A program made the position numbers and the translations under genes. Below are positions 1-64,000 of a stretch of 64,000 nt of DNA, piece after piece. Location of the stretch: positions 112,013,001 to 112,077,000 of the forward strand of contig NC_091117.1 in the NCBI RefSeq assembly GCF_040183065.1, given 5' to 3'. The notes below the pieces were generated by a model that saw only the letters and a list, made by a program, of their open reading frames with translations, searched no databases and was not told where the DNA came from. The DNA is from Periplaneta americana (Eukaryota; Arthropoda; Insecta; Blattodea; Blattidae). Each line of letters starts with the position of its first letter. Positions within the stretch are counted from its first letter, which is position 1.

Positions 1-414
1 TCAAATGTGCAATGTGTGGTTCCATAAAGTGTGTGTGAATGCAAGTGGAAAGAAACAATTTATTTGTGGAAAATGCCTATGATAGGCTTATTATCATCTG
101 TGTGTGAAATCAAATGCAAAGAAAAAAATTATTTGTGGAAAATGCCTATGATGGATTTATTATCAACTTGTATCAAAATTGTACCACCTTCTATCAGAAT
201 TGTACTTACAGAGGTATATTTTCGATAATTTTCACGAAAAATTTCAAAATGCTCCCTAGTTAAATAAAATGTCAACTTTCTTTGGGTTATTATTTTGTAA
301 GTTCAATAAATGTCACACTGTTCCTGTGACTAAAGATACAAGCGTTTCATTAATTATTTTGGAATTTAAAACCAGTTTTACACAGAAGTATCGGAATTGT
401 ACTACCTTACCCTA
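1..414. mobile_element. Possible right end of a pogo/Tc1-like DNA transposon
   Basis: The segment ends CTACCTTACCC followed by TA (413-414). Its reverse complement, GGGTAAGGTAG, resembles the left terminus GGGTAAGGTTG of the better-supported pogo-like element at 59860. Related subterminal words (AATTGTACCACCTT near 178 and AATTGTACTACCTT near 396) look like repeated transposase-binding sites. The left end lies outside the window, so this is an inference. Confidence 0.3.
29..168. repeat. Two-copy tandem repeat of about 71 bp
   Basis: Two adjacent units (about 29-97 and 100-168) share GTGTGTGAA at the start and ATTTGTGGAAAATGCCTATG in the middle. The plus-strand open frame across both units translates the repeat twice and has no family resemblance, so I do not call it a gene. 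Confidence 0.75.
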
Positions 415-722
415 CAGATAATAAAGATATTGCTCAATTAGCCATATTTATTATCATTAACGTTTCAGATGATAATGCTACGCCACTAATGCAGACTGTG
501 ACTGTACTTAAGTCGAGTGGACGTTCATTGTCTTAGTGTTGTGTATACGAATAAAAAGTGGAGTGAGTTTGCCACTATGCTTCCCCTTCAGTATGACTCC
601 CGACTCATGATGTAAGCTATGCCAATTTCCAAAGACTTCTCCACAACAACACATAAAAATAAAATACAACCTATTAATTCAACTTTATCAGTTTTATATT
701 AAAATAATTGACATAATCTGCT

Positions 723-765
723 CACTTTTTATTACATTGAAATATCTTGAGACCTAATGGAGCTA
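723..765 (+). repeat. Left arm of inverted repeat flanking the R2-like LINE
   Basis: This 43-bp segment matches the reverse complement of 1956-1999 at roughly 80-85% by eye. The best block is TGAAATATCT-GAGA-CTAATGGAGCTA. See the finding on the flanked LINE. Confidence 0.6.
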
Positions 766-794
766 CGATACTGTACATAGATATAACCTCGTGG

Positions 795-946
795 CATTAC
801 GCATTATTGATTGAGTCAAAATTTACTTCATTCGGTAAATTTGGACCAAAATTATGAAGGAAAATCGCTCAAATACATGTTCCATAACTGTGGTCCAATT
901 TGACCGAATCAAGTAAATTAGTAGAGATCAATCGAAAATGCGTAAC
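795..946. mobile_element. Short foldback MITE-like sequence
   Basis: Two diverged arms of about 55-60 bp are inverted around a short centre. The left arm begins near 796 (ATTACGCATTATTGATTGA, then TTTACTTCATTCGGT). The right arm ends near 946 (ACCGAATCAAGTAAAT, then ATCAATCGAAAATGCGTAA). No coding sequence is seen. A foldback element or MITE is the simplest reading. Confidence 0.5.
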
Positions 947-987
947 GTCTCGATTGTTTTAAGCCCAAATATGGAATACATCTACGT

Positions 988-1935
988 GATGAATTGCGAA
1001 AGAGATCGTTTGACTCCTGGTGTCAGTTGCCTCATAAGGGGAAAGGTGTAGTCATCTATGAAGAATATCCAAGAGCCAATTCATGGGTCAGCACCAAAAG
1101 GAATTTGTCGTCTTCAGAATATATTAATGCAATCAAGATGTCCTGCAACCTTACTGCAGTGCGCTCCGTTCCTGGCAGAGCTTTCAGCACGACCCGTTGC
1201 CGTCAACCAGGCTGCAACGAGACGGAAACTCTTGGCCACGTGTTGGGCTTTTGTCGGAAAGGAGAGTTATTGCGTAACAACAAGCATCATAGAGTCCGTG
1301 GAGCTATCGCTTGTCTTCTTCGGAACAAGGGTTGGGAAGTTCATGAAGAGGTCCACTGCATTTCTGAAGACGACTCTCACAGAAGAGCGGATATAATAAC
1401 AATAAACAGGCAACAACAAAAGGCTATTATCATAGATCCAACTATACGCATGGAGAGAGATCTAAACCAAGCTCATCAGGTTGATCAGGAAAAGAGGGCC
1501 ATTTATGAAACTTGTATTCCCTACCTTAGTGCCAAGTATAACATTCCTCTCTTCAATTGGTCAGTGATAGGTTTATTTTTTGGTGCTCGGAGTTCTTTAC
1601 CAAAATTTACATATCATTTTTTAAAACAATTATCAATATCATCTTTTGAAATTAAAAAAATCATCTCGCAAATTCTCAAAGATTCCCTGCAGATTATACA
1701 ATTTCATTTATAAAACTCAGAAGGCCTTGATTAAGGATATGCTAATTTTAAATAAAATCTTTTTTTTATTAGTATAATTTAGTCATCTTCTAAGATTTTA
1801 TTTTACAATTGATAATCAATGGTGCTTAATTATTACATTTTATTTTTATAACACTATTCATATTTAATTAATTGTATTTGTTTGCTATTCATTTCCGGAT
1901 CCTTGTGGTCATCCTTAATTAAGGCCGGATGAGTT
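988..1935 (+). pseudogene. R2-clade LINE, C-terminal part of the reverse transcriptase ORF (5' truncated)
   Basis: The open frame from about 994 to 1713 encodes some 239 residues matching the tail of R2/NeSL-type non-LTR retrotransposon proteins. A CCHC zinc knuckle is visible (C-R-Q-P-G-C, then H, then C in LGHVLGFC). It is followed about 60 residues on by RADIITI and AIIIDPT, the acidic pattern expected of the restriction-like endonuclease used by this clade to nick its target. The reverse transcriptase core is absent, so the copy is strongly 5' truncated. The stop TAA is at 1711-1713, and an AT-rich presumed 3' UTR runs to a CT repeat at 1938. R2 relatives often insert in rRNA or other multicopy sites, but no rDNA is visible here, so this family is site-unspecific or displaced. 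The clade call rests on domain order only. The frame is intact, but I regard it as a dead fragment. Confidence 0.75.
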
Positions 1936-1937
1936 TT

Positions 1938-1999
1938 TCTCTCTCTCTCTCTCTCTAGCTCCATTAGATCTCGAGATATTTCAGTTTAAGTAAAAGGTG
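1938..1999. repeat. CT simple repeat and right arm of the flanking inverted repeat
   Basis: A (CT)n run at 1938-1956 ends the R2-like LINE 3' UTR. From 1956 to 1999 the sequence is the inverted counterpart of 723-765. Confidence 0.65.
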
Positions 2000-2072
2000 A
2001 AATTATTTTCCAATTATTTTAATATATACATGACTTCGATGTGCAAACTGTTCAATATATTTACACTTAATG

Positions 2073-2074
<2 letters not shown>

Positions 2075-2103
<29 letters not shown>
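2075..2103. repeat. Poly(A) run, 29 bp
   Basis: An uninterrupted A tract sits between GGC and GGCC. It may be a retrotransposed tail, but the sequence on its 5' side shows no recognisable element. Confidence 0.8.
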
Positions 2104-2106
<3 letters not shown>

Positions 2107-2616
2107 CACCGACAATTTCTAACCTCAAGCTACATAGCATTGCTCATGCTCGTATCGTCAAAGCCGTAGTTCACCAGGTAACATATAATTAAACCATTTA
2201 AATTTGCTGTATTTTGTTTAAGTGTCTAAAATATGTTATAAAATCGAATGGAACGTTGATTCTAGATACATTAGGGCCTCTGAAGAGTGAAATAATAATA
2301 AAATTGATAGAAACAAAATCAACCGAAGCGAATATGAACAGGAAGACCACGTATTATGCCGAAACGGTAATAACAGTCTCAGTAGCGTAAGTCGTCATGG
2401 CATTGGTCTATTGAACAATTTAATAGTAGTACCTGAAAGTTCGAATCTCCCACAATCTTCTTTCTCTAATTACAAATTTGCCATCATATATGTCTCGCAA
2501 AGCTATATTTATGTGGCGACATTGCTTAAAATGTGCCCAAACTCTCTAATACATACTAAACCTCCCTCTCTCTTCCAAGCAATACTCCTACCTGTTAATA
2601 AAACGTTGTGTCTCGT

Positions 2617-2617
<1 letters not shown>
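2104..2617. other. No recognised feature
   Basis: AT-rich sequence. The open frame at 2411-2713 merely runs into the TAA microsatellite (poly-isoleucine) and shows no coding character. Confidence 0.5.
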
Positions 2618-2679
<62 letters not shown>

Positions 2680-3345
2680 TTATTTATTTATACTGGCAGA
2701 GTTAAGGCCCTAGGGCCTTCACTTACACTCAAACAGGTCACAACGTATCCAAGCAGTTAAAATTTAAGAAAAAGTTAAAGAAGAGAATACTAACATATTA
2801 CAAAAAAATAATAGCATAATAAAATCGACACTAGACAACATGAAAATAATACCATAATAGAAAAAAAAGAAAGCAAAATACATTGGAATATAGTAAAATC
2901 AACTCATTTAGTACAAATAGTTAATATGGAAAAGAATATAACAAAATGGAATGTAATAAAATAATAATAAGAAAGAAAAGAAATACGAAATATAAATAAA
3001 ATTCACAATAAAACGGCTATGATAATAAATTCATCGGCTGATAAAGAGAACAAAATGGGGAAAGGAAGGAAAGAAATATATAACCTATATCTTTACAAAA
3101 CTATCGCAGAGAAAAGGGCTTATAACTGAAAGGTATCCGAATTGAAAACGTGCAATTTTAATTATTTTTGAAACTAGACAATGTCCGATAATCTCTGACA
3201 TTTTGAGGTAGAGAGTTCCAGAGATGAGCTGCAGAGACGGTGAAAGATGAAGAGTAGAAGCATAACTCAAAATTTTCTCGGGCTTCCAGCCAGGTCATAA
3301 TTTGGTGATCCACCGACGTTTCGAGGATGTTCTTCTTCCTCATCT
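2618..3345 (-). mobile_element. 5'-truncated LINE (CR1/Jockey group), 3' end with TAA-repeat tail
   Basis: On the minus strand, positions 3343 to about 3100 encode the extreme C-terminus of a LINE reverse transcriptase. The hallmark is FTVSAAHLWNSLPQNVRDYR, interrupted by one frameshift near 3158. It is followed by an A-rich 3' UTR, the near-palindrome AAGGCCCTAGGGCCTT and TAAATAAATAAA, and ends in a TTA/TAA microsatellite at 2618-2679 that serves as the LINE tail. The same layout (palindromic GGCC word, AATAAA, trinucleotide tail) recurs at 40870-41024 in the opposite orientation. Only the 3' 0.7 kb is present, as is usual for LINE copies that stop reverse transcription early. Confidence 0.7.
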
Positions 3346-4063
3346 TCAGGGTTAAATGATATCTAAGTTTTTTTTTATTTTAAGTTGGGGAACTTAATTG
3401 AAGTGAATTTTTATGGCAGGCAGAATAACTGTCTCATGCCCCCATGTTTTAAATTACTACCAGTGCACTTCATTAGAACCCAACCAGGCACCCAGCTTTG
3501 AAGCCGTTAGCCCTGTGAACTTACAATATATTTATTTTCCCCTATTATCATATTACAGGGTTGTTATCTAAGAAATTAGCAAGTTCTTTGTGATAGTAGA
3601 AGAGAAAGAGTGGGGGAAGGGAAGTGGCCCGTGGCCCGTTTCGTTTAGAGCTCATCCCGACATTTGTCTTTGATATCTAAGGGCTTGAATGAATGAATGA
3701 GGGGGGAAGTGGGAGGAGAAACTTTAAAGGTACGTGAAAACACGTCCTTGCAAGGGGAGAGTTGGGGCTGTGAAAAACTGAATATGTGAGCTCCAAGCCT
3801 CTTGGCCACTTGTCTCACTTCGGGTTTCGCCGCCCCAGTGAAGGAGCGCTAGAAATTTCCAGTGGGTAGCCGAAAATGGACGTAACTGATTAGCTACAAC
3901 ATACGGAGGGGGAGGAGGGGCAGAAGTACAGCGACCTGATCCGGAGGAGAGACGCGATGGTACCAACTAGGAGGAGGAGTGATAGAAGTCTAGGCACGAA
4001 ACGGTAATAGCCAGTTTAGCTGTTTGAAAATTCGAACGCGTAGGGATTAATATTAACGGCAAT
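3346..4063. other. No gene recognised; contains first copy of a dispersed repeat word
   Basis: A segment at 3631-3670 (GTGGCCCGTTTCGTTTAGAG, then CTCATCCCGACATTTGTCTT) recurs at 4236-4277. Otherwise I see nothing I can assign. The minus-strand open frame at 3724-3966 has no recognisable product. Confidence 0.5.
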
Positions 4064-4536
4064 AGCCAATTGGCTCTTTGATGATTTATCTCAGATCAGG
4101 AGACCAGCCAATTGGCTCTTTAATGACTCCATTGATCTGTACAAGGGGACGATTGAATTCTGTTAGGGTCCGAGTTCGATGTGAATAATCATTAATTTTG
4201 AGCCATCAGCAATGTCTGGGGAAGTGAATGCAGGTCCGTGGCCCATTTCTTTTAGTGCTCATCCCGACATTTGTCTTAACGCCTTAGGAAAACCACGGAA
4301 AAACCTTAGGCAGGATGAGATGTCTCAATTTCAGAGACTAGCCAGTTGGCTCTTAGGTAAAATGACTTGATTCGATGGATGTAGACTAGCCAATTGGTTT
4401 TATTATAACTCCATCGATCAGCAAAACGGAATTATTGGGGACGATATGTTAGCTCAAGTTATTTAATCATCATAACGGTATTAGCCAATTGGCTTTTTGA
4501 TGGTTTCTGTCAGATCCGGAGAATAGTCAATTGACT
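4064..4536. repeat. Array of six 12-bp palindromes (AGCCAATTGGCT and variants)
   Basis: Near-identical palindromes lie at 4064-4075, 4106-4117, 4340-4351, 4388-4399, 4483-4494 and 4525-4536. They occur as three pairs with internal spacings of 42, 48 and 42 bp. Flanking words such as TCAGATC-GGAGA and ACTCCAT-GATC are also partly conserved, so each pair is a diverged copy of a longer unit. Function unknown. Confidence 0.8.
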
Positions 4537-5227
4537 CTTCACTCTGTAGACCTGTAAGAGGGATAGAATGGATTTATAGCCCGAGTTAGAGCAGGTCATT
4601 TCACAGCGGTTGCTTAAGTCATGAATTAATAATCTACCTAAATCTGGGAGTGACACCTGCCTTCCTATTTTCCTGTCTTAAGAGAATAGCTAGTGGACCT
4701 GTCTGGTGTCTTCGCCATAACCTAGGATCATACCGGCCGAGGTCTGATATGAGCGGGTTGGGGCTGGCACGTGCGGCCTCATACAGGTTTCTAGCCACTC
4801 GAGCAAAGGGTACCCAGCTCCTTAATTTATAGTGCCAGAGGGAGGAATCAGCCGAGGAGTTGTGTGCTGATCGGCTCTTATCAGTGCGGACCGCGGCGCG
4901 AACGCGGCCGACGTGTCGTCTTGCTTTGTGCTTTTCGGCTGATTGACCGCGGGTCTCACGATGGGCTCGGCGGACGAGTTCTTATGTGTCCTCCGCTGAT
5001 GACGCCCGTCGTCTGGGCGTTGAGAAATTTAATAGCCGGTGCCCACGCCGCGCTTAATTGGAGATCCGAGTCTCGACTCAGGTTACCGCGTTCCGCCGCT
5101 TTTCCTTTACTCTTCTATCCCAGTAGCCCGAACACTTCGCCAGGCTCTCGGTGTTATTAAAATTAGCCCTATGGATTTTTTTCAATACAGTGTTCAGCCA
5201 ATCCGTATTTTTCGGGCTGCATTAATC
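4537..5227. other. GC-rich stretch downstream of PLE1, no gene
   Basis: G+C rises sharply between about 4650 and 5130. I see no supported coding sequence. By position this could be the 3' flank or terminal repeat of the minus-strand Penelope-like element that follows, but I could not match it to another terminal copy. Confidence 0.35.
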
Positions 5228-6299
5228 TGATGCTTCTTTGATGTTCCAAAAGACGCGTAGTTATTGTGCGCCCCGTCTGTCCAATGTAAGCAGCCTCAAA
5301 TTCACACGGAAAACGGTAGATCCCTAGTACTCTGAGGCCTAGATCGTCTTTAATGATCTGACCTTACTACTAATTTTCGGCGGAGGTTTGTGGATCGTCT
5401 TTTACTGATCTGATCTTACTCCTAATTTTCGGCATAGGTTTGTGAATTTTTTTATCCCATGCTAGTAGAGCAGTCTGCTTATCTTCCCTGACAACTTTCC
5501 TGTGAATAGTAGACAGGCTATGGCTAGTTTTTCCGCTTCTTGTGAGTCCGTCTGCTGCTGCTTCTTCTTGTGTCTTGCTCTATTCAAAGAGGTCGTGATG
5601 TCTTCAGCTAAAAATCCATTCTGCTGGAGGGTGAGTTTCAAGTGTTGAAATTCTGTGTCTAATTGCTCCGGGTCCGATATAGAGACTGCTCTATGGACCA
5701 GTGTTTTTAGTATGCCCATCCGCTGCGCTTTGTGATGGAAAATATTCGCGTTCAGATAGAAGTTGGTGTGTGCGGGTTTACGGTATACCGCTTAACCAAG
5801 AGATCCGTTGTTATTTCTGGAGATAAGGATGTCCAGAAATGGGGGATTACCGTCCGTTTCAACCTCCATAGTGAACTAGATCTGGGGTCGTAGACTGTTT
5901 ATATGCCTGAGAATATCTGGTAATGTGTGTTGTCCATGAGGCCAGACGACGAACGTATCGTCTACGTATCTGAAGAAATGTGTAGGCTTTAATGGCGCTG
6001 TAGCCAGTATTTGATGCTCCAGATGCTCGATATAGTAGTTGGCAATGGCTGGTGAAAGTGGAGAACCCATGGCGACTCCGTCTATCTGTTTATAGTATGT
6101 GTTGTTCTGTAGAAAATATGTGGAGGTGAGAGTGTGGCGGAAAAATTCAGCGATATCCGGTGAAAATTGATCGGTAAGCAGTAGCATGGTTTCGGAGAGC
6201 GGAAACCTGGTGAAGAGGGACACTACATCGAAGCTGACTAGAAGGTCGGACGGTTCCACTTTGATGTTGTCGAGGATCTGTACAAATTGTGTTGAATTC
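5228..6299 (-). pseudogene. Penelope-like element PLE1: C-terminal half of RT and GIY-YIG endonuclease
   Basis: Read on the minus strand, 6299 to about 5876 carries Penelope-type reverse transcriptase motifs. These are SFDVVSLFT, then GVAMGSPLSPAIAN, then FFRYVDDTFVVW with the catalytic YVDD box. From 5719 to 5462 comes the conserved post-RT region (LKTLVHRAVSISDPEQL). Near 5330-5232 a GIY-YIG nuclease signature is readable (GIYRFPC, then AAYIGQTGRTITTRLLEHQ). RT plus C-terminal GIY-YIG is the defining architecture of endonuclease-bearing Penelope-like elements. Frame breaks between the three blocks show the copy is dead. The RT is cut at 6299 by an LTR-bearing insertion and resumes at 13909, where the preceding residues (HHVKN) fit directly. 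Confidence 0.88.
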
Positions 6300-7672
6300 T
6301 GTAACGGGCGCTTCTTAATTTAAGATTATAACGTATCTTTCATCTCTCGGCTACCATGGACCCTCTGCGTAAACTCTCGAGTTGTGTCATTAAATAGATG
6401 AGACAAAGTTAATAATTAACATAAATTTTAATAACTAACACAATTAAGGAAATAAATAATAATAACATGTACAAATACATGATGAAAAATAATATAACAA
6501 CAAGTTAATTGTACAGCGCCGAAACTACCTATATATCAATTGCCCCAGATAACACTCACAATAACCTACAATGTATACTCTTGGTAAACGTTACACTCCT
6601 CCAAAACCATCCCCAATATAACTATATCACGCAACTACTCTGGTTAACCTAACGTGATACAATCTTACCTAACAGACACAACCATCTTTCATAACTCACT
6701 CTTACATAACCACCCATACCAGTTACAATTATATGCAATTACTTCCTGAAACACTGGCGCATACAATATACCATGTGCCATAACAACCATAGAATCTCGA
6801 ATTCACCACATAATGCCATATGAACTAAACACACACCAAATGAAATCCCCGAAGATGAGTCAGAATCCTAGACACACGTGTCACTGCCATACACCCAAAA
6901 TGACATAACTCGGGAATCACAATTCTCAAGCAGACTCTTACCTGCCCCATATGAACTGCCCGACAACCAGGGCAAATAAATCGGCGTCGCTCCAACGACG
7001 CCGGCTGCCAAACCGCCATATTGGGATGCACATCACTCCGCCGATGTAAATCAGCCAACTTCTTGGATGGTACTCCCATCACAACCACGATGTTTTTGTA
7101 CACAAGTCCAGGAAGAAATACCATCATTGCGGTGATGCTAAGTGCCCCACTCTCAGGGCAAGTATCCCATGGCTCCGACGAAATTAACTATCTGACGCAC
7201 TTTGCGAGTTTCCTACTCGCTGCGACGACGTTAACTCACTCGCCGTCAAGGCAAGAGTCGACAAGACTCCAAAAATGTTCATTACATGACGTTCCGGTCG
7301 AGAGTCCTTTCCACTTCGATGAAATTCACCATGTCGCTCGCACGGAGAGTGCCCTGCACTCCTAACTCTTACTGTGTTCACTCTATGGTGTTCTAGGCGA
7401 GACTCCATTCCAAAGGGGCCCGAACAAAACAGGAAAACACCAAAGTACGTTAGCTTCCAAACCAACCAATCACAAATCAAAGCCTCAAACCCAGGGTGTC
7501 TAAATATACATAATCGAGAATAATCGAAAATACCAAAACGCAACCTAGCGGAGAACACCAAAACCAAAACCCCGCCATCTATGAGAAAGAAACCAAAATT
7601 AAATAGAATAAAAAGAAAAGCACAAAGAATCAACAGGAAGGAAACAAAGTGACGAAAAAAACATTCGTCACA
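6300..7672. repeat. Left LTR (1373 bp) of a non-coding LTR element
   Basis: It starts TGTAACGGGCGCTTCTTAAT and ends ATTCGTCACA, so it has TG...CA ends. It is repeated in direct orientation at 9013-9645 plus 13153-13907, over about 1.38 kb with few differences. Minus-strand frames at 7184-7633 and 13468-13833 are the same LTR sequence in each copy and resemble nothing known, so I treat them as non-coding. A small palindrome (CATTCGTC-ACA-GACGAATG) sits at the LTR/internal boundary, 7662-7680. Confidence 0.85.
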
Positions 7673-9012
7673 GACGAATGCTGTGCGTTACCAACATACA
7701 ACTTACATAATAAATACATTGATATTCCCCACTACGAAAAGAATTTGCCTCTACCTGAGAGAGGGACCAACCTGTACAGCATCAGAATATGCGCCACAAA
7801 TATAACTATGGCTCATGGCACATGGTTAACAATGCAATAAGGAAAAAAAATTAAATATAATATGCATGCATTTTAAATAAGATTTCAAGATGGATAGCGA
7901 GCGTAGGCACTGTAAACAAAGCAAGCATATCATGGCTTATCAACATCTACGGTAGGACGAAGAGAAAATCCAGGGAAACAATGACAACACATAGAGCGTG
8001 TCTACCCACATAACCAACAGGCAGATAGCACCCTCAATTACCATGACACCCTAATCCATCCGATACATCATAGTCCACCAGCAGAAAAATCACTAACTCT
8101 TCCCCTATCTCTGATATCGCCCAGCTCCAAAATTCAGTAGATTCCAGGGACACCAATTACCTGCTAACCACAGATCGCGTCCTGGAGACTCACTAACCTA
8201 AATCGCTATAAAACTCACCAACCCCCCAGGGAAATGCAAGAAAATTCTTCAGATATAGTCATGCCATAAATCCAAGTTACCGGAACGCCGTTCCCTTCTC
8301 CCAGAGCACCAAGATGACGAATCCGATCGGAAGAAGCGTACCACAATGAGCATAATCCTTTAAACCACCAACGCCTTAATCGAACCTTGATACTCGCTTC
8401 TACTCAAATATCCACCGAGCAAGAAGGCTGAGAAACGGTTAGGCAAACAAAAACCCACAAACAATCGAAAAAATAGAATGGCAAAACGTGACTCCCAACA
8501 TTTGAAAACATGACTAATGAAATCTCAAAGTAAACAGAACCCACCAAAATTGATAAAATAAAAAACATGACCCAATAGTTAAAATGTCCCCACAAATGGC
8601 TAACATAACACGACAAAAAAACTGATATGACAACCCTAGACAAACCCAAATAGCAGAGGCAAAATAACCAAGGGAAAAATGACTCCATATGCAAAAATAC
8701 ATAATCCCATATAACCTAGGGTCACCTGTCTACTGACTGCTAACATGCCAAAAAGAACAAGCGCCATGTTCGTGAACTCACTGGTACCTCCACAGCAACA
8801 ACAGCAAACAGCAAAGCTGCAAGGCCTCACAACACGTCATGAAACACAAAACCAAATAATTAATCGCTTTACCAAACAAACCAGGCCCACCACTCGGAAT
8901 CCATGATGAAAATCACATTAAATAACACAATCTCAAAAATTCAACAAATGCAACCCAAGATAGACTCAACGAAAGGGTCTTAATCACGCTCTCAACCACG
9001 CTCTAGCTAAAC
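7673..9012. other. Internal region of the non-coding LTR element
   Basis: No domain is recognised on either strand. The short minus-strand frames at 8404-8830 overlap each other in different frames and are rich in Phe, Leu and Cys, as expected of chance frames through an A/C-rich plus strand. Confidence 0.5.
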
Positions 9013-9645
9013 TGTAACGGGCGCTTCTTAATTTAAGATTATAACGTTTCTTTCATCTCTCGGCTGCCATGGACCCTCTGCGTAAACTCTCGAGTTGTGT
9101 CATTGAATAAATGAGACAAAGGTAAAAATTAACATAAATTTTAATAACGAACACAATTAAGGAAATAAATAATAATAACATGTACAAATACATAATGAAA
9201 AATAATATAACAACAAGTATATTGCACAGCGCCAAAATTACCTATATATCAATTGCCCCAGATAACACTCACAATAACCTACAAAGTACACTCCTCCACA
9301 ACCATCCCCAATATACCTATATCACGCAACTACTCTCGGTTAACGTAACGTGATACAACAGACACAACCATCTTGCATAACCCACTCTTACATAACCACC
9401 CATACCAGTTACAATTATATATAATTACTTCCTAAAACACTCGCGCATACAATATACATGCTATTACCCGCACCATGTGCCATAACAACAATAGAATCTC
9501 GATCTCGCCACATAATGCCATATGAACTAAACACACACCAAATGAAATCCCCGAAGATGAGTTAGAATCCTAGACACACGTGTCACTGCCCATACACCCA
9601 AAATGACATAACTCGGGAATCACAATTCTCAAGCAGACTCTTATC
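9013..9645. repeat. Right LTR, first part
   Basis: Direct repeat of 6300-6945. It breaks off at the 12-bp duplicated target CAGACTCTTATC (9634-9645), where PLE2 begins. Confidence 0.85.
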
Positions 9646-9696
9646 TTTTTTTGCAATTCATTTTGCGTAATTTTCAGAAATGTCTATGAATATGTT

Positions 9697-9861
9697 AGAA
9701 ATTTAATTTTTTTTTTTCAGTCGTTGGCTTTACTACTTTATATATTTTGTTAGGTATTAACCTTTACATAATAAATTGTGTGATGTATGAACGTTTTCGT
9801 TGACCATGTCAACATCATCAGACACACTCTGTCATTTTACAATATCAATACTCTCAGTGTT
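9697..9861 (-). repeat. PLE2 terminal repeat, copy 1
   Basis: The reverse complement of this segment matches 12978-13137 almost base for base (GAGAGTATTGATATTGT, then the ribozyme-like core, then CATCACACAATTTATTATGT). It is the 3' terminal region of the minus-strand part of PLE2. Confidence 0.85.
9776..9830 (-). ncRNA. Hammerhead-ribozyme-like motif in PLE2 (minus-strand copy)
   Basis: The minus strand reads CTGATGA (9815-9821), then a U, a 6-bp helix GTTGAC/GTCAAC with loop ATG, then GAAA (9795-9798), then ACGTTC and ATAC. This matches the hammerhead core order CUGANGA, stem II, GAAA, stem III, UH. Stem III is the self-complementary AACGTT, which would pair best between two molecules, as reported for minimal hammerheads of Penelope-like elements. 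One extra U between CUGAUGA and stem II departs from the canonical core, so activity is uncertain. Confidence 0.6.
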
Positions 9862-10955
9862 ATCTACACAATCTACACATACAATACATGTTTACTATCA
9901 TATGAAGATAAAACCTATTAAAAATTATATGAATTAGTTTTATAATGTTGAATTGTGGATACCCCAACTGTCAACAATTAAAATATACTTATATTATCAT
10001 GGGTATATTCTTTGCAAGTCATCACATGTGAACGATAATATGAACGATGTAATGATATGAGGCTAAAAGTAAGATAAAATATAAAAATGAGCTAACTCTA
10101 TTTAATGCTTTACTATGCATGTGAGGATTTGCAAATTACAATATTTTGTTACAAGGTATTCACTTTTCCATATCATGATGTAAAATTCTAGCCTGTTATA
10201 ACTGCCTATATTTTGTAGATCTTGGTGTTATTATTTATGCCAATATGTTGGGTTTAAACTGTTTATAGTTAATCATATGATGGGCGTATGTTCTGTTGTT
10301 GTTCATGTTACACTGAAAATAATCAAAGTCGTAGGTAGTTAATCAAAATTTGAAACTGATGGATTTGATTTTAATATTTGTAATGTATTAAAATGAAACT
10401 TACGGATAATTATTCAATCTAGTAGTGATGTTGTAGAAGTTTATTTAACATGGTGTGAATCGAAAGTCTGAAATCGCTGAAAGAAATTAAGTGTTGAAAA
10501 TTAATATTAGCTTAGTTAAAACAAATGGTGCGATTTGTTATATAAATTTGATTGAAAGTCCGGTTTCAATTAATGTTGAAAAAATGGGATGGCTACGAAA
10601 TAAACTAAATAAAATGTAAATGTCGGTAATAAATTCTAACTTTGCTAGAGCAAGTCGGAAATATTTAATTATATTAACTACATACATTGAACAATACTCA
10701 CTAGCTGTGGAAGTGTTTTCTGTGGATGTTGGTCGTGTACTGGTTAAGTGGAGACTGTGTACCTGTGTCTAACACAGTTTACGTAAGAAGTAAATAATGC
10801 GCGTATGAATACACCACATCACATGCTGTATAGTGTGTTTTGTAAATTGGGTAAATTTTCATTAATCAATGATTTATCTTTTTTATAATATTTCGAAATA
10901 TAATATTCTTCTGCCGTGTTTATTTGTGTATTATCTTTATATGTTTTGATTATTG
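9862..10955. other. PLE2 3' non-coding region
   Basis: AT-rich sequence between the GIY-YIG block and the terminal repeat of PLE2. No intact frame or further motif recognised. Confidence 0.45.
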
Positions 10956-11140
10956 TTAGGGTATCACTTATTGATCCAAGTTCATGTCCATATTGAATGA
11001 GATGGGATGCATATTTAGATTTTGTTCTGTTGTGTTTAAAATCGGAGATGTGCTCTTTCTATCTTGTTTTAAAATTCCGTTTTGTTTGCCCAATATATTT
11101 GGCAATACAGGTTTTGCACTTTAACATGTATACTCCTTTC
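10956..11140 (-). pseudogene. PLE2 GIY-YIG endonuclease domain
   Basis: The minus strand translates to GVYMLKCKTC, then AKYIGQTKRNFKTR and KEHISDFKHN, followed by a His-rich tail (HLIQYGHELGS). This is the GIY-YIG fold signature with the conserved R in ...QTKRNFKTR and the downstream EH. It lies C-terminal to the RT on the same strand, as in endonuclease-positive Penelope-like elements. In-frame disruptions are present. Confidence 0.8.
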
Positions 11141-11689
11141 ATGTTAATTTTATCGGTGTGGTGTAACGGATTGTTGATATTATTATTTAATTTATTGTTG
11201 GTTTTATATGCTAATTTTATATTTTCTTTTTGGAAAAAGTTTGCTAATTTGTTAGAAATTACTTTATTGTATGTTAACGTTGACCATGTTTTGTTATTTT
11301 CTTTAGTGTTCCTGGATAAAGTAGATGAACTTTTCGTTCTTTATTCATTTTCTTTTTTATGTATTAGTTTTTTTAATTAAGGTTCTGCTATAACCGTTTT
11401 CTTTTGCGATGTTAAAAATATTTTGTATCTCTTTTCTATATTTTGTGCGAGATAAGGGAATCTGTAATGCTCTATTTATTAAATAATGAAACGTGCTCAA
11501 TTTATGAGAAAAAGGATGTTCTGAGGTTGCTGGTATAATATGATTGGTGTGTGTTGGTTTCCTATAAATATCAAAGGATAAGTTATCTTTTTGTTTTATT
11601 ATTTATATATCCAAAAATGGTATGAATTTATTCTTTTCCAATTCAATTGTAAATTTTAGGTTGTTATGGATTTGATTGAAATCGTGTAC

Positions 11690-12430
11690 GATGGAATCAC
11701 TATTCGTTTTGTTGTTATACAGTATATTATAATGGTATCGTCTACATATCTGCGGTAATATGTTATATTGTGTTTATTTAATAAATTTTGAACATGGTTT
11801 CTTCTATGTGCTGCAAAAAGATTTCTGTTAGGATGCCAGATAACGGACTCCCCATTGCTAAACCAGTATTTTGTTTATATATTTTTTGATTAAAAGTGAA
11901 ATAATTTTGTGACGTGCAAAGTGTTAGTAACTGGATTACTTGTTCGATTATGGAATCATTGACTTTGTTTTCACTGAGCTTTCTTTTAATTAATTCTATT
12001 GTTTCTTGAACCGGTATGTTCGTGTATAAATTTTCTATGTCCAGTGATATTAATTTTGTATCTTTGTTAATCGTGATGTTTTTTAGTTCATTTACTAAGT
12101 GTTCTGTATTTCTTATAGAGTATGTGTTTTTCAAATTAAGGGTTTGTTGTAACCATTTTTGCAAGAATTTACTTAGTTTGTAATTGGGTGAGTTCATGCT
12201 ATTAACAATTGGTCGCATTGAGAGAACAGTTTTGTGAGTATTAGGCAAAGCCTTTAGGGTTGGTATTGAAGGCTTCATATTTATGTATCTGCTCGCTTCT
12301 CTTTCTGGAATAATATGTGGTACTGATTTTAATGCTGTTCTGATTTGTTTTTGAAAAGAATCAGTGGGGTCCAGTTTTATTTCTTCAATTTTGGATTTTA
12401 CTAAAAAATCATTAGTTTTCTCATTATATT
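11690..12430 (-). pseudogene. PLE2 reverse transcriptase core
   Basis: The open frame 12278-11778 carries PTLKALPNTHKTVLSMRPIVN, ISLDIENLYTNIP and NTGLAMGSPLSGILTEIFLQ, which are classic Penelope RT motifs. The catalytic YVDDT follows near 11740 after a frameshift. Upstream on the minus strand, to about 12430, the frame reads EKTNDFLVKSKIEEIKLDP, which leads into the RT. The N-terminal part of the same protein lies inverted at 12507-12995. Confidence 0.88.
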
Positions 12431-12506
12431 TGTCTTAATTTATGAGACTTTTGGAAACAATTGACCAATTTTAGACAGCGTAGTTCAGGATAAAATAAAA
12501 TGTTCA

Positions 12507-12995
12507 ATGGACAAAAAATATAACCACCTACAAAACAAATTAGCAACATTAGCAAATAAGAATAACATTTCCAGACATGAACCGACCAAAACAAAAGAAA
12601 AAGAAAATAAGAACCAGTTAAAATTTGTCAACTTATCAAACATTACATTTTCGGATGATGATATTCAAATTCTTAATCAAGGTTATAAAAACAACTTTCC
12701 TCAGACAAACCTTGCCCGAATAGTAGAAGACACAATAATTGAAACCGAAACCATAATCCAAAACAGTTCTCATGAAAATAAAGATTATCTAAGGTATAAT
12801 GCATCTAAAATTATAAATGATTACAAAAATGAACCCAGAACAAATAACCTCATACAGAATGCCAAGAAAATGAAAAGCAAGATAATCAAATTAAAACGAA
12901 AGTTAAAAGAAAATGATTTAGTACATATAAAAGCAGACAAAAACAATGCAATCGTAATCATGACCAAAGACCAATACACTGAGAGTATTGATATT
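12507..12995 (+). pseudogene. PLE2 protein N-terminal region, inverted
   Basis: A Lys/Asn-rich N-terminal segment ends in LVHIKADKNNAIVIMTKDQYTE, the conserved lead-in to the Penelope RT (K-A-D-K-x-N-A-I-V-I-x). It stops exactly where the minus-strand portion resumes (EKTNDFLVK near 12430). The frame then runs into the terminal repeat through a shared ACACTGAG word (12976-12983), suggesting a microhomology join. Confidence 0.8.
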
Positions 12996-13137
12996 GTGAA
13001 ATGACAGAGTGTATCTGATGATGTTGACATGGTCAACGAAAACGTTCATACATCACACAATTTATTATGTAAAGGTTAACACCTAACAAAATATATAAAG
13101 TAGTAAAGTCAACGACTGAAAAAAAAAATTAAATTTC
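12978..13137 (+). repeat. PLE2 terminal repeat, copy 2 (inverted relative to 9697-9861)
   Basis: Same terminal region as at 9697-9861 but on the plus strand. It ends just before the right-hand target duplication at 13141. Confidence 0.85.
13007..13060 (+). ncRNA. Hammerhead-ribozyme-like motif in PLE2 (plus-strand copy)
   Basis: CTGATGA is at 13015-13021, followed by T, a perfect 6-bp helix (13023-13028 with 13032-13037, loop ATG) and GAAA (13038-13041). A palindromic stem III AACGTT then leads to C as the predicted cleavage position (13047), and ATAC pairs with the GTAT just before CTGATGA as stem I. The layout is hammerhead-like, with the same extra U as in the minus-strand copy. Confidence 0.6.
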
Positions 13138-13152
13138 TAACAGACTCTTATC

Positions 13153-13907
13153 TGCCCCATATGAACTGCCGACAACCAGGGCAAATAAATCGGCGTCACT
13201 CCAACGACGCCGGCTGCCAAACCGCCATATAGGGATGCACATCACTCCGCCGATGTAAATCAGCCAACTTCTTGGATGGTACTCCCATCACAACCACGAT
13301 GTTTTTGTACACAAGTCCAGGAAGAAATACCATCATTGCGGTGATGCTAAGTGCCCCACTCTCAGGGCAAGTATCCCATGGCTCCGACGAAATTAACTAT
13401 CTGACGCACTTTGCGAGTTTCCTACTCGCTGCGACGACGTTAACTCACTCGCCGTCAAGGCAAGAGTCTACAAGACTCCAAAAATGTTCATTACATGACG
13501 TTCCGGCCGAGAGTCCTTTCCACTTCGATGAAATTCACCATGTCGCTCGCACGGAGAGTGCCCTGCACTCCTAACTCTTACTGTGTTCACTCTATGGTGT
13601 TCTAGGCGAGACTCCATTCCAAAGGGGCCCGAACAAAACAGGAAAACACCAAAGTACGTTAGCTTCCAAACCAACCAATCACAAATCAAAGCCTCAAACC
13701 CAGGGTGTCTAAATATACATAATCGAGGATAATCGAAAATACCAAAACGCAACCTAGCGGAGAACACCAAAACCAAAACCCCGCCATCTATGTGAAAGAA
13801 ACCAAAATTAAATAGAATAAAAAGAAAACACAAAAATCCAACAGGAAAGAAAAATAACTATATAAAAAATAGGAAGGAAAACAAAGTGACAAAAAAAATT
13901 CGTCTCA
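13153..13907. repeat. Right LTR, second part
   Basis: Continues the right LTR after the PLE2 insertion and ends AAATTCGTCTCA. It is a direct repeat of about 6945-7672. Confidence 0.85.
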
Positions 13908-13908
13908 G

Positions 13909-14376
13909 TTCTTCACATGATGTATGCAACCACCCAACAGTGGTTGCAGCAGGTTGGTGAGGTAGCGGGCCAAACGATACATAGGGCTGCCAATAGCATC
14001 CACTATAGGCCTTAGCGGAACCTCCGGCTTATATATCTTAGGTAGACCATATAACCTGGGTGGTATACTGCCTGACGGTGAAACTAACCGTTTACTCACG
14101 GCGCGGAGACTGGATATCTTAATTAACAGGTTAGTGCGTCTCTCTACTGAGCTAGTGGAATCTTTCTTCAGAATTTTATGGGCCGGATCGTTCAGCAGTT
14201 GATCGATCTTCTCCTGATACTGCGTTGAGGAAAGGAGGACTTTGGCGTTTCCCTTATCCAATGGCAGAACCACTAAATTGTCGTTCGTCCCATCTGCAGG
14301 GCTCTATTCTACTCTGAGCTGATTTTGGCCTTAGGAATGGTGGCCTTGGTAACAGCCCTGGCAACTTCTCGGCGTA
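13909..14376 (-). pseudogene. PLE1: N-terminal half of RT
   Basis: The minus strand from about 14290 to 13909 encodes VLPLDKGNAKVLLS, PPRLYGLPKIYKPEVPLRPI and VDAIGSPMYRLARYL, the N-terminal RT motifs of Penelope-like elements. It ends in HHVKN, which continues into the segment ending at 6299. Beyond 14290 the sequence carries on as the left arm of a palindrome to 14376. Confidence 0.85.
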
Positions 14377-14409
14377 TTTCTTCCACGCTGTCTTGTGGGA
14401 GCTCTTAGA

Positions 14410-14868
14410 TACGCCGAGAAGTTGCCAGGGCTGTTACCAAGGCCACCATTCCTAAGACCAACATCAGCTCAGAGTAGAATAGAGCCTTGCAGATGGGAAG
14501 AACGACAACTTAGTGGTTCTGCCAGCGGATAAGGGAAACGCCACAGTCCATCTTTCCTCAACGCAGTATCCGGAGAAGATAGATCAACTACTGAACGATC
14601 CGGCCTATAAAATTCGCAAGAAAGATCCCACCAGCTCAGGAGAGAGACGCACTAACCAGTTAATTAAGAAATCTAGTCTCTGCGCCTAGAGTAAACGGTT
14701 AGTTTGATCGTTAGGCAGTATACCACCCAGGTTATATGGTCTACCTAAGATACATAAGCCGTAGGTTCCGCTAAGGCCTTTAGTGGATGCTATTGACAGC
14801 CCTACGTATCGCTTGGCCCGCTATCTCACCAACCTGCTGCATTCACTGGTGGGTGGTTTAATACATCG
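14410..14868 (+). pseudogene. Inverted copy of the PLE1 N-terminal region
   Basis: This is the same stretch as 13909-14376 but on the plus strand, separated by a 33-bp spacer (14377-14409). Translation gives VLPADKGNATVHLSS, PPRLYGLPKIHKP and RYLTNLL with stops and changes. It diverges independently from the minus-strand arm (for example G-S-P versus D-S-P), so the palindrome is old. Confidence 0.85.
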
Positions 14869-15115
14869 TAGATTGTGATCCGTTATTTATGTAGATCGTA
14901 AAAAGTAGAGGTCCAAGAACTGAACCCTGTGGTACACCTGCACCCACGGTACGCCAGGAAGAAAAACGATCACAGACCCGCACACAATGTTGGCGTACTT
15001 GAATGTAGGAGGTAAACCAAGAATAGCGCCATAAATCATGGTGTATCAATGTAGCTATGTGAAACCTTAGGTTAAATGTCAGTTCCAAATGTGTTTCAAA
15101 ACAGATAGCCATAAT
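14869..15115 (-). pseudogene. LINE reverse transcriptase fragment
   Basis: The minus-strand frame encodes FSSWRTVGAGVPQGSVLGPL, then LFTIYIN, the RT motif found in Jockey/CR1-type LINEs. Its upstream part reads LIHHDLWRYSWFTSYIQVRQ, the pre-motif helix region. No catalytic FADD box is present because the copy stops before it. It abuts the inverted PLE1 arm at 14868. Confidence 0.75.
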
Positions 15116-15636
15116 TGGAATACAGTTTTCTTTATTTGTACGTTTTCCATATATAGCTATATTACATAGTTACTTATGGAATTGTTTGTTTATTGCACAA
15201 AGTTTGTGAATTCTGCAGATAGATACCTAGAATAATAATAAATGCAACCAGAATTTTTTTACGAATCTTACTCGTGAAGGAAAACTAGATTCACAGTAGT
15301 TAATTCGTTATGTTAAAATTGAATATCTGAATTTTATTAACTTAGTAAGTGTCTTAACAATGGAAATGAACCCTTTAAACATATACTTGTTTGTCGTTGT
15401 AATGGATGGCTAAAATTAGAAATCATACTCTAACAATAGTAATTTTCTCACTCCTTTATGTAAGCATAGCTCAGTTACTGTTATGAATAAATCATGCTAG
15501 TTACTAGTGCGAGTTTTCTGCATAATTAGTGATAAAATTATTTTATTGAAGATAGTTCCAGAAGTAAAATAATGCTAGAACTATTACATTAAAAAAATTT
15601 CATCCCCATACTACTGCTACTTGTTCATCTAAGGAA
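15116..15636. other. No recognised feature
   Basis: AT-rich sequence with no supported gene, RNA or repeat. Confidence 0.5.
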
Positions 15637-17100
15637 ATGAATACACAGCCTCTTTCAAGTGAAGATAATAGCCGTTTTGTAATAAGCCAAGAGATAAGTA
15701 CAGCTACTGCTACGAAAACATCGCAGAATGTGGATTTACAATGCAGCGTGATAAGGAAATACAACGCTCAGCTGGTAGTTTATGGTTATTTTTATTTGAA
15801 ATTAATTATTTCACACGTGTTCATTATTTGCTGTTATGAATTTCCTTTTATTATATTTATAATAATTATAAGTAAGTGTATTAAAATTTACTCTTTTATA
15901 ATTGTACAGACTTCGAAGAGTCAACATTTTCCAGGTAAATCAATGGCTGAGCATTGTGATTGTAGGCTAAAATGCAAAATACGAATCAACCAAGAGCAAA
16001 AAAGCGAGATTTTCACTAATGATTGGAAACTTGGCAATATTAATAGGCAACGTGATTTTTTAACAGTCTTGTAGTGGTGACTGAATGTAAAAGATAAACA
16101 ATTGTAGTAAATTATAAACGGTCTAAAACACTGAAATTCCTTTTTAATGTTGATAATTCGCGAAAAGAAATCTGCAGGAAGACGTTTCTCGATACTCTGG
16201 ATATTAAGAAGGGTGTACTATATTTTGCTATTGAAAGCAGGACAACACAAATGGAAAAAGGAGTGGGTATGGATCTACAAAAATATCTCAGGAGATGGTA
16301 TCTTTAGTAAAAGATCACACTAACAAATTTCCTACAATGTAATCCCACTATTGCAGGAAGAATTAAATAAAGAAATATTTGAGTCCAAAATTGAATATTG
16401 TCAAGATGTAAGGACTATACAAATTTGAATGTAAGCATAATGGTGTACAACCTGTCAAGAACAATTTTTACCATCATATTTTCAAAATTTATATTGACCC
16501 GTCCTTCCATACACTACGTAAAGATCAATTCTCCAAATTTACAACCTATGAATCATCTAATGCGGAACAAAAGCTAATAATGGATGATAAACATAACAGA
16601 CACACAGCAATAAAGAACAGAGCAAGAGAAGAAAAAGAACTTGACAAAAATGAAGCTAAGCTAAATCCTAATACAATACAGTACATTCTTCTAATTATGA
16701 TTTACAAGTTCTGTATGTCTCCACAGATCCAACGTACCCCATCCTCTTCTACAAAACAAAGTTAACTATATATAATTTTACTATATTTAATATTGGAGAT
16801 GGGAGTGGAAAATGCTACATGTGGGATGAAGTAGAAGGTGGGAGAGGGCTTTGTGAAATTGTTTGATGTATCTTTCACCACCTTGAAAATTATTTCAGAA
16901 ACAATGAAGAGTGTAAGGCTCTTAAGTGACACATGTGAAGGACAAAACAAGAACCAGTATGTAGCTGCAGTGTTCATTTATGCAGTAATGGTGTTACCAA
17001 TAGATACCATTGACCAAAAGTTTGTATGTAAGATGGAGTGCGAATCGAGGCATGCCAGAATGAAGCTGCGTCAAAAAGTGTACCAGTTTATAAGTAATTG
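15637..17100 (+). pseudogene. Degenerate transposase-like coding sequence of a multi-copy family
   Basis: Scattered frames on the plus strand line up as one decayed protein. Visible blocks are CRLKCKIRINQEQKSEIF near 15964, RKEICRKTFLDTLDIKKGVL near 16160, FHTLRKDQ-like sequence near 16510, YPILFYKTKL-like sequence near 16735 (adjacent frame) and LLSDTCEGQNKNQYVAAVFI at 16918-16977. The last block carries an Asp in the setting expected of a catalytic residue. I recall similar sequences as abundant unnamed proteins in insect genomes and suspect a cut-and-paste transposase, but I cannot name the superfamily. Frameshifts and stops occur throughout. Confidence 0.5.
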
Positions 17101-17143
17101 ATTAACTAGCGGACTTACTCGTGTTAATTATGTAAGTCTTTGC

Positions 17144-17190
17144 GGCTTACAGCTGTTTCGGTGCTTCATCACACTATCCTCAGAGCCTAC
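17144..17190 (-). ncRNA. Hammerhead-ribozyme-like motif at the PLE3 3' end
   Basis: The minus strand reads GGCT, CTGAGGA (17177-17183), a short stem II region with GTG/CAC, GAAA (17156-17159), a self-complementary stem III ACAGCTGT, A, and then AGCC (17144-17147), which pairs with GGCT as stem I. The N7 position of the core tolerates any base, so CUGAGGA is acceptable. As in PLE2, an extra U precedes stem II, and stem II has an A-C mismatch. The palindromic stem III again suits a dimeric fold. Confidence 0.55.
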
Positions 17191-17442
17191 TAGATCTCGG
17201 CGTCATCTCAACTTCTCTGCCTGTTATGTGGGTGCATTTGATTGTTGAAAGGTGATGAAAAGTGGAGTCAAATAGTGTGTGTGTACTGAAATTGATCTGT
17301 GTGTTGGGAATTTTATCGGGGTGTGTTTTAGTATGTGTGTGTATTCCGTATTGTTCTAGTGTGTTGAGTTTTTGGTTCTTGGGTTGTATGTGTAGGATTT
17401 CCATGTCCGCATTTATGTTATTGTATGTATGGTAAGCATTGG

Positions 17443-17621
17443 TTATATGATATATGTAGATATATTGTGTCCTCTGGTTATTGCTTTAATGTGTTCTTTG
17501 CAGCGTGTTTGGAATGATCTGCTTGTCTGTCCAATGTAGAACTTGTCGAAACTATTACATGTGAGTTTGTATACACCTGTGTGGTCGTATTTATTTGTTT
17601 GTGGTTTTTGTGTGTTGAGAT
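17443..17621 (-). pseudogene. PLE3 GIY-YIG endonuclease domain
   Basis: Minus-strand translation gives KYDHTGVYKLTC, then FDKFYIGQTSRSFQTRCKEH and IKAITRGHN. Both halves of the GIY-YIG motif and the following Arg and Glu-His are present. The N-terminal edge is set by the hAT insertion at 17622, and the frame beyond that edge belongs to the hAT element. Confidence 0.85.
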
Positions 17622-18832
17622 CAGTGGCGGTTCCTCGGGGGAGGGAAGGGAGGAACGTCCTCCTCACATTTTCTTCTTTTGAAAGTAAATACCAAATAAA
17701 ATATGTGCCTTGAAATTCGAGGAAGATTCGATAATTTTTAAGTTCACAGCTATAAGAAAAACTCGGTTGATCGAGTTTTAAACGACGCGCGCTCATGTGC
17801 TGTAGAAAACTGTGAGAAAGATGCGAGATTTTTGTGTGGAGGAAAGGCACTCCATTCCTCCTCTACTGCAGTTAACACACATAGACAACAGCGCACTAGC
17901 GGCCAGAGAAAGAAGCAGAGTTTTAAAGGAAGTAAATGAACGGAGAGGGAGGAGATCCTCCTCTGAATCAGCGCATGGGCGGGAAATAGAAGCCGACTGG
18001 TCGTGCAGCAAGCTCGCTACCGCTGCCACCTAACGATGCTGCATTCAACAACGCTGTTAAAGACACCATGTAAACATTTTTAAAATTATAAATCAAAAAT
18101 ATTATTCATTGTACTTTATAAAGGCTACTATTCATGGTTTGAAACTTTCGTGGATATTTGAAAGTTAAAGTCGGGTTTATGTAAATCAAAGAGGAAGTAG
18201 TTCTACGTAGTTGGTCCCTGAAATTCACTTCTATTCATTGTTTACTAGACAGGGCAACAGCCAAGTTGTCAGTTTTGTACAAATATATTTGAAACTGAAA
18301 GTAGGTACGCCAAACTACATCATTTTTAACGTAACAAATTAATCGGCCACCGGCACCTTTGAACAATAATGATAGTATGACTTTACAAGAACTGACATTC
18401 TTCAAAAGGATGTGATACTGAAGTTGTGAAATGTACCTGTGGCAACACATACCACGTAGGTCAGTGCAGTGTTCTCGCTTTCCTCAGATTATTTCCCATT
18501 CCCATTTCCATAAAACGGTTCCGGTTACGAGTTAGTAGCTAGTCTCTTCCAACACATGTGATGCTGTAGTGTGCTCGAAAAATGCTACGAAGTTGTGAAT
18601 TTCCTTGTGATTGTTAATTTGCGCAATTATTCAACAATGAATGGAAGTGAAAACATAATATATTTTGGACAATTTAGGAAACTCAGTTTACAAGAACAGA
18701 TTATTGCTATACACTACCTGGTCTTACATGTATGCATGTAGGCTAATTTGTAGCATGTTTCTTTCAAGAAGGTGTCATTTCGTGCTGTTAACTTCTTTCC
18801 TCCTCTTAAGAAATATGCAGGAGCCGCCACTG
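17622..18832. mobile_element. Non-autonomous hAT element with CAGTGGCGG termini
   Basis: It starts CAGTGGCGGTTCCT and ends AGGAGCCGCCACTG, a 14-bp terminal inverted repeat with one mismatch and the CA-G start typical of hAT transposons. It is 1211 bp and separates contiguous PLE3 coding blocks. No transposase is recognisable; open frames at 17793-18033 overlap on opposite strands. An 8-bp target duplication is not obvious in the immediate flanks. Another terminus of the same type ends at 21593. Confidence 0.75.
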
Positions 18833-20180
18833 GATGTCTTTGTAGTGTGTTTTCTGTTCTATATGCTATGTTGTATTTCTGCTATCTGAATGAAGATGCG
18901 ATCTTATGTGTGCTTTTGTTTTCATATGTTAGTGTAATGTATTTCACGTGTTCTTGTGTTTGTGTTGTGTTTTGCGTGTTTTTGTGTTTGTTAAGTTTTT
19001 GTTTTGTCTTACTTATGATGTTGTCTATTATGTTTGGATTGTAACCGTTTTCTTGTGCTATGTATTTGATTGTGTTCACTTCTTCATTGTAGTGTTGTTG
19101 GCTCATGGATATGTTGAGTCATCTGTGTACCATTGTCCTGAATGCAGCATTTTTGTGTTGTATGGGGTGGTTAGATGTGTTATGTATGTGTGTGGTGGTG
19201 GTGGCGGTTGGTTTTCTGTATATTTTGAAGATGTGTTTGTTGTCAATTTTTGTTATGGTGATGTCTAGGAAATTTATGGAGTTGTTGTTTTCAAGTTCCA
19301 GTGTGTATTGAAGTTTTGGGTGTAATTTGTTTGTGTATTGGTTGAGTTTGTGTACTTGTCTTTTGTTTCCTTTGCATAGTATGAGTACGTCATCTACATA
19401 TCTGTGTCAGTATATTATGTTGTCTGCATATTTGTTGTGTTCATTGTTGAGTATGTATGTTTGTTCTATGTTGTGTAAAAATATCTCTGCTAGTATGCTA
19501 TATATGGGTGATCCCATTGGCAATCCTTCTGTTTGGGTGTAGTATTTATTGTTGTGTGTGAAATAGTTTTGCTTTGTTATGATATCTGTGATTTGGATGA
19601 TTTCTTCGATGTATTCTTGTGGTGTGTTGTTGTCTATGAACATTTGTTTTAGTATCTGTAATGTGTTTTGTATTGGTATGTTAGTGTATAAGTTAGTGTT
19701 ATCGAAAGATGCTAGTGTTGCACTGTGTGGTATGTGTTGTTGTTTTGTTTCGTTGACTAGGTCTATAGTGTTCTTTATTGTTGTCTGTTTTTTTTAATGT
19801 TATGTTGTTTCTGATGATTTTGTCCATATGTGTGGTTAGTTTATGTGCTGGTGCCTGTTTGTAGTTGATGAGGGATCTGATAGGTATGTTTTCTTTGTGT
19901 ATTTTGGGTAGTGCATTGAGTGTAGGTGCTGCTGAATTGATTGGTTTGAGTTGTTGTTTCATGTTGTAAGTTATTATGTGTTTGCTTTTGTTGACTGTGC
20001 TTTTTACTGTGTTGTGGTATTGTGTGGTTGTATCTTTTTCGAGTTCTATGATGTTGTTTTGTTTAAAGTATGTTTCTATTTTGTTGTGTAGGTCTTGTTT
20101 GTGTAGCATTATTGTGCAATTGCCTTTGTCTGCTTTGGTGAAAATGAAGTTATGTTTCTGTTGTTTTGCTTTTAACTTCT
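18833..20180 (-). pseudogene. PLE3 reverse transcriptase and linker
   Basis: The minus strand from 20109 encodes APTLNALPKIHKENIPIRSL. The frame at 19643-19407 carries EGLPMGSPIYSILAEIFLHN, and the YADD-like box follows as KYADNIIY, in which the second Asp of the catalytic pair reads Asn. The segment 19106-18882 is the Asn/Lys-rich linker between RT and nuclease. Frameshifts separate the blocks. The D-to-N change and frameshifts mark a dead copy. Confidence 0.85.
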
Positions 20181-20220
20181 GTGAAACAGGCGTTGTCGTA
20201 ATGCAGTTCCAAAGTGAAAC

Positions 20221-20785
20221 GAGTATTTTGTAACCGCAATATATTTCGTACTAACTGAGAACAACACTGTTATTTTGGAACATAGTATTTCAAATTGCTG
20301 TTACTTTTTGGAACAGTTCCAAATAAGGAACTGTTCCAACATAACCGTTACATTATCTTTTCCCCACCTCTAGTAGCAAATGAGCAGTCGCTGATGCTAG
20401 TAGTGTTCTTATATTACCTGCGTTTTGTCTAAACAATGTAATATTTTGAATTTTTTTTCAGTAATAAGCGCAAGTGCGATAAAAGTGTATGTGAACCCAG
20501 TGAATCGAAATGTCTTAAACTCTCTCCCCAACTTTGTCACCTAAATGCAAATTCAAATGTTTCTAATGCAGACAAACCCCATGTGGTATAAATGTATAGA
20601 TATGTCCCCGACTCCGTGACGTATAGGGGAGTGCAAATGTTTATAATATAGACGAAACATTTCATATCAGTGCATCGATCTACGGTGGTCCATTTAAACC
20701 GCATAAGTCGGTTAGAAACAAACGTTATTGTATAAGAACAGAAGTTTTAATATTAAACGATGTGATAGGTATAAATTCATTGAAT
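20221..20785. other. No recognised feature
   Basis: AT-rich stretch with a small inverted word (GGAACAGTTCC-AATAAGGAACTG near 20313-20337). No gene or element supported. Confidence 0.4.
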
Positions 20786-21150
20786 ACTCTCAGTAGAAAT
20801 ATGCAGTTTTCTGCTTTCCTTGCAGCCATTTCGTTCAATCTGATTCAAGCAATGCTGAACATGTTTTCATTAAATCTGGGTTTTGCAATTAGAAAAAAAT
20901 AGGAGAAAAGCTTGCAAAGCATGCTGATGGTGAATGTCATAAATCTTCAATAGTAAAATGGAATAGTTTTCTGGAAAGTGAACATAGCGGCACAGTGATT
21001 TCAAAACTAAGCGAGTAACACAAAGATGGCATATTAAGTAACAGCACAGTTGTGGCAACAATGGCCCGGGTCACATTACTTTGTGCTCGGTAAGACATTG
21101 GGCTTAGAGGTCATTGCGAAATTGTTTAGGATGACAATAATGATTGATAA
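20786..21150 (+). pseudogene. hAT transposase fragment with TTF-type zinc finger
   Basis: The plus strand, read across two stops, gives VFIKSGFCN, KLAKHADGECHKSSIVKWNS and FLESEHSGTVISKLSE, the zinc-finger region found in hAT transposases of the TTF-domain (ZMYM1-like) group. His and Cys of the finger are visible. C-terminal and middle pieces of the same kind of protein lie at 55560-55720 and 56250-56498. Confidence 0.65.
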
Positions 21151-21159
21151 TGATAAAGC

Positions 21160-21593
21160 GAATTTTGTTTAAATTTTACAGTTTATTAACCTTCACAATT
21201 TAGCTACTCTAAAATTTCATGTTACTTATCCTGGGTCTTTTTGACCCCTAGTATATTTTTTGTTAATAATGATTAGAAATGGTAGATTTTCGCAATAGCG
21301 ATAAGTGTGAAAAGTTTCCAAATGCTATGTAATCACATAATTGTGCCTTAGAGAGGGAATTACATTCCTTACGGTGATTTTATAATCCGCGATAAAATGC
21401 GAAATTGAGTACAAAATGCAAAATATAGGATTTTTCTGCGAATAATTGCGAAATTATAATTTCATGACCTTTTTTTTAAATTTGCATGCACTTTGGCCAG
21501 CCTTTAAACTTTTCTTGCACTTGGACATCCTTTGCATTGTGTTCAAATCCGGGACCCCCCAGTTTTAAGCATCTAGAACCGCCACTGTACTTA
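21160..21593. mobile_element. Fragment ending in a hAT terminus (CCGCCACTG)
   Basis: The right edge AACCGCCACTG at 21583-21593 matches the terminus of the hAT element at 17622-18832. No matching left end was found, so only a terminal fragment is supported. Upstream there is an internal repetition of TGCGAAAT-type words. Confidence 0.45.
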
Positions 21594-22270
21594 ACGATGA
21601 ATGCATCACTTAAATCGGGAACATTAAAAAGAAAAGTACACTGGAGTGAAACTAACAATCCTGGAAGTGATAGTGAATCAAGTATCCCTACTTCGAGCTC
21701 TGACATAAGTGCGACTAGTTTGGCGATTGACGCGAAAAGAAAGAAGCAATATAAGCGTAAATATGACGCGAACTATTTGGGATTGGGATTTACGTGGTGT
21801 GGTGATAGATGAACCCAAACTACAATGTGTATTATATTATTATATTACAAAGTTCTCTAAAATTCTTCCATAAAACCAAATAAATTTCGAAGGCACTTAG
21901 AAACAAAACACTCGGATGCTAAAAATAAAAGTGAAAAATATTTCGTTCGCGCATTAATGCTATTTAAACAGATAAAATCTGTTGTATCTAAAGTAGGGTC
22001 ACTGAATTTAAAGGCTTTGGATTCATATTTTGCGCGTATAAGACCCTAAAACGGCCTCTGGCTCAAAGCCAGAAATGTCAATAAACTACTACTACTACTA
22101 CTACTACTATTTGGCTAGTTTATATTGTGTTGCTAAAGCTGAAAAACCTCATTCTATAGGTGGGGAACTGATCCTCCCTGTGGTTATGGATATTGTTCAA
22201 GTTATGTTCAGTGAAAAAGAAGCAAAGCAGTTAGATTTAATTCCCATAACCCAACAATTTCGTATTAATT
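21594..22270 (+). pseudogene. hAT transposase N-terminal region (BED-like finger)
   Basis: The plus strand encodes a Ser-rich leader, then KRKYDANYLGLGFTW (about 21747-21791), RRHLETKHSDAKNKSEKYF after a frameshift and stops, and AKAEKPHSIGGELILPVVMD (22132-22191). These are the conserved opening of hAT transposases related to ZBED/SCAND3-type proteins. In that family the Cys pair of the finger follows FTW, but here it is disrupted. A short LINE-tail insertion at 22040-22111 splits the frame. Confidence 0.7.
22040..22111 (+). mobile_element. Short retroposon 3' end with (CTA)n tail
   Basis: AACGGCCTCTGGCTCAAAGC, then CAGAAATGTCAATAAA, ends in a CTA microsatellite (22085-22110). It interrupts the hAT frame. 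The AACGGCC word followed by AATAAA and a trinucleotide tail resembles the LINE 3' end at 40870-41024. Confidence 0.55.
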
Positions 22271-25200
22271 AAAGTAAAATATTATATTGAAATGTACAAT
22301 GTGTAATAGCCTATATTATAATCCTATATAGAACGTAAGGTTTTTAAAATGAAAAATTAATTCTTGAATAATATAATCTCCTCGATCCGAGCATGCCTGT
22401 ATTTATTTTAAAAGTGAAATGCAATTAAATTGCTTTATCGTATAAACTTTTCTAATGCTCTTAAGGAAGCGAAGCATGTTGTTAATTTTGGCAAAGTTCA
22501 TCGAAAAAAAGAGGCAAGTTTGTTTATGTTTACAATACCAACCAAATATTTCATACTTTTTGCGATATTTCGTCTCTGTGTATAATATTATAATGAGAAG
22601 TGAAAATCGTACCTGTGGTTATTCCCAGCTTTCTTCTTGCTTTCCACGTTATATGACACTGTTAATACATAGCCTATACAATATCGTATTTCAAAAATCG
22701 TATGATTAAGTATGTATACACTTCTGAATATCATCCAACTTATTAAAACTTTTATTTATTTTGCGATATTTTTCAGGTAGGTAAATACAATACCACCTAT
22801 TTTAATTGTCACTTTACCTTGTCCGATAATACGACATACGCATTCTAATTCACACGCCTGTCCAGTCACATTCTGTGTTTGTGATAAATTTACACCTACT
22901 ATTTCGTTAGAATGTTAGCATACATTAGGCTTAGGCCTAATGCTAAGCCTACTTTTAGATCACAGGACAACAATGAAATGGAAAAATATAATAACCATAT
23001 GTAGCCTATTTATATTGCATTTATGACTTACTTCTTAATTAATAAAGGAAATGCTATCAATTTCGAATAATGCTGCATTTATAATTTCAGTGAAATGCGC
23101 AGACAAAAAGTGTGACAAAGACACATTCTGAAACGGAGCGCAGAATTAAATCTGAAAAATCAATGTCCGAAGTCTTAATATACGATCGTATAGGCTTTCG
23201 CAACTCTCTGAGAATGTCTCCAGTGGCTCTTTAATTCGTATTGAGTGTATCTAGTCCAGAAATTGTTAAGAAAGACACAAACTGTCGAAAATACATTTCA
23301 GGGAACGACGGATTAGTTTAAGATTCTTGGTAATTGGTGACTCCTCCTATACCTGTCCCATATATTTAACTCGCATATCAAAGCAAGCTATTTGAGTGAT
23401 TATGTCAGAAAAACCGTATGTGAGGCTTTGAACACGAACCTGAAAGAATTAGTAAGGGTAGGAAAACATGAATTTTATTAATAAAGCATAAGTTTATAAT
23501 AATATGAGCTAATTACATTCATTTTCAATTGAATCATTGTACATCTAAAACATCTATGTCGCTAAGTTCGCCTAGATTTCTGGACATAATGCAATGAGAA
23601 ATATTGATAAATGTACAAAAAGTTAAGGAAAAGTTTCATTCACAAAAGTTAATGACATTTTGATGACCAACACAGCAAAAATGTTCATCAACAGTGTAGA
23701 CGCTAAAGTCTCTAACACGAGTAACATGGCGGCGTAAACATGTCCAGAACTGTTTCAATTTTGAACAGAAATCAGAGTAAGTAGTTGCAGGTCTATGCAA
23801 CAACCACTTTTGCCACCGTCTTTATTACATTATTTCAGTTGAATCCAGATTGAATATTTACTGCTTTCAATAAATCTACATTGCATTATTTAAAGGCGTT
23901 TTCAGAATGTAAAATTATTAAATATAAGTTAACTTGAACCACCTACGAATAATAATTATAGTACGAGTCCCCACTACTAGATATAAAACTAGTAACACTA
24001 TACCACTTCTTATTCCCCCTTTTAAGTAGCAAATGTAAGTGTTTTAGATTTGAAGCATATTGTTGCACATACTGCATACATATACGAGTACATCTAAACA
24101 TTTTTTTGGACATAGACCTTTCCTTTTTTATTCGGTACTACATTTTTATCCCAGAGAAGAAAAGGTGAGGAGAATTGCTACCACATTTTTTTTAGTGAAT
24201 AACTGCAATTCGTCTCATCGAACTTTTCCTGTGTTTCTGTCAGCCGACCACTAGCAGAACCGCGAAATCACGGCGCTTTGCTGGATTAAAACTTACCTAC
24301 TATGTTGTATTAATAATTCACCTCTCTCACAATAGCTGCTGGAAGTGTTGCCCATCTCGTTTGGTACATACTAATTTATTATTATGAATTCTTCACAACA
24401 ATTCACAGAACATGTTTCATTAAATCAAATCGCTGAATTTAATATTGTTTTTCTACTGTAACTGGGTAGCGAGAAAATTTACAGCTAAAGTTTACTCTTG
24501 TTCTGCCATAGTTTCTTTTTCTGTATGTATATTCTTTATGACTAGCCATTAATGATGCCGATTTGACAATTTTCACGAGTTTGTCTCCCCTTAGCTTATT
24601 TCACCATTCCTGACTGGTGTTTATGTTATCCTTCAGACATCATCTCTGTTTTTGAAATTGCCAAAAGAAAGGGAATGAGGGAAAGAGAGAGGGGCCATCA
24701 CCATGTGAAAGTTGCATTGTTGATGAATCCTTGTCCCCCGAAATTAGCTGTGCCAGTCTGTAGTCTGTTGTTGACAACCAGTAAAGGCATTCAGTAAGTC
24801 ATCTAGGAATAAACGCAATAATTTAGTACGTTGTGTTGTGTTTTGAAAAGTTACTATTCATTGTATGAACATGTAGGCCCTAAACATTTTTGACATTTTA
24901 AAATTTAACGTGTGACGCGGAAGCTCAAAATAATAAGTACTGTTTAACAATTCCTTTGCATCAAATAACCAAATGAACTGCAGTTTATACAGGTTTAGAG
25001 GTTGCTATGATAGAGATAATAAAATTAAAAAAAAAAACACAGGAATGAACACTGTCCTGATAAACTGCTCACCACTCCTGGCAAACACTCTGCAGTTTAT
25101 TCTCAACATACTGTCGTGTCAGTTGATAATTTTGATCAATGCGTTATTCGTCGTACAATTTACGACTTCTATCTTCAGAAAAAAAAAGTGTCATCAGTTT

Positions 25201-25370
25201 CAAACCTCTTGCCTATATTAAAAAAACAATAATTTTCTCTTTTCCTTTGGGGATTCAAATCACTTAATCAACTTAATCGACTACTGAAAACATTGGGCTT
25301 CAAATGGGGAAAAAATGTCACGCCAAAAGGAAGGTATTAATTGAAGTGCAAATTTAGGCAGGGTACTTGG
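22271..25370. other. 3.1 kb without recognised genes
   Basis: AT-rich sequence with only short open frames, none resembling a family I know. One hairpin near 22925-22952 (TAGGCTTA-GGCCTAATGC-TAAGCCTA) is visible. An exon of the host gene could be hidden here, but I cannot support one. Confidence 0.4.
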
Positions 25371-25375
25371 CGTTA

Positions 25376-25790
25376 TACGACGCGCGTCCATAAAGTAACT
25401 TTCCCACTCGTTCCACAGCTAGTAAACCATATGTTGCGCGAAGCGACTTCGTGTACGTGAATGTCTTGGCATGGCGCATGCGCTAGCGGAACTTCCCGAG
25501 TGCTATCAGTAGCTTCCTTTCTTTGGTTGAAGATGGACGCTGCTATTCCAGCTCCCGCCGCGTGTGAAGTGCGATCAGTGATAAAGTTTTGAATGCACAG
25601 GGCATAGCACCGATTGAAATTTATCGTCAGCTGTGCCAGGTCTATGGGCCTAACGTCATGGGCAAGCAGATGGTGCGTTGCTCCACAAGGTCGTCTGTGA
25701 CGATTGTTGACCTCCCACTGCGCTCCTCGTCATGCACATTTTGACGTCCTGCAGCAGCAATTTAGTGAGATATTAGGCTTATTCATTTTC
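25376..25790 (+). pseudogene. Mariner transposon fragment with internal inversion
   Basis: A mariner-type end (CCATAAAGTAACTTTCCC at 25388) precedes a start codon at 25532. The frame reads MDAAIPAPAACEVRSVIKFL, then NAQG, IEIYRQLCQVYG and GKQMVR, the first helix-turn-helix of mariner transposases. One base is lost near 25590. From about 25700 to 25760 the continuation (HDEERSG, then TIVTDDLVE) is on the minus strand, so a piece has been inverted. The catalytic domain is absent. Confidence 0.75.
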
Positions 25791-25845
25791 ATAGTGCTGA
25801 TCCCGAAATAGTCTATATTGACTAGAGTTTGATACACAATAATGT

Positions 25846-26490
25846 TTGCCTTTCAAAACATTGGAAAATGAAGATAAATTTGCCAAGAACTCGAATTTTA
25901 GTTCGGGAAACAGACTCTTTATTCTTCATGTGACTGGCTCCATTGCAAATGCCAAACTTCCATATAAATTTGGAAGTTCAACCGGAGACTATCATGGTCA
26001 AATGAACCATTTAAATTTCGAGAAATGGTTACATGAAAAACTATCAGCCAATCTTCCAGAGATATAAGTTTTGTTATAGAAAACGCTCCCTACAGCTGTG
26101 TTTAAATAGATAAGCCGCCTACAGTGTATGAAATAAAAAACAATATATTGACATGACTCAGAAACAAGGAACTTCCAATAAATGAATCAATACACAAAGT
26201 AAAGTTTAAGCTTCTAGAACAGCACAAACCAAGGGTAAGGACGTTCAAAAATTGACACTGTTCTTTCCGCTTTTGAGCATACAGTTTTACGTCTCCTGTC
26301 CTATGTGTGTGATTTAAAATTCCACAGAATTGGTGTGGAAAAAAATTAAACTTATTGTAAGGGAAAACAGTGTGATGGGAATATGAATCTTCAGCAACCA
26401 AAAACTCTTGCCGACAAATTCATAGGATCCGTAACGAAAGAAGTGTTTCTTCCTCATTTGTCAAAACTGTGACCGAAGATGAATCTGATC
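25846..26490 (+). pseudogene. DDE-type transposase remnant (Tc1/IS630-like fold)
   Basis: The frame 25846-26067 includes STGDYHGQMNHLNFEKWLHE and KLSANLPEI. It continues after a frameshift with VIENAPYSCV, in which family members have an Asp at the E of the second catalytic motif, and DKPPTVYEIKNNILTWLR-like sequence. A degraded third motif (HTVLRLLSYVCDLK near 26280) follows. The pattern fits DDE_3-type transposases seen in many insect genomes. Confidence 0.65.
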
Positions 26491-26900
26491 CTTACTTGGT
26501 ACAGCGACTATTACTGTATATTGGTCAGTAAATGTTGTTATGTATCAGCTCGCGTGCACGAACTCAGTCCGGAAGCTTGTAAATAGGAATGATACCAATA
26601 AAGCACCATTTATGAGGCAACTAGGCCAGGAGATTAAGGAGTAAGTTGTCCAATTCCTTTCCCCCTTCATTGCATACATCGCCGATTAGCTACATATTAC
26701 ACTAGTCAGACTTCAGATGCATACAAATAATACCATGTGAAGAATGTCTGGTTTTTTAGTGGACTTCAGCGGTAATTTTGCGAATTTATATAGTGTGGAA
26801 ATACAACCAAGCCTCGTCATATACAAAATGTACGCCTTTTTCTAGGTCTAGCTCATGACACTAATTCTGTTTGGTATATTTACCAACAACTTTGTAGGTT

Positions 26901-26902
<2 letters not shown>
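26491..26902. other. No recognised feature
   Basis: Spacer between the DDE remnant and the TGTA repeat. Nothing supported. Confidence 0.4.
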
Positions 26903-26932
<30 letters not shown>

Positions 26933-27018
26933 TGTATGTATGTATGTATGTATGTATGTATGTATGTATGTATGTATGTATGTATGTATGTATGTATGTA
27001 TGTATGTATGTATGTATG
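26903..27018. repeat. (TGTA)29 microsatellite, tail of the downstream LINE
   Basis: About 29 perfect tetranucleotide units. On the minus strand it is (CATA)n directly after AATAAATT, the 3' end of the LINE at 27019-31740. Confidence 0.9.
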
Positions 27019-27712
27019 AATTTATTTACACTGCAAGTGGGCATGCACCTGGTGGCAGTGGTATACACAATATAAACAATATACAATAAAGAAATGATAA
27101 GCAATATTTACAATACACAATACAATTATACAATACACAATAGGCCTACAATTTTATACACAATACAATAAGAATACACAATATTATTTAACACAATAAT
27201 AATAAAACATAAATAAAATACCTAATTTTACATTACAACCTACATTATTATGTACACGCCCTACATAAGTTTCAATAGTCATTCACTTTATTCTCATCTC
27301 ACTCACTGTAGTGGCACTATGACGCATTTCACTGACACTTTAGCACACATTTCACTGACACTATAGAACACATTTCATTGACGCTATAAATTATCACTGA
27401 TCGGAACTATTCACTGCACTGTAAAACCATAACTTCACTGACTCATCTCGCTTCACTGATACAACAGTTCAAATAAGTCAAATAATTACACCCTTATGCA
27501 TACTGTACTTATAAACAGAACTATATTTAAACTAAGCATTTCTAGTCTAAGACCCACTTACACGCTATTTTTAAATAATTTACAATTCAAACCAAGGAAG
27601 TAACTCGTCAGGCTAAATAAATACATGTCACCTTAAAAAATTAAATGTTAAATGTCGCCTTAACTTTAATTTGCACTTTATACACTACTTTTTAAATTAT
27701 TCTTGAATCTCC

Positions 27713-29230
27713 TTAAGGAAGACAGCCCTCAAAGACCGCTGCAGGTATGTCATTCCAATCATTTATAGATTTATTTAAAAATGAGAATTTACCTACATCC
27801 GTTTTCTGCTTCCTACATTTGATTTTAAAATCATGATCGTTCCTACCATAGTACGTTGGCTTTTCTAACCGAGCCGTTATGTCTACCCATGCTTTCTGAC
27901 CTAGATGTGCTCTATACAATGATGTTATTCTAGTTTTCCTACGTCTGTTTTCCAAAGTTTCCCATTTAAGTTCTTTATCGTATCGTTCCCATCTTCTCTT
28001 TTACCTTTAACAAATTTAGCTGCCCTATACTGGATTGTTTCTAAGGAGTTTATCTGATATATTCTATAGGGATCCCAACATGTAGTTCCGTATTCCATTA
28101 ACGGTCGCACTAAAGTTAGATATGCTATTTCCCTCGATTTGGGGCTAGCCTTTCTCAAGATTCTCATAATAAAGTGAAGTGCCCTCCATGCTTTACCCGT
28201 AACATTATCAACATGCTCTCCCCAAGAACGTTTGGAGTTTAAATACACTCCTAGGTATTTACAACATTGTTCTTGCGGAATTACAACACCACTGAATTCG
28301 TAATTAAGACTAGTTTCCTCTCGGGTTATACAAAATATTATAGATTTACTTTTAGAATCATTTACTTTCATCCTATGCATTAACGCCCAGTTATAAATTT
28401 TATTCAAGTCTGTTTGAATAGCATCTACATCTGAATTATTTCTAATCTTTCTATAGATAATGTAGTCATCTGCAAATAGCCTCACATTTGATGTAATATT
28501 CTGGCATAGGTCATTTACGTATATTATAAAGAGTAATGGACCCAGAACGCTGCCCTGTGGCACACTTGATTTTATATTTCCAATTTCCGATATTTCATGA
28601 CCTACTCTAACTCTCTGGGTTCTACCTTTTAAGAATTCTTGGATCCATAGCACCACCCTTTTATCTATTCCTAGCCTACTTAACTTATCTATTAATATGA
28701 CATGTGGCACCAAACCAAATGCTTTCGAAAAACCAATCACAACTGCATCGATTCTTTCGCCTCTATCTCTTCAGCTAGATCCTGAACCGGCGACGTAATT
28801 TGACTATCACATGAGAAGCCTTCCCTAAAACCATGCTGGCGGTTGTAAAACCAGTCTTTCGCATTTAGAACAAGACGAATATAATCCGATATCAAATGCT
28901 CCATGACTTTACATACGACAGATATAAGGCTAATCGGTCTACAGTTTCCGACATCTAATTTATTTCCACCTTTACGTATGGGTACCACTATAGCTGATTT
29001 CCAGTCACATGGAATAGCTGCATTGTTTATGGAAACATGAAATATACGCATTGAGTGTGGAATTATGGCCTCGGAACATAATTTAAGAATCTCTGTAGCA
29101 ATAGTATCTGGTCCTCTAGACTTCCGACTTTTTAATTTCGTTAGTCTCTCTCTAACACCTTCAAAGTTATTTTGAATGTCGAATTTGGTTCACATTCACG
29201 GTCTGTGACACAACCACTCCTATCAGCGGG

Positions 29231-29296
<66 letters not shown>

Positions 29297-30407
29297 GAAA
29301 ACCGAAATAAAATAGGAATTTAATAAGTCGGCCTTTTCTTTGTCATCAGTTATACTTTCTCCGTTTTGATTTCGTAAAAGCACTACTTCTTCATTTTTTT
29401 CCTTTTCTCCTGCGTACATAATTATAAAACTGTCTCCAATTGTTACTTTCATCTTCTTTTAAAATAGTTTTTAGAAAATTTTCCTGAGCTATCCTTTTTT
29501 CACACTCAAGTTTCTTAATTAATTCGACATATTTTTCCCAATGCTCATGGCTTCGTTTACGTTTGCTAAATGCGCGCCTTGTCTTTTTCTTTAAGTAGCG
29601 AATATAATTAGTGTAATATTCAGGGTCCGGATTTTTCTTAATTATTTTAGAAGGTACACATTTTACTAATGCCTCGAAAATTATGCTCTTAAATTTATGC
29701 CATACATTTTCCATATTCCCTTCAGTCCTTAGAAAGTCATCATGCTTTTGCCGTAAGAACGTTTGTAATTCATGGACATCGGTTTTGTTGAAGTTCCAGA
29801 CAGACAGTGGACTTGACCTCGGATTTACTGTGTTTTCCCAGAAGATTTCTAATAAGACGCTATTGTGATCACTTATTTTATGAAGACTTTCAAAGAGAGA
29901 GATAGGTCTTACTAGGTAAACATCTAAGAGGGCATTGTCACGCGTCGGACCATTTACTACCTGCGTGAAATCTTTACGCCAGATCAATTCATTAACAAGA
30001 GTGTGTGCATCTGAATTCGTACCTGAAATCCCGTTCCAGTTAATTTTCGGGAGCTTTAGATCCCCAGCAATTACTACGTTTCGGTCTTCTGATACTGTAT
30101 TAAGATTTTCATTTAGTTTGTGTAAAGTTAAATTGTTTAATTCACTGAGTGGTCTGTAACATGCTATTACATATAAGGTTTCCCGCCCATTTCTTATCTG
30201 AACATTCAATATTTCAACTTCCTCATGTATCCACAGAAGATTGCTACTTATTTCTATCTTAGTACAAGCGAAAACTCCCCCTCTCTTTTCACTTCTATCT
30301 TTTCTGAAGACTCTATAATCCGATCTAAAAATTTCCGAGTCATTTATGTTTTCCCTAAGCCATGATTCCGTCCCAATTATTACATCTGGATTATAAACAT
30401 CGACCAA
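27713..30407 (-). pseudogene. LINE ORF2: AP-type endonuclease and reverse transcriptase
   Basis: The endonuclease part (30407-29391) shows IIGTESWLRENINDSEIF, RDYRVFRKDRSEKRGG-type sequence, VVIAGDLKLPKINW and KISDHNSVLLEI, the APE-like metal-binding and catalytic motifs. After a frameshift comes an in-frame (AAT)22 run (29231-29296) that encodes poly-Asn. The RT then follows: AIPCDWKSAIVVPI (28990 region), RQHGFREGFSCDSQI, SSVPQGSVLGPLLFIIYVND and the catalytic LFADDYIIY. The C-terminus carries YLGVYLNSKRSWGEHVD and ends near 27713 with NDIPAAVFEG. At least three frame breaks (near 29450, 28740 and 27950) make this copy inactive as read. Confidence 0.88.
29231..29296. repeat. (ATT)22 repeat inside LINE ORF2
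   Basis: 66 bp of perfect ATT; on the coding strand (AAT)n, which would encode about 22 Asn between endonuclease and RT. The same location is occupied by (AAT)n in the second LINE copy (53691-53732 and 54652-54677). Confidence 0.9.
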
Positions 30408-30603
30408 GTTCCAAAACGGAATAAGTTTATTTCTAATACTTCGGCAATTTAACTGCAGTAGTCTTAATAGGCCTGTCCTTACTTGAACATTCGGAATCCC
30501 CGTGGCACCTGGTCGTCACTGCTGATCTCCGCCGCCTGCTGATAGGTCTTCGACCGCACCGCCCGCTATTAGTCCCTCGACCCCTCCGACCGCTGGTAGA
30601 CTC

Positions 30604-31698
30604 TCACCCCCGCCAACCGCTGATGGTCCTTCGGTCCCGCTGCCCGCTGATGGGTCCACGATCCCGCCGCTCTATGTTGTAGTGACTACACCGCGCGAAG
30701 AGGGAGCCCATGTCTGCAGCCCCCCTCCGATTTAGGTGGATTCCGTCTCTTCCGAAGCATCTGTCGTCTATCCAGGAATTTGGATCCACGAAACGCGCAC
30801 CAAGACACTCCGCTACACACTTGAAAGCTTTATTCACACTACCCACTTTTCTCCAGTTCACGTCCCTCCGTCTGACGATCCCACTGATGACGATCCCAGC
30901 TGCCGGATATTTCTTCTTCGTTTCCATCACCAAGTCATATACATCTGCCTTGATATAATCAACACCTCTTCGCAAATCGTTTGTTCCTACGTGAAGGATG
31001 ATGTTTTTCGGGTCCCCTCGTTCCTCATTCTCGATCACTCTTTTCATCTCTTTCACTCTAATCCCAGGGTAACACTCTGTTGCCAGCTCCGGTTGTAGAC
31101 ATCCTACGTGTCGAATGATGGAGTCTCCGATGATAACACTTGCCGCACCATGCTTCTTCTTCTCCTCCCTCTCTTCGCCATTTTCCTTTTCCCGTCGCAA
31201 CAACTTATTTTCTTCCTCCAGATACTTGATCCGTTGCTCCGCCGTCTCTAGCTTCTCGCGTAGCTTCTTCACCTCGTTCCGAAGACCGATGAGCTCCCTA
31301 TTGCCTGCCTCGTTCCCGCAGTCCTTGCACAGCCACGTTTCCTCTACTATCTGTTCCCGCTTGATCTTCTGACAAGTCAGATGCAACCACTTCTCGCACT
31401 GGTTGCACAGCACGCCTACTCGTAAATTCTTTCTGCAGCTGCCACACTTGACACTGGTCACCCCGTTGTCGCTAGCAGGTCCTGGATTCAGTTCGATACC
31501 ACCAATAATTAGTAGTATCGCGATCACTATGTGAAAGAAGAGACACTCAGCCAGACCTGCCAAAGCTGTCCCTTTCACGCTCCGCTGCATCCTTGACCTG
31601 GCCGCCCAGCCGCCTATCCTTGCCCGGTACAACTCCAACTCACAGCTCATTGTTCTAACCTTATCTCCGCTGCGTAAAAATGCGTCCTTCCTCTCCAA
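30604..31698 (-). CDS. LINE ORF1: 2A-like peptide, PHD finger, coiled coil, SGNH esterase
   Basis: Intact 364-residue frame. A hydrophobic stretch (residues 50-65) leads into GGIELNPGP (66-74), which matches the C-terminal core of 2A ribosome-skipping peptides (ExNPGP). A PHD-type Cys4-His-Cys3 finger spans about 84-127 (CGSC, CNQC, HLTC, CKDC). A charged coiled coil covers 135-180. An SGNH-hydrolase/esterase domain follows with GDS (191-193), GTND (239-242) and DGIHLN (318-323), giving a plausible Ser-Asp-His triad. PHD plus esterase is known from ORF1 of CR1/L2-type LINEs, where it is thought to aid RNP formation or membrane interaction. It lies 196 bp upstream of the ORF2 start. As a retrotransposon protein it may no longer be expressed. 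Confidence 0.88.
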   Translation of the reverse strand: MERKDAFLRSGDKVRTMSCELELYRARIGGWAARSRMQRSVKGTALAGLAECLFFHIVIAILLIIGGIELNPGPASDNGVTSVKCGSCRKNLRVGVLCNQCEKWLHLTCQKIKREQIVEETWLCKDCGNEAGNRELIGLRNEVKKLREKLETAEQRIKYLEEENKLLRREKENGEEREEKKKHGAASVIIGDSIIRHVGCLQPELATECYPGIRVKEMKRVIENEERGDPKNIILHVGTNDLRRGVDYIKADVYDLVMETKKKYPAAGIVISGIVRRRDVNWRKVGSVNKAFKCVAECLGARFVDPNSWIDDRCFGRDGIHLNRRGAADMGSLFARCSHYNIERRDRGPISGQRDRRTISGWRG

Positions 31699-31784
31699 CG
31701 GCCTGAAGGAGACTGACCAACGCCCTGAAGGAGACTGGAAAAATAATAAATTCCAGCTTGTTGAGCAAGCAATTTAATGGAATG

Positions 31785-32024
31785 TTAGGGATATTTCAAG
31801 TGGTAGCCAAAGTTATCCAATGTTCCTTCCATCAAAACCCTTTTTCCTCCGATGCGCTTCTTACCTGTAATACTTTCAGTTTCCCGAAATTTATGCACTA
31901 ATTTAGAAATTGTTTCACGAGCTGGAACCTTCACACAAGGAAATCTTCCTGCAAATAGTCCTTGAACTTGACGAACGACTTGTAGCCTACATAGGCTACA
32001 TAAAAAGTCTGGACTTGAACACAC
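31785..32024 (-). pseudogene. N-terminal helix-turn-helix fragment of a mariner-like transposase family
   Basis: The minus-strand frame contains FPCVKVPARETISKLVHKFR, ETESITGKKRIGGKRVL and TLDNFGYHL, the leading DNA-binding part of a transposase family very abundant in insects. A C-terminal catalytic piece of the same kind occurs at 48680-48960 and another N-terminal piece at 52580-53000. Only the leader is present here. Confidence 0.6.
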
Positions 32025-32731
32025 GATATTCTAGATAAAATTTAAACTCAGACATATTACACAATTTTTTGAAGAAATACTGCACTCCGAATACACACAC
32101 GTCTTGTTACAATGGCTGAATGACTCAAATTGACTGGGAACACTCCAAACCTGTGTGTTGTAGCCTACTAGGAAGCAGTACTGAGAAATCCCACCTAAGG
32201 CCGAAGTTAGATTGAAACATTCAGTATATGACAAATATGGGCCTACATTAATTTCATTTATTAGTTTGTTTCCAGACTTCCAGTGGCTAACGTGAACGAT
32301 ATACATCACTAGCTTGATCATTGTATGATAGGAAATTAGTAAACAATCACGATTTCCATTAGGTTGCTTCAAGATGCAAAATGCTTTAATGGTGGAGAAT
32401 AGCTGGGTGTGATAATTGCCCCTTTGAACTGAGTCTTGTTATGAACTTTGTGTCAGTGTTCCGTAGGATTTTATCCAGAAACTTGTGTAATTACTTTCTG
32501 ATTTGGTCAAGAATATGGTTGTATAATTTCTGAATTCTATTTGAACAATATTTTTGGGTAATATAATTTTTTTGTAGGCCTAGGGGCTACATGCGTTTTA
32601 CAGAAAATGCTAGTAATGATATAATATAAGAATATTTTCTTTAAAGTAGAATCTATATTTAATGGAGATGAAGAAAAATTGAATGGTTATTTTATTCATT
32701 TGTGAACGATCATTTCATAAAAAAATTACAG
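32025..32731. other. No recognised feature; upstream intron of the host gene
   Basis: AT-rich sequence ending in the acceptor AG at 32730-32731. Confidence 0.45.
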
Positions 32732-32842
32732 ATAACAGCTCTGGAACGTGGACGAAAAGTAGAAGAACTTCAAAAGAGGCTTGTTGAGTCGGAAATGCTT
32801 AGGACTCGGTATAATCGGAAAGTAGCTCTACTCAAGGATCAG
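32732..32842 (+). CDS. Host gene, internal coding exon (coiled coil)
   Basis: 111 bp, exactly 37 codons, phase 0 at both ends. It is bounded by acceptor ...AAAATTACAG and donor CAG|GTGAGT. The translation begins ITALERGRKVEELQKRLVES and is a strongly heptad-like charged helix ending RKVALLKDQ. Exons 2 and 3 (37012, 43344) are also phase 0 at their shared junctions, so the three splice into one open frame. In style the C-terminus resembles CCDC170-type coiled-coil proteins, a family linked in vertebrates to Golgi-associated microtubules, but I cannot confirm this from memory and leave the symbol empty. Upstream exons must lie before this point, inside or outside the window. I did not find them. 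Confidence 0.8.
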
Positions 32843-33190
32843 GTGAGTTGCATGTATCACTTAAATTCAGTGGAAGAACAAGAATGTTATCTGTAAGAAC
32901 TAGGGTTGCCAACCCTCCTGTATTTCCCGGAATTTTCCGTATTTGCCCGTAATTTTAACAGACTTCCGGTTGTCGTATTATGCTTCTTTTAGAGCATTTT
33001 TCTCTCTTATTTTTTGCACTACATAATTTTTTTATTCTAAACATTTGATTTTATCGTGAATTATGATAATTTATATGATAAATTTTGTTGTTCAAGACAG
33101 ACATTGAAATGTACAACCTTTTTAGAAGATAATGCTTGTCAGAAATTGGTTTTAGTGCTTATGCCCTCAAAATCAAACCATGTTAATGTT

Positions 33191-33440
33191 TTTATTTTAC
33201 TTGCTTATTTAACGACGCTGTCTCAACTACGAGGTTATTTAGCGTCGATGAGATTGGTGATAGCGAGATGGTATTTGGCGAAATGAGACCGAGGGTTCGC
33301 CATAGATTACCCAACATTTGCCTTACAGTTGGGGAAAACATCGGAAAAACGCAACCAGGTAATCAGTCTAAGCGGGAATCGAACCCGCGCCCGAGCGCAA
33401 CACGGGATCGGCAGGCAAGTGAGCTACGACGGTGGTTACC
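33191..33440 (-). mobile_element. tRNA-derived SINE in intron, with 8-bp target duplication
   Basis: TTAATGTT flanks it on both sides (33183-33190 and 33441-33448). The minus strand starts with a tRNA-like head (GTAGCTCACTTGCCTG as box A and GGGTTCGATTCCCGC as box B, near 33430-33375) and ends with AGCGTCG-TTAAATAAGCAAG. That tail is shared with the SINEs at 46347 and 58762. It lies antisense to the host gene. Confidence 0.85.
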
Positions 33441-33448
33441 TTAATGTT

Positions 33449-34407
33449 ATACATTTGAAAAAACTGATGAATTTTGTTCTAATCTTGTCAAGTAGTAAAT
33501 CTCATACAAAGAGGATGGTTTATCTCATGAACAATAATTGTACAGATTTTCGAAACAGGAGCAGGGCATATCTAATTAAATCACAGTTGCAAACTGCAGT
33601 CTAATTCAACTATTACGCGAGACAAAATCTGTCTCAAAATATTCTTAATTTAAGCTCAGCTGCCGAAGTGTAGAATAAAGTTGTTTTTAGTAAGTGAACC
33701 GAATAATTTGTCCATTTTCTATGTGAAATTTTGTCAATTCCGTAGTCTCCCGTATTTTCTTAAAAAAAAAAAAACAAAAAAAAAAGAAACAAAATTGGCA
33801 ACCCTAGTAAGAACTGATGTTCTGCTTGCCAGAATGTAGTGCCGAGAATTGGCAGAAGTCTCTTAGGTTTAGTCATGTGCAACAGATAGGCCATAAAAGC
33901 CACATCTCCCATATTTTCTTATAGACCATTTTCAAGTTTTGTGAAAACATTATTTTCCCATGCACTTCTAAACTCCAAAATTTGTGTTTGCATTGTTCCC
34001 ACAAGATGCTGTGTAACATCTTTTATTTAGAGAATATTCTTCAATAGCGTGTAATTATAATTAAGAAACTCAGACTGAAGTTTCATTTGGTAAAGAAGCT
34101 ACCTTCAACAGTTTACACTTAATTGCAACATTTTATAACAAAATATTGCACAAGAATTGAAATGTGTATTTACTCACATCTGTGGCTAGTCGATAAAACT
34201 CTGATCATTTTGTTTTTGTTTTTTTTTTTTTAATTCCTACTTTTACACCGCGTGGCGTTATAACAGCTGTAGGTAAAACAGTAATTATGGTGCAAGCCCA
34301 TGGGAATAATATATCTGTGAGTTTATCAATCTCACTTGAGATTTTGATTTATCTAGAGTAAATCAAAACTCGAATGGGATTTAATTGACTGTATTACGAT
34401 TAGAAGA
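33449..34407. other. Intronic sequence, no recognised feature
   Basis: Contains an A-rich run at 33760-33793 and a poly-T near 34207-34231. No coding exon supported. Confidence 0.4.
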
Positions 34408-35085
34408 AAGTACAGTATATATGAAGATTAAAAGAAATAAAGTACTCTAATACAATAAAATATTAATTGACTTATTAAAATTATATTTCACTAATGTTAG
34501 CTACCGTTTGAACGGAGCCGCCATATTCAGTTAACTATCTAAGCGCTAAACAAATGACGACCGCAAAGCATGTTTTATAGTAACAACACAGTCTAGTATA
34601 TACAGTCACGAAGCTCAATACGTAGGGAATATGCATCCATAGATAGTTGCTAACCACTAGGATCGCTACTATGGTCTCCATCACAGACAATGCGAAATAG
34701 TACCGGCACAGTCTTTTGTTTTTAGTACTCTCATCACCTCAAGCTTCGTGACTGTATGTACTAGTCTGTGATACTACCGGTCCCGTAAAGAATTTGCAGT
34801 TTGAAATGTTGGTACACAAAGAAACATATGTCAGAGAGGTGATAAAAACAGAAGAAAGTATATTATGAAGATTAGATGGAATAAAGTACTCTAATACAAT
34901 AAAATAGGTATTAATTAATAAAATTCTATTTCACTAATGTTAACTTCATCAAATGTTCGAACGGAGTCGCCATTTTCCGTTGACTGTCTATGCGGAAAAC
35001 AAATTACGATTGCAAAGTATGTTTTTAGTACCGTAAAGAATTTGCAGTTCGAAATGTTGGCAAAAAATTCATAACTGCTAGGGAA
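34408..35085. repeat. Tandem duplication of about 230 bp; MITE present in copy 1 only
   Basis: Copy 1 (about 34408-34830, including a 184-bp MITE) and copy 2 (about 34855-35070) share GAAGATTA, AATAAAGTACTCTAATACAA, TTTCACTAATGTTA, GAACGGAG-CGCCAT and CCGTAAAGAATTTGCAGTT. In copy 2 TTTTTAGTA joins CCGTAAAG directly, where copy 1 carries the MITE. Confidence 0.8.
34587..34770. mobile_element. 184-bp MITE, family A, copy 1
   Basis: Terminal inverted repeats of about 28 bp: it starts CACAGTCTAGTATATACAGT and ends ACTGTATGTACTAGTCTGTG. A second copy is at 57381-57563. Non-coding. The superfamily is unassigned, though TA-rich flanks suggest Tc1/mariner type. Confidence 0.85.
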
Positions 35086-35154
35086 GTGATAAAAACAAAT
35101 AAATGCTAGAGAAGTGATAAAAACAAACAAATGCTAAGGAAGTAATAAAATTGT
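35074..35154. repeat. Three-copy 27-bp tandem repeat
   Basis: Units of the form AAATGCTAGAGAAGTGATAA plus AAACAA recur with small changes (ACTGCTAGGGAAGTGATAAA, then ATGCTAAGGAAGTAATAAA). Confidence 0.75.
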
Positions 35155-35794
35155 AAGGATAAACAGCCACGATTGGTTGAAACACGTTCTTTCGTGTCAT
35201 TTTGTTGGTCAAAATTAGTATGAAGTAGTAAAAGTGTATAGTACAATCTGCCGAAAAAAAAAAACATAAAATGATTATGATTGACCGTATGCATGTACAT
35301 TCACTACTTTATCTGCATTATGTTTTATGAAGACTGAATCGAACTGTTTGCGACAGGTGGGAGCTAAAATTTTAGAAAGATCATTTCTAGAATTAATGTG
35401 ATCTGTTGTACAATATTCACGTTCACCATGCGCTATACTTAGAAAAAGTAAAGATACTCTCAGCTTCATTATTATAACGCCGTTTCTAACGAAATGCCAC
35501 TCTGTTGTATATTCATATCTAATTTAACATTTACGTTTCAGCATTTCTTTAATAAATGTTTCACATTCAGTTCACTAAATTAACTTAAACGTTAACAACA
35601 CTATTTTTTTTATTTTATTGTTAAATCTAATAAAGTAAATGGAGATTAGGACAAGTACAATAAGATGGAAGAATATGTGCTTCATTTTGTGAACTTGCTC
35701 TACGTTTATTATTATGATGTACCGAAGTATATATGATATTTCCGTGCACATATCCTGCTTCATCATATGATAAAAGATGAGTGGAATGGAGAAA
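35155..35794. other. Intronic sequence, no recognised feature
   Basis: AT-rich. Short minus-strand frames show no family resemblance. Confidence 0.4.
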
Positions 35795-35880
35795 AATTCT
35801 CTTCGGCACCGGGATTTCAACCCTTGAACCTAGGTTTCCAGCTCTACGTGCTGATGCTCTATCCACTAAGCCACACTACG
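35795..35880 (-). mobile_element. tRNA-like SINE head
   Basis: On the minus strand TGGCTTAGTGGATAGAGCAT (box A-like) is followed by AGGTTCAAGGGTTGAAATCC, a box B carrying a short internal duplication. It sits directly before an inverted Penelope-type terminal sequence (35937-36156), so the two may form one composite retroposon. Confidence 0.6.
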
Positions 35881-35989
35881 TTGCCAAGCTACGCATCCTA
35901 AAAATAGGCTATGTAGGCTTTCACGGCCGGTGTCTATGTGATGAAGGTTTTCCGAGCTGAGATGCCATGGTATATTGGTGTTGTTCCTA

Positions 35990-36026
35990 CCAGATGTTTC
36001 GTCTGCTACTGCGGCAGACATCAGGT
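35990..36026 (-). ncRNA. Degenerate hammerhead-like motif
   Basis: The minus strand reads CTGATG-GTCTGC-like sequence (the two bases before the helix are lost), the helix GTCTGC/GCAGAC, GAAA (35997-36000 on plus as TTTC), then CATCTGGTAGG. Loss of part of the CUGANGA box makes activity unlikely. Confidence 0.4.
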
Positions 36027-36060
36027 ACCGGTACACCAAGGAGAACACTTCGCCCAAGTA

Positions 36061-36112
36061 TACTCACTGATGATGTCTGCCGCAGTAGCACACGAAACGC
36101 CTTGTAGGAATA
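36061..36112 (+). ncRNA. Hammerhead-like motif, partner of the degenerate copy
   Basis: CTGATGA at 36067-36073, extra T, helix GTCTGC/GCACAC (36075-36080 with 36088-36093, one C-C mismatch), GAAA at 36094-36097, then ACG...TGTA as a short stem III. The core order is preserved, and the stem II mismatch weakens it. Confidence 0.45.
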
Positions 36113-36307
36113 ACGTCTAGTAGGGCATCTCAGCCCGGAAAACTTGTCATCATGGCTATGACATTAATTATAAAAAATTATAAAGTGAATTTCTCCTTAT
36201 ATCATATACAATTTTTAACGGAATAAATTAAACAAACGGTATTGCGATTTCTGAACGTTTTAATAACTGGTTCTGACAGACTGGTTAATTTCTACTATGT
36301 TTTAATG

Positions 36308-36832
36308 GAGTATTCAATCGATTTGAATACGTTTACCGTACCGAATACGATTCCCGCGATACTGTGTTTTCATGCAAATTTCAATACATATTCAAAACGA
36401 TTTGAATACGGAAGCTGAAGTTTCGAAAGTATTATGTTGGTTAGCATGTCATCAACATATTAGCATGTTGATCATCCTGTAGGATTTAGCTTTAAATAGT
36501 GCTGAATGTTCTTAATGAGGTGCATGAAAACTCAATATTCTGTTTGTTAACGAAGAATAAAATTGTAATAATGGCTATTAGTAAAATACAAAATATTATG
36601 TATTATAACACAACTTTTCAACGTGCAAAATTGCGTTCGCTCTTGGTAAACCAGATGAGATCGTTCACGCGCTTAGCCTATTAAGGATGTTTTAAATACG
36701 ATACGTGTTTCATGCAATTCAATCCGTATTGAATACGACCCAATCCAACGTTTTGTAGGTGTATCAACTTTGAAACTCAGATCATTTTGAATTCCCGTTT
36801 TTAAGGCAGATTCAAATCGATTTGAATACTCA
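36308..36832. mobile_element. MITE with self-palindromic ends
   Basis: It starts GAGTATTCAATCGATTTGAA and ends TCAAATCGATTTGAATACTC, so the ends are inverted repeats and each also contains the palindrome ATTCAAATCGATTTGAAT. AATG flanks both sides and may be a 4-bp target duplication. Two further internal ATTGAATACG/CGATTTGAATACG words lie near 36395 and 36735. Non-coding. Confidence 0.7.
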
Positions 36833-37011
36833 ATGAAAGCGTAGTAGCCTAATTATCTCATTTATGAAGACAAATTTGGATTAAATTGTTAGCACAAAGA
36901 CATGAACTTGGGTCATCATTGATTATAGGCATACAAAATTTAATGATAAAGAAATTGAAGGGATTCTGAGGTTCAGGTTTTCAAGTAAGTAAGCTGCATT
37001 GATTATTGCAG

Positions 37012-37137
37012 GTGAGAACAACAAGTCAGACAGCAGAGCAAGAGCGCTCTCTCAATGACAACTCAATGCAGATGCTTCGTGATGAACTGAGCAGTGTTAA
37101 ACAGACTTTGGCTGACTGCCAACGGAGGGAGAATTCT
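37012..37137 (+). CDS. Host gene, internal coding exon (coiled coil)
   Basis: 126 bp, exactly 42 codons, phase 0 to phase 0. The acceptor is ATTATTGCAG and the donor TCT|GTAAGA. The translation starts VRTTSQTAEQERSLNDNSMQ and ends TLADCQRRENS, a coiled-coil pattern that continues the previous exon without interruption. The intron before it is 4.17 kb and holds a SINE, two MITEs, a tandem duplication and Penelope-type ends. I am confident it is a real exon because length, phase and both splice sites agree. Confidence 0.85.
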
Positions 37138-37309
37138 GTAAGACCCGTTTCAGATATTTCATAAATTGTTATGAGATATCTAATTAAAATTATATTTTCA
37201 GTAATTTAGGTAAGCACCTGCAGTAGCTACTGGGGATTTGGGTTTTGAAGTCTTGCAACTTTAAAAACCAAAGACAGAGTGAACCGTAAGTAATGTCATT
37301 AATTTGAGG

Positions 37310-37312
<3 letters not shown>

Positions 37313-37357
<45 letters not shown>
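37313..37357. repeat. Poly(T) run, 45 bp
   Basis: Uninterrupted T tract shortly after the exon at 37012-37137. It could be the tail of an antisense retroposon whose body I cannot recognise. Confidence 0.8.
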
Positions 37358-37422
37358 CAAACAGAGAAGTTTCATAGAAGTTCGCTCATTTTTGCTACCT
37401 TATCAAGATAAAAGTTTTATAT

Positions 37423-37961
37423 TGTAACTTTTGATCCAACAATGATGAGACTTTTATTTCAATAACAACCACATACCAGTCAACAATGTGTATTCCACTC
37501 AACACTGCAAAACAGTAGTCGTTATCGCACTCCACAGAACAACATTGACAACACACGTGAATTATTGACGAGAACAACAATGTATTCCTAATCTCAACTA
37601 ATGTTCACAAAGCACTATTTACAAAGCAAAACTGTCAGTTCTCAGTTCGTTCGCCTTGGCTAGTTCTTCTAGCTTCACGATACGTCGAACCCCAATCTCC
37701 AAGGCTGGCTTGCTTGCTCGCTCGCTGCTGATTTACAAACTGACTGACTCGCGGCTCTTTCGCCCCTTTTCATTCATTAAAGCACACGTTCTGGAATGTA
37801 CTGCGTCCCGAAGTTTCTACAACAATCGGCTCGCGTGGCTTTGCTAAATTTCCAGATATTCCCCCTTGTTCCTTCTGCCCCGCGGCACGCCGCAACTTCT
37901 CTCGCACTAGATGCGAGCGCAACTTCCCCGACGCGACCAGGACTTCCAACATGGCGCCACA
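37423..37961 (-). repeat. LTR of a gypsy-like element (539 bp)
   Basis: On the minus strand it starts TGTGGCGCCATGTTGG and ends AAAGTTACA, with a purine-rich tract (CCTAAGGGGGGAG) immediately upstream, as expected of a 3' LTR. It shares TAATGTTCA-AAAGCACTATT, CCTTGGCTAGTTCTTCTA and TCGAACCCCA with the solo LTR at 50042-50820. Confidence 0.75.
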
Positions 37962-38985
37962 TTGCTCCCCCCTTAGGGCTGTTCGTCTCGGACAGTCCCT
38001 TGGTAGGCCGCTAAACGGTCCAAAGTTTAGGTCCTCCAGCTGATCCCTCCTTATGGTGGTGTGATCCCATACTGGGCTTGGCTGGGCGGCGATTACTCGT
38101 ACTGCGTGGGCACCATCTGCTCTTCCATTTGGCCCTCTAAGGAGAGCCCGCTGGCCATGGGTTGGCCTTCGGCGTCCGTCAGGAACACTTCATCCTGACC
38201 AAGACGGAGTATACGGCGCCGGACGTCCACCGTCGCATCGAGTAACCGCATGGCGTCGAGTCTCAGGACGACGTCTTCAGTGATGTTGGCGACGAATACC
38301 CACATCTCCAATCTCCTCTTCCCCAAGGTCAGATCCAGGAAGACCTTTCGCCTGAAGCAGTACGTAGCTCGTATCGGCGCAGCGGCGTCCTCCCAGGTAG
38401 GCCACGCACAAAGTCTGGCCTGGCGATAGTGAGCATCGCCCCGGTGTCCACCAGTACTCTGCATGGACGACCTTTTATCCGTCCTTAGCAATCAGCCCAT
38501 CGTCACATGTTCTGATGACTGGCTTCAGAATTAACCGAGGGGACAGTGATGACGGCACCGACGTGCCCCTCCTCGCATCGGCCCCTCTCTCTCTTGCCTG
38601 TAGCCAGATCGGTGGCAGTCCCTCCATAAGAGCCTAGGTTCACCGCAGGACCAGCAGTGGGCACCCCTCCTCTCTTCACTCAGGTGACTTCTGTTGGCTC
38701 TCCTCGACGTCGGCCACTTCTCTCTCTTGCCTGTGGCTAGATCGGTCGCAGTCCCTCCTCAAGTGTCCCGGTCTGCTGCAGGACCAGCAGGTGGGCACCC
38801 CCTCGTCTCTGTCACTCAGGTGACTTCTGTTGGCTCCCCTCGACGTCGGCCACTTCTCTCTCTTCCCTGTGGCCAGATCGGTCGCAGTCCCTCCTCAAGT
38901 GCCCCGGTCTGCTGCAGAAGGTGGGCACTCGTCGTCGCCGCCGCTCCGGTGACTGTAGGATTGAAAGAATTTTAGTTTTGTCCTT
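37962..38985 (-). pseudogene. Gypsy retroelement remnant: gag zinc knuckles and aspartic protease region
   Basis: The minus strand from 38985 to about 38600 encodes CCHC zinc knuckles (CWSCSRPGHLRRDC) repeated in about three tandem units of roughly 135 bp. From 38491 to 38093 a frame shows FLDLTLGKRRLEMWVFVANI, then VVLRLDAMRLLDATVDVRRR and ILRLGQDEVFL, matching the C-terminal half of Ty3/gypsy retropepsins. The DTGA active site would precede it but is disrupted (STGGHR). RT, RNase H and integrase are absent, because protease sequence passes directly to the polypurine tract and LTR. This indicates a large internal deletion. Confidence 0.78.
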
Positions 38986-40002
38986 TAGATGTGCAGAGCG
39001 TCGATCCTAACAAATGCAACATATTAAAATTCCTGTTCAGAACGAAAAGATACATTTGCTGAGATCAAATTTCAGCACTTTTAAAGAACAAAACTAAAAT
39101 TCTTATCATTTATTATCATTATACATTGCTCTCTTAAATTGGCTGGGAACATTGGGAACAAATTCAGTAGCTTTCCTAAAATACGCCATGAAATGTTTCA
39201 TATAAAATAATTTTTTTCTTGAAAACTAAGTAAGATCGAGCGAAATTGAACTAAGCTTCTTAGTTTGAAATATCTCAAAGAATTAATACATTACTTGCGA
39301 TTCATTCTGTATATACTTATATTGAATACACATTTTAAAGTAGCTTAAACTTTTGTGAGGATCTTTAAAGTTTTAACATTAAAAGTTCCCAGTTGCATGA
39401 TTGCCTGCATGATAACCATGTAATCATTACACAGTAGCATATTATACGGTAGTATATTGTTCTGACGTGTTTATGTTTTAAAGCCTCAATGTTAGATATC
39501 CAAGAACTGAATAAATGAACATAATGTTATTGTTGAAGTGAACCATGCATATGCAAATGATATACACATTATGTGCTTTCTTTATTGGTGCAGGTAGTGG
39601 TCTTTGTAAACTCCACAAGAGTTGCTTTCAGCTGAAGGTTTATCTATAGTAATGTCATGAGATGTCTGAGATTTATCTGGGAAATCTCAGACCTCGAGTG
39701 ACATTTATTAGGACTATTTCGTGAATAAAATAAAAATGTAAATAATATAGTCCTAAAATTCGATCACAAAATGTTAAGAATTATATATTAACGAATACTT
39801 AACCTATTCAGACATTGTGAAGTTGAAATACTCGTAGATGAATATCGATTACTGCAATAAAGAAATTCGATGTTATTATTCAGTAATGCCAATTGCGAAA
39901 AGCGAAATATAGGTTTAACAATGTTAATTACATGTACTGCACTTTTATCTTATTATTATAACATAAATACATTTTCATTATCTGCTGAAATCATAATTTA
40001 AT
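38986..40002. other. Intronic sequence, no gene
   Basis: A hairpin at 39664-39692 (GTCTGAGATTT-loop-AAATCTCAGAC) has perfect 11-bp arms. AGAATTTTAGTTTTGT at 38967-38982 recurs inverted at 39085-39100. Otherwise nothing recognised. Confidence 0.45.
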
Positions 40003-40333
40003 TTAACAGTAACAGTGGGGACAGCTATATACCCACCAATGCTTATGTATTCACAGCGAGACATGTTGCTACACAGTGAAGCCATCTGTGTATAGATAGG
40101 CCTAATTAAAACACGAATTTTATTACGCCATGCGGAAGGCAGTTTGATCAAAGACCTTATTATGCAAGGTCTTTGGGTTTGATAATATTATCACAGTATA
40201 AGAAGAATCAGTAGGGACAACTCTTGTCGACACCTTTGATGATGTTGGTACTAAATTCAAGCTCAGTAAGGTCTAGTTCTCAATGAATCCAACTATGTCG
40301 CTAGTATCAAACCACTATCAAAATATTAGTCAA

Positions 40334-40337
40334 ATAT

Positions 40338-40400
<63 letters not shown>

Positions 40401-40404
40401 TTTT
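40334..40404. repeat. (TATT)n microsatellite
   Basis: About 17 tetranucleotide units with no other structure. Confidence 0.85.
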
Positions 40405-40869
40405 ATTGGTCAGTAATACGAATAATCTTGTATGTATATTATCTATCATTAATATTATGTCGCTAGGAAGTCAAAATACTTATATCCATTGTTGACGTTT
40501 ATGTTCGTACTACACCGCAACGGACGCCATGATGTATTATGTTGTACTTGGATCAATTTTACCAACATAAGCCTCAAACAGTGACTTGAACGTTAGCGTC
40601 AATTAGTGAATATTTTCATGATGATTGCATACGGAAGTAATTATTATTATGGTTATATTGCCATTACTTTGCCTCATGTCTTTAAAATTATTAAAAGATG
40701 AGTAATTAATGTTTTCAGTTAACATTATATTATGCCAGCCCTGTCGTAGATGGAGATCCATCTGGTGGAGGTACCAGGTAATACACCCGGTTTCGTGACA
40801 TGCGCACTCAGAATTTGTTCCCACGAAATGGCTTAGGTGTCTTTACTCTATGTTCTCTATACTGTGATA

Positions 40870-40957
40870 TTATGCTATGATGTTACTGGTTGAGTGGAAG
40901 AGAAGGCCGAACGGCCTTAACTGTCCCAGTGAAAATAAACCATCATTATTATTATTA

Positions 40958-41024
<67 letters not shown>
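40870..41024 (+). mobile_element. LINE 3' end with (ATT)n tail
   Basis: GAGAAGGCCGAACGGCCTTA, then ACTGTCCCAGTGAAAATAAA and an ATT microsatellite (40943-41024). The palindromic GGCC word, AATAAA and trinucleotide tail mirror the LINE 3' end at 2618-2720. Coding sequence is not included, and the 5' limit is unknown. Confidence 0.6.
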
Positions 41025-41027
<3 letters not shown>

Positions 41028-41243
41028 AATTTGAACAGCTGACTTTCTATTAATTATTGTTTAATTTCATTCACAAACTACAAATTTTATAGGCTACATT
41101 ATTATAGGTTAAGTTACTCGTACCTGTGGGAGCAGGACCAATCTCAGCTGTGCCTTATTTCGATCGTTACTTACAATCAGTACTACACGAAAGCATTTTT
41201 ATAGCTCGACAAACGCATTCTCGCTGTAGTGTGTAACGGAACT

Positions 41244-42395
41244 AAAGCTGCATCTATACAGTTCAATATTCCAAACGCGTATCCATGCAATCTGGGAAGA
41301 GTATTGAAAGAATCAAGTATAAAAGGTTCGTTCGATTAAGATGCATGAAGATTTTGTATCTGCATGGTGCGCCGTTTTGAACGTCGTCTTGACTGCGTAA
41401 ATATATTAATTAATATTAAATATCAATCTTACATTCATTGCTTTAAAGTTGAAAGAAAAGTTTAACCGTGTAGTTGCATCTTAATGTATTCATCATCATC
41501 TATTTACGGGGAAACAGTTGGCGACAACGACTAAACAAACGAAAAACCATGCGATAAATTGATAGCGATAAATCTAGCTGCAACAATTATCGCAAAGTGT
41601 GACTATGATTGGTTGGAATTCAAAATTTCATTACAATTCATTGGTCGAAAATGGAATCACGTCATATAAGCGAAATAGTCATTTAGATATTTGTAATGGT
41701 ATTCCATTGTAAACAACGTTTGATTATCTACGAGTATTCAAGTTATCGGTACCTATTACATATTTTTTGATTCTAGGTCCGAATACACTAAACTCTATTC
41801 CATCTGTGTTTATAAGAAAAGAAAAATATTAGGATTGTGCTTCGGCCGTGTTGGGTCATCTGTACTCGCCGAATATTATAATTTTCTTTTGTCCAATAGC
41901 AGGACTCTTAACTTGTCGTTAATCGCCCAGACTATATATGAGGGGACTCATATAATTATGTCGCTAGTGCCAGGAAGCATAGACGACTTGATTCGTAAGA
42001 GACCATTCAGAGCCCACCATAGGCGGTGGGTCTGTATTACAATATTGTAATGAGTAATGATGGAATATTCTTGGGATGTCGCAAGGAAACGGGTGCATCC
42101 AAAAAAAAAAAAAAAAAAAACCGCTGTGTTGCCTTGAACCCGGGCTAGCCCAACACATGTTATAAATTCAGGTTAGAGCGGGATTTGAACCTGGCTTCCT
42201 GGACATTTCATTCGCATTGAACTGGTATTTTTGTACATAACATTATAAGGTCTCCTGTATTATTGTATAGCGCTGTCATCTATAACCGAGCAAAGCAATT
42301 TATTACAACATAGCAGTAGCATGATCACAGTAAATGTGGAATCTGGCCTCAATGATCTACCAGATCAACTTCCTTCAAATTTTCACTCACAAACA
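41244..42395. other. Intronic sequence, no gene
   Basis: Contains a poly(A) at 42101-42120. Just downstream, a minus-strand word (GGTTCAAATCCCGC, 42177-42195) resembles a Pol III box B. A SINE is possible but no box A or tail convinced me. Confidence 0.4.
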
Positions 42396-43343
42396 ACTGA
42401 AAATTAATTTTATCCCAAACTTTATGTATTATGTTAGTAACAGTCACAGAATTCGTTACGCGCATTTTTATTTTCTTCCGCTTTTAACAGTAATAGGTAT
42501 TAATTAATTTTGCCTTAAAATTTTTGCATTAAGTTAGCAATAGTCACAGAATTAAAAACGCACATTTTTATTTTATTTCGCATTTAATAGCAATGACAAA
42601 TAATTTTGCCTCATACTTTATGCATTAAATTAGCTATAGTCACAGTAACAGTAATGTACATTTTTATTTTATTTCGCGTTTTATAGCAATAACAATTAAT
42701 TTTTTCCCTCAAACTTTATGCATTAATTTAGATACCTATATAATCACAAAATTAGTAACACGTATGTACTTGCATTTTCTTTCGCTTTTGATAGTAATAC
42801 TAAATACATTAAATTAACTATAGTAACAGATCTAGTAAAGCAAATTATTATTTTCTTTCGCTTTTAATAGTGATACCAATTAATTTTGCATCAAACTGTA
42901 TGTATTAAGTTAGCTGTAGTCACAAAATACATTTCTCTTTTCTCTCGCTTCTAATAGTAAAACCAGTTCATTTTGCCTTAAATTTTATGCGTTAAGTTAG
43001 CTGTGGTCACAGACTTAGTAACACAAATTTTTATTTTCTTTCGTTTTCAATAGTGATCCTAATTAATTTTGCATCAACCTGCATGCATTATGTTAGGTAT
43101 AGTCACAGAATTAGTAACGCACATGTTTATTTTCTTTCGCGTTTGTTTATTCAACTCTCCAAAGACAGGTAGGAACCTCATAAGGGACGCAAATGAGGTA
43201 TCACTAATGAGGAAACTAAGCCAGAATATAATGAGGTAGGGCTTTTAATAGTAGACCTAATACTAATTAATATGGCCTTAATTTTATGTATTAAGTTAGC
43301 TATGGTAACACGATTAGTAACGCACACTTTAATTTTTTTTCAG
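42396..43343 (+). repeat. Tandem array of splice-acceptor-like units abutting the last exon
   Basis: About nine diverged units of 76-107 bp share three parts: TAGTCACAGAATTAGTAACG, then CACATTTTTATTTTCTTTCG, then CTTTTAATAG. AG-ended pyrimidine tracts occur near 42490, 42590, 42685, 42794, 42870, 42956 and 43053, with an interrupted unit near 43139-43251. The final unit (GTAACGCACACTTTAATTTT, then TTTTCAG) supplies the actual acceptor AG at 43342-43343. The interruption at about 43142-43240 is unrelated sequence. Confidence 0.8.
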
Positions 43344-43676
43344 TTACTGAGTTTCCGTACATCAGTGGGCAAACTTCTAGGAGTGGATGGAGGTCTGCCA
43401 GATTATGAGTTGATATCTAGACTACAGAAATTGGTGCATGCTCATCGAGACTTCACTCTGGTGTCACGACGTTATGATGATCCACTTCTCCTACGAAATA
43501 GCCCTCCAGTTGGTGGTACTAGAACTCCCATGATGTTGGGTCCAAGTCCTGGAGGTACTCGAACGCCCAGATATGACGATTCAGGATTTGTTGACCCACC
43601 TGATCTCAGCACTTTGGATGACAGTGACGAAGTAAATGGCATTTACAATAAACGACCCATCCGGACGTCCACGTGA
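43344..43676 (+). CDS. Host gene, terminal coding exon and stop
   Basis: It starts at phase 0 after TTTTTTTTCAG and encodes 110 residues to a TGA stop at 43674-43676. The opening LLSFRTSVGKLLGVDGGLPD and YELISRLQKLVHAHRDF look like the globular end of a coiled-coil protein. The rest is a low-complexity Pro/Gly/Thr/Asp tail (GGTRTP occurs twice). With the exons at 32732 and 37012 it completes the 3' end of one gene. The closest family I can suggest is CCDC170-like, unconfirmed. The tail is presumably disordered. Confidence 0.85.
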   Translation, partial: LLSFRTSVGKLLGVDGGLPDYELISRLQKLVHAHRDFTLVSRRYDDPLLLRNSPPVGGTRTPMMLGPSPGGTRTPRYDDSGFVDPPDLSTLDDSDEVNGIYNKRPIRTST

Positions 43677-43801
43677 TAGCAGTTCTTGGAAACTATATTG
43701 AACGATGTTTTTAAGTCAGAGTGTTTATTTATTTCAGTGCGCTTTTACTCTTCATTCAGTTATGTATATTGAGATGGCGTTTATTTACTGTATTTTTTTG
43801 T

Positions 43802-43807
43802 AATAAA
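43802..43807 (+). terminator. Polyadenylation signal of the host gene
   Basis: AATAAA lies 126 bp after the stop codon, followed by AT-rich sequence. It is the first canonical signal downstream. Confidence 0.65.
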
Positions 43808-44076
43808 TATTCATTACCGGTATTTAAAAAGTCACAAATCGAAATTTTCACAAATCTGTCCTATAGTGACTGATTTTTCTAGTCGAAACATAAATAATAT
43901 ATAAAATATTCTCAGACGATTGAAAATGGAATATTTAAGTATAATTACATAACAAAAATGAATTATAACCGCAATCGAAATGTTATTGCACATGGCATAG
44001 TGGTGGAGAAAAGTTGAAAGTTGCAATGTGTTGAACAGTCTGGAAGTTAAAAGCTTCAGACATACAAACACTTTTA

Positions 44077-44553
44077 GGCCCGTAACAGACTACAACGAGA
44101 ACTATGAACTATGTAATATGTGTGGAGACAGCTAGCAATCCATATCCCTTCACACCACTGCGAGAAATATGTTGCTACACAGTGGAGCCATCTCTGTGTA
44201 GATAATTAAAACACGAATTTTATTACGTCATACGGAAATGAGTTCATCAAAGATATTATAGGTATTTGGATGTGATATGCGCTGACAGAAATAAAGTTAC
44301 ATAAATTTGAACATCTGACTTTCTATTAATTCTTCAAATTAATTCACGTAATATAAATGTTATAGGCTACAATTATTATGTTAGGTTACCTGTGGGAGCG
44401 GGAAATACAGATGGTGTTTTCAAAAAATCACTAGCCGACCAATATCAGTTATGGCTTATTTTGAGCGTTACTCCGTGCTAAAGGAGAGCATTTTCCATAG
44501 CTCGACAAACGCATTACATACTAGTATTTATTCGCTGTAGTGTGTTACGGGCC
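44077..44553. mobile_element. Harbinger-like MITE, copy 2 (complete)
   Basis: It starts GGCCCGTAACAGACTACAAC and ends GTAGTGTGTTACGGGCC, with about 22-bp inverted ends, the outer 11 bases perfect. TTA lies on both sides, fitting the 3-bp duplication of PIF/Harbinger elements. Non-coding, 477 bp. Confidence 0.75.
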
Positions 44554-45501
44554 TTATTCTATGTAGACTGACGTTCAAAGATATCTGACCTCACTAATCG
44601 ATAGTTTTCGATAACTTGTTCGTGTAAGTGTCTACGTCTATGAAGAGATGTCGAAGATAACAGTCAGTGTCGCCAATAGTACATAAAATATAACCGCATT
44701 ATAAAATTCAAAAGTTCATCCCCCTCTAATGATTGTGTAAAAACATTAGATTTAGCGGGAAACCGCTGATAATGCCAATTATGAGAATAATTTATACTTA
44801 ATCTACATAGACATTCTCTCAAATACTTTTTCACCCGTTTCAATAATAGAATCACCTATTGAGAAATAGAGGAACTATTTGAAGATTTATCAATTTCTTA
44901 TATCTTTGGTTCTGACTTATCCCGTGGGTAGAAAGTTCGCTTACACGATCATAAAATTGTAGGTCAGATACCTTTGAACGTCAGTGTACAAAAATAGCAT
45001 ATTCAGGTTTGAGTATGTCTGAATATGACGTAACGTAAATTATTTCACTTACAGTATTTAAATTATTGTCTTATATTTAACATTATAAATTCTTGTCTAA
45101 TGTTTTATCATTAGTTGAGTAACTGTGCCTTTTTTAACGAACGTACAAGTGTATAGTACTCTACATAAAAATTATTGGATTAAGTCGCAGAATTAAACAA
45201 AATTAAAACATGACATGATTCTATCGGGTTAATAGGTATGTTTAATTAAATTAGAAGTTGACTCTAGAGTTAATAATTGGTTTCAATAGAACCACAGATA
45301 GATACGAGTACATTGTTACTTTCGTATATTTATAGTGGAGTATGATGATAAAAAATAAAAACATTAATAGTGTCATTAAAATAAAAGAATAGTAGCTATT
45401 CCTAATTAATTAATCAATAATTTCATTCGGTTTTGTACAATATTTTATTTTTTGTTGTTATTCAGTAAATAATGTAACAGCATTATTTCACAACTACATA
45501 T
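44554..45501. other. No recognised feature
   Basis: AT-rich. A diverged word pair (CAAAGATATCTGACCT near 44577 and AGGTCAGATACCTTTGAACG near 44961) forms an inverted repeat and may mark another degraded foldback element. Confidence 0.4.
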
Positions 45502-46012
45502 ACACCGTGTCCTGCTTAGAGGGATCGAGAAATAAGTGATAATTTCAAGTCTAAATAATGGTTTATTGAAATATCTTTTTACATAACTAGATGTAAAAAC
45601 TCTCAGAGTTTCGGACAGTGATCAATGCAACTCGCTTTGTGCGCCTAAACTTCTGCAACATGTCCAGAAACACATTTCCTGTGACTGTAACTTCTACGAA
45701 GAAGAAGAATTTATCAAATGATGGGTTCTTCTGCTAACCATAGGACGCATTGAACTTCCTGTTGTGATGTTCACATGTTTACCATAGCGTGTTCTCCTGC
45801 AAAATGGCGCCAAGCTTGTTTTAGTGCCCTAGCAAAAACAAACGAAAGTTGCGCATAAACAAACGAAAATTAGGGATGCCGTCGTTTTTAAACTTCGTTG
45901 CATAAATGTGGACAGTTTCTGTATCTTGTCAGATGTAAATCGCAACGATATATTTGTCTGATTTTAAGTGGTGAGCATTTATTTCTCGATCCCTCTAAGA
46001 GGGACATGGTAT
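45502..46012. mobile_element. MITE with CACCGTGTCC termini
   Basis: Inverted ends of about 36 bp: the left reads CACCGTGTCCTGCTTAGAGG, then GATCGAGAAATAA. The right is its inverse, ending AGAGGGACATGGTA. TA flanks both ends, pointing to the Tc1/mariner superfamily. The interior (about 510 bp) has no coding sequence. Confidence 0.75.
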
Positions 46013-46260
46013 ATTTAAATGCTGTCTTTTGTAATATTAATTTTGTTTGACAAGTTCACAATCATTGTTATGAATTCACAAAGCCTTTCACATTGTAAAC
46101 TACATTTAGTTCAAAATGCGTTAATATTGGAAGTTATGTTAAATCTGTATTTCGTGTAACTATGGCCAACATATATCCGCATTCCACTGCCTAATCTTAA
46201 TCCTGAATGAGGTTGCAATTACAGGAGGCTGGTTGATAACCTCTCTGCGAGGAAGTTATA

Positions 46261-46262
<2 letters not shown>

Positions 46263-46291
<29 letters not shown>

Positions 46292-46346
46292 CATACATAC
46301 ATACATACATACATACATACATACATACATACATACATACATACAT
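46263..46346. repeat. (ATAC)n microsatellite, left half
   Basis: About 21 units. It is separated from the block at 46570-46633 by a SINE, so the two were probably one array. Confidence 0.85.
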
Positions 46347-46569
46347 GTTATGTTTATTTAACGACGCTCACAACTGCAGAGGTTATATCAGCGTCGCCGG
46401 ATGTGCCGGAATTTTGTCCCGCAGGAATTCCTTTACATGCCAGTAAATCTACTGACATGAGCCTGTCGCATTTAAGCACACTTAAATGCCATCGACCTGG
46501 TCCGGGATAGAACCCGCAACCTTGGGCATAGAAGGCCAGCGCTATACCAACTCGCCAACCAGGTCGACT
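46347..46569 (-). mobile_element. tRNA-derived SINE inside an ATAC microsatellite
   Basis: The minus strand begins GTCGACCTGGTTGGCGAGTT, then GGTATAGCGCTGGCC (box A region), followed by GGTTGCGGGTTCTATCCCGG (box B). It ends GCGTCGTTAAATAAACATAA, the same tail as the SINEs at 33191 and 58762. Confidence 0.85.
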
Positions 46570-47288
46570 AACATACATACATACATACATACATACATAC
46601 ATACATACATACATACATACATACATACATACAGCTTGATTCAGGGATTTTGGCCCCTGCAAAAGTACGTAGATAATCTAAGAGCGAGTTACTTATCACT
46701 ACTGGCGGGCTGGGTTACACAGGTCAGGCAGCATAGTCATAACACTTAACATTTCTTCTTAAAGGAGTAGGGTTTAAGAAGGGCGCGTCAGCTACTATGG
46801 CTATTTGCGCCCTTATCTAAAATTCTTAATATAACAAATACATAAATAAGATAACAATCAGAGTGCTAAAAGAACTAAACAGCGTTGTCACCATAAAACG
46901 AGGCACACATATTTCTTATCATGTCGCGGTACACTTCGTCTTAAAAACACAATATTCTTCCACACGTCCCGTTACTAACCACTACGTCTGTTGACTAAAC
47001 AATGTCATGATGACATATTTTCTTGACATAAGAGTCTCTCAGCTTCGAGCATAGATATTATTTTCATTCTTCCTCTTCCCTCTTCTCCTCCTACGCACAT
47101 TCGTGATTAAATTTCTTTCTTATGATGCAACACACAGCTCACTCACTAGCCAAACAACCAATGATAGGGGCCATTTAGGATTGGGGCCATTAACACTGAA
47201 TCGAGCTGTGCATGCATTCATACATACATACATACATACATACATACATACATACATACATACATACATACATACATACATACATACA
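46570..47288. repeat. Two ATAC/TACA microsatellites bracketing opposed retroposon ends
   Basis: (ATAC)n at 46570-46633 and (TACA)n at 47219-47288 each adjoin a related 3'-end sequence. On the minus strand at 46634-46662 it is GGGGCCAAAATCCCTGAATC-AAGCTGT. On the plus strand near 47182-47212 it is GGGGCCATTAACACTGAATC-GAGCTGT. The sequence between is not otherwise recognised. Confidence 0.6.
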
Positions 47289-47618
47289 AAAGTGTACTGT
47301 CCACGTACAGGTCTTTCATTGAAAATCCAGCATTCTCCAATCTTTCCTTATATATAAGTTATTTTTATTCCTCGAAGAAATTACTGATATAAACGAACTT
47401 ATTAGTAATGAATGGTGTCGGAACATATTAAAATGACCAAACTTGTGATGCTAATGATTGCAATGATCATGTTAGTAGGTACTGTCATAATATAATAGTG
47501 CAATTTAAATTATACAGCAAAAGCCAGATATTAAACTGGAAAGTAGTGAGTTAAAAGTACGAGTGTAATGAAAAAAGTTATATATCTTGATTACACAACT
47601 TTTAACACTGTATCACTT

Positions 47619-47770
47619 CGGAATATGTATGATAAGAACTTTCTTGTGTGAAATTTTAACGTACCTTGTTAACATCGCTAAGATCGCGAAGATGACCGAA
47701 AATAGGTCGAAACATGTTAACAAGGTACGTTAAAATTTAACACAAGAAAGTTCTTATCATACATATTCCG
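47619..47770. repeat. Near-perfect 57-bp inverted repeat with ribozyme-like loop
   Basis: Left arm 47619-47675 and right arm 47714-47770 differ at one position by eye. The 38-bp centre contains GAAGA-T-GACC-loop-GGTC-GAAA (about 47689-47712), the same order as the other hammerhead-like motifs but with the first bases of the CUGANGA box changed. Confidence 0.85.
47689..47712 (+). ncRNA. Degenerate hammerhead-like core
   Basis: GAAGA, T, helix GACC/GGTC (47694-47697 with 47705-47708), GAAA at 47709-47712. The C and U of CUGANGA are not conserved, so it is a relic or a look-alike. Confidence 0.35.
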
Positions 47771-47900
47771 AAAAAAAGTTAAATGGCTTAATGTTGATGT
47801 TGAGTGATTAAACAGTTTTGCTTCATCTATTTTTTATGGGGCGGAAACCAATACTGTAGCAATTCAGCAAAGATTAACCGTGAGACAAATATTTCTAAAA

Positions 47901-48306
47901 CACAATAATCCCTTCTTATCCGCGGAATCTGTATCCGTGGTTTCAGTTATTAGCGGTTAACCTCGGCTTCATTTTGTTACGTATTAGCGCCTGCCATCTT
48001 ATTCTGAAGAGTTTTATAGAGAATATAGAATTTAATTACACTCTGTATTAAGTGACCGTAATAAAATCAATCACCAGCACTGTGCTTAGTGGAAATACTT
48101 CCACTATTTACTTTTCATTATCCAGACACGTACTGCAATAACAAAGTAGGCCTAGTAATGTTTTTAACTGTAAAATGCAGAAGTTGGACACTTGGAAAGA
48201 ATCGCCAAATCTGATTCATTAAAAGTTACTTTCAAACGAGAGAGACGATGTGCACTAATATTTAGGCTACAAGTGTAATAATGGGCAATGCATTTATTAT
48301 TAATTA

Positions 48307-48388
<82 letters not shown>

Positions 48389-48562
48389 GTATTACTTGCT
48401 TCTCATAATGTCTTATTTATATTTGTTCAATAAACTTTATTACAGGTATGTATGTTAACGAAAAGAAACTTATTTACCTATAGGGGATTCGCTATTGTCT
48501 GCGGTTTCACATATCCACAGTAGGTTTTGGAAAGTATCTCCCGTTGATACGGGGGATTACTG
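47901..48562. mobile_element. Pogo/Tigger-like MITE carrying an ATT microsatellite
   Basis: The left edge is AATAATCCCTTCTTATCCGC and the right edge is GTTGATACGGGGGATTACTG. The reverse complement of the right edge, CAGTAATCCCCCGTATCAAC, aligns with the left edge. Subterminal GCGGTTTCA words occur on both sides. (ATT)n at 48306-48387 lies inside. No transposase recognised. Confidence 0.6.
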
Positions 48563-48669
48563 GAACATGTGTAGATTACTTTATACTATTATCTTCATTT
48601 TTCTTTATTTAGGACAGCATTGCAGGGATAATTTATTGTAACATGCTCGACCAGTAGGTCTACCTACTC

Positions 48670-48960
48670 AACCAGGTAGAGGTATTGCAGCCGGAAATAA
48701 TTTTGCAACAAGACGGAGTGTCCCACAGTGGTCTAATGATGTTTGGGGATATTCTCAATATATACATGTATTTCCTAGGGAGATGGATAGGCCGCGTTGG
48801 ACCAATCATCTGGACTCCGCGCTCTTCTGATGTCACCCTCTTGAATTTTTTACTTTGGGTACGTCAAGGATTGTGTAATATACCAAATCCTTGTTCAAAA
48901 TCTTGTTACCCTTCGCAGAAGGCTAATGAAGCTATGGAAATTGTTGATATTGTTATGTAA
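48670..48960 (+). pseudogene. C-terminal catalytic fragment of a mariner-like transposase family
   Basis: The frame contains IILQQDGVSHSGLMMFGDIL (second catalytic Asp in QQDG), then RWIGRVGPIIWTPRSSDVTL and LNFLLW. The last block is the third motif, where family members read PRSPDLTPLDFFLWG; the Asp is kept (SSDVTL). It corresponds to the catalytic half of the family whose leader is at 31785-32024. Truncated at its 5' side. Confidence 0.7.
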
Positions 48961-49049
48961 CCATAATTTAAAACACTTTACAAACTTTTTCTATTGGTCT
49001 TGTTGTTTTCATTTGATTAAATTGTGCGAGTTGTAGAACATTCTGAAAA

Positions 49050-49058
<9 letters not shown>

Positions 49059-49102
<44 letters not shown>
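49059..49102. repeat. (TA)22 microsatellite
   Basis: Dinucleotide run preceded by an A-rich tract (49045-49058). Confidence 0.9.
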
Positions 49103-49104
<2 letters not shown>

Positions 49105-50041
49105 GGTAACGGACTTTGGGCACACGGTATATAATAGCCATGATATGGGTGTTTTTACATAAAGAATATTCATTTAATATTTTAATTATTTAGAACGATA
49201 TTTTAAACTGTTTGCTTAAAGCTAAATACGATTCAAGAATATGAAATAACACGTTGCACGATGTATAAAATAGTATAACAATTATTATTCTTAAGTGTCG
49301 ATTGATTCTCACTCTGGCCATTTTTTTTTCGTTCACAGTTTTAAAACTGACTCATGGAGACTGAATTTTAAGGGAAAGAAATGTCGTTAACGGAAGTGCT
49401 TTCCGACTTACAAGTATTAAAAAATTCTCCATGCTAGGTGATTGGCCTTACGATGGGTTCTAAAGTGACGGGATTGCCAATTTCTGGCCACTGGACTATC
49501 CTAGCTATTGGCTTCACAGCAGCAGAAATGAAATTTTTAAGGAAAATAGCTAATTGCACATGACAGGATCACAAAAATGTAATGTAGACGTTGACCATTT
49601 TTGATAAAAGTTAATAAAGCAAAACATGTACGTACAAAAACAAGCTGAGAGTTCCACAATTAATTCCTAAATAGAGATCATAAGGCAGAAGAAATTAAGG
49701 ACGCTTCCGGAAAGGCTTATGGATCACTGAGTAGTAACCGACCATATGGCCCATTTCTTTGATAATTCGATGGTGATGGAAAAAGTCGTGGATTCCTATA
49801 ATTATTTATTATAATCAATTTCGGACAAATTTATCATATTTCACGTAAAAACTCTTCTCTCCTACCATTCTGTTGCAATAAAGAGAAAGTTCCTACAATG
49901 CGTTTGGAAAGTCGCTGTGCACTTATTACGGATGTAGATGAGGTTGTATTGTATTGTATTGTATTGTATTTATTAATATTCCATAGTATTCATACTTGCT
50001 TACAGCTAGAATATGCAACAAGTCAAAAAACTTAATACTAT
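49103..50041. other. No recognised gene
   Basis: Contains a (TATTG)n run at 49945-49970. No element or coding exon supported. Confidence 0.4.
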
Positions 50042-50820
50042 TGTAACTTTTTATACAAATCAATAATGTAATTTTATTGTTTCAACAATAGTCACTTCCA
50101 ATAATTTAGTTTAAACTCTTCCGTCAACAATGGGATTTCCACTCCACACAGTATTCGTTATTGCACTCCACAGACGACAATGACAATTTACTTGGATTAT
50201 TGACACCAACAATGAACTGTTGATCTTAACTAATGTTCATAAAGCACTATTTACAAAACAGAACTGTCACTTCTCAGTTCACAGTTCGTTTGCCTTGGCT
50301 AGTTCTTCTACCTCCGTCACTCGAGTTCACAGTATCTCGAACCCCAGACCTTCGGAGACAGTCCACTGAACTTCGAACTTAGGTCCCCCAACTGCTGTCC
50401 ACTGCACTCAAACTCAGGACTTCGGACGCTCACTCAGCTGCGGACACACTCAAGTCGAACTCCGGTCTCGAAGTTGGCTTGACTGCTACACAAGACTGGC
50501 TGGCTTGCTGTCCAACGATTACAACAACAACTGCTCAAGTTCACTCGCGTGTTGTATTTATAACTAAATCATAGTTTCTGAAGAGTACGATTTTGCGAGA
50601 AATCGACAGATGCGTAGAAGATGATGCCTATCCAGACCTCTCTGGATTTCTCCCCTCAGTCACCAGCTGCTTACTTCCCCCTCTCTCCCGCGTCCCAGCA
50701 TGCCGCCGTTTCTCCTCTCCTCTCCACGCCGCGCGCCGCCCCCAGTGCTCCGTGGAGCCCGTGTCGACTCCCGTGCGACTCTTGCGGGACGCGTGTTCTA
50801 GTCTCGATGTGGCTGTCACA
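50042..50820 (-). repeat. Solo LTR of a gypsy-like element, CTAT target duplication
   Basis: On the plus strand it starts TGTAACTTTTTATAC and ends GTGGCTGTCACA. CTAT lies immediately left (50038-50041) and right (50821-50824). It shares several blocks with the LTR at 37423-37961 and is longer, with an extra C-rich segment (50340-50520). No internal sequence remains, so it is the product of LTR-LTR recombination. Confidence 0.8.
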
Positions 50821-51040
50821 CTATTATAAAATCTTAATTTATAGTCACAGTCTAGATGAAATATATACAGACGAGATTTACAATATAGTCTACTAGTACA
50901 ACACATTAGTTTTAGTATCAATTTCATGAACTGTTATTGAATGTCATGAATTCACCTACAGAATAGAAGGCGTGAGAAATTAGGTACTTCTTTAATTTGG
51001 CCCTAAATAATTTTATGTTTTGAGTTTCATTTTTATATCG

Positions 51041-51120
51041 ATTATTATTATTATTATTGTTATTATTATTATTCTTATTATTATTATTCTTCTTCTTCTT
51101 ATTATTATTATTATTATTGT
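51041..51120. repeat. Interrupted (ATT)n/(CTT)n microsatellite
   Basis: Trinucleotide run with CTT interruptions. On the minus strand it is (AAT)n at the 3' side of the LINE fragment that follows. Confidence 0.8.
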
Positions 51121-52400
51121 TATCCAAATATTGAAACCCTATTTTACCTTTGGTATATTAGGGTTGTAGTTTGTTACATGTGAAATACATTATGTAGTGA
51201 TAATACACAATTTTAAAGAATTAATAGTAGGTCTGAGTCATAGTTACAATATAAATACACTAATTAAGAGACAGTAAACAATACTAAATACGTTATGCAA
51301 TAATTACTTTCAGTTAAAACAAAATGAAATAAAGTAGAAATTATAATCGAAGAAATTGCAAGATTATTACATTAATTTGTGAATTTATACATAATTTTAA
51401 GCAATAGTAATGAGATACTGCACAGAATTGGCTTACAAATAAAACACCTATTATATACTTGGTTTGCGACAGTAAAAAAAAATACAAACAAAATTACTTA
51501 TATTTACAAACAACATACCTGTCATCAAATACTGAACAATAGTAAAATCTATAATACAAACATAGTTATTGTTGTTATTACTATTATTATGTCCCAAAGA
51601 GAGACACCTTGTTTTAGATAGTGCATTAGGATTTTATATCATCATTAATTTACATACAATTAATAGCTACAGTCTTGCGTGGATGTGGTGCATAAACTCT
51701 GTGAATTTATATCGATAGGGAGGCTATTAAAAATTTTTACTGCCATATAACGCACTCCTTCTTGATAGCACGATAGACTTGCCGGTGGAGTATGAAAGCC
51801 ATTTTTGACGTGTATTTATGCTGTGAACTCTTGCATTAGTTACAAAGTTTTCACGATAACATACGAGGAAGATTATTAATGAAAAGATATACTGACAAGC
51901 CATGGGCATTATTTGTAGTTTTTTTTAAATAGTCCTACACGATTCCCTAGATTTGGCACCTACTATTATTCTAATTACTCTTTTTTGTAATAGAAACATA
52001 TTGTTACTATCTGTGGAGTTTCCCCAGAATATTATTCCAAAACTCATTACCGAGTGGAAGTATGCAAAGTATATTGTTTTTAAAGTATTGATATTTACTA
52101 TCTTTTGCATAGATCTAATAGCAAAACAAGCCGAGTGTAGTTTGTGGGTAATTTATTTAATATGATTTTTCCAATTTAACACATTATCGATTTTTAAGCC
52201 AAGAAATTTGGTTGTTGTTGTTGTTTCTAATAGGGTTCTATTATTAATTATTGCGCTAGAAATTTGCGACGTTGAATTTGGACAGGATTTAAATTGAATT
52301 ATGTTAGTTTCGTTACAATTTAATACTAATTTATTGACTGAGAACCAGTCACATATTTGTAGATTCGAATCAAAGTAAGGTTTTTTACATAGTAACGCAA
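51121..52400 (-). pseudogene. LINE reverse transcriptase C-terminal region (Jockey group)
   Basis: Minus-strand pieces from 52400 to 51600 read CDWFSVNKLVLNCNETN, FLGLKIDNVLNWKNHI, NTLKTIYFAYFHSVMSFGII, FWGNSTDSNNMFLLQKRVIR and ACQYIFSLIIFLVCYRENFV, the thumb and C-terminal region of Jockey-type LINE polymerases. The catalytic FADD box lies upstream and is missing. Frameshifts occur near 51920 and 52130. A 3' UTR runs to the trinucleotide repeat at 51041. Confidence 0.78.
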
Positions 52401-52574
52401 GATACCTATATTGCTAGAAATGATTATTCATTGTTGAATGACTTTTTCTTATATTAATTTGTTCTATTGTCGCGTGACATTTAACTGTTTTAGTTCAGTT
52501 GGTAAATTACTATTGAAAAAGCGATACTGATTAGTGTTTAGTTGTTAATTAAGTTTTTAATTTGTTTATTTCAA

Positions 52575-53000
52575 TAATTGAGGAAGGTGCTTTTCTTGTT
52601 GAACGCGTCTTTTGACAAAGCGATAAATACACATATTCAAATGCAGGAGGCATTTGCTGAAAAATTCCCAGAAACAACTATGCCTCATCGCAATGCAGTT
52701 TGTCGGTTTATTTAGTAATTTATAGATATAGGCTCAGTGTTAGGTGGCGAACGAACTGTGTGGTCGCCTAAACTAAACGAATTGAAGTTATTGAACATTT
52801 CTGATTCTATGCTACGAAGTCCATCAAAATCATTGCGTAAGTTCGCACAAGAAGAAGATATCGGGCTTGCCCAACCGCACATAAAGCGGTTCGGAAAATA
52901 TTAAAGATATTACCCTACAAAGTAACAGCGGTGCAAGAATTGAACTGCGTACATAACAAGCATATCACAAGCAGATCTACAGAAAATGTTTCCCAATAAA
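52575..53000 (+). pseudogene. N-terminal fragment of a mariner-like transposase family
   Basis: Across frames the plus strand gives FPETTMPHRNAVCRFI, GSVLGGERTVWSPKLN, SMLRSPSKSLRKFAQEEDIG and HKAVRKILKILPYKVTAVQE. These are the tandem helix-turn-helix part of the family also seen at 31785-32024 and 48670-48960. Stops and frameshifts are present, and the catalytic domain is missing. Confidence 0.65.
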
Positions 53001-53688
53001 ATTAAACGGGTTCAGACTTGTATAGTCGCTCGCGGACGTCTTTTTCAACTTCCGTCTTCCCGAACTATTTGTACTTAACAAGATCCATTACCACAGAAAC
53101 GGAATTCACGGCTAACAGGAATCATACAGTTATATCTGCTAATGATGAAAATGTTGGTAATAGAACGCGGGATATCCTCTTAATTCGTCATGTCTCAAAA
53201 TACTACAATGTCTGTCTGGAACTTCAACAAAACCCATGTCCATGAATTACAAACGTTTCTACGACAGAAGCATGACTTTCTAAGAACTGAAGGAAATATG
53301 CAGAATGTGTGGCATTAATTTAAGACTATAATTTTTAAGGCATTAGTAAAATGTGTACCTTCTAAAATAATGAAGAAAAATCCCGATCCAGAATATTACA
53401 CTAATCATATTCGCTACTTAACGAAACAGACAAGGCGCGCATTTAGTAAACGTAAGCGAAGCCATGAGCATTGGGATAAATATGTCGAATTATAATTAAA
53501 AAACTTGAGTGTGAAAAAGGATAGCTGAGGTAAACTTTCTAAAGAATATTTTAAAAGAAGATGAATGTATCAATTGGAGATAGTTTTATAATTAGGATGT
53601 ACGCAGGAGAAAAGGAAAAAATGAAAGTGGAGTGTTTTAAGAAATAAAAACGGAGACTTATTCAATTCGTATTTAATTTCGGTTTTCA

Positions 53689-53732
<44 letters not shown>

Positions 53733-54651
53733 CAGGGAAAGGATTTATATGTAAATACATATTTACTTATAAAGCTAATATAATTTATATTTTGCATTAT
53801 CTTTATGTTTCACAATGTGTAGGGTTGAAAAATCCTACTTTTATTTTCCATATTTTTCCATATTTTAGAGTTTAGTACATATTTTCGTTAATTTCCATAT
53901 ATTTTCCATATTTCATATAAAACAGTCCATATTATATTAGGTTTAACAATAAAACAAAACAAAATTCCATTAACTTTTAAAAATACATTTCAACAATAGA
54001 GATTTAAACACATGTTCAGTAATCCCTTTAACATCAGAGTTATTTGAAAATTAGCAGTCCTATCAACAATGGGAAAGTAAGTTACAAAACTGTATTAATT
54101 TAATTTAAAATTTTTAACAGACTTCAGTTGCAGATGCAGTAAGAGCTAAGGTGGACACTGTACTTTCAAAAAACCCTGGATATGAAGAACTACAAAAGGT
54201 TGTTGCTGTGATGAGTGGTGAATCAACAGTGAAGATTAACTTGGACTTATCCCCAGCAGACATTGTGAAATTGAATTATGTACCAGTTACTTCTTGTGAC
54301 GTCGAACGCTCTTTTAGTCAGTATAAATCTATCCTCAGAGACAATAGAAGAAGATTCACTTTTCAGCACTTGAAAGAAATGTTTGTAACCTATTGTTATG
54401 GTAACAGACAATAAAAATTGTGTTTTGTTGAAACTACATTGGAAGATAAGGTACGTCCATTATATTTTTTGTTTAGTTTGATTAAAATGTACCAATATTT
54501 AACGTACATAGTCATTTTTTTATAATTTTAAGTCCATATTTAATTCCATATTTTGGTAAAAATCCATATTTAATTCCATATTTTGGTAAAAATAACTACA
54601 TATATATTTACATATTTCATATATTTTTAGTCCATATAAATCCGTTCCCTG
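53733..54651 (+). mobile_element. Non-autonomous hAT element (919 bp) with 20-bp inverted ends
   Basis: The left end is CAGGGAAAGGATTTATATG and the right end is CATATAAATCCGTTCCCTG, inverted with one mismatch. ATAATAAT lies on both sides, as expected for the 8-bp hAT duplication, though in a simple repeat. A 30-bp unit (AGTCCATATTTAATTCCATA, then TTTTGGTAAAA) is tandemly duplicated at 54530-54592. Confidence 0.85.
54151..54414 (+). pseudogene. hAT transposase C-terminal (dimerisation) fragment
   Basis: An 87-residue frame ends with YVPVTSCDVERSFSQYKSIL, then RDNRRRFTFQHLKEMFVTY, which matches the conserved hAT C-terminal dimerisation region (P-x-T-S-x-x-V-E-R-S-F-S). The catalytic domain is absent, so the element is non-autonomous. 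The frame may be open simply because the deletion is young. Confidence 0.75.
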
Positions 54652-55556
54652 ATAATAATAATAATAAAAATAATAATAATTCCGCTGATAAGGTTGGTTG
54701 TGTCATAAAGTGTGAATGTGAACGAAATTCGACTTTTAAAATAGTTCCCAAAGAGGTTAGAGAAAGAATAACGAAATTAAAAAATTGAAAGTCTCGAGGT
54801 ACAGATAGTATTGCTATAGAGATTCTTAAATTAGGTTCCGAAGCCATAATTCCATACTTAATGCATATATTTCAATTTACCATAAACAGTGCGGCTATTC
54901 CATGTGACTGGAAATCAGCTATAGTGGTACCCATACATAATGGTGGAAATAATGTAGATGTCGGAAACTACAGAGCGATTAGCCTTACATCTGTCGTATG
55001 TAAATTGATGAAGAATTTGATATCGGATTATATTCGTCGTGTTCTAAATGCGAAAGACTGGTTTTACAACCACCAGCATGGTTTTAGGGAAGGCTTCTCT
55101 TGTGATAGTCAAATTACGTCGCTGGTTCAGGATCTAACTAAGAGGTAGATTGAGATGGAAGAATCGATGCAGTTGTGATTGATTTTTCGAAAGCATTTGA
55201 TTTGGCGCCACATGACGTATTAATAGATAAGTTAAGTAAGCTAGGAATAGATAAAAGTGGTGCTATGCTTCCAAGAATTCTTAAAAGTTAGAACCCAGAT
55301 CACGAAATATCGGAAATTGGAAATGTAAGCTCAGGGGTGCCACAGGTTAGTGTTCTGGGTCCATGACTCTTTATAATATGCGTAAATGACTTATGCCAGA
55401 ATATTACATCAAATGTAAGGCTATTTGCAGATGACTACATTATCTATAGAAACATTAGAAGTAATTCAGATGTGGATGCTATTCAAACGGACTTGAATAA
55501 AATTTATAACTGGGCGTTAATCCATAGGATGAACATAAATGGCTCTAAGTTCGCGT

Positions 55557-56249
55557 TCAGGAAAATTATGCAAAAAATTGTCAAAAAGTTCGCTGTTTAA
55601 CAATTTTGTTGCGTCTAGGTAGCTTAAAGATTGGAAACGATGAGTAGTTTCCTGAATTATACGGTTACATACCTTCTTGGCATCAATTTTCTGGGATTCA
55701 ATTTTCCGTCGCTTGCTGACTGATTCAGGAGGAACCTCAAAAAACTGGTAGATGGCAGCAGCAGTCGAACATTTGAATTACCAAATACATTTTACATAGT
55801 TACGAGTTCCTCCACAAACAAGCATTCTTTCCTTACGCTTTACTTTTGCAATCTCGAAGCTGTGTTGTGCTGAAGCTGACTACAGCACTTCCCCGCGTAA
55901 AAATAGCCAATCAGAGCAGTTATTTCAGCTTCGCACATGCGCATTAACTGACTACATTTTCATGTAAGTTTTGAGTAGCACAACGAACCCCATGAGGCAC
56001 CAAAGAGCGAAGAGCGAAGACTAAACACTCCATAACGCGTCATGAACATAACAACGGGAAATTGTCAAATGGCAGATCAAATACTATGGTATTGCAAACA
56101 CTTTATTTGAGCAAAAATTATCATTGTGCTGTAGCACTGTGCACATAAGGACAGGCCGTCCCTGGTCAACAGCTATACTGTACTGAACAAAGGAATGTTA
56201 AAGACATAACTTGGAGTTCTATACGGAAAATCCGACTTCCGAAATATAG
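55557..56249 (-). pseudogene. hAT transposase fragment (TTF/ZMYM1-like), minus strand, and spacer
   Basis: The minus strand at 55720-55570 reads IDAKKVCNRIIQETTHRFQS, then LSYLDATKLLNSELFDNF, a middle-region block of hAT transposases of the TTF type. The remaining sequence to 56249 has no recognised feature. Confidence 0.5.
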
Positions 56250-56498
56250 ATGGCTGTTCAATTGTTACAAAACATAGTCTCCAACAATTCAAGGGATCCA
56301 TTCTGTGAAGTAACGAAGTTGTTAAATATTTTGGTTACAACACCAATGACCACTGCTGAGCCAGAAATATGTTTTTCTTGCTTGAAACGCACAAAAACGT
56401 TTTTAAGGAGCACTATATCCCAGGATCGCCTCACTGCTCTTGCAATACTGTCAATAGAAAAGAGTATAATGTCCAGGATGGAGGGGTTTAACGTTTAA
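56250..56498 (+). pseudogene. hAT transposase C-terminal fragment (TTF/ZMYM1-like)
   Basis: The frame contains KLLNILVTTPMTTAEPEICF, SCLKRTKTFLRSTISQDRLT and ALAILSIEKSIM, the C-terminal hAT dimerisation region. It lies on the opposite strand to the fragment at 55570-55720, so the two are not one uninterrupted copy. Confidence 0.7.
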
Positions 56499-56650
56499 CA
56501 CCAGGATAATTGACAAGTTCTGTAGTAGGAAGGAAATCCATATTTCGTCACTAGGCGAGTCCCAAATTAAGATAAATGCATATAAGTGTATACAGTAGGC
56601 CGATATAGAGATTGTAGCACACTCATAATTATGACCACCAGCCGCTACTG

Positions 56651-56873
56651 GTACTGTCCATAGCGTCTGATCTAGTCAGCACTGATTATGGGTTGAAAGA
56701 AACTTTCTTTCATACCATGGCATGATTGTGACTATAATAGTATTTAAATTCATTAATGTGTCACATCAACGGTCGTGCATACGTCACCAAACATCGTAAG
56801 ATGAAGATTACATTTGTAAAAGTTTCTTTCAACCCATAAGCAGTGCTGACTAGATCAGACGCTATGGCCAGTA
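56651..56873. repeat. Near-perfect 56-bp inverted repeat (foldback element)
   Basis: Arms 56651-56706 and 56818-56873 differ at about two positions. They contain ATAGCGTCTGATCTAGTCAG, then CACTGATTATGGGTTGAAAG, in inverted orientation around a 111-bp centre. No coding sequence. Confidence 0.85.
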
Positions 56874-56930
56874 CTCTATAACAGAGTCGCTAGTATGAAA
56901 GCATAATTCTCAAGCCTCTGCAGTGAGACG

Positions 56931-57002
56931 AACTCGATAGCTCAGTGGTAGAGCGCCTGATCGGAGAACAGGAAGTCGCAGGTTCGATTCCCGCTTGAGG
57001 TT
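56931..57002 (+). tRNA. tRNA-like sequence (pseudo-tRNA or SINE head)
   Basis: A 72-nt cloverleaf can be drawn. The acceptor AACTCGA/TTGAGGT has one mismatch, the D arm is GCTC/GAGC, the anticodon arm CCTG/CAGG, the 5-nt variable loop AAGTC, and the T arm GCAGG/CCCGC with TTCGATT loop. Box A (TAGCTCAGTGGTAGAGCG) and box B (GGTTCGATTCC) are intact. The anticodon position reads GGA (Ser), but position 33 is C rather than U and there is no long variable arm as tRNA-Ser needs. A functional tRNA is therefore unlikely and a Pol III SINE head more plausible. Confidence 0.6.
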
Positions 57003-57380
57003 GTGATCTAATATGTTACAAAAATGAAAAATTTAGTTGTCAGAACTGTACAGAAATTCCTCAACATGAAAGAAGGCAATAAGGGTCTCGTAGGCTACCA
57101 CTAGCCCAGCCGGCCACTCCTAGTTAGCTGGAAGCGGGTGGATAAACAAAGTCATAAAATTTAACGTGTCTGATGGGTCCAAGATTTCCGCGATCGTGAA
57201 ATTGTATTCGACACATGATAGGGTTAATAGGATTATTCTCTTCACTTCAATCGGTTCTGTTTCGAGAATAAAATTGTATGGCATAGTATTTCCATATTTC
57301 GGTCTTATCTACTGTAGTTCAAAGTTGCAAAGAATTTACGGTAGCAGCATACTGTATTTAGAATTAAACTACAGTAATAC
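57003..57380. other. No recognised feature
   Basis: Sequence between the tRNA-like head and the MITE. It may include the body of a SINE, but no known tail was seen. Confidence 0.35.
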
Positions 57381-57563
57381 CACAGTCTAGTATATACAGT
57401 CATGAAGCTCAATACGTAGTAAATATGCATCCATAGATAGTTGTTAACCACAAGGATCGTTACTATCGCTTCATTACCGACAATGCTAAATAGTACCTGC
57501 ACAGTCTATTGTTCCTAGCAGCCTCATAAACTCAAGCTTCGTGACTGTATATACTAGACTGTG
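57381..57563. mobile_element. 183-bp MITE, family A, copy 2
   Basis: It starts CACAGTCTAGTATATACAGT and ends GACTGTATATACTAGACTGTG. It is similar along its whole length to 34587-34770. TAATA-type words flank both sides. Confidence 0.85.
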
Positions 57564-58393
57564 GTAATACATTTAATTTAAAGCGTGAAGGGATACATAA
57601 TGCATGTTATAAATTTACTGTTAGATTGGGGAGCCTCCCTCCCAATAAAGGACACCTCCCAGATTCGGACACATTGTTACGTTCCTTCGATGTCCGTAAA
57701 TGAGAGGTTTCACTGTATTCACTTTCTGAGGCGTACCTAAGTAAAAGTTTGTTTTACAGAACCATGAGGAATGACGAGAAATAACAAACACAATGTAAGT
57801 TTTCTCCATAAACTTCTTATGGGCACTGAATTTTTTTATTTAAAGCCTAAATTCTGTACGACAGTGTGCAGAGAAAACCACTGCCGTGGTAGATATCCGG
57901 ATCTGATAGAGAAGTTGGCAGCTCTCTTTTTAACGTAGGATTCTCTCCCGTCGACAATAAAAAATATGGATTTCGCCTCATTGCACCCTCCTGGAAGATA
58001 CCTAAATTCCTCACTCGCTTTTCCACTTCATTTTCCTTTCCCGGGGCTTCAAGTCTGGAAGGAATCTCTTTGCTCATATTATGTGAATTTGTCCTTTCCT
58101 ATTTTAACAGCGGTGTCGGGAGCCCCTGCAGTTCTATTTACCACCTGATGCACCGAAATAAAATGCTAACCGTTGACTTTTAAGACATCTGGCTACTACG
58201 CACTAGCTGCAAAACAGTCGGCAACGCCGACGTGGTAGCGTGGACTTGATTGGCTGGTTTGAGTGTTTACCATGGTGACATGACGCTGTGAAACTCACTT
58301 TCTAAGTGTTTGTATTTTGACAAATAAGTAGGCGTAATGGTATTCGGTTTGTGTTCTAATTATTCGTTTCTGTGATTTTAAAAGTAGTTAATA
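57564..58393. other. No recognised gene
   Basis: The open frames at 57847-58148 overlap on opposite strands and match nothing I know. The segment 58184-58320 may be the 5' end of the hAT element that follows. Confidence 0.4.
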
Positions 58394-59130
58394 ATGGATT
58401 CGAGTTCAGATTCCGACGCTACAATGGTGTCAGAAAGTAAGATTAAAAAATACACATACAGTACAAAATATAATACCGAATGGGAGAAAGACCCGGTATT
58501 TAGTATTTTGTGGTTATAGAAAAGCAAGAAAGGACCTTACTATGCTTATTGTTGTGCATGTGATTGTGATTTGATCGTTTCATCAGGGAAAGATGATCTC
58601 AAGAAACACGCGACAGATAAAAACACTTAAGTAAATGCACTGGAGCTAAAAAAAACAAATGCAAATTAGTGATATTCCGAGCATTAGTGTCAAAACAAAA
58701 CAATGAAACGGTTAAGGGAAGTGAGATACGTCTTGCAAGTTTTGTGACTGAACATGATATATCCCTAGTAGTTGATACAGCGTCGTTAAATAACCAACTT
58801 AAAAAAACGTGATATACCAATTCGAGTCATAGAACATTTACCAAAACTCATTCAAGCTGTGTGTTCAGATTCAGAAGTTGCTAAGCACCTACAATGTGGG
58901 AGTACAAAACTGACGGGATCATAAATCACGTCACAGGGAAAGAAAGTTTAAATTAGCTGATTGAATTGTTTAAGAAAAATCAATTTTCTCTCATTCTCGA
59001 TGAATCCACCGATAAGGGCTGCATTAAGCATTTATGTATGGTAGTACGTGTAATGGGCAAGGGTGACAAAATAATGGACGCCTTTCTTAGACTTATTTCG
59101 GTTACTAGTGCCACTAGTAAATTTAGTCTA
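58394..59130 (+). pseudogene. hAT transposase N-terminal half with SINE-tail insertion
   Basis: From ATG at 58394 the frame reads MDSSSDSDATMVSESKIKKY, then YNTEWEKDPVFS and YYAYCCACDCDLIVSSGKDD (Cys pair of the BED-like finger), then LKKHATDKK. Later blocks are RVIEHLPKLIQAVCSDSEV and SLILDESTDKGCIKHLCMVV, where DES(T)D is the first catalytic Asp region of hAT transposases. A stop near 58517, frameshifts, a 46-bp insertion at 58762-58807 and a chimeric join near 59130 disrupt it. Confidence 0.75.
58762..58807 (+). mobile_element. 46-bp SINE tail insertion with 9-bp target duplication
   Basis: The insert reads ...ACAGCGTCGTTAAATAACCA, then ACTT and A7. CATGATATA (58753-58761) and CGTGATATA (58808-58816) flank it. 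Removing the insert and one flank restores the hAT reading frame. The tail is shared with the SINEs at 33191 and 46347. Confidence 0.8.
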
Positions 59131-59440
59131 TTTTTAGTAAGGTTGGCACTATTGCCTATATCGTCCCGCTCTCTGTGGCATGCCCTCAGGCTGATGGTGA
59201 GTCTAGCCTCCCCGACCCTCCTCACTGTCGACAACCTGTTCCCACAACTCCATCCACTTGTCTGTCATCCTTCCCAACCCCTCTATTATCTACCTCTCAG
59301 CTGTTAAAGCAGTCTTTCTCACCTGACCCCAAATCTTTGAAAATAGCACACTTGAATTGTCAAAGCATAATTCCACACTTCCAGGAATTCTCTTCTATTT
59401 TTACTAATATAGATTACTAATATAGATGTCCAATGTATTC
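59131..59440 (+). pseudogene. 5' fragment of a LINE ORF2 (endonuclease start)
   Basis: After a Pro/Ser-rich leader the frame reads SLKIAHLNCQSIIPHFQEFS, then SIFTNIDY, the opening of an APE-type endonuclease in Jockey/CR1 LINEs (K-I-A-H-L-N-x-Q-S). A 13-bp word (ACTAATATAGATT) is duplicated near 59402-59428. The fragment lacks everything 3' of this point, which is unusual because LINEs normally lose their 5' end. Confidence 0.6.
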
Positions 59441-59859
59441 TTGGAACATGAAACTTGATATTTATTCAAAAGAACCAAACATCAGTGATATTAAAGAAAT
59501 AGTTTCCGTAAATGTTGAGAAGGTAATTGACCTTAAAACGACCCGGCATATTAAGAAAAAAGAGGAACGTAAGGTGAAGGAACAAACGAGACTGGAGGTG
59601 AGTGAGAGTAATTGCGATGAGGTGTCAACTGAGTATCCGATAAATATTGCATCTGAAAACAGATCAGAATTAGAAGGTGGGGAAGGAAATAAAAGTAGAA
59701 TGAAACCAACAACCTGAATAAAGAAAAATCAAATGACACTGCATCTTCCAAACATGGCAAGAGAATGTGATCGACGTGGCCTTTGAGATCGAGTAGCCGC
59801 CTATATTGCTAGTGCTCTTTAGCAAGACATTGGTGCTGGATATGATAGTTACATAAGTA
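59441..59859 (+). pseudogene. Multi-copy insect family coding sequence, 5' part
   Basis: A charged leader (SDIKEIVSVNVEKVIDLKTT) is followed, after frame changes near 59715, by LPNMARECDRRGL, RVAAYIASALLQDIGAGYDS and YIS. It breaks at the TA where the pogo-like element inserts and continues at 61117. I recognise this as an abundant unnamed family in insect genomes but cannot assign a function. Confidence 0.55.
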
Positions 59860-61114
59860 GGGTAAGGTTGCGTATATCGCACCACTTTAGCATTTATAAT
59901 TTTTATTGAACAATACAATTTTTATTTTCTGCATTCCTTTACAGAAATACATTCCCAGAACATTTACCTTTCATGTAAAAAATAATCTTTGAATTTGATT
60001 TTATACTTTGAAGTAGAATGGCATTTTCGAAACACTTGTCAGTGGTGCCATTTAGGCAACTATTTCCTAAATAGCATCTGCGGTTTCTTAAATCGCACCT
60101 CTTTAACTGCAGGGAACAGGATGAAGAAAAGCTTTTAATATTGAACATATTGAACAGTATTTAATATGAATAATGTAATAAATGCAAGTTACAAGCTCAT
60201 TGAAATTAATGAAAGAGAGTAACGCATGTTCAAACGAAATTGAAAAAAAAATTGAGCATAAATTACCTAACATTTCAACTTCCTGAATGCGTTTTTTATT
60301 GCTACACATTTGCCATGTGCTTCACCAGGCAGTTCAAAATGTAAACTGCGTCACCTTTTCTCCACGATTATCTCGAAGCCACCTAAGAACTGCTTCATGA
60401 TTTAGCTGTCTGAAATGGTTTGAAGATAGAAACATCTAAAGGCTGGGCCTCTGAGTATTATGAATCAGCGCAAACAAATAACGATCCTGGAAGAACACAA
60501 GTTGATAATGTAGGATGCACTGTTTGACGTTTAAAAATTTTCATAGGTGGCACAAAATATCTGGTGCGCTTGTACAACACACACTTGTTCTATTAACGCC
60601 CTTTTCACCACTTGATATTGCACCCACCTCATGCACTCCTCGTTCAGTTACAATTTTTGGGCCTTCTTTTATACGGCTAGAATTGCTACAGTTGCTCATA
60701 TCGCACCGGTGCGAATTAGGCACCTACAAAGTGGTGCGAATTAAGAAACTACGTCATAAGTTATTATTTCCTTCATTCTAGCCTATAATCACCACATGTT
60801 CGAAAATTGTACTAAGTTGAATGTTCTTTAATATTTCTTTTAACCAATAACATCTTAAGATTATGGATTCCTTTGCAAACAAATCCGTTATTTAGTTACA
60901 AAATGTTAGCTAAATATACATCCACCTGAGCGATTATATTAAATACTCTATCACCACGTTGCTAGCACAAAGAAGTGGCAGAAATCAAGTGACATGGTGG
61001 AAGTTCATATGGTAGATTGTAACAATACCACTAGATGCTACACTACTACAGTAACTTGTTTTAAACTAGCAGTGGTGCCATTTAGGAAGCGGTGCGATTT
61101 ATGCTACTCTACCC
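59860..61114 (-). mobile_element. Pogo-like DNA transposon (1255 bp) with TA duplication
   Basis: The ends are GGGTAAGGTTGCGTATATCG and the inverse of CGATTTATGCTACTCTACCC (about 20 of 25 positions match when aligned). TA lies on both sides (59858-59859 and 61115-61116). Subterminal GGTGCGATTT/GTGGTGCCATTTAGG words repeat several times inside. Confidence 0.8.
60500..60790 (-). pseudogene. Pogo-like transposase remnant (DDE_1 type)
   Basis: The minus strand at 60723-60541 reads KEGPKIVTERGVHEVGAISS, then GEKGVNRTSVCCTSAPDI. These are the residues between catalytic motifs in pogo/Tigger/jerky-type transposases (K-x-x-x-x-x-G-x-x-x-V-G-x-x-T-S-x-E-R-G). It lies inside the TA-flanked element, which fits its terminal structure. 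The remainder of the transposase is lost. Confidence 0.65.
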
Positions 61115-61796
61115 TAATGTTACCGATCGTAGTGAAGTACACAGAGAAAGGAAGAAGTTTAGACAGGAAGCTATGGAAAGATTTGGTTAAAATTACAGCT
61201 CTCTTAATGGGTTTTACTTCGATGGAAGAAAAGACCTTACAACAGTTCAAATTAAGAAGGGTTACAAGTTCCATGCATCTACTCAATTGGAAGATCATTA
61301 CACACTTGTTCAAGAACCAGATTCAAGATACATAGGTAACATTACAGTTCCAAGTGGTGAAACAAAAATTATCTTACAAGAGACGTTATCATTTTTCCAT
61401 AAACGAACATTTCCTTAGATAAAACCTCAAAGTAATAGGATGTGATGGAACAAATGTAAACACTGGAGTCAACGGTGGAGACATACGACTATTGGAAGTG
61501 GAACTAAATCGGCCTTTGCAATGGTTTATTTGTCGTCTTCATACTAATTACCTTCCTTAAGATATTTATTTCACAGATTGAATGGTAACACAGTAAGCCC
61601 AACGTTTCTGCCTAGGCCAATTTGGAAAGCAATAAAGAAATGTGAAGATCATCCCCTTGTAAAATATAATTCTATAAAGGTGGAGAATTTCCCACACATA
61701 GATGAAGAAGTATCACCACGGCATGGCGCGTCCTCAGGTTGCGGAAAGAGGAGACTGCCTCCAGATATGGAGGGTAGCTGCGAATATATTGAATAA
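61115..61796 (+). pseudogene. Multi-copy insect family coding sequence, 3' part
   Basis: It continues the frame broken at 59859: NVTDRSEVHRERKKFRQEAM, FYFDGRKDLTTVQIKKGYKF, EDHYTLVQEPDSRYIGNITV and IWKAIKKCEDHPLVKYNSIK, ending ENFPHIDEEV near 61715. Several frameshifts are present. The remainder to 61796 already belongs to the 5' end of the next LINE. Confidence 0.55.
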
Positions 61797-61840
61797 GCAG
61801 TCGTGGACAGCCGATAAGGGGTGATCCTCTAGCTTGGGAG

Positions 61841-62891
61841 TTGGGCGAAGGGCTAACAACCCATCACCGTAAAAAGCAGCCTGTTACGGAACCTAACAAT
61901 AAGCCTCGGAATGGGACTGATTCTCCGGCACGACCACAGCAAAGGAATAAGGTTGTAAGATTTGGTACATGGAACGTAACTAGTCTTTATAGAACAGGAG
62001 GGGTAACATTAGTAGCAAAAGAACTCGCCAGATATAGAATAGACTTCGTGGGAGTACAAGAGGTTAGGTTAGATGGGAATGGCATATCACAAATAGGCGA
62101 TTACTTGTTGTATTATGGAGAAGGAAACATTAGTCACCAATTAGGAACGGGATTCTTTGTACATAAAAGAATGAAATCTGCAGTAAAAAAGGTCGAATTT
62201 ATCAGTGACAGGTTATCGTATTTAGCACTTAAGGGTAGATGGTGCGATATCGTAGTTATAAATGCTCACGCCCCTACAGAAGACAAAAGACGACCACATG
62301 AAAGATAGCTTCTATGAGGAATTGGAACAGACATTTGATCAGTTACCTAGATATCACATGAAAGTTTTATTGGGGGATTTCAACGCTAAAGTAGAACAGG
62401 AGGATATTTTTAAACCAACAATTGGAAAAGAGAGCCTACAAGTAAGTAGTAATGACAATGGAGTTAGGTTAGTCAATTTTATCACATCAAAAAATTTAAT
62501 TGTCAAGAGTACAACATTCCCTCTTAAGGATATACATAAATATACTTGGACTTCTCCAGACGGAATGACACACAACCAAATAGATCACATCTTGATAGAT
62601 AAACGAAGACATACTAGTATAGTAGACATTCGAACTTTCAGGGGGGCAGACTGTAATTCTGACCATTATTTGGTAATTGGAGAATTAAGAGAAAGACTAT
62701 CAGTAGCCAAGCGAGTAGAGCAACAAGCTAACATTAGTAGATTCAATATTCTGAAATTAAAGGACGAGGAAACTAAGCAACGTTATCAGGTTGAAATTTC
62801 AAATAGGTTTGCTGCTTTAGCAACTTCCGACGAAGCTGAGAAAGAGTTAGATGTTAACAGAGCGTGGGACAATATCCGAGATAATATCTAA
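61841..62891 (+). pseudogene. RTE LINE AP-type endonuclease
   Basis: VVRFGTWNVTSLYRTGGVTL, DFVGVQEVRLDGNG and DIVVINAHAPTEDK are in one frame to 62308. Then, after a frameshift near 62270, VLLGDFNAKVEQEDIF, TWTSPDGMTHNQIDHILIDK and RTFRGADCNSDHYLVIGEL follow. All catalytic positions of an APE-like nuclease (N, E, GDFN, D-H-x-x-I-D, SDH) are readable. The frame calls are those of RTE-clade elements. One frameshift and a stop at 62889 interrupt the polyprotein. Confidence 0.85.
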
Positions 62892-64000
62892 ATTGCAGCT
62901 GTGCAGCGCATAGGTTATCATGAAGCTAAGAAAAAGAAACCATGGTTTTATGAAGATTGTTGCATTGCAGTAGAAAGAAGGAAACAGGCAAAATTGAAAT
63001 TCTTACAGGATCCAGTTGAGGAGAAGAGAGATAATTATTTCAATGAAAGACGGGAAGCAAGTCGTACACTTAGGAATAAAAAGAGAGATTACTTGAAGGA
63101 AAAACTGAATGAGGTAGAAACAAATAGTAAGAATAAAAACAGTCGAGATTTATATAAGGGTATAAAGGAATTTAAAAATGGATATCAGGCAAGGGTAAAC
63201 CTAATCAAGGATGAAAATGGTGACTTGCTTGCAGACTCTCATTCAATCCTTAAGAGATGGAAAAACCATTTTGGGCAACTATTAAATATATATAGGCCAA
63301 GTAGAAATAATCGGGACGAAATTGAAATACAAACTACTGAGCCATTTATACCGGAACCCACACCTTCTGAAGTCGAAATTGGGATATAAAATATGAAAAA
63401 GTACAAGTCTCCAGGTATTGATCAAATTCCAGCAGAATTAATACAAGAGGGTGGAAGCGTATTATCTAGCGAAATTTATAACTTGTACTTGCAAATTGGG
63501 AAAGGAAATTGTACCAGAACAATGCAAGGAGTCCATAATCGTACCTATTTTTAAGAAGGGGGACAAGACTAACTGTAGTAACTTTCGAGGAATATCACTT
63601 TTGTTAACGTCGTACAAAATTTTGTCGAATATCCTTTTGAGAAGATTAACTCCATATGTAGGTGAAGTTATTGGGGTTCATCAGTGTGGTTTCAGGAGTA
63701 ATAGATCGACTATTGATCAGATTTTTTATATTCGACAGATATTGGAGAAAAAATGGGAGTATAAGGGTACAGTACATCAGTTATTCAAAGATTTCAAAGA
63801 GGCGTATGACTCGGTTAAGAGAGAAGTTTTATATAATATTCTTATTGAATTTGGTATTCCCAAGAAACTAGTTCGATTAATTAAAATGTGTCTTAGTGAA
63901 AGTTACAGCAGAGTCCGTATAGGCCAGTTTCTATCTTATGCTTTCCCAATTCACTGCGGGCTAAAGCAGGGAGATGCACTATCACCTTTACTTTTTAACT
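62892..64000 (+). pseudogene. RTE LINE linker and N-terminal reverse transcriptase (partial)
   Basis: KKPWFYEDCCIAVERRKQAK to 63389 is the linker. It is followed out of frame by KYKSPGIDQIPAELIQEGG, ESIIVPIFKKGDKT-like sequence, CSNFRGISLL-like sequence and ALSPLLFN at the edge. The catalytic YADD box lies beyond 64000. Frame breaks are near 63390, 63500 and 63660. Confidence 0.8.

Follow-up and report, generated by a model that had tools for sequence, protein, structure and literature searches.

A Penelope-like insertion with two head-to-head arms

The 64-kb window of Periplaneta DNA analysed here, by which we mean the whole stretch at its full length, contains at 9647-13140 a single insertion of a Penelope-like element (PLE), made up of two head-to-head cDNA arms with a hammerhead motif near each outer end (Table 1). 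That this is one insertion follows from the presence of CAGACTCTTATCT on both flanks and from a paralogous empty site at about 6931, where another copy of the surrounding repeat continues uninterrupted with one base different. The original prediction of a PLE with motifs near both of its ends holds in substance, with the correction that the extent given for it, 9776-13060, is too short. In the unit coordinates of the related copy L035 the left arm, which lies on the minus strand, corresponds to 875-3662, and the right arm, on the plus strand, to 353-892 followed by 3456-3618. The right arm apparently holds a template jump from its outer part into the N-terminal part of the frame, and the landing point of this jump (892) meets the point at which the left arm stops (875).

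The assignment to the PLEs agrees with the domains recovered from the window and from L035. The frame at 11778-12434 on the minus strand matches the RVT_1 reverse transcriptase (RT) domain (E 3.1e-9), and its comparison with solved structures (E up to 0.01) returned three matches, all of them telomerase RT, with a best E of 2.5e-4. The L035 copy has an unbroken frame of 811 aa, which starts with MNCKIL at the cDNA start site termed B below, and in view of this start we dropped an intron-based interpretation of the ATG in loop II. The C-terminal 176 aa of L035, when scanned alone, match the GIY-YIG domain (PF01541, E 1.9e-7); neither the whole 811-aa frame of L035 nor the broken pieces in the window gave a GIY-YIG match at a cut-off of 0.01.

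Table 1. Features of the PLE insertion and its flanks (positions in the 64-kb window)
Feature	Position	Strand	Remarks
Left target site duplication, 13 bp	9634..9646	.	CAGACTCTTATCT; flank comparison and paralogous empty site
Left arm, cDNA begun at site B	9647..12436	-	Tail, hammerhead, 3' untranslated part, broken GIY-YIG and RT frames
Tail between start sites A and B	9647..9693	-	Left arm only
Hammerhead motif, minus copy	9783..9827	-	CTGATGA at 9821, C17 at 9789, predicted cut after 9789
N-terminal part of PLE frame, right arm	12445..12984	+	Unit 353-892, then unit 3456-3618
Outer part of right arm, cDNA begun at site A	12976..13140	+	Ends ..AAATTTCTAA
Hammerhead motif, plus copy	13009..13053	+	Stem I, CUGAUGA, U, stem II, AUG loop, GAAA, AACGUU, C17; CTGATGA at 13015, C17 at 13047, predicted cut after 13047
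Right target site duplication, 13 bp	13141..13153	.	CAGACTCTTATCT; same basis as left copy

Hammerhead motifs of the PLE kind

The two motifs lie where they had been predicted, at 13015-13047 on the plus strand and 9821-9789 on the minus strand. In a descriptor scan of the 64-kb window (CTGANGA, 0-1 extra nucleotide, stem II of 4-8 bp, loop of 3-8 and GAAA) they are the only two places that match, each having 1 extra nucleotide and up to 6 bp in stem II; over 200 dinucleotide shuffles of the window the mean was 0.06 places, and two places were seen in 0 of the 200. Their inverted orientation is likewise confirmed, both being contained in an inverted repeat of 161 nt (9700-9860 and 12976-13136, 96%), and we agree with the earlier suggestion that a read-through transcript would bear one sense and one antisense motif. 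Both have the core CUGANGA .. GAAA together with stem II. The letters of stem I differ between the copies, GTGTGT in the minus copy and GTGTAT in the plus copy; in the latter, GUGUAU and AUACAU form five standard pairs and one G-U, the NUH cleavage triplet is UUC, and the first A of the self-complementary AACGUU doubles as the last A of GAAA. Judged by sequence, the motifs are hammerheads of the kind known from PLEs, namely minimal ones in which AACGUU replaces a closed stem III and a single U follows the core. Minimal PLE hammerheads were reportedly described by Cervera and de la Pena in 2014 and by Lunse et al. in 2017.

In the 3.23-Gb genome the 37-nt motif has 357 copies (178+179) within 3 mismatches against 0 for a reversed control, 174 of the motifs being perfect. 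From the 357 motifs and 149 tails we estimate that the genome contains 150-180 insertions. The extra U after the core is present in all 37 arms that were aligned. It had been left open whether this U is tolerated or inactivating, and an informative comparison is offered by PAc, a Penelope/Poseidon-type PLE of Anolis carolinensis (PMC11167929). In our own alignment with the anole hammerhead, whose letters are given in PMC11167929, that ribozyme also shows a single U at the corresponding position, preceding a stem II of 6 bp, and it is reported there to cleave with the PAc protein. The U thus looks like a tolerated family feature.

Two outcomes had been named as jointly telling against the original prediction, the lack of a covariance-model match and the lack of cleavage, and the first of these was found. 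At gathering scores Rfam matched nothing in the window except a tRNA, and at E up to 10 over 9600-13300 it gave three matches, none of which is a hammerhead. The missing match says little, because PLE hammerheads are described as minimal and without helix III (PMC6155905, PMC7761336). Those described in PMC7761336 resemble the present motifs in having a type I core and no closed helix III, and dimeric action is thought likely for them; the self-complementary AACGUU of the Periplaneta motifs would be in keeping with such action. For the monomer, the predicted structure of lowest energy differs from a hammerhead. As for covariation in the stems, the copies are very similar, and in several of them the top pair of stem II is broken with no compensation.

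These considerations bear on whether the motifs are inactive relics, in which the extra U and the unclosed stem III block cleavage. We regard this as possible but rather unlikely, given that the anole hammerhead with the same extra U cleaves in the presence of its protein and that four cDNA ends in three Periplaneta loci fall in the region of the predicted cut. The relic reading draws on the absence of an Rfam match at E up to 10, on the non-hammerhead fold of the monomer and on other aspects of the anole parallel: as described in PMC11167929, the PAc hammerhead did not cleave without protein, the substitutions C3G and G8C that abolish its cleavage left insertion in vitro unaffected, such that cleavage is not needed for it, and no RNA-seq reads started or ended at the cut.

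The cDNA ends come from two surveys. The first used 100 listed perfect copies of the segment downstream of the motif (323 copies within 3 mismatches), 69 of them with a perfect motif and 31 that were read. Among the 31 arms, 25 have the motif with 1-3 mismatches, one has an inverted piece (L110), one has an internal deletion (L115) and 4 end in or beside the motif. In the second survey 20 of 34 further candidates were read; the motif is retained in 18 of these, and the other 2 end close to it. Four ends, distributed over three loci, are found at unit 3524-3528, the predicted cut being at 3527/3528, and two of them lie exactly at 3528, both in the locus C5:61120420-61120540. Of the 120 arms examined, two besides these (L104, L151) have their ends at other points in the 76 nt that lead to the cut. 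The ends near the motif that fall outside unit 3524-3528 are at 3493, 3515, 3532 and 3535. The ends at the predicted cut are suggestive of cleavage in vivo, in a sample that is small and partly blurred by microhomology.

One A end and one B end in 47 typed insertions

The cDNAs of this family start at two sites. At site A the start reads ..AAATTTCTAAC, about 90 nt downstream of the predicted hammerhead cut on the RNA, and at site B it reads ..ATGAATTGCAAAA, 44 nt downstream of A and about 135 nt past the predicted cut, with a play of a few nucleotides at both sites. We analysed the arrangement of motifs in one family of one genome, with a sample that consists of the best-matching copies, which are probably the youngest (40 scored from among 878 first-look candidates, plus the perfect motifs), and is accordingly not random, yet was not selected by end type. 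Neighbours within 10 kb among 100 listed of the 174 perfect motifs form 35 pairs, of which 32 are head-to-head, 3 are tandem on the same strand with spacings of 3573, 3576 and 3580 bp, and 0 are tail-to-tail. The family thus includes, in these 3 pairs, tandem units with a repeated hammerhead-bearing leader (pLTR); no such units occur within the window.

In every insertion with both ends typed, 47 out of 47, one end is of type A and the other of type B, for which the chance would be 7e-15 if the ends were independent at one half each. The 47 comprise the 32 head-to-head pairs drawn from the 100 listed motifs, together with another 15 loci that were fetched. In 31 of the 32 pairs the typing of both ends is based on their letters, the B end of L028 having been assigned by pattern match alone. 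Pattern coordinates by themselves gave one B in 28 pairs, none in 3 and two in 1, and reading of the letters turned all 32 into A plus B: the three zeros proved to be diverged or shifted B tails, and in the double-B pair the second B is the internal B of a tandem unit. When 20 full-length fetched loci and the window were mapped against the unit, 18 had two mapped arms and all 18 were A plus B. Several ends needed closer inspection. The right end of C11:87378729 is A, with a B-like pattern that arises by coincidence from the flanking sequence; C8:111510572 has a left end of A type, a few nucleotides short; and L033, one-armed at first sight, has a B arm of about 16 nt. Also counted among the 47 are C9:48941358, where the start misses B by about 10 nt on the short side and shows a long run of A, and L040 and C8:111510572, which stop 2-4 nt short of A. 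Outside the 47 stand L041, with a target duplication and an A end and no recognisable B arm, L044, with a B arm of perhaps about 8 nt, and L026, L027 and L029, with a single end read for each. A limited search of the PLE literature found no statement of a strict rule of one A and one B end.

A palindromic target site

Target sites were compared for 42 of the 47 insertions (all except L028, L030, L033, C8:111510572 and C11:87378729), and 41 were kept after L042, with 8 bp, was dropped. The duplication measures 12 bp at 24 of these sites, 13 bp at 11 and 11 bp at 3, with one each of 9, 14 and 15 bp. The consensus of the flanks is TWAAC outside the left boundary and GTTWA outside the right, giving a palindromic target TWAAC-N12-GTTWA, and a G stands directly outside the boundary in 32 of 41 sites on the right and 26 of 41 on the left. 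Sorted by arm type, the two sides of the target look alike, with G at +1 in 34/41 on the A side and 24/41 on the B side. Such a palindrome would be well suited to a dimeric endonuclease, and a structure prediction for PAc has its endonuclease as a dimer (PMC11167929).

Contents of the arms and alternative origins of the inverted pair

The arms of an insertion differ in how far they reach. Across the 18 loci with two mapped arms the deeper-reaching one is the A arm in 8 and the B arm in 10; in 4 of the 18 (L046, L047, L039 and L050) the A arm extends 52-666 unit positions past the B arm, and the B arm carries the tail that the A arm is without. The inner junctions (n=19) have an overlap of 1-6 bp in 11 cases, abut in 1 and contain a filler of 1-17 nt in 7. 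Divergence between arms amounts to 1.23% within a locus (16 pairs) against 2.76% between loci (650 pairs), which indicates that the two RNAs are usually of common source. L042 contradicts the use of one RNA for both arms: its arms differ at 4 sites, each of them polymorphic in at least 2 other loci, so that two RNA molecules were probably used, at least in this insertion. Weaker signs in the same direction are 2 differences in L039 and 1 each in L031, L036, L037 and L048, with none in 10 of the 16 loci.

A head-to-head orientation with similar arms would equally be yielded by snap-back, in which one cDNA (or antisense RNA) folds back and is copied; self-priming of this kind on an antisense template was proposed in 2013 as the origin of PLE inversion in the case of Adineta vaga Penelope (PMC3846280). 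It predicts, however, that the second arm is contained in the first and shares its start site, whereas in Periplaneta there are two separate starts and the ends differ in 47 of 47 insertions. The A arms that reach deeper while lacking the tail of the B arm, and the four L042 differences at sites polymorphic elsewhere, are also contrary to it. Since each arm holds sequence that the other is without, and since either may reach further, snap-back is very improbable for the Periplaneta family, and the data speak instead for target-primed copying from both cut strands.

The motif itself is well preserved in the 37 of 39 arms used for the conservation count (two were too short): changed cells number 0/666 in the core, U, GAAA, ACGTT and C17, compared with 23/3128 downstream and 135/4815 upstream. 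As the arms had been retrieved for their resemblance to the end region and the genome-wide counts show no clear excess, we make no claim of selection on the motif. Selection for the inverted pair as a device, for instance one that provides a single transcript with sense and antisense self-cleaving ends, is scarcely credible. The unchanged core and the 32 head-to-head pairs of perfect motifs (from 100 listed of 174) could be cited for it. Against it, the inner length of the arms is arbitrary, L033, L040 and L044 each have a side that ends before the motif is reached, the motif is present because it lies upstream of the start sites, and its preservation is similar to that of the 37 nt that follow (357 versus 323 copies within 3 mismatches). 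Known hammerhead dimers need two same-sense copies, an order seen as tandem units in 3 of the 35 pairs from the 100 listed motifs. A functional role for the inverted pair as such is unsupported, its motifs being the outer parts of head-to-head arms as in other insertions of the family.

Proposed two-ended insertion and its significance

Based on these observations we propose that the inverted pair is, with high probability, the trace left by a Penelope-like retrotransposon that inserted in a two-ended manner. A dimeric RT/endonuclease would make a staggered cut through a symmetric site, with 3' overhangs of 12 nt, and reverse transcription would then be primed within the PLE RNA from each 3' end, at B for one end and at A for the other. 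The cDNAs would run variable distances, and their inner ends would be joined, often via short microhomology. Less easily reconciled with the proposal are L041 and L044, the slightly displaced starts of C9:48941358, L040 and C8:111510572, and the filler at 7 of the 19 inner junctions. As the hammerhead is situated just upstream of both start sites, arms that reach it carry it, once per side and in mirror image. Activity of the hammerhead would be expected when the RNA is tandem or dimeric, and a cut RNA could serve solely as a short template ending at the cut. The unusually clean population record points to two-ended priming with divided start sites.

Part of this scheme has a precedent in vitro in PAc, which cuts and extends both target strands and starts at two adjacent internal sites, the interval between them being its optional tail (PMC11167929). 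PAc is further like the Periplaneta element in having an RT with a C-terminal GIY-YIG endonuclease, tandem units with a hammerhead, and the extra U. The PAc starts lie 111-118 bp into the frame, whereas in the Periplaneta copies B is at the frame start, and the genomic copies in Periplaneta show one start site per side, while the start site of PAc in vitro was reported as no different between the strands (PMC11167929). The strict division of A and B is therefore not explained by the PAc work as presented there. An asymmetric pair of RNPs might lie behind this exclusivity. We lean towards an obligate two-start version of the proposal, in which an endonuclease dimer would cut the palindrome, the two sides would use different RNA starts, every copy would be born head-to-head with unlike ends, and an upstream hammerhead cut would limit the 5' reach of some cDNAs.

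Both PLE hammerheads and inverted PLE repeats are already known. In LINE-1 twin priming, inverted joined cDNAs are primed on both target strands and a single outer end corresponds to the RNA 3' end; in the Periplaneta PLE, by contrast, both outer ends are defined start sites. Adineta vaga Penelope offers a close resemblance, with inverted repeats that are most often head-to-head and an optional tail on one inverted pLTR; its target duplications, where present, are of 8-10 bp, as against mostly 12-13 bp in Periplaneta (PMC3846280).

The integration route of PLEs and the frequent inversion of their copies have been in question, and in 2024 the later steps of PLE insertion were still called yet to be validated (PMC11167929). 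The location of the hammerhead upstream of both start sites accounts for the occurrence of motif copies as inverted pairs, and the 357 motif copies, the clean duplications and the A plus B ends in 47 of 47 insertions translate into a sharp prediction for the in vitro system.

Other features of the window

The Penelope-like (PLE) insertion interrupts one of two repeat copies, and a tRNA gene is the sole Rfam match in the window at gathering score. Besides this insertion there is another palindromic fragment (13905-14867), whose frames, as judged by eye, resemble PLE reverse transcriptase; they gave no Pfam match at a threshold of 0.01, and the hammerhead core motif CTGATGA is absent within the fragment.

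Coordinates of the additional features in the window
Feature	Position	Strand or orientation	Detail
tRNA gene	56931-57002	+	Rfam, gathering score
Repeat copies	about 6884-7660 and 13141-13870		spacing 6209 bp
Palindrome arms	13919-14377 and 14409-14867	head to head	91%

Arm ends and rearrangements at individual copies

Among the 100 listed of the 174 exact genomic copies of the 37-nt hammerhead motif, the tightest head-to-head pair has starts 50 bp apart (C6:148527125 and 148527175 of the genome, G000). Another copy of the family (L110, C2:214361819-214361901 of G000) has its hammerhead stem-loop flipped in place, the rest of the arm being normal. In L154 (C5:61120420-61120540 of G000) one arm extends to the predicted hammerhead cut, after which 25 nt are recopied up to the same point and the junction follows, as if the template had ended at the predicted cut and the enzyme had jumped. 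In L037, L038, L047, L048, L056 and L058 the start at site B, the downstream of the two RNA positions where arms begin, carries A runs that reach about 28 nt at the longest, as if the enzyme had slipped on the A tract when starting there.
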